In this document: piece by piece, positions 1 to 20,871 of the stretch | Layout of the letters: the number at the start of each line of letters is the position of its first letter | Position numbering within the stretch: the stretch's first letter is position 1 | Source: a virus | Length of the DNA stretch: 20,871 bases | Direction: 5' to 3' (one strand) | IMG/VR virus record: IMGVR_UViG_3300030090_005037 | Location: 1-20,871 of that record | Notes under the pieces: generated by a model | Seen by the model: only the letters and a program-made list of their open reading frames with translations | Told to the model about the DNA's origin: nothing | Databases searched by the model: none | Position numbers and translations under genes: made by a program

Positions 1-1
1 G

Positions 2-1273
2 ATCGCGGCCATGATGCCCTGCACGATCATCCGACACGGCGATATGGCCGATAGGATCCTAGACCGGACGCGTCATCCAGAGTGGCGTGGCGAAAAAACG
101 CGGCTCGTTTATTCGTGGCCAGAGAATTCGAAGCTGTGGGAAGAATACGCCGACATCTGGGCCGGTGATCTGCGAAACAATGGCACCGGGAAAGCGGCGA
201 CGGATTTCTATGGCGAAAACCGCGACGCGATGGACAAAGGCGCCGACGTGTCATGGCCGGCGCGTTTCGAAGATGGCGAACTGTCCGCGATCCAGCACGC
301 GTGGAACTTAAAACTGCGCGTGGGGGAAGAGGCTTTTCAAGCGGAGTATCAGAACGAGCCGGACGACCTAGCAGGGCAGATTCGCCCGATCACGCTTACG
401 GCGGACGACATCACCGCAAAGGTCTCAGGCGTGCCCCGGGGTGTTGTGCCCACCGAGTTTGGACGACTCACCGCGTTTATTGATATCAGCCAAAAGTGCC
501 TCTGGTGGACCGTGTGCGCGTTCGATGAGAATTTCGGCGGGGCCGTGATCGACTACGGAGCCTGGCCAGATCAGAAGCAGCGGTACTTCAAGCTGCAGAC
601 GCTGACGAAAACACTAGGCCGAACCTACAAGGGCCACGGGGTGGAAGCCGCCATCCTGCGCGGTCTGGAAGATCTGACCGCGCATCTGTGCCGGGAATGG
701 CCGGGGGAAACTGGCGTGGATCACCGCGTCGAACGGATCCTGATTGACGAAGGCGACGGCGAACACACGCAGATCGTCAGGAATTTCTGCCGCCGTTCTG
801 AACGGGCGGCGATTCTGTTTCCTGCGAAGGGCCGGGGCGTGAAGGCGAGTTCCAAGCCGCTGTGCGAGGGAAAACCCGCGCCGGGCACACGCATTGGGCA
901 TTTCTGGAAGCTTGTCCGGAACCGGGATCAGACCCGGACCATTCACACGGACGTCAACTATTGGAAAACGTTTGCCATGAGGCGGCTGGAAGTTCCGCGG
1001 GGCGATGCCGGGGCGTTGACGTTGTTCAAAGCCACACCGAGACAGCACCAGATGTTCGCCGATCAACTCACGGCTGAGTTTCCAAAAGAAATGGAAGACG
1101 TTGCGACGGGGAACAGGGTGATCGAGTGGTCCAGCGCGGTGGCGAGGGATAACCACTTTTTCGACTGTCTGGTTGGGTGTTGCGTGGGGGCGTCTGTTGT
1201 GGGCTGTTCGCTGACAGCGCAGAAGCCGGTTCAGGAAAAAACGCGGCAACGGAAGCGCGTTAGCTACATTTGA
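2..1273 (+). CDS. Phage terminase large subunit, C-terminal part (5' truncated by window edge)
   Basis: ATP-driven DNA packaging motor and headful/cos nuclease that docks on the portal. The frame is open from base 2 through to the TGA at 1271-1273, so the gene starts off the left edge; the ATPase Walker motifs are not in view. The visible part begins in the linker that follows the ATPase (WPARFEDGELSAIQHAWNL and AFQAEYQNEPDD are characteristic of this family). It continues as an RNase H-like nuclease. Counting from the Met at 11, the candidate metal-binding acids are D158 (AFIDIS), D246 (ILIDEGD) and D380/D385 in RDNHFFDCLVG, the usual third nuclease motif. Portal, gpW-like joiner and protease follow directly, as in lambda-type head modules. 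The ATG at 11 is internal, not a true start. Family assignment is confident; whether packaging is cos or headful cannot be told. Confidence 0.92.
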   Translation: MAAMMPCTIIRHGDMADRILDRTRHPEWRGEKTRLVYSWPENSKLWEEYADIWAGDLRNNGTGKAATDFYGENRDAMDKGADVSWPARFEDGELSAIQHAWNLKLRVGEEAFQAEYQNEPDDLAGQIRPITLTADDITAKVSGVPRGVVPTEFGRLTAFIDISQKCLWWTVCAFDENFGGAVIDYGAWPDQKQRYFKLQTLTKTLGRTYKGHGVEAAILRGLEDLTAHLCREWPGETGVDHRVERILIDEGDGEHTQIVRNFCRRSERAAILFPAKGRGVKASSKPLCEGKPAPGTRIGHFWKLVRNRDQTRTIHTDVNYWKTFAMRRLEVPRGDAGALTLFKATPRQHQMFADQLTAEFPKEMEDVATGNRVIEWSSAVARDNHFFDCLVGCCVGASVVGCSLTAQKPVQEKTRQRKRVSYI

Positions 1274-1285
1274 TGGAGTAAAACG

Positions 1286-1546
1286 GTGGCAAAGAAACGA
1301 GCAAAACGAAAACCGGCGGAGAAGGTTGAGCGGCCCCGGGTGGTCGAGATTCCGGCACGTTGTCCGCGTCCGAAATGCAAAAGCACCCGCCGAACAAAAC
1401 GGCAGGGCGTAGAAACGGAAACCTACAAGCGAACCGGATTCGATCGAAACGGGGAGCCGTACAACCAGCAGCGAGTCGCATACGTCGACTGCATTGACTG
1501 CGGCCACAAATACGCCGTGACGTCGTTCCATTTTGTTCCGGGGTAG
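1286..1546 (+). CDS. Small basic zinc-ribbon protein
   Basis: 86 residues, GTG start at 1286 preceded by GGAG at 1275-1278. The N-terminal 25 residues are Lys/Arg-rich. Two cysteine pairs, CPRPKC (about residues 30-35) and CIDCGHKY (about 72-79), enclose a short beta-rich stretch, the layout of a four-cysteine zinc ribbon. Such proteins usually bind nucleic acid or act as a structural clip. It sits 12 bases after the terminase stop and before the gpW-like gene, so a role in packaging (for example a terminase accessory) is plausible but is inference only. I do not recognise a named family. Confidence 0.75.
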   Translation: MAKKRAKRKPAEKVERPRVVEIPARCPRPKCKSTRRTKRQGVETETYKRTGFDRNGEPYNQQRVAYVDCIDCGHKYAVTSFHFVPG

Positions 1547-1547
1547 T

Positions 1548-1594
1548 CCTCGCCATGCGAGGTGCGGCACCACAACGCCGCCACGGACCGCCGT
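1548..1594 (+). other. Cluster of three short inverted repeats in the gap before the gpW-like gene
   Basis: The 60-base gap between the zinc-ribbon stop and the ATG at 1607 holds three successive stems. They are CCTCGC/GCGAGG with a 3-base CAT loop (1548-1562), GCGGC/GCCGC with an 8-base loop (1564-1581) and ACGG/CCGT with a 4-base loop (1583-1594). There is no T-run, so this is not an intrinsic terminator. It could be an mRNA processing or translation-control structure, or a packaging recognition site. The first stem is perfect and GC-only apart from one T-A pair; the third may be chance. Confidence 0.4.
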
Positions 1595-1606
1595 AGGATT
1601 GGCTGC

Positions 1607-1828
1607 ATGGCCAGTCTCACGCAATTACAGACCGACCGAGATAATCTCGAAGCGGCGATCCATTCCGGCGCCCAGAGCGTCAGCGTCGACGGCCAGACCA
1701 CCACCTTCCAGAGTCCGGACGCGATGCGGGCGGTCTTGCGGGACATCGTCCGGCAAATCGCCTTGCTGGAAGAAACCGACCAAAAACGGCCCCGCGTTTC
1801 CCGGATCACAATGACCGGGGGCGTCTAG
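1607..1828 (+). CDS. gpW-like head-tail joining protein
   Basis: 73 residues from the ATG at 1607. In lambda, gpW is a small protein added to the filled head before tail attachment. The match is by pattern: an N-terminal helix (SLTQLQTDRDNLEAAIHSG), a beta hairpin (SVSVDGQTTTFQS), then a second helix (AMRAVLRDIVRQIALLEE). This is the helix-hairpin-helix order and size of gpW (68 residues in lambda). A GTG at 1562 would add 15 residues (HHNAATDRRR), but these lie in the hairpin-rich gap and do not fit the family start. The ribosome site before 1607 is weak (AGGATT). The stop overlaps the portal GTG (TAGTG). It lies directly upstream of the portal, as in lambda. Confidence 0.8.
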   Translation: MASLTQLQTDRDNLEAAIHSGAQSVSVDGQTTTFQSPDAMRAVLRDIVRQIALLEETDQKRPRVSRITMTGGV

Positions 1829-3198
1829 TGCTGACAGCCGCGCGAAATCGGATGGCCACGCTGTTCGCCAGCGGGTATGACGTAATCAACAGCACGGGGA
1901 AGCGCAAGGCCGCCTCGACCGCGATCACGCACGAAGACCAGCAGCTAAAAGAACGAGACCGGCGACGCCTGATCGGCACTGGTCAGCACCTGCAGCGGAA
2001 CTTCTCCATCGTTGCATGGGCCGTGCGGAAGCACCTGGACTACGTGACACAGTTCGACTTCCAGATGCGAACGGAAGACGAGCAATTCAACCAGCAGGTT
2101 GAGCGGCTGTGGGCCGAGTGGTCACGCCCCGGCAACTGCGACGTGGCCGGCCGCCATCCATTGCCGAAAATGCTGCGGATGATGGAAGCCCGCCGAACAC
2201 TGGACGGCGATTGTTTTCTACTGAAGCGGTCGCAGGGCCGGTTACAGGCGATTGAGTCCGACCGAATTCGCACGCCCGACGACATTGAACCGGGGCAGAT
2301 TTGGCACAACGGCGCACTTGTCAACAAAGACGGCCGCGTGCAGCGGTGGGGCGTTCACGACCGCATTGGCGGCAACCGCTACGAACTTTCCCGACAGGTG
2401 ATCGCCAGCAACATCATACAGCACGCCTGTTTTGAACGGTTCGACCAGGTGCGGGGGATCAGCCCACTGAGTGCGGCTTACAACTCATTCCAGGACGTTT
2501 CGGAATCGGTCGATTTTGCGTTGGCAAAAATGAAGGTCGAGCAGATGTTCGCGTTGGTGATCACCAACGGTTCCAGCGATGGATACGGCGAACACACAAA
2601 GGTTGGTGACTCTTATGATGTCGACTTCGGCAAAGGCGGGGCGGTCAAACTGGAAATGGACCCCGGCGATGATGCCAAGTTCCTGAAGTCAGACAATCCC
2701 AGCACTGCCACACAGGAGTTCATCCACACCGTGATCGGCATGGCGATCAAGGCTTTGGACCTGCCGTTCAATTTCTACGACGAATCACACACGAACTTCT
2801 TCGGCAGTCGCGCGGCGTGGCTGCTGTACGACCGATCGTGCATTTCCAAACGGGCGGACATTCTGGAGCTACTGCGGAAGCTGACCATCTGGCGGCTGCA
2901 GCTCTGGATTCAGGACGGCGTGATCAGGTTACCGGCCGGCACATCGTTGCGTGACATCCAGTTTGAGTGGATCCACCGCGGCATGCCTTGGTGGGATCCG
3001 GCAAAAGAGATCAGCGGCAACATTGCCGCGATTAGCGCCGGGCTGGACACGCCCCAGCGCATCTGCCGCAGCACCGGCACAGATTTTGAAACCAACGTCA
3101 AACAGATCGCCAAAGCGAAGGCCCTGGCGGCGGAACACGACGTCGACTTGTCCTTCGCGATTGAAGAACCAACGGGGGTTGATGATGACGAAAACTGA
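1828..3198 (+). CDS. Portal protein, lambda (gpB) family
   Basis: 456 residues, GTG start overlapping the preceding stop. It forms the dodecameric ring at the head vertex through which terminase drives DNA and to which the neck attaches. Family marks: an N-terminal RDRRRLIGTGQHLQRN segment; RTLDGDCFLL followed by AIESDRIRTPDD (strand-turn ending in residues typical of the clip/wing); RGISPLSAAYNSFQDVSE near the middle; and the C-terminal PWWDPAKEISGNIAAISAGL followed by QIAKAKALAAEHDVDLS. These match the closing segment of lambda-type portals (PWxDPxKE, xxIAxEKxLAxExGL). Length is somewhat shorter than lambda gpB (533), which is usual for smaller relatives. Translationally coupled to gpW upstream and overlapped at its 3' end by a short ORF. 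Confidence 0.93.
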   Translation: MLTAARNRMATLFASGYDVINSTGKRKAASTAITHEDQQLKERDRRRLIGTGQHLQRNFSIVAWAVRKHLDYVTQFDFQMRTEDEQFNQQVERLWAEWSRPGNCDVAGRHPLPKMLRMMEARRTLDGDCFLLKRSQGRLQAIESDRIRTPDDIEPGQIWHNGALVNKDGRVQRWGVHDRIGGNRYELSRQVIASNIIQHACFERFDQVRGISPLSAAYNSFQDVSESVDFALAKMKVEQMFALVITNGSSDGYGEHTKVGDSYDVDFGKGGAVKLEMDPGDDAKFLKSDNPSTATQEFIHTVIGMAIKALDLPFNFYDESHTNFFGSRAAWLLYDRSCISKRADILELLRKLTIWRLQLWIQDGVIRLPAGTSLRDIQFEWIHRGMPWWDPAKEISGNIAAISAGLDTPQRICRSTGTDFETNVKQIAKAKALAAEHDVDLSFAIEEPTGVDDDEN

Positions 3199-3337
3199 AG
3201 CACAAGAAATCGTGATTGATGTGGCCACAAAACGCAGGCCGCACAATCGAAAGGCACTCGCGGAAGCAGTGGCCACACTCGAACAGCCGGCGGCAACGCC
3301 ACGGAAGAAAAAGGCGGCGTCTTATGGCAAAGATTAA
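3182..3337 (+). CDS. Small basic hypothetical protein bridging portal and protease genes
   Basis: 51 residues from the ATG at 3182 (or 50 from the adjacent ATG at 3185), overlapping the last 17 bases of the portal and the first 14 bases of the protease. GGGGGTT just upstream could serve as ribosome site. The protein begins MMTKTEAQEIVIDVATKRRP and ends in Lys-rich PRKKKAASYGKD. No family is recognised. Its value may be to carry ribosomes between two genes that would otherwise be separated by about 125 bases. The stop-start overlaps at both ends and an ordinary amino-acid make-up favour a real gene, but a leader-type coupling ORF is equally possible. Confidence 0.5.
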   Translation: MMTKTEAQEIVIDVATKRRPHNRKALAEAVATLEQPAATPRKKKAASYGKD

Positions 3338-4430
3338 TCAACCGCCGACTTATTTTCGGGCGGCCCAGTCACACGGGATCGATTCCGTTGAACGTGATGG
3401 CGGTCGCTACGAAGCCGGGCTAATCCGTGGGGTTTCCATTATCACGCGCGGCGAAGCTCTGGGGCACGATCTGTGGGTGGACCGTGATTTCCTTTCGGAC
3501 GTCACTGGCGCCATCAACGCGGCAGACCGTGGCATCAAAGCACGCTTTACGCACCCTGGCCTTTCCGGCGACGGCATCGGCACAAAGCTCGGAACAGTTC
3601 ATAACGCGTACTGGGAAGGCGATCAGGTCTTTGCGGATCTGCACTTCCAGCGAGCGTCGCACGTCACACCGGACGGCAACCTGGCCGACTATGTGATGAC
3701 GCTGGCAGAAGAGACGCCAGACCAGTTCGGGGTGTCGATCGTGTTCGAGCATGATCAGGAACTGGAAGAGGAACACACGACCGAACACATGATGGAAGGT
3801 CGCTACATCTCTCCAGATGAAGACAACAAAAACAACTTCCCCCACGCGATGCTGCACGCTCTGCGGGCCGCTGATGTGGTGGACGAACCGGCCGCGAACC
3901 CGGATGGGTTATTCAAACGCGGTCAAGAATATGCACAGCAGGGCGACGCCCTGTTGAGTTATGCGCTCGGGCTGACAGACGCAAAGCCTGAAGTGTCAAG
4001 CTTCGGAATTGACGGCGACCGCGCCGCACAGTTCCTGGCTCGTTTTTTGACGCGTCACAACTTATCGATTCAGAAAGGCGGGTGTTCCGTGTCTGAAGAA
4101 GTGATCGAAGCCGACGCGGTTGATATGCCGCCGACGCGGGAAGAATTCGCGGCAGATCTGGGGCGCTTTGTCGCCGCATTTGGTGCGAAGAACGGGGCGG
4201 AGTGGTTTACCAATCAGGTGAGCTTTGAAGATGCACAGGGGCTGTTCATCGCTGAACAGTCGCAGCACATCAGCACACTTCAAGCGAAGGTGCAGGAGTT
4301 GGAAGAAACGCTGGCGAGCCTCAACCGGGGCGAAGATGACGGCGTTGAGTTTCAGACTGAAGAAGAGCTTGCGGGCGGTCCGCAACGACTGTCCGGCCGG
4401 ATCCGCATCAGCGGCCGTTCGTACAACTAA
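3324..4430 (+). CDS. Prohead protease fused to scaffold-like C-terminal domain
   Basis: 368 residues from the ATG at 3324; the open frame runs further upstream, but that extension is an Arg-rich read-out of another frame. AAAGGCGG supplies the ribosome site. Residues 1-195 look like a herpesvirus-assemblin/HK97-type maturation protease: ARFTHPGL with candidate catalytic H77, FGVSIVFE with candidate S138, then RAADVVDEPAANP (D187/E188). The protease cuts scaffold and capsid delta-domain during head maturation. Residues 200-368 are acidic and helical with a coiled-coil stretch around 305-335 (HISTLQAKVQELEETLASL), as expected of a scaffold. The product would then be analogous to lambda C with Nu3 inside it, although the fold here is not the S49 type of lambda gpC. 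The portal is upstream and the capsid downstream. Catalytic assignment is by pattern only. Confidence 0.82.
   Translation: MAKINQPPTYFRAAQSHGIDSVERDGGRYEAGLIRGVSIITRGEALGHDLWVDRDFLSDVTGAINAADRGIKARFTHPGLSGDGIGTKLGTVHNAYWEGDQVFADLHFQRASHVTPDGNLADYVMTLAEETPDQFGVSIVFEHDQELEEEHTTEHMMEGRYISPDEDNKNNFPHAMLHALRAADVVDEPAANPDGLFKRGQEYAQQGDALLSYALGLTDAKPEVSSFGIDGDRAAQFLARFLTRHNLSIQKGGCSVSEEVIEADAVDMPPTREEFAADLGRFVAAFGAKNGAEWFTNQVSFEDAQGLFIAEQSQHISTLQAKVQELEETLASLNRGEDDGVEFQTEEELAGGPQRLSGRIRISGRSYN
4089..4430 (+). CDS. Putative internally initiated scaffold protein (in frame within the protease gene)
   Basis: An in-frame GTG at 4089 (codon 256 of the protease-scaffold) is preceded by AAAGGCGGG ending about 5 bases upstream, a strong ribosome-binding site in the middle of a gene. 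Initiation there would give a 113-residue acidic protein beginning (M)SEEVIEADAVDMPPTREEF. It carries the coiled coil and lacks the protease domain. Making free scaffold from a nested start is established for lambda C/Nu3. Here it is inferred only from the site and its position at a domain boundary. Confidence 0.5.
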   Translation: MSEEVIEADAVDMPPTREEFAADLGRFVAAFGAKNGAEWFTNQVSFEDAQGLFIAEQSQHISTLQAKVQELEETLASLNRGEDDGVEFQTEEELAGGPQRLSGRIRISGRSYN

Positions 4431-4435
4431 AAAAA

Positions 4436-4465
4436 CAGGGCCAGACGCGCCAACGCCTGACCCTG
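4436..4465 (+). other. Stem-loop in the leader before the major capsid gene
   Basis: Just after the protease stop and a run of six A's lies an imperfect inverted repeat: CAGGG pairs with CCCTG at the outside, then CAG/CTG and CG/CG with two single-base mismatches, around a short loop. No T-run follows, so it is not a classical intrinsic terminator. It could stabilise the downstream capsid mRNA or mark an mRNA processing point. The rest of 4431-4554 has no convincing ORF or promoter; the capsid ribosome site AAGGGGGC is at about 4540-4547. Confidence 0.4.
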
Positions 4466-4554
4466 CAAACAACACGCGGCAACAAGTGCCGGGCGCTGCC
4501 TAGACAACAGCCATTGCACTTGGAGCCGCCCCAAATTTCAAGGGGGCAAAGAAA

Positions 4555-5499
4555 ATGGCCGACGATCTCCACGCAGTGGCGGATTTCGTGGCGGACGCAC
4601 TCGACGTCGCACGAACATCCACCAGCAACATCCTGAACCGCGCGCCGCTGGTGGCTCGCATGCCGATCACGGATACGGCAGATGGTTCGTCAACTCACAA
4701 ATTCAACACGTACACCGGGGAGCCGACAGGGTTCTGGCGAGCGGAAAATTCCGCGAGAGACTATGACAGCAGTATCGATACTGTCGTCACCGCCACTTGC
4801 TCCGTGTTAGATTTCTCGTGGAAAGTTGACAAGTCAGTCGCTGACACTTGGCGAGATGGTCCGGAAGCGTATATCGCGCGTGAAGGACTTCGACATCTGG
4901 AGGCGGCTATGTTTGATCTGGAAACCCAGATCATCTACGGCACCACGTCGCCCGGTTCAGGATCAGGTTTCTCTGGTCTGCTTAACTCGTCCGATTTGGA
5001 CGCGCTGGCCGATGACATGGTGATCAATGCTGGAGGTTCCACCGCCAGCACTCAGACCAGCGTGTACGCTTTGCGGCTGGGTGACAATGATGTCAAGCTG
5101 GTTTCTCCGGCTGAAACGATCGAGCTGGGCGACACCATCGTCCAGGAAACCACGGTCGACGGCAGTTCTGGCGGGTATCCGGTTTACTATACGCCATGTT
5201 CGTTCATGATCGGGCTGCAGATCGGTGGCAAATACAGCGCTGGCCGTATCGCCAACCTGCACGCTTCCGACTCTGGCGCCAACTTGACAGACGACGATCT
5301 GTCTTCGTTGCTGGCCGAATTCCCTGCAGGTGCTGGCCCTGACGTGTTCGTGATGAACCGACAGAGTTTGATGCAACTGCAGCAGAGTCGAACCGCAACG
5401 AACCCAACGGGGGCGCCGGCCGACTTCCCAGACAGCGCGTTCGGTGTTCCGATCATCGTGACGGATGCTCTCGTAAACACAGAAGCTGTGGAATCGTAG
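4555..5499 (+). CDS. Major capsid protein (HK97-fold type)
   Basis: 314 residues; ATG at 4555 behind the strongest ribosome site of the window (AAGGGGGCAAAGAAA), consistent with the most abundant virion protein. It assembles into the icosahedral shell on the scaffold encoded immediately upstream. Visible features are an N-terminal helical stretch (VADFVADALDVARTS), an extended segment like an E-loop (FNTYTGEPTGFWRAENSARD), a spine-helix-like YIAREGLRHLEAAMFDLETQ, a turn rich in Gly/Ser (GTTSPGSGSGFSGLL), and an A-domain-like C-terminal half ending FGVPIIVTDALV, the usual end of this fold. No N-terminal delta-domain is apparent, in keeping with a separate scaffold. Assignment rests on position, size and this layout, not on a database match. 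Confidence 0.83.
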   Translation: MADDLHAVADFVADALDVARTSTSNILNRAPLVARMPITDTADGSSTHKFNTYTGEPTGFWRAENSARDYDSSIDTVVTATCSVLDFSWKVDKSVADTWRDGPEAYIAREGLRHLEAAMFDLETQIIYGTTSPGSGSGFSGLLNSSDLDALADDMVINAGGSTASTQTSVYALRLGDNDVKLVSPAETIELGDTIVQETTVDGSSGGYPVYYTPCSFMIGLQIGGKYSAGRIANLHASDSGANLTDDDLSSLLAEFPAGAGPDVFVMNRQSLMQLQQSRTATNPTGAPADFPDSAFGVPIIVTDALVNTEAVES

Positions 5500-5502
5500 C
5501 TG

Positions 5503-5931
5503 ATGTCGTTGCTTGAAAACGCCATTCAAGCAGGTTTAACAGCCGCCCGGTCAGTGGCCGGCGCGGCTGTTACCTACTCGCGCGACGCAACCTCGATCAC
5601 AGTTTCAAAAGCTGTGCAGGGGGAGACGCGTAAGGGCGTGATTGATGTCGGCGGCTCGGAACATATTGTCGAAATGTGTGACTGGCTGATCGACGTCTCA
5701 TCGTTGTCAGGGCTGGGGGACACACCCGACCCTGGCGACATCATCGCCCGTGACATCGGCGACGTGACCTACACCTGGACGGTGGAGCATCGGGAGTTGG
5801 GGCAAAGTCATTTTGACTGGACCGACACATCCCGGACCCAGTACCGCATTCGCACCAGAAAAGATGGCGCGGACGCGTACGAGATCAACCGCCGGTCAGG
5901 CTTTGACATCAGTGGGAACGAGATCAGATGA
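5503..5931 (+). CDS. Putative head-tail connector or head-closure protein
   Basis: 142 residues starting 4 bases after the capsid stop and ending in an ATGA overlap with the next gene. It has an N-terminal helix (SLLENAIQAGLTAARSVAG), then a beta-rich body with GETRKGVIDVGGSEHIVEM, LSGLGDTPDPGDIIARDIGD and a polar C-terminus. The central 'P..GD.I' turn followed by a Trp-containing strand (YTWTVEHRELG) is the sort of small beta-barrel seen in head-closure (stopper) proteins such as the lambda FII and SPP1 gp16 type. That identification is inferred mainly from position between the capsid and the gp10-like gene. Confidence 0.55.
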   Translation: MSLLENAIQAGLTAARSVAGAAVTYSRDATSITVSKAVQGETRKGVIDVGGSEHIVEMCDWLIDVSSLSGLGDTPDPGDIIARDIGDVTYTWTVEHRELGQSHFDWTDTSRTQYRIRTRKDGADAYEINRRSGFDISGNEIR

Positions 5932-6389
5932 AATACGTGACAGGCGATAAGAAGCTGGATCGGCGGTTAAACGCCGTCAAAGGCCCGATCGCCCGTCGCG
6001 TTATGGTCCAGGGTATCAGAGCCGGGATGGCAGAAGTTCGTGAGGCCATTCGGTCAGAGGTGCCCTACCCCAGCGTGCGGCGAGCCATTGGCAGCCGGTT
6101 CAAAAAACGCAAAGGGTCAAACAATTACCGGGCGATTGTCGGCGGTGGTGTTGGGAAGCGAAACAAAAGACGACCGAGCCGCAAAGGTGGCCGTGGAATC
6201 GCCAAGGAAAATGTTCACTGGTATCTGATGGGCACATCCGGGCGACACAACGGGATTAGATACGTTGGCGCGATGCCACCCAACGAGGCGGTAAACAGAG
6301 GTTTCAACAAGTCAGCACCCGCCGCAATGGCGGCCGTCCGCAAAAAGATCACACAGGAATTAGACAAAGCACTGAAACAGCTGCGTTAG
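5928..6389 (+). CDS. HK97 gp10-like tail completion / tail terminator-type protein
   Basis: 153 residues, very basic, coupled to the previous gene by ATGA. It has an N-terminal helix pair (KLDRRLNAVKGPIARRVMVQ, AGMAEVREAIRSEVP), a basic middle (SRFKKRKGSNNYRAIVGGGV), then WYLMGTSGRHNGIRYVGAMP and a closing helix (MAAVRKKITQELDKALKQ). The 'W/F-L-x-x-GTS ... P.. .A/P' pattern near the C-terminus is the hallmark of the HK97 gp10 family, found at this place in many siphoviruses and myoviruses and thought to act at the head-tail interface. Family placement is good; the exact role at the neck is less sure. Confidence 0.72.
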   Translation: MKYVTGDKKLDRRLNAVKGPIARRVMVQGIRAGMAEVREAIRSEVPYPSVRRAIGSRFKKRKGSNNYRAIVGGGVGKRNKRRPSRKGGRGIAKENVHWYLMGTSGRHNGIRYVGAMPPNEAVNRGFNKSAPAAMAAVRKKITQELDKALKQLR

Positions 6390-6419
6390 ACGCGGCCCAA
6401 CAATAAAGGAACCAGAACA

Positions 6420-6836
6420 TTGGCTATCACTCCAGTCGTCGGCACTGTCTTGAAGCTCGGGTCAACGAACGTCGGCCAAGTCACATCATTTAGCCTGGAC
6501 GGTATCGAACTGCTCACGTTTGACGCGTCGACGCTCAACGATACTGCCGGGTGGAAAACCTACGCGCGCGGCGGACGCAAAGAACCCGGCAACGCCTCGA
6601 TCAGTCTGCTGTACGATCCAGACGATACGACGCACCAATCTATCGGGGCGTTGTTCACGACGACAACTCCAGCGAACACAAGCTGGACGGTGGAACTCGC
6701 TGACCCGACACCGACATCAATCACGTTTACCAGTGCCGGCGGATCGTTCGGCATTGAAGCCAGCGGTGATGAAGCGCTCACGGCAACACTGGAACTGAAA
6801 CTAACAGGTTCTGTCGGCCTGCCGGACGGCAGCTAA
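6420..6836 (+). CDS. Major tail tube protein
   Basis: 138 residues from a TTG at 6420, with AAAGGAACC ending about 8 bases before it; no in-frame ATG exists near the start. Expected role: stacked hexamers forming the tail tube. Signs are the small size, Thr/Gly/Asp-rich beta-sandwich composition, a run beginning GTVLKLGSTNVGQVTSFSLD and a loop carrying ARGGRKEPGNASISLLYDP. This arrangement of alternating strands and a glycine-rich loop is typical of lambda gpV-type tube proteins (N-terminal domain only; no C-terminal Ig domain here). Position between the gp10-like gene and the frameshifted chaperone genes fits. Confidence 0.75.
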   Translation: MAITPVVGTVLKLGSTNVGQVTSFSLDGIELLTFDASTLNDTAGWKTYARGGRKEPGNASISLLYDPDDTTHQSIGALFTTTTPANTSWTVELADPTPTSITFTSAGGSFGIEASGDEALTATLELKLTGSVGLPDGS

Positions 6837-6845
6837 GGGTGAAAC

Positions 6846-7175
6846 ATGAAGGCGCGAATGATTCGCGACTTGGAGGCCTGGCACGACATCATGGTCAGCC
6901 AGCCAGATCTCATCACATGGCGTCGTGGAGAACCTTGGGTTCTCTGCGGCACCGTGTATGAGGCACGAGACGCATGGAAGCACTGCAATATCGGACATTC
7001 AGAACCGGCTGACGATGAGTGCCGGGAGATGTGCGAGCGGAACCCGCCGAAAGACTACGAAAAAGACATGTTGGCGTATCACGATCGCGTGGCGGCGGAG
7101 CGACGAGAATGGCTGGAAGAAGTTCAGTTTCTCAAAGAACTGGCAGAAGAAGAGGAAGAAGACGAATGGGACTGA
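6846..7175 (+). CDS. Acidic hypothetical tail-region protein
   Basis: 109 residues from the ATG at 6846, 9 bases after the tube gene. It has a Trp-rich N-terminal half (EAWHDIMVSQ, TWRRGEPWVLCGTVYEA), a middle stretch with two cysteines (DDECREMCERN) and a strongly acidic C-terminal helix (WLEEVQFLKELAEEEEEDEWD). No family recognised. The last 10 bases overlap the start of the chaperone gene, and its GAGGAAGAAG acts as that gene's ribosome site. Location suggests an additional tail-assembly factor; nothing in the sequence proves it. Confidence 0.65.
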   Translation: MKARMIRDLEAWHDIMVSQPDLITWRRGEPWVLCGTVYEARDAWKHCNIGHSEPADDECREMCERNPPKDYEKDMLAYHDRVAAERREWLEEVQFLKELAEEEEEDEWD

Positions 7176-7546
7176 CCCGCGAAGCACTGCTGAAGCCACT
7201 GCCCGTCGACATCGAAGAGGTGCCGATTCCGGAAATGGGCGGCAGCGTCTGGGTCAAGGGAATGACCGTGCGCGAAAGGAACATCTTTGAGCGCCAGTTC
7301 CAGTCGCTCAAAGGTGAACGACTGCAGAAGCGCATGAGCGAGATTCGGCAGCGGATGCTGGTCGCCTGTGTCTGCGATGAAAAGGGCGAACCACTGCTGA
7401 CAAAGCACGACATCGACGAAATCGGCAAGCAACGCGCGGACATCGTCGAACGGCTCGTGACGGTCGCGCAGCGTGTTTGCGGGTGGAGTGACCAAGACGT
7501 TGATCAGATGGCAAAAAACTCAGAGGAGACGAACGAGGACAGTTAG
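7166..7546 (+). CDS. Tail assembly chaperone (gpG-like), unshifted form
   Basis: 126 residues from the ATG at 7166, overlapping the previous gene by 10 bases; a longer upstream reading of the frame is Arg-rich noise. It begins MGLTREALLKPLPVDIEEVP, followed by MGGSVWVKGMTVRERNIFER and a helical body (ERLQKRMSEIRQRMLVACVC), the layout of phage tail assembly chaperones that keep the tape measure soluble and recruit tube subunits. Normal termination is at the TAG 7544-7546, 25 bases past a perfect slippery heptamer. Between the tube gene and the tape measure this is exactly where lambda G lies. Confidence 0.82.
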   Translation: MGLTREALLKPLPVDIEEVPIPEMGGSVWVKGMTVRERNIFERQFQSLKGERLQKRMSEIRQRMLVACVCDEKGEPLLTKHDIDEIGKQRADIVERLVTVAQRVCGWSDQDVDQMAKNSEETNEDS

Positions 7547-7833
7547 CAATCAGGCTCGCGAAGATGTGCGGCACGACGGACATCGACGCAGTTTGTGATG
7601 CAATGGACGAAGAAACTTTCCAGCGTTGGCGAGCGGCTGATGCGATTGGAATGCTGAACCATACCGAACGGATGCTGGGGCTGATCGCCTACCTGTTAGC
7701 GTCTTACCTGGAAGTAAAAATGACAAAACCGAATGAGCTTCAGGAGCTGACAATGCCGTGGGTTCCGCACACTGAAGCGGCTTCGGCAGAAGATCTGGTC
7801 AAAGAATTGCAACGCAAGCTGGGGGACGGCTGA
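7166..7833 (+). CDS. Tail assembly chaperone frameshift fusion (gpGT-like)
   Basis: Predicted product of -1 frameshifting at 7513-7519: codons 1-118 of the G-like protein joined to 104 residues of the -1 frame, 222 residues in all. The added part begins LRGDERGQLAIRLAKMCGTT and continues with VCDAMDEETFQRWRAADAIG. The 'LAIRLAK.. .. .D.. ... M....F..W.A' pattern is the T domain typical of such fusions, which bind the tail tube subunit while the G part holds the tape measure. The T part has its own ATG at 7564, but no good ribosome site precedes it, and 15 codons of the -1 frame upstream of it look like true T-domain sequence. The tape measure ATG overlaps its stop (TGATG). Confidence 0.83.
7513..7519 (+). 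promoter_or_regulatory. Programmed -1 ribosomal frameshift slippery site A AAA AAC
   Basis: The heptamer lies in the correct phase in the chaperone frame (GCA AAA AAC, codons 116-118), fitting X XXY YYZ. Slipping back one base makes the next codon begin at 7519, in the frame of the downstream ORF, which is open from 7519 through to 7833. No obvious stimulatory hairpin was found within 10 bases; a weak stem GATGT/ACATC lies about 44 bases further on. Confidence 0.85.
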
Positions 7834-9764
7834 TGGCCACGCTGGGCAATTTAGTCGTCAACCTGAGCGCGAACAGCCAACGCCTGAACAAAGGGCTGTC
7901 AAACGCACAGAAGCGACTGTCGAACTTTTCGAAGCAGGCCCGTGCGAGCGTCACCAGTGTGGTGGGCATCGCGTCGAAGATCGGCGGGGCGATTGGCGTC
8001 GGCGGCTTAGGGTTCGGGGTAAAGCTGGCAGCCGATGCGGAATCAGCGCAGGTGGCGTTTGCCACATTGCTGGGAAGTTCGGAAGCCGCAAAGAAAGCGT
8101 TGTCGGATCTGCAGGGGTTCGCCGCCAGTACACCTTTTGAACTGGGCGACTTGCGGGACGCGTCAAAGCTGCTGCTGAATTCGGGCGTCAGTACGGATCA
8201 ACTGATCGGCCGAATGACGATGCTGGGTGATATCGCCGCCGGCACCGGGAAGCCGATCGGTGAGTTCGCGTCGATCTATTCCAAAGTCGGTTCGACGGGC
8301 AAGGTGTCACTGGAAACATTGAACCAGCTCGCAGAGCGTGGCGTCCCGATTTACGGCGCGCTCGCAAAGCAGCTAGGCGTCAACCGTGAACAGATGCTGA
8401 AGATGATCGGCAGCGGCAAAGTTGGGTTCGCCGATCTGCACAACTCGATGGCCGGCATGACGACGGAAGGCGGTGTTTTTGCTGGCGGGATGAAGGCGCA
8501 GTCGACGACGCTGGCCGGTCTGTTCTCGACAATGAAAGACAACATCGGGTTTGCGTTGCAGTCAATCGCGGAACAACTGATCGAAGCGTTTGACTTCAAG
8601 GGCATCATGGAAAAGGTGATTTCCTTTTCTCAGACGGTGACGCAATACATCAAAGGCAATGCCGACGTCTTCAAGTCGATGGCTGACGGGATTATCAGTT
8701 TCGCGTCCGGCGCGGGCTCGATGCTGGTCGATGTGTTCAGCGCGACATGGAAGGTGATGCAGGATATCTCTTCCACGCTGGGCGGATGGTTTGCAATGCT
8801 CGTGAACGCTGCGGCGCAAATGATGGGCTTTTCATCGTCGGTTGATTACGCCTCCGAATTGTTTGGCACGTTCGGAAAGACCGTCGAAACCGTATCCAGC
8901 TTTATCGTTGATGCGTTCCGCGTAGTGCGGCAAGGTTTGGAGACGGCGCTGGCCGCAGCGATCGGGTACGGGATATTTATGTTTGACTCGTTCTCGGCGG
9001 CGGCGAAAACGGCAGCATATGGAATCGCGTTTCAGTTCGTTTCAAACTTCGAAACTATCAAGCACTTTTTACAAGTCGTCCTGCCGGCGTCGGCAAAATG
9101 GTTGTGGGAAAACATCGGCGCTTTGTTTACGGCTGGCGTCAATTTTGCAACGGGGGTGTTCACGAAACTCACGACCAACCTGAAGAACGCGTGGAAAGGT
9201 TTGTGGGCGTGGATCAAGGGCGACTCAGATACGTTCGACTTCAAATGGGAATCACTGACAGACCAATTCGAACACGACGTCAAAAAGTTTCCAGAAATCG
9301 CAGAGCGAGAGGCATCGGCGCTAGAAAAGAAACTTCAACGCGGAATGGAAACAAGCGCCAAAGCCGTGGGTGAAAGTTGGGATAGAAACGTAACGCAGCC
9401 ACTGGCAGAACTGCGGAAGCAACACGAAAAAGAATGGATGCCAGCCGTCCCAACAGCACCGGAAGTGCCAGAGGCACCGAAGGCACCAGATGCACCCGCA
9501 GCCGCAGCCGGGCCGGACTTGATGACAGGTGGCGGCGGAGGCGGCGCAACGACCAGTTCTGGTTCGTCGAAATCACTGGCCGGGATCGCACGCCGTGGAA
9601 GTACCGAAGCGTTTTCGCAAATCGTTTCCGCGATGCAGCGCGGCAAATCGCCTGCTGAAAAGCTACAGAAAGAAGCAAACAACGAGCTGAAGCAAATTGC
9701 GAAAAACACACATCCGCGCGAGAAAGACGGCGGCGTGATGCTCATATCTGCAGGGGCTGTCTGA
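7833..9764 (+). CDS. Tail tape measure protein
   Basis: 643 residues, coupled to the T stop by TGATG. It sets tail length and is ejected ahead of DNA. Residues about 65-245 form the conserved N-terminal tape-measure domain: AADAESAQVAFATLLGSSEA, LQGFAASTPFELGDL, ASKLLLNSGVSTDQLIGRM, LGDIAAGTGKPIGEFASIYS, LNQLAERGVPIYGALAKQLG. The middle has several hydrophobic helices (around 290-345 and 365-450), candidate membrane-active segments. Residues about 535-595 are Pro/Ala then Gly/Ser-rich (APEVPEAPKAPDAPAAAAG, then six Gly), followed by a short helical tail. At roughly 1.5 angstrom per residue, a tail near 95-100 nm would be expected (inference). No lysozyme or peptidase domain was seen. Confidence 0.93.
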   Translation: MATLGNLVVNLSANSQRLNKGLSNAQKRLSNFSKQARASVTSVVGIASKIGGAIGVGGLGFGVKLAADAESAQVAFATLLGSSEAAKKALSDLQGFAASTPFELGDLRDASKLLLNSGVSTDQLIGRMTMLGDIAAGTGKPIGEFASIYSKVGSTGKVSLETLNQLAERGVPIYGALAKQLGVNREQMLKMIGSGKVGFADLHNSMAGMTTEGGVFAGGMKAQSTTLAGLFSTMKDNIGFALQSIAEQLIEAFDFKGIMEKVISFSQTVTQYIKGNADVFKSMADGIISFASGAGSMLVDVFSATWKVMQDISSTLGGWFAMLVNAAAQMMGFSSSVDYASELFGTFGKTVETVSSFIVDAFRVVRQGLETALAAAIGYGIFMFDSFSAAAKTAAYGIAFQFVSNFETIKHFLQVVLPASAKWLWENIGALFTAGVNFATGVFTKLTTNLKNAWKGLWAWIKGDSDTFDFKWESLTDQFEHDVKKFPEIAEREASALEKKLQRGMETSAKAVGESWDRNVTQPLAELRKQHEKEWMPAVPTAPEVPEAPKAPDAPAAAAGPDLMTGGGGGGATTSSGSSKSLAGIARRGSTEAFSQIVSAMQRGKSPAEKLQKEANNELKQIAKNTHPREKDGGVMLISAGAV

Positions 9765-10612
9765 TGGCTGTCACATCGATCGGTGAAATCATTGAAGCGA
9801 GAAAAGGCAAAAACGACAAGGGGGTCAGGTCGTACAGCCGTGAGTTTCTTATTCAGATCGATAACGAAAGTGACAACATCTTCACCGTGACGGCACCACC
9901 GGCACTGCCACTGGTTGGACACCAGTATCCCCTTGATCCGCAGGCGCTGTGCAAAAGTGTCAGCGCGAAATGTAAGTCGGCTCTTTCGTGGACGTACACC
10001 GCGGAATATGACACGGTACAAGATGACGTGCAGTACACGGACGAAAATGATAACAAACCGTGGGACGCGTCGCCGATTATCACGTGGTCATCGGAAATTT
10101 ATCAAGAAGCCATTTATAAAGACAAAGACGGCGAAGCGATCGTGAATTCGGCGGGTGACTATTTCGTTGACCCAGCGCCCACCCGTGACGCGTCGCACTT
10201 AATCGCACAGATTAAACAAAAGGTTGAGTTCGTTCCGGCGTGGGTGTTCTCGTATCAAAACGCTGTCAACAGCGGCCCGATTACGATTGATGGTCTGTCG
10301 GTCGGCACAGGGCTTGCAAAGGTGCAGCGGATTTCGATTGGCGAAACCCAGACAAATGGTTTCTTTAACTACCGTGAGGTGACGCTGGAGATTCACCTGC
10401 ACAAAGACGGCTGGAAACTGGAGCCGCTTGACGCTGGCTTCCGCAAACTGGTCGACGGGAAACCAGTAAAGGTCGAAGGGGCGACGCAGCCGGTTCTGTT
10501 GGATCTGGCAGGCGACGTGCTGGAAAACCCTGAGGACCCAAGTCAGGCAAAATACCACGAGTTCAAGATTTATCCTGAGCTTAGTTTCTCCGCTCTGCCA
10601 GGAGTCTCGTGA
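9764..10612 (+). CDS. Putative distal tail protein, unrecognised family
   Basis: 282 residues, ATG overlapping the tape-measure stop (TGATG). It is a mostly beta protein with few cysteines. Recognisable stretches are VRSYSREFLIQIDNESDNIF, a mid-region with charged Asp-rich loops (EYDTVQDDVQYTDENDNKPW) and a C-terminal half with NGFFNYREVTLEIHLHKDGW and DAGFRKLVDGKPV. Immediately after a tape measure one expects a distal tail or baseplate-hub component, and the size and beta content suit that, but no named motif is visible. Function is inferred from position only. Confidence 0.7.
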   Translation: MAVTSIGEIIEARKGKNDKGVRSYSREFLIQIDNESDNIFTVTAPPALPLVGHQYPLDPQALCKSVSAKCKSALSWTYTAEYDTVQDDVQYTDENDNKPWDASPIITWSSEIYQEAIYKDKDGEAIVNSAGDYFVDPAPTRDASHLIAQIKQKVEFVPAWVFSYQNAVNSGPITIDGLSVGTGLAKVQRISIGETQTNGFFNYREVTLEIHLHKDGWKLEPLDAGFRKLVDGKPVKVEGATQPVLLDLAGDVLENPEDPSQAKYHEFKIYPELSFSALPGVS

Positions 10613-10986
10613 TGGCTGGCGTTGTGATGTCTCCGGAACTCGCGCAGCAAGTGCAGCGAGTTGTACGGCAGGTGCTGCGAGCAGAACACAGCACCCAACA
10701 GCATCAGGGCCGCTGGCAGGGTGAGGCGGTCGCGCGTTGGGCGATTGCAAATGAAGATATCGGTGCGGCTGGGGACGGAGTGAGATCTGCACGCACCGGC
10801 GCAATTGAATTGTTGGAGGTCGATACCGACGGGCATCTGGTACGCACAGGCCAGACAGAAACGCTGACGCATCGTTGGGAAGGCATTGAGGTGCTGCAAA
10901 ACACCCTGCTCCGTGTGTGCTATCAGTATGGCGAGTGGCTACTGACCGGCGTCGACTGTGAACCGTTGGGGAGTCCGCCGACATGA
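10612..10986 (+). CDS. Small tail-region protein, unrecognised
   Basis: 124 residues from the ATG at 10612, which overlaps the upstream stop (TGATG) and has AGGAG 7 bases before it; a GTG at 10609 would add one residue. It has an N-terminal helix (SPELAQQVQRVVRQVLRAE), then beta-rich segments (GAIELLEVDTDGHLVRTGQT, LQNTLLRVCYQYGEWLLTGV). The general shape, an N-terminal helix plus a small barrel, is common in small phage tail-tip proteins. Coupled to the next gene by ATGA. No family recognised. Confidence 0.65.
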   Translation: MAGVVMSPELAQQVQRVVRQVLRAEHSTQQHQGRWQGEAVARWAIANEDIGAAGDGVRSARTGAIELLEVDTDGHLVRTGQTETLTHRWEGIEVLQNTLLRVCYQYGEWLLTGVDCEPLGSPPT

Positions 10987-12857
10987 GTCTCATCGGACAC
11001 TGTTGCCACTGCAAAGAGCCGGTTGAAACATGGATCGCGTCGGTCACGAACTTCGATCCGTCAATTACGGATACGGCATACTGGAGGCTGAACCGTAAAC
11101 GACTCCAATGGGGCCAGAAACAAGACAGGTTTTTTACTCCGTGGAGCTATATCGGCCACGGAAGCCACTACAGAATCTGGGGCGATACTGCAAAGTACAT
11201 GGCGGAGCACGTCGGCTACGGGTTTTCGTGGAATTATTACGGATGGCATGCAGAAGACGAAAATGATCCGCTTAAGCTAACTCCACCAGTTCGTTTCACA
11301 ACGCGGCTTGTCAAGCCACTCGATTTCAATGGGGTCGGGTTTGGCAAAGGTCAGCTAACGGGGATCAACGGATTACCGACGCAGGCATTCAAGCACAACA
11401 CGTTTTCTTTTCTGACGGTTCATTACGGTCGGCCAGTGTATTCACGAACAGAGTCGTGGCATAACCACAACCCGGCCAGCGGCGGAACTAACTGGGTCGA
11501 ATATGGCTTCTATGGTTCACAGTTTTACGGGAGGCCGGGCGATACGCGATATCGAGATAACGTTCAGCTTACTGGAGTGACTCCGCGAGAAGCTAGCTGG
11601 GGGGCACAGCTAAAAGCGGCAACAGTTCAACACTGTGGCTATAAAGAAGCGATTCCGGGCGACTTTCTTGTTGGCGTGCTGCCGCTAAATCATTGGACAC
11701 GTCCTAAAGGAATTAAAAAGATTCGCATTTGGACAGAAGCAACAAATGATTTTTATTACGGCGACATAACACCCCCTGGAGAGGAATACTGGGCATTACA
11801 AACAACGGACTGGGAGTCGATATTGTACAATCCTGCCATTACCGATTGGGACAACTGGCATGAACTACTGCACTGGCCGTCACTGTATATTTACCCGTGG
11901 CCGGGCCGTGAAGGTGTGAGCGCGATAAACTGGGGTTTCGGTCGTTATGGTCGAAGCACCAGCGGGATACACGGCGCGGACACAAAGCAACCGGGGGTCG
12001 GTGGTCGATATTTTAAGTATCGAGTTTATCTTGGTGACGTAGAAATTACGGCCGAGCCTGATTTGTCGAAGCAAGCCTGGGAACCGGCGTTGTATGGTAC
12101 GGCGAGAGAATTGAAAATCGCCATTCCGGAAGATTACGAGTACACCGGCACAGAGCAGATTGATGTCGATGTGTATTTCCGACAAGACAGAAACAGAAGC
12201 ACAGAAAGCAGCCGGCCGTCCCTAAAAGGCGAGGCCGGAATGCACTGGGGGCACAATGGGCTTGGTGAACGTTACTGGCCGCGAATCGAATGCGTCTATG
12301 ATGTGGAGCATGACATTACGGAATGGAACCGGGACGATTTTGCCGTCTCGATTCCGAGTGAGCTATGGGAGGGCGAAGGAGTAAAAGTTACAGAGGGCGT
12401 CGTGCTTCCTTTATCGGGGAGGCTGGCGCTAAGGTATGAGACGGAGTTCCCGGGGCATCCGGCATTTCCAGGGATCGATGTCGGTGCAACGCCTCCCCAC
12501 ACGCTGCAAATTGTCACTGGGTTTTTTCCAGCGGGGAACGATCATGTTGAGACACAGCAAACAATTGATGAAAACGATGTACTGGCCGGCACGCATTACA
12601 CCCAGTACATGCAGCGGGCGGATTATCGGCATCTAAGGGGCGACCCCTGGCATGCGTTCGGCCCGATTGGGCACTGGCGCCAAGAGACAATGCAATTTGA
12701 GGAGCACATGATTACAGCGCCGGAACTCGGCAGCGGCTCAAGTTACGGCTTGTCTGACACCATCAGTGGGAAGCACTTGCAGAGCGCCGACCAGTTTGTG
12801 CCGATACGAAGGGTTCAGACGCCGCGCCGAATTACGGTTGAGCCTCTCGAGAATTGA
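10983..12857 (+). CDS. Large Trp/Tyr-rich virion protein, candidate tail-tip or receptor-binding protein
   Basis: 624 residues, coupled by ATGA. The N-terminus has a Cys cluster (IGHCCHCKEPVETW) that may bind a metal. The rest is aromatic-rich (about 26 Trp) and low in long helices, suggesting beta-sandwich or carbohydrate-binding folds: FSWNYYGWHAEDEN, FYGSQFYGRPGDTRY, WHELLHWPSLYIYPWPG, EYTGTEQIDVDVYFRQD. Base composition drops in places (bases 11701-11760 are about 32 percent GC), unlike the head genes. Position after the distal tail genes and before the fibre fits an adhesin or tip protein. No catalytic motif was identified and I do not recognise the family. Confidence 0.7.
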   Translation: MSLIGHCCHCKEPVETWIASVTNFDPSITDTAYWRLNRKRLQWGQKQDRFFTPWSYIGHGSHYRIWGDTAKYMAEHVGYGFSWNYYGWHAEDENDPLKLTPPVRFTTRLVKPLDFNGVGFGKGQLTGINGLPTQAFKHNTFSFLTVHYGRPVYSRTESWHNHNPASGGTNWVEYGFYGSQFYGRPGDTRYRDNVQLTGVTPREASWGAQLKAATVQHCGYKEAIPGDFLVGVLPLNHWTRPKGIKKIRIWTEATNDFYYGDITPPGEEYWALQTTDWESILYNPAITDWDNWHELLHWPSLYIYPWPGREGVSAINWGFGRYGRSTSGIHGADTKQPGVGGRYFKYRVYLGDVEITAEPDLSKQAWEPALYGTARELKIAIPEDYEYTGTEQIDVDVYFRQDRNRSTESSRPSLKGEAGMHWGHNGLGERYWPRIECVYDVEHDITEWNRDDFAVSIPSELWEGEGVKVTEGVVLPLSGRLALRYETEFPGHPAFPGIDVGATPPHTLQIVTGFFPAGNDHVETQQTIDENDVLAGTHYTQYMQRADYRHLRGDPWHAFGPIGHWRQETMQFEEHMITAPELGSGSSYGLSDTISGKHLQSADQFVPIRRVQTPRRITVEPLEN

Positions 12858-12870
12858 AAGCGACGCACTA

Positions 12871-12969
12871 ATGAACGAAACCGAACGACAAGCCATCCTC
12901 GAACAAACAACCGTCAACGGCGTGCTCATGGCCTCACTGCTTGAAACTGTCGGTTCAGAGGAAGGGTAA
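12871..12969 (+). CDS. Small hypothetical protein (32 residues)
   Basis: A short frame from the ATG at 12871 to the TAA at 12967-12969 fills the gap between two virion genes (13 bases after one, 3 before the next). The product, beginning MNETERQAILEQTTVNGVLM, is a single amphipathic helix. The ribosome site is weak (GAAAGCGAC). Its 3' end carries GAGGAAGGG, which serves the next gene. It could be real or only a coupling leader. Confidence 0.45.
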   Translation: MNETERQAILEQTTVNGVLMASLLETVGSEEG

Positions 12970-12972
12970 ATC

Positions 12973-13494
12973 ATGCCTACAGCGTACGCTGATCCAACTG
13001 GAATCAATAATAACTCTGGTTGGTCAGGGAACCACACAGACATTGACGAGGGCACCCGAGCGCCGACGACGCCTGCGACGGATAACATGTACGCGTCAAC
13101 AGAAGGTGATTCGGTTGATGTAGAGTTCGGCTCGCTGCCGTCCGGAACAAGTTCAAGCTTCACGGCTTGGACATGGAATGACACCGGGGTTCCAGAGTTT
13201 GAACTGTTCATAGATGGCACTGGGCTAGGGTCAAAATCGTCAAGCGACACCGGCAGCGGTAGCTGGTCGGGATGGACGTGGAATGGCGAATACGACCTCG
13301 ACTCTGTGACGGTTGAGTTACGAATGGTTTGCGGCAGTGACGAAGATGATGAGGTCGAAGCTGTTTATCTCGAAATCGACTACACCGCGGGCGGTGGCGG
13401 TGGCGGTGGAACATTTGTGCCAGCGACTGCCGCCCTGCTGCTTAGTGCCGGGAGCAATGTCGTTTTGCCGCCCACATCAGGGGCCGTGCCATGA
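12973..13494 (+). CDS. Putative virion beta-sandwich protein with Gly-rich linker and hydrophobic tail
   Basis: 173 residues; ATG at 12973 behind GGAAGGG. Residues 1-138 form a Trp/Ser/Asp-rich beta domain: GINNNSGWSGNHTDIDEGTR, then TSSSFTAWTWNDTGVPEFEL, and a second Trp repeat SGSWSGWTWNGEYDLDSV, closing with EVEAVYLEIDYT. This layout resembles an Ig/jelly-roll-like lectin domain of the kind found in virion surface proteins. A run of seven-plus glycines follows, then a separate 27-residue tail (FVPATAALLLSAGSNVVLPP) that is hydrophobic and Pro-capped. No catalytic residues seen. Likely a virion decoration or fibre-accessory protein by position. Coupled to the next gene by ATGA. Confidence 0.68.
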   Translation: MPTAYADPTGINNNSGWSGNHTDIDEGTRAPTTPATDNMYASTEGDSVDVEFGSLPSGTSSSFTAWTWNDTGVPEFELFIDGTGLGSKSSSDTGSGSWSGWTWNGEYDLDSVTVELRMVCGSDEDDEVEAVYLEIDYTAGGGGGGGTFVPATAALLLSAGSNVVLPPTSGAVP

Positions 13495-13709
13495 TCGGGA
13501 TGGACTCAAAAAGTTGTTGTCACACACACAAGTCAATTTGTCGTCAGTGCAAACTGCCGTATGAAATGTGTGTTCCGCCACACATTATTACGATGATTGG
13601 AAGTGATCATTGTTTAACGTCTCGCGATTGCACCGACATGTCGTCGAAACAGATCGAAATGTTTATTAAACGTTTGTGCGAAGACTGCTTTACCGCGAAT
13701 CAACAGTAA
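13491..13709 (+). CDS. Low-GC cysteine-rich small protein
   Basis: 72 residues, ATG overlapping the previous stop. Nine cysteines are spread along it: a CC pair (residues 9-10), CRQC (17-20), C27, then C41 and C47, and CEDC (63-66). Histidines lie close by (CCHTHKS, PPHIITM, SDHC), so one or two zinc sites are plausible. Bases 13501-13680 are about 41 percent GC by direct count, against 62 percent for 13441-13500 and 57 percent for 13741-13800. This suggests a different origin from its neighbours. No family recognised; role unknown. It ends 14 bases before the fibre gene start. Confidence 0.7.
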   Translation: MIGMDSKSCCHTHKSICRQCKLPYEMCVPPHIITMIGSDHCLTSRDCTDMSSKQIEMFIKRLCEDCFTANQQ

Positions 13710-13723
13710 CCCGAGAGAACAAA

Positions 13724-16483
13724 ATGTTAAAAAACACAGCTTCCCAGACGATCTGCTTTCAAGGCATCTCGGCCACTGATGGTGACGCGGTTACCACTGG
13801 AACCCCAACCGTCTACGTGTTAGGCGATGGCGGAACAATGTCCACGGGCGGTGGCACCAAAACGCACGAGGGCCAGGGCGTCTATTCGTATGTCCCGACG
13901 CAGGCTGAAACGAACTACGATCACGTTTCATACACTATGGTCCTCAGCGGGGCGATCAATCATACGATCAACGTTTATCCATCCACGTTCGATTACACGT
14001 CGACGACACAGACGACCATCACAGAGTCTGTCTGGACGGCAGACCTGACGCAGGATGACTGGGATACCGCGGGGATGGCTGCAGACCAACTCTACGCTGC
14101 TCTGAACACTGTTGACACAAACGTTGACGCAATCTTGGTGGATACGGGGACCACCCTTCCCGGACAAATCAACGTCGTCGATGCAAACGTTGACGCGATT
14201 TTGGTTGACACTGGGACAACAATTCCGGCCACGCTGACGACCATCGACAACGAGATTGCGACGATCGATGTAAATGTTGATGCGATCCTTGAAGACACTG
14301 GAACAACGCTTCCAGCCACGTTGACCACGATCGATAACGAAATCGCGACCATCGATGCAAATGTTGATTCTATTCTCGAAGACACTGGGACGACGCTTCC
14401 GGCCACGTTGGCCACAATTGACGGAAACGTTGACGACATTCTGGAAGACACTGGAACAACGCTGCCGGCAAGTCTGACCACGATTGACAACGAGATTGAA
14501 GCAGTTGATACAGTTGTGGACGCAATCAAGGTGGTCACGGACCAGATGGCCTTCACCACATCAAATCAGCTTGATGTGCAAGTGATCTCGATGGCAACAG
14601 ATTCGATCACAGCGTCCGCGGCTGCTGCAGATTTCATCGGAGCGGCAGAAATTGCAGACAGTGCAGCAACCGAAATAGCTGACAAAATTGCGGCTGATTG
14701 GGTCGCTGGTGACGCATCGCCGTTGGCAATTGTGGCAGCGCTCAAGGCTGATTCGGAATGGGCAAACTTAGCCACGATTGACGCGAACATTGATTCAATA
14801 CTGGAAGACACCGGAACGACGCTTCCCGCCACGTTGGCGACCATCGATGCGAACGTTGACGACATTCTTGAAGACACTGGCACGACACTGCCTGCCACGC
14901 TGGCGACCATCGATGGCAACGTTGATTCAATTCTGGTCGACACCGGGACGACACTCCCTGCATCGTTGACGACGATCGACAACGAAATCGCAACGATCGA
15001 TGCCAATGTTGATTTGGTGCTCGCTGATACAAACGAATTGCAGACCGACTGGGTCAACGGCGGGCGACTTGATCTGCTTCTGGACACGGCGGCGGGCGCA
15101 GGTGGCACCGTTGATGCAAATATCACATCGATCCTTGGCACCGCGTTGACCGAAGCTACGGGCGGCAGAATCGCTGGGAACTTCGACACCTTTTTCGAGA
15201 ACTCGAACAGTGCTACCACCAAAGTCGTCGATGACATCGGGTCGGCAACGGTTAGCGGATCAATTGACGCCAATGTCACACAAATTAAAGGATCGGACGT
15301 TACTGAGACGACGGCAGGAAGGCTGGCTGCCAACTTCTCCACGCTTTTCGATAACGGGGATGCAGCTTCAACAAAAGTGCAGAACGATATTGGAACTGCA
15401 ACGTTTGGCAGTACGGTTGACGCCAACGTTGTGCAGTACCTCGGCACTGCGATTACAGAAACGACATCAGGGCGGGCGGCCCAAAACTGGTCGACGCTGT
15501 ATGACAATAATGACCAGGCGAGCGCGAAATTGTTATCGGATATCGGAACCGCAGTTGTGACCGGGCAGCTTAATGCAAATCTGACCGAAGTTCTTGGAAG
15601 CCCACTGACAGAAACAACAGCGTCGAACCTTGCCGACAACATCAGCCAGTTCTACGACTTGGACACGACGACCACAAAGACCGTCAACGATGTCGATCAG
15701 GCGACAGTCACCGCAACGGTGGATGCGAACATCACGCAGATTTTGGGAACGGCCATCGCTGAAAGTACGTCGGGTCGTATCGCGGCTAACTGGGACGAAT
15801 TTTATGACAACGATGACGCCGCCTCTGCTGTGACGCTGCAAACGCTGCAGGATGTGGACGACAGCATCACGAACATTGCTGGATCTGGTGCCCGAACTAT
15901 CACCGTCAACGTAAAAGACACCGCCAGCACGCCGGCGAATTTGGAAAACGCGAAGGTGCGACTGACTGAGGGGATTAACACCTTCACAGCAACCACAGAC
16001 GCAACCGGGAACGCAGTGTTCGGGCTGGATGATGCGACGTATTCCTACGCGATCACGAAGAACGGCTATGTGAGTGAAACAGGAACGATTGTTGTCACCG
16101 CGGACGCGACAGTGAACAAGGATATCGAGCAAAGCACGATCACCGGAAGCAGTGGAAGCGACACATCCACCGGCGTGTTGACGTGCTACGACGAAAACTA
16201 CGCGGCGGAAACGGGCGTAACGTTCAGCGTCCAGATGACTGTCGGGCCGGGTGTCGCCGGTGATGCACTCGACACGAAAGTGAGGACCGCCGATTCCGAC
16301 GGCGCAGGTCTGGTGCAGTTCACGAACCTGATCCGCGGAGCGACCTATCAGATCTGGCGGTCAACGTTCACATCCAGCAGCGTGTTCGGCTCAGTAGCCA
16401 CCGCGAATGCGAAAGTGACGTTCGTTGTTCCCGATTCTGCCAGCTTCGATCTGCCGGAAGTTCTGGGCGTGGATGACGAGTAA
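13724..16483 (+). CDS. Repeat-built tail fibre-like protein
   Basis: 919 residues from the ATG at 13724 (GAGAG just upstream; the frame also runs a little further up inside the Cys-rich gene). Order: a beta-rich N-terminal domain (residues 1-95, with TVYVLGDGGTMSTGGGT), likely the virion anchor; two arrays of 22/29-residue DTGTT repeats (140-270 and 362-434) with heptad-type Ile/Val spacing; five repeats of about 51 residues (463-711); a carboxypeptidase-regulatory/Ig-like domain (about 726-806, with VRLTEGINTFTATTDATGNA and VSETGTIVVTADATV); and a C-terminal beta domain (820-919) with VQFTNLIRGATYQIWRSTF, the likely distal domain. Long repetitive, low-Cys, coiled-coil-forming design fits a trimeric fibre or whisker. 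Fibre identity is inference; the repeats are seen directly. Confidence 0.82.
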   Translation: MLKNTASQTICFQGISATDGDAVTTGTPTVYVLGDGGTMSTGGGTKTHEGQGVYSYVPTQAETNYDHVSYTMVLSGAINHTINVYPSTFDYTSTTQTTITESVWTADLTQDDWDTAGMAADQLYAALNTVDTNVDAILVDTGTTLPGQINVVDANVDAILVDTGTTIPATLTTIDNEIATIDVNVDAILEDTGTTLPATLTTIDNEIATIDANVDSILEDTGTTLPATLATIDGNVDDILEDTGTTLPASLTTIDNEIEAVDTVVDAIKVVTDQMAFTTSNQLDVQVISMATDSITASAAAADFIGAAEIADSAATEIADKIAADWVAGDASPLAIVAALKADSEWANLATIDANIDSILEDTGTTLPATLATIDANVDDILEDTGTTLPATLATIDGNVDSILVDTGTTLPASLTTIDNEIATIDANVDLVLADTNELQTDWVNGGRLDLLLDTAAGAGGTVDANITSILGTALTEATGGRIAGNFDTFFENSNSATTKVVDDIGSATVSGSIDANVTQIKGSDVTETTAGRLAANFSTLFDNGDAASTKVQNDIGTATFGSTVDANVVQYLGTAITETTSGRAAQNWSTLYDNNDQASAKLLSDIGTAVVTGQLNANLTEVLGSPLTETTASNLADNISQFYDLDTTTTKTVNDVDQATVTATVDANITQILGTAIAESTSGRIAANWDEFYDNDDAASAVTLQTLQDVDDSITNIAGSGARTITVNVKDTASTPANLENAKVRLTEGINTFTATTDATGNAVFGLDDATYSYAITKNGYVSETGTIVVTADATVNKDIEQSTITGSSGSDTSTGVLTCYDENYAAETGVTFSVQMTVGPGVAGDALDTKVRTADSDGAGLVQFTNLIRGATYQIWRSTFTSSSVFGSVATANAKVTFVVPDSASFDLPEVLGVDDE
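14141..14533 (+). repeat. First array of DTGTT coiled-coil repeats (units of 22 or 29 residues)
   Basis: Five consecutive units starting with DTGTT, with lengths 22, 29, 29, 22 and 29 residues. The longer units carry an extra heptad (TIDNEIA) after the TLPATL turn. Hydrophobic Ile/Val/Leu spaced 4-3-4-3 in TIDNEIATIDANVD indicates a coiled coil. Codons differ between units, so these are protein repeats rather than recent DNA duplications. Confidence 0.9.
14807..15025 (+). repeat. Second array of DTGTT coiled-coil repeats
   Basis: Three further units of 22, 22 and 29 residues, followed by a degenerate fourth start (DTNEL). Same consensus as the first array, from which it is separated by a non-repetitive segment with Ala-rich helices (ADFIGAAEIADSAATEIADK). 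Confidence 0.88.
15110..15856 (+). repeat. Five tandem repeats of about 51 residues in the fibre protein
   Basis: Units begin at 15110, 15263, 15416, 15569 and 15719 (51, 51, 51, 50 and about 46 residues). Shared pattern: V-D-A-N-I, then LGTALTETTSGRIAANW, then a Phe/Tyr-rich turn ending in DN, then a Lys/Val segment with DIGTATV. The GR(I/L)AANx(D/S)xFxD core is the best kept part. The fourth unit is most diverged. Confidence 0.9.
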
Positions 16484-16509
16484 AGCATGGTTTCAGAAAG
16501 GGGAAAGCG

Positions 16510-16860
16510 ATGTCTCTATACGACAGATTCCGCGGCAAAGACGACGCAGCAAAGCTGCCAATCTGGCCAACCATTTCGACAGTTGCCGAGATTCTCTCCG
16601 GTCAGGTAACCGATCAGCAGGCAATCGAGCGTTTCAATCTGGGCAGCGTCGAGCAGCAAGAATTTGCGCAGGTTAAAACGCACGTCGTCCAGAAAATCGA
16701 GGGCGTCCGCGACTCGCTGACGGCGGTTGGGTTAGCAGATGAAACCGCTACGACGATCGCTCGCGCAGTTATTCGAAATGATGTCACCCAGACGCTGATG
16801 CGTGCGGAGTTGGGATACGATTCCCGTGAGCAATTCAACTCAGATCTAGGGATTGACTGA
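16510..16860 (+). CDS. Helical hypothetical virion-region protein
   Basis: 116 residues; ATG at 16510 behind GAAAGGGGAAAG, a strong ribosome site. The protein is largely helical: LPIWPTISTVAEILSG, VTDQQAIERFNLGSVEQQEF, TATTIARAVIRNDVTQTLM. It ends DSREQFNSDLGID. No motif recognised. Similar small helical proteins are often encoded beside fibre genes as assembly factors or linkers; that role is only suggested by position. It overlaps the next ATG (TGATG). Confidence 0.62.
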   Translation: MSLYDRFRGKDDAAKLPIWPTISTVAEILSGQVTDQQAIERFNLGSVEQQEFAQVKTHVVQKIEGVRDSLTAVGLADETATTIARAVIRNDVTQTLMRAELGYDSREQFNSDLGID

Positions 16861-18203
16861 TGGCGTTGTTGGCCGAAGTCAAACACGAAACAGCGCCGAC
16901 CACACACGGTAGCCAGACTGTGTCGTACAGTGCAGGTCATTGGGGCAGCAATGCGCCGAAGCTGTTGTTTCACCTCGGCACGCAAAACGACGGAACCGCG
17001 ATCAGTCAACACGCTGACTTCAGCTTCGGGTTCGGCAACGCCGATGAAATGGCGGCATTTGGTTTTTTTAATGAAGACTCGCAAAGCAGCAAGTCAGATA
17101 CACAGTATGGAATCCAAACGGCATACGTTGCATCGCACCTAAACGACGGCGCGGCGATCTCGGAAGCGGCTGCGGTCACCGGGTTAGCGGCGGCGGAGTC
17201 GACGTTGTATTGGAGCACAGTCACTGGCGACGGCCGGACGTTCGGTCATCTTGCCCTCGGCGGTGATGCGATTGAGGAGATCTCGATTGATGTGATTGAG
17301 ACACCGCTCGCAACAGGCGAAGTGTCATATACTGCACCGGGGTTTCAGCCGGATGCGTTGGTCGCTTTTTTTGGAAGCACGACTGCAAACTTTCCGTACC
17401 GCGTCATAGGATCATACGTGGGCCTCGGAGTTTCAGACGGGACGACCGACGTGAGCTGCTACCAAACCGCGCTCAACAATCAGTCGACGAGCGGAACTCG
17501 ATCGCTCATGCGCGATGAATTGATATCGATTTTTGCGCATCACGGCGGCGCACAGGAAACGGCGACGGTCAGTAGCCTCGATGAAAACGGTTACACACTC
17601 GATTGGACATATTCACTGGGAGGCACTGCGCGCGAAGTGCTCATTCTTGCAATCAAAGGCCCAGCTGCAAAAGTGATTCGAGCAACGCAGCCAGCGACAG
17701 ATTCGACAGTGAGTCGCGACGCAGGTTTTGCCCCGAAAGCCGCGCTCGGTTTGATGTCAATGAAAACGGCCAGTAGTGACTCGACTGATCACTCGCGCAT
17801 GGGTGTTGGCTTTTGGGCGGCAGAAAGTGACGGCCAAGCAAGCGGCGGGGCATTAGACGAAGACGGGAAAAGCGTCACAAACACGGATAGTTTTTACAGC
17901 ACCGCTCATGGCCTAAAAAATTACGACCATTCGCAGAGTATCTCGGGGCAGGCGACGGTCAGCGCGAGCGGCGACGACCTCACCGAGACCTGGACGAATA
18001 CTGACGGCACAGAATACGCCCACGCGTGGCTCGTACTGGGCGATACGCCTGTGATCACTCCGCCGGGTCATTCCGGACGAATCGATGCCGCGCAGGTCTA
18101 TCAAGACGGGACGGTCACGGGAATGACGGCGCAGGCTGGCGTCAGCGCTGGCGCGGTTACTCGATCAAAAACAATCGCTGGGCAAATAATAGGGGCAACG
18201 TAA
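16860..18203 (+). CDS. Virion protein with three copies of one beta-rich domain
   Basis: 447 residues. Three internal units share landmarks: 'x-P-K/D-A/L-L' near APKLLFHLGTQ (32-42), QPDALVAFFGS (163-173) and APKAALGLMSM (291-301). A second glycine-rich strand follows in each (FSFGFGN around 54, SYVGLGVSDG 185-194, SRMGVGFWAAES 312-323). Each unit closes with a Trp-containing strand pair (STLYWSTVTGDGRTFGHLAL, YTLDWTYSLGGTAREVLILA, LTETWTNTDGTEYAHAWLVL). The C-terminal 50 residues after PVITPPGHSGR are a separate low-complexity tail (VTGMTAQAGVSAGAVT). Lack of catalytic motifs, Gly/Ser/Asp richness and position after the fibre point to a surface or receptor-binding role, which is inference. 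Coupled to the next gene by a TAATG overlap. Confidence 0.7.
   Translation: MALLAEVKHETAPTTHGSQTVSYSAGHWGSNAPKLLFHLGTQNDGTAISQHADFSFGFGNADEMAAFGFFNEDSQSSKSDTQYGIQTAYVASHLNDGAAISEAAAVTGLAAAESTLYWSTVTGDGRTFGHLALGGDAIEEISIDVIETPLATGEVSYTAPGFQPDALVAFFGSTTANFPYRVIGSYVGLGVSDGTTDVSCYQTALNNQSTSGTRSLMRDELISIFAHHGGAQETATVSSLDENGYTLDWTYSLGGTAREVLILAIKGPAAKVIRATQPATDSTVSRDAGFAPKAALGLMSMKTASSDSTDHSRMGVGFWAAESDGQASGGALDEDGKSVTNTDSFYSTAHGLKNYDHSQSISGQATVSASGDDLTETWTNTDGTEYAHAWLVLGDTPVITPPGHSGRIDAAQVYQDGTVTGMTAQAGVSAGAVTRSKTIAGQIIGAT
16917..18047 (+). repeat. Three diverged tandem copies of a 120-125 residue domain
   Basis: Residues about 20-137, 150-268 and 278-396 of the protein share the landmark order described for the parent gene: a P-x-A-hydrophobic strand, a GxG strand and a Trp strand followed by a small hydrophobic closing strand. 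Protein identity between copies looks low, so these are old duplications. Confidence 0.6.
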
Positions 18204-18571
18204 TGACGGTGACTGGCATAACAAAAGAAGATTCTGCATTTACGGTTCTACTCCGCGTTCAACACGACGGCGCGGCCGCGGTTCAGGCGGATGTGGATGC
18301 TATCGAGTATCAAATTTTCGAGACCGACAGCACATCGGCGCACACAGAGGCAACCTCACTGACAGTGGCCGATGTTATTTACGACACGCTGCAAACAGGT
18401 GGCGGCTGGAACACCGATACGACTGGATGGAATTTTAAGCACAATGTCGCGGCGACAACGTTCCCGACGCCAGGCGCGTACGAAATGGAATACAAAGTGA
18501 CCTTCAGTGGATCGTCGGTCGTCTATTTAGATCCGGTGCGAGTTGTTGTCCAGGCTATCAAGTCGACGTGA
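18203..18571 (+). CDS. Small beta-rich virion-region protein
   Basis: 122 residues from the ATG at 18203, which shares its A with the previous TAA; AGGGGCAACG is the ribosome site. A longer upstream reading of this frame is Arg-rich noise. Notable stretches: AIEYQIFETDSTSAHTEATS, YDTLQTGGGWNTDTTGWNFK and FPTPGAYEMEYKVTFSGSSV. The pattern of a strand with 'Y.I', a 'D.tGWNF.h' centre and an 'Y.. Y.v.f' closing strand is one I associate with small proteins near phage tail or fibre genes, without a known function. It probably has an Ig-like sandwich fold. No catalytic residues are visible. Confidence 0.65.
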   Translation: MTVTGITKEDSAFTVLLRVQHDGAAAVQADVDAIEYQIFETDSTSAHTEATSLTVADVIYDTLQTGGGWNTDTTGWNFKHNVAATTFPTPGAYEMEYKVTFSGSSVVYLDPVRVVVQAIKST

Positions 18572-18586
18572 AACAGGGGACGCAAG

Positions 18587-18802
18587 ATGGACGAGCAACT
18601 GATTACAACTGGTGCTACCGTTTCTGCTGGAGCGACTGCAATTGTGTACCTGTGGCGACAGGTGCAAGAGGCATCCGCACGGTGTGAAAAGAAGCTGTCA
18701 GCGTGTGAAGAAGCGCACGGGGCCGCGGAAGCGGAATTGCGGTGCCTTGCGGAAAGGGTAGGGTCTCTTGAAGGGAAGCTGGAGATACTAAGTTCGAAGT
18801 GA
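18587..18802 (+). CDS. Small N-terminal membrane-anchored coiled-coil protein (holin-like candidate)
   Basis: 71 residues; ATG at 18587 behind CAGGGGACG. Residues 6-22 (TTGATVSAGATAIVYLW) are a single short hydrophobic segment, followed by RQVQEASARCEKKLSACEEA and a heptad-rich helix (AELRCLAERVGSLEGKLEIL). One membrane segment plus a soluble coiled coil resembles small phage holin, holin-inhibitor or spanin-like proteins, and the gene lies near the end of the late operon where lysis genes often sit. No endolysin is seen beside it, so lysis function is a guess. The three cysteines might form disulfides if exported. Confidence 0.6.
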   Translation: MDEQLITTGATVSAGATAIVYLWRQVQEASARCEKKLSACEEAHGAAEAELRCLAERVGSLEGKLEILSSK

Positions 18803-18819
18803 CCGCACGGAGGTGCGCG

Positions 18820-19062
18820 ATGGGCAAAAAATTGTCGAACATTGAAACGGTCGACGCGTTGTGCAACGTAACTCGAAGGCGTCGGCGAACGTGGCTAGCG
18901 ACTTTGACGGAGAAACAGCAACAGCAATGTTGCGAAGTTCGGGACCGGGTCCAGGCAGAAAGCCTCCCAGCAAATACGGTCGCCAGAAATCTCATCGAAC
19001 ATTTCGAATTGGCAGTCAGCACGCAGACCGTGGCGAAGTGGCTCACGGAGTCGCCAGCATGA
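18820..19062 (+). CDS. Small HTH-like basic protein
   Basis: 80 residues from the ATG at 18820, chosen because GGAGG lies 6 bases before it; a GTG at 18799 would add 7 residues. Layout: basic linker (RRRRRTWLATLTEKQQQQC), helix (EVRDRVQAESLPANTVARNL), then IEHFELAVSTQTVAKWLTE. The closing 'V-S-x-x-T-V-A-K-W-L' is the recognition-helix pattern of a helix-turn-helix domain. Such small W..L..EQ.. proteins occur near phage late genes; a DNA-binding or small-terminase-like role is possible but unproven. The TGA overlaps the next ATG (ATGA). Confidence 0.62.
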   Translation: MGKKLSNIETVDALCNVTRRRRRTWLATLTEKQQQQCCEVRDRVQAESLPANTVARNLIEHFELAVSTQTVAKWLTESPA

Positions 19063-19997
19063 CAAGCAAAGTTGACGACATTGTCGGAACCGCCAGTCCG
19101 GCGGTGAAGGCGCTGGAAGAGCAAGTCGCCAAGCTGGAACAGGCGCTGGCGAAGGCACGATCAGCCAAACATAAGATCCCGACACAGAAAAGCCGGGCGA
19201 GTAAACGCGGAACATTTATCCGTGTGTTTTTGCCTGACACACATGGCAATCTGGTTGATCCGTCTGCGTTGTCGGCGTTCATGGCGGATCTGTCGCTGCT
19301 GCAGCCCCGCGAAATCTACTGCCTGGGTGACCATTTAGACTGCGGTGGCTGGTTGGCGCAGCACTTAACGCTCGGGTTTGTGCCCGAATGCGATAACACT
19401 TTTGAGGATGATGTCTGCGCGGCAAACGCCATGCTTGACGACGTGCAAAAACGCTGCCCCAAGGCCAAAATTTGGTATCTAGAGGGTAACCATGAAGAGC
19501 GGTTGGAACGCTTTATCATTAGTGCTGTGCTCCGCCACGGGAAAGATGCGGCGTTTCTTCGGAAACTCTGCGGACCTGAGACTGTTCTGCATCTCGATCA
19601 AAGAAACATACCCTACATCACCAAAGGGAAATGTTACGGTGAATGCAGGGTCCAGGGGACGATCAAAGCTGGGCGCGTGTACGTGACGCACGGGACGCGG
19701 CACGGAAAGAACGCTGCCCACGCAATGCTTCAGCGGTTTGGTGCAAGCGTGGTCTTCGGGCACGTGCATAAGCTGATGAGCGTCATGGATCGCAACGTCC
19801 ATGATGGTGAGATCGGAGCCTGGAGCGTGGGCCACTTATCGAGGCAGCAACCGCTGTGGAGGCACGGTGACCCGACTGACTGGTCGCAGGGCTACGGTTT
19901 TCAGATCGTCCAGCCGTCCGGCGATTTCCTGCATATCAACGTCCCGATCATCGACGGGAAATCCTATCTGGCCAGCCTCGGAAAGCTGCTGACATGA
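19059..19997 (+). CDS. Calcineurin-like metallophosphoesterase
   Basis: 312 residues from the ATG at 19059 (ATGA coupling); the frame upstream of it is shadow. All five metal-binding motifs of the superfamily are present: D60-T-H62 (LPDTHGN), G90-D91-HLD, G143-N144-H145-E, H211 (VTHGTRHGKN) and G234-H235-V-H237. The dinuclear centre should be intact, so phosphodiester or phosphomonoester hydrolysis is expected. N-terminal residues 14-36 form a coiled coil (ALEEQVAKLEQALAKARSA) that may oligomerise or dock a partner. Substrate is unknown: phage relatives have been associated with nucleic-acid cleavage or nucleotide turnover in general, but nothing here decides it. It lies between the HTH-like and HExxH genes. 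Confidence 0.88.
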   Translation: MTSKVDDIVGTASPAVKALEEQVAKLEQALAKARSAKHKIPTQKSRASKRGTFIRVFLPDTHGNLVDPSALSAFMADLSLLQPREIYCLGDHLDCGGWLAQHLTLGFVPECDNTFEDDVCAANAMLDDVQKRCPKAKIWYLEGNHEERLERFIISAVLRHGKDAAFLRKLCGPETVLHLDQRNIPYITKGKCYGECRVQGTIKAGRVYVTHGTRHGKNAAHAMLQRFGASVVFGHVHKLMSVMDRNVHDGEIGAWSVGHLSRQQPLWRHGDPTDWSQGYGFQIVQPSGDFLHINVPIIDGKSYLASLGKLLT

Positions 19998-20272
19998 TGG
20001 TGACCATTCATGGCAAACGCTGGCGTATCAGGTTTTGCAAGCTCAATAAGGCAACGCTGGGCGAGTGTGATTCGCCAGACACGCCAAAAAAAGAAATCAG
20101 GATTCGAGAAGACCTCCGAGGTCTACAGAAGCTCGACACCCTCTGTCATGAAATTTTCCACGCAGTTGATTATTGGCGGAACAGCGAAGAATTCGTTGAT
20201 GGGACGGGCACGGCGCTGGCGGCGACTCTCTGGAAATGCGGCCTCCGATGGAACGACGAAAATGAGGAATGA
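19994..20272 (+). CDS. Small HExxH zinc metallopeptidase-like protein
   Basis: 92 residues, starting at the ATG overlapping the previous stop (19994; a second ATG at 19997 is possible). H52-E53-I-F-H56 in LDTLCHEIFHAVDYWRN is a zincin active site, and E65/E66 of NSEEFVDG is a plausible third ligand or closing residue. The N-terminus (VTIHGKRWRIRFCKLNKATL) is a beta strand pair, as in small phage-encoded HExxH proteins that follow the 'HELLHA ... sEe.ve ... l...L' plan. Expected activity: zinc-dependent peptidase; target unknown. The end (TALAATLWKCGLRW) is a helix. Length about 90 is right for the family. Overlaps the next gene. Confidence 0.75.
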   Translation: MMVTIHGKRWRIRFCKLNKATLGECDSPDTPKKEIRIREDLRGLQKLDTLCHEIFHAVDYWRNSEEFVDGTGTALAATLWKCGLRWNDENEE

Positions 20273-20444
20273 AACCATCCAGCAGTTGCAGGAAGAGTAT
20301 CGTCAGATCGAACGGCAAATGGACGAACAGCGCGAACGGCTGGCCGTCATCTGGGGAGAACTCGCGCGGCGTAAACGTGACGACCGGCCCCGCCATACAT
20401 CGGTGACGATCGACGCAGACGGGCGGTACAGCCGCACGCCCTAG
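20262..20444 (+). CDS. Small coiled-coil hypothetical protein
   Basis: 60 residues from the ATG at 20262, inside the 3' end of the previous gene. MRNETIQQLQEEYRQIERQM and DEQRERLAVIWGELARRKRD form one long charged helix, followed by a short basic tail with TIDADGRYSRTP. No family recognised. Its TAG (20442-20444) overlaps, within the palindrome CTAG, the stop of the gene on the opposite strand; this is the last + strand gene in view. Confidence 0.55.
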   Translation: MRNETIQQLQEEYRQIERQMDEQRERLAVIWGELARRKRDDRPRHTSVTIDADGRYSRTP

Positions 20445-20722
20445 CCTTCGTCCGAACGTTTCAACGCAGCGTGATACGCAGCCTGCAGACGCTCAGCCTC
20501 AGCGATAGCAGCTTCTGCTGCTGTCTTCAGGCTGTTGAGCTTTTTTCCCGGCGCGTCTGCGATCGCAGCAGACAGCACACGCCGAATCCATTCGCTCGTT
20601 TCGAGCAGTTCTGCTTCAGCTGCTTCCTCGATCTGCGATTTCATCGCGCTTGGCAGCGCGAACAGGATTCGCGCATCTTTCGCGCTGCCGGATGACGAGC
20701 GCTTCCGTGTCGTTCGTTTCAT
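20441..20722 (-). CDS. Ribbon-helix-helix (Arc/CopG-type) DNA-binding protein
   Basis: 93 residues, the only convincing minus-strand gene. A basic N-terminus (MKRTTRKRSSSGSAKDA) is followed by a strand-helix-helix: ARILFALPSAMKSQIEEAAE and LLETSEWIRRVLSAAI. 'ILFALP' as the DNA-contacting strand and 'SEWIRRVL' as the second helix are typical of ribbon-helix-helix repressors. A C-terminal Ala/Glu-rich helix (LKTAAEAAIAEAERLQAAYH) may oligomerise. The ATG is at 20720-20722 with no strong ribosome site. The gene is convergent with the late operon. Likely autoregulator or regulator of a divergently oriented region off the right edge, inferred from its position beside palindromic DNA. Confidence 0.75.
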   Translation of the reverse strand: MKRTTRKRSSSGSAKDARILFALPSAMKSQIEEAAEAELLETSEWIRRVLSAAIADAPGKKLNSLKTAAEAAIAEAERLQAAYHAALKRSDEG

Positions 20723-20824
20723 GTATGTGTGTGTTCGCTAAAGCCCGCGAGGAATACAGACAGTGCTCAGGTATCCGCAAGAAACGTCGCCTGCGGGTGT
20801 TTGTAGACGACAAAACGATACAGG

Positions 20825-20842
20825 CAACCGACCAGACGGTTG
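20825..20842. promoter_or_regulatory. Inverted repeat CAACCG-N6-CGGTTG
   Basis: A perfect 6-base inverted repeat with a 6-base spacer, about 105 bases upstream of the regulator start. It abuts the next palindrome, sharing base 20842. A binding site for a dimeric regulator or half of a two-hairpin structure is possible; no direct evidence of binding. Confidence 0.4.
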
Positions 20843-20857
20843 AACTTTGTAAAGTTC
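20842..20857. promoter_or_regulatory. Palindrome GAACTTT-GT-AAAGTTC
   Basis: A perfect 16-base two-fold symmetric sequence (7-base arms, 2-base centre) in AT-rich DNA, followed by CCG and six T's. As DNA it looks like an operator half-pair; as RNA it could be a short 6-bp stem with a 4-base loop before a T-run, hence a weak + strand terminator. The segment 20723-20871 has no ORF I believe, and no clear promoter was seen. Confidence 0.45.
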
Positions 20858-20871
20858 CCGTTTTTTGAATG

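Follow-up and report, generated by a model that had tools for sequence, protein, structure and literature searches.

A predicted lambda-type G/GT tail assembly chaperone frameshift cassette in an uncultured tailed phage

Organisation of the locus

The stretch of DNA analysed here (hereafter referred to as the window) comprises 20,871 nucleotides, positions 1 to 20,871, and is a part of the 23-kb virus record IMGVR_UViG_3300030090_005037. Genes for the terminase, portal, capsid, head-tail joining and tail tube proteins lie upstream of the cassette under study, and the gene order at the cassette itself is tail tube, small ORF, G/T and tape measure. The features considered in the analysis are given below.

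6420-6836, plus strand: major tail tube protein gene (PF16460, E 4.5e-8; phrog_158, E 2.1e-9)
6846-7175, plus strand: small ORF of 109 aa, between the tail tube gene and G, overlapping the start of G
7166-7546, plus strand: G ORF, tail assembly chaperone of 126 aa (ATG at 7166, TAG at 7544-7546; phrog_344)
7504-7546, plus strand: two-frame overlap, in which the 0 and -1 frames are both open
7513-7519, plus strand: putative slippery heptamer A AAA AAC, in phase, codons GCA AAA AAC
7519-7833, plus strand: predicted T domain in the -1 frame, TGA at 7831-7833 (Ka/Ks against the relative L002 and profile match)
7833-9764, plus strand: tape measure protein gene (PF20155 TMP_3, E 1e-22; phrog_9959, E 9.1e-47)

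The G protein matches the tail assembly chaperone family phrog_344 over residues 3-125 with an E-value of 7.7e-27, and more weakly PF16459, where the match falls under the curated cut-off. When G was modelled with AlphaFold (pLDDT 74.5), the best-matching PDB entry was the tail assembly chaperone of HK97 (2OB9; Foldseek probability 1.00), a likeness of predicted fold that comes with a Foldseek E-value of only 1.8e-3 and a sequence identity of 13-16%.

Searches of Pfam and PHROG with the small ORF at 6846-7175 gave no convincing family match; the Rhodococcus phages likewise have an unnamed gene here, about 160 aa in length. Elsewhere in the window, a long ORF (13676-16483) contains repeated units of the form TIDANVDxILxDTGTTLPATL, as in a fibre-like protein, and was without a match in the PHROG search, and a metallo-phosphoesterase-like gene (18861-19997; phrog_221, E 8.7e-20) is located near the right end of the window.

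Slippery site and reading frames

The codons GCA AAA AAC occupy positions 7511-7519 of the G ORF and contain, as the first-pass annotation had read, the heptamer A AAA AAC in the X XXY YYZ phase of the chaperone frame. The -1 frame is bounded by TGA codons at 7501-7503 and 7831-7833, the latter overlapping the tape measure ATG at 7833; the frame is thus open up to the next gene as had been described, but from 7504 onward and not only from 7519. Since the -1 frame opens at 7504 and G stops at 7546, a -1 shift is possible only within 7504-7546, and the heptamer falls inside this overlap. The TAG of the 0 frame does lie just downstream of the heptamer, at a distance of 24 nt. The first residues of the -1 frame after KK are LRGDERGQLAIRLAKMCGTT, and 'LAIRLAKMCGTT', which had been taken as the T-like beginning, starts further in; the likeness to T itself holds at the level of profiles (see below).

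To assess the heptamer against chance, in-phase X XXY YYZ heptamers with Y being A or T were counted over the approximately 6,300 codons of the window, with codon shuffling as the control. Nine were observed against about nine after shuffling, and the probability of a chance occurrence in the 12-codon overlap is about 1.7% for any such heptamer and about 0.12% for A AAA AAC. The heptamer by itself is a weak case, and the persuasive part is its conservation in the relatives. A second in-phase A AAA AAC is present at 13729-13735 (ATG TTA AAA AAC from 13724, after a likely start codon), near the beginning of a long tail-region ORF, and is probably incidental.

Conservation of the slippery site

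Conservation in relatives, the lack of which the first-pass annotation had named among the grounds for refutation, was examined in homologues of G fetched from viral contigs. These reach down to about 25-35% identity and provide 16 distinct sequences with a readable site, the window being counted in. An in-phase heptamer is present at the homologous place in the overlap in all 16, as A AAA AAC in 13 and as G GGA AAC in three (L025, L026 and L030). In these three, which belong to an Ala-containing clade, the change of AAA to GGA is coupled to a change of GCA to GCG in the preceding Ala codon. The latter is synonymous in the 0 frame and retains the X XXY YYZ form; though silent for G, it is predicted to be needed for the slip. 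A query alignment of ten G proteins was too diverse for scans of the collections and was set aside, and the sole match in the scan of bacterial genomes, a Planctomycetota MAG, was taken to be a false positive, as the matching frame does not continue as a chaperone.

The full heptamer was also sought in nine named phages and was found by script in five of them: G GGA AAC in Dubu, phiSASD1 and Wentworth, A AAA AAC in Psymv2 and A AAA AAG in Mcat14. In Jflix2 a G GGT TTC was read by eye, and in the Rhodococcus phages Madraxi, REQ1 and Shagrat the full heptamer is absent. A two-piece joined CDS is already annotated in Dubu, phiSASD1 and Jflix2.

Four related Rhodococcus phages carry T in the -1 frame, and only Jflix2 (L059) among them has the full heptamer; the homologous sites lie at 1803-1809 (L012), 1800-1806 (L013), 1851-1857 (L017) and 1803-1809 (L059). 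At this place Madraxi has GTCTTTC, REQ1 ATCTTTC and Shagrat GGATTTC, so that only the A-site half, TTTC, is kept. The shift in these three phages may be a slip of one tRNA or may take place at another site.

The product of the -1 frame

Comparison of the -1 frame between the window and L002 gives a Ka of 0.105 and a Ks of 1.135 (Ka/Ks about 0.09), while reading these bases in either of the remaining frames, as a control, gives Ka greater than Ks. The -1 protein is under purifying selection. The motif KLRxDxRxQL, directly after the slip site, is conserved as protein.

Among 11 aligned T domains, seven matched PF06223 (Phage_tail_T), the best with an E-value of 1.6e-20. The T of the window alone reached no relevant Pfam model, PF06223 included, and no relevant PHROG model, and a direct tblastn search with it against the named phages gave no match. 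When a profile of the window T and its nearest relatives was compared with that of the named-phage T domains, a match of 97.4% (E 1.4e-11) was obtained, which begins at the lysine of the slip site. By this comparison of profiles, the -1 product is homologous to the lambda-type T. Matches of T to DUF5694 and PSK_trans_fac in Pfam were sub-threshold and were not retained. The predicted structure of T is of moderate quality (pLDDT 72, pTM 0.42) and had no significant structural match, including in a search against viral predictions.

Alternative explanations for the two-frame arrangement

A conserved T could also be produced as a separate protein, by re-initiation after the G stop at an internal ATG, with the heptamer being incidental. 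An in-frame ATG does occur soon after that stop, at 7564, opening an ORF of 89 aa, and its Met is shared by the closest relatives (L002, L003, L005 and L006); this Met is however missing in six others (L025, L026, L029, L030, L008 and L009), and no good Shine-Dalgarno sequence precedes 7564. Such a product would leave out the conserved KLRxDxRxQL, which lies upstream of the ATG, and conservation of this motif and not of the Met favours a fused product over one with a start of its own. Moreover, re-initiation offers no reason for a conserved heptamer and does not explain why GCA changes to GCG in step with AAA to GGA. An internal start is therefore considered very unlikely.

The composition of the site raises two other explanations, each of which we regard as extremely improbable. 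A run of six A residues is prone to read errors, and the change of frame could reflect a sequencing or assembly error, or a truly broken gene, in what is one continuous gene; but this -1 layout is found again in separate contigs, whose heptamers are not all alike, and in isolates that have been sequenced, and the 0-frame tail NSE(E)T...S together with its stop is itself conserved at a fixed distance in the clade. Runs of A can also make RNA polymerase slip, and slippage at the A6 run during transcription, and not on the ribosome, would give the same fusion from an mRNA with one A gained or two lost. Against this, the G GGA AAC of the relatives is without a long homopolymer and yet keeps the pattern of tandem tRNA re-pairing.

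Stimulatory elements

The earlier statement that no strong stimulatory structure is present close downstream is borne out, as the nearest 45 nt do not fold better than their shuffles (z +1.5) and no conserved pairing was found. A longer downstream stretch of 87 nt (within 7524-7610) gave a z-score of -2.44 against shuffles, five out of 200 shuffles being as good; the nine closest sequences yield no consensus pair, and a conserved downstream structure was rejected. The 87-nt fold of the window may be due to chance. An Rfam search gave no match, and no Shine-Dalgarno-like stimulator is seen upstream of the heptamer in the window; only L005/L006, Dubu and phiSASD1 have upstream sequences of the GAGG or AGGAG-like kind. 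The lack of a conserved stimulatory structure agrees with what has been published for tailed phages.

Predicted mechanism

Homology of the chaperone, a heptamer that is conserved and whose changes are coordinated, protein-coding selection in the -1 frame, profile homology of T, gene order and annotated relatives all agree with the G/GT frameshift proposed in the first-pass annotation, and the cassette is, with high confidence, predicted from its sequence to be a lambda-type G/GT tail assembly chaperone frameshift. Most ribosomes would translate G up to the stop at 7546, and a minority would move one base back at A AAA AAC (7513-7519), the tRNAs on AAA and AAC re-pairing with AAA and AAA, and would continue in the -1 frame to 7833. 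The resulting fusion, gpGT, would consist of G through K117 followed by K-LRGDERGQLAIRLAK... By analogy with lambda, G may coat the tape measure protein, gpGT may recruit the tail tube protein through its T part, and both proteins may leave before the tail matures. We infer the occurrence of the shift, its low efficiency and the roles of both products.

The absence of a junction peptide from a virion proteome had been put forward as grounds for rejecting the frameshift; this does not hold, as neither gpG nor gpGT is found in mature lambda virions (PMC5009743). In lambda the ratio of G to GT is about 30:1 (PMC5009743). Why this ratio matters is seen in TP901-1, where a permanent fusion of G and T yields normal-looking but non-infectious particles (PMC4493119). 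A point against the predicted shift is that E. coli shifts less readily on A AAA AAC than on A AAA AAG (PMC5009743). Tuning of the shift by a lineage-specific factor, such as a host tRNA-Asn reading AAC or the 87-nt fold, with a G:GT ratio unlike that of lambda, appears unlikely.

Recognition of the lambda-type cassette extends the known G/GT cassettes to an uncultured clade, and the replacement of GCA AAA AAC by GCG GGA AAC provides a clean case of a coordinated nucleotide change that preserves a slip site. It is also of relevance to gene calling, where T is hidden or misannotated when the shift goes unrecognised. The view of the frameshift mechanism is unchanged by this cassette.

Comparison with known systems

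The programmed -1 frameshift of lambda G/GT was reportedly described by Levin in 1993 and by Xu, Hendrix and Duda in 2004. The slip site in lambda is G GGA AAG. The lambda cassette, the frameshift of which is reviewed in PMC5009743, and that of the window share the order tail tube, G/T and tape measure, a -1 shift (predicted in the window) on an X XXY YYZ heptamer that comes late in G, a T that belongs to the Phage_tail_T family by profile comparison, and no evident stimulator. Points of difference from lambda are the A AAA AAC of the window, an additional small ORF that follows its tail tube gene and precedes G, and a T that has diverged too far to match Pfam directly.

Among the named phages, the Streptomyces phages Dubu (gp13/gp14) and phiSASD1 (gp35/gp35.1) have a G homologous to that of the window (34% identity), and in their annotation the -1 frame is already joined to it in one CDS at the corresponding site. 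Unlike the window, they have G GGA AAC with the stop immediately after it and, 10-12 nt ahead of the site, a sequence resembling AGGAG. The g-t genes of the haloarchaeal tailed virus HCTV-2 have a reported shift site of A AAA AAC (PMC5009743), as in the window; the likeness is by reported shift site alone, and the hosts differ in domain. A frameshift site of this type is a standard feature of tailed phages, and the window adds a further example, from a new uncultured phage, of an element whose type is known.
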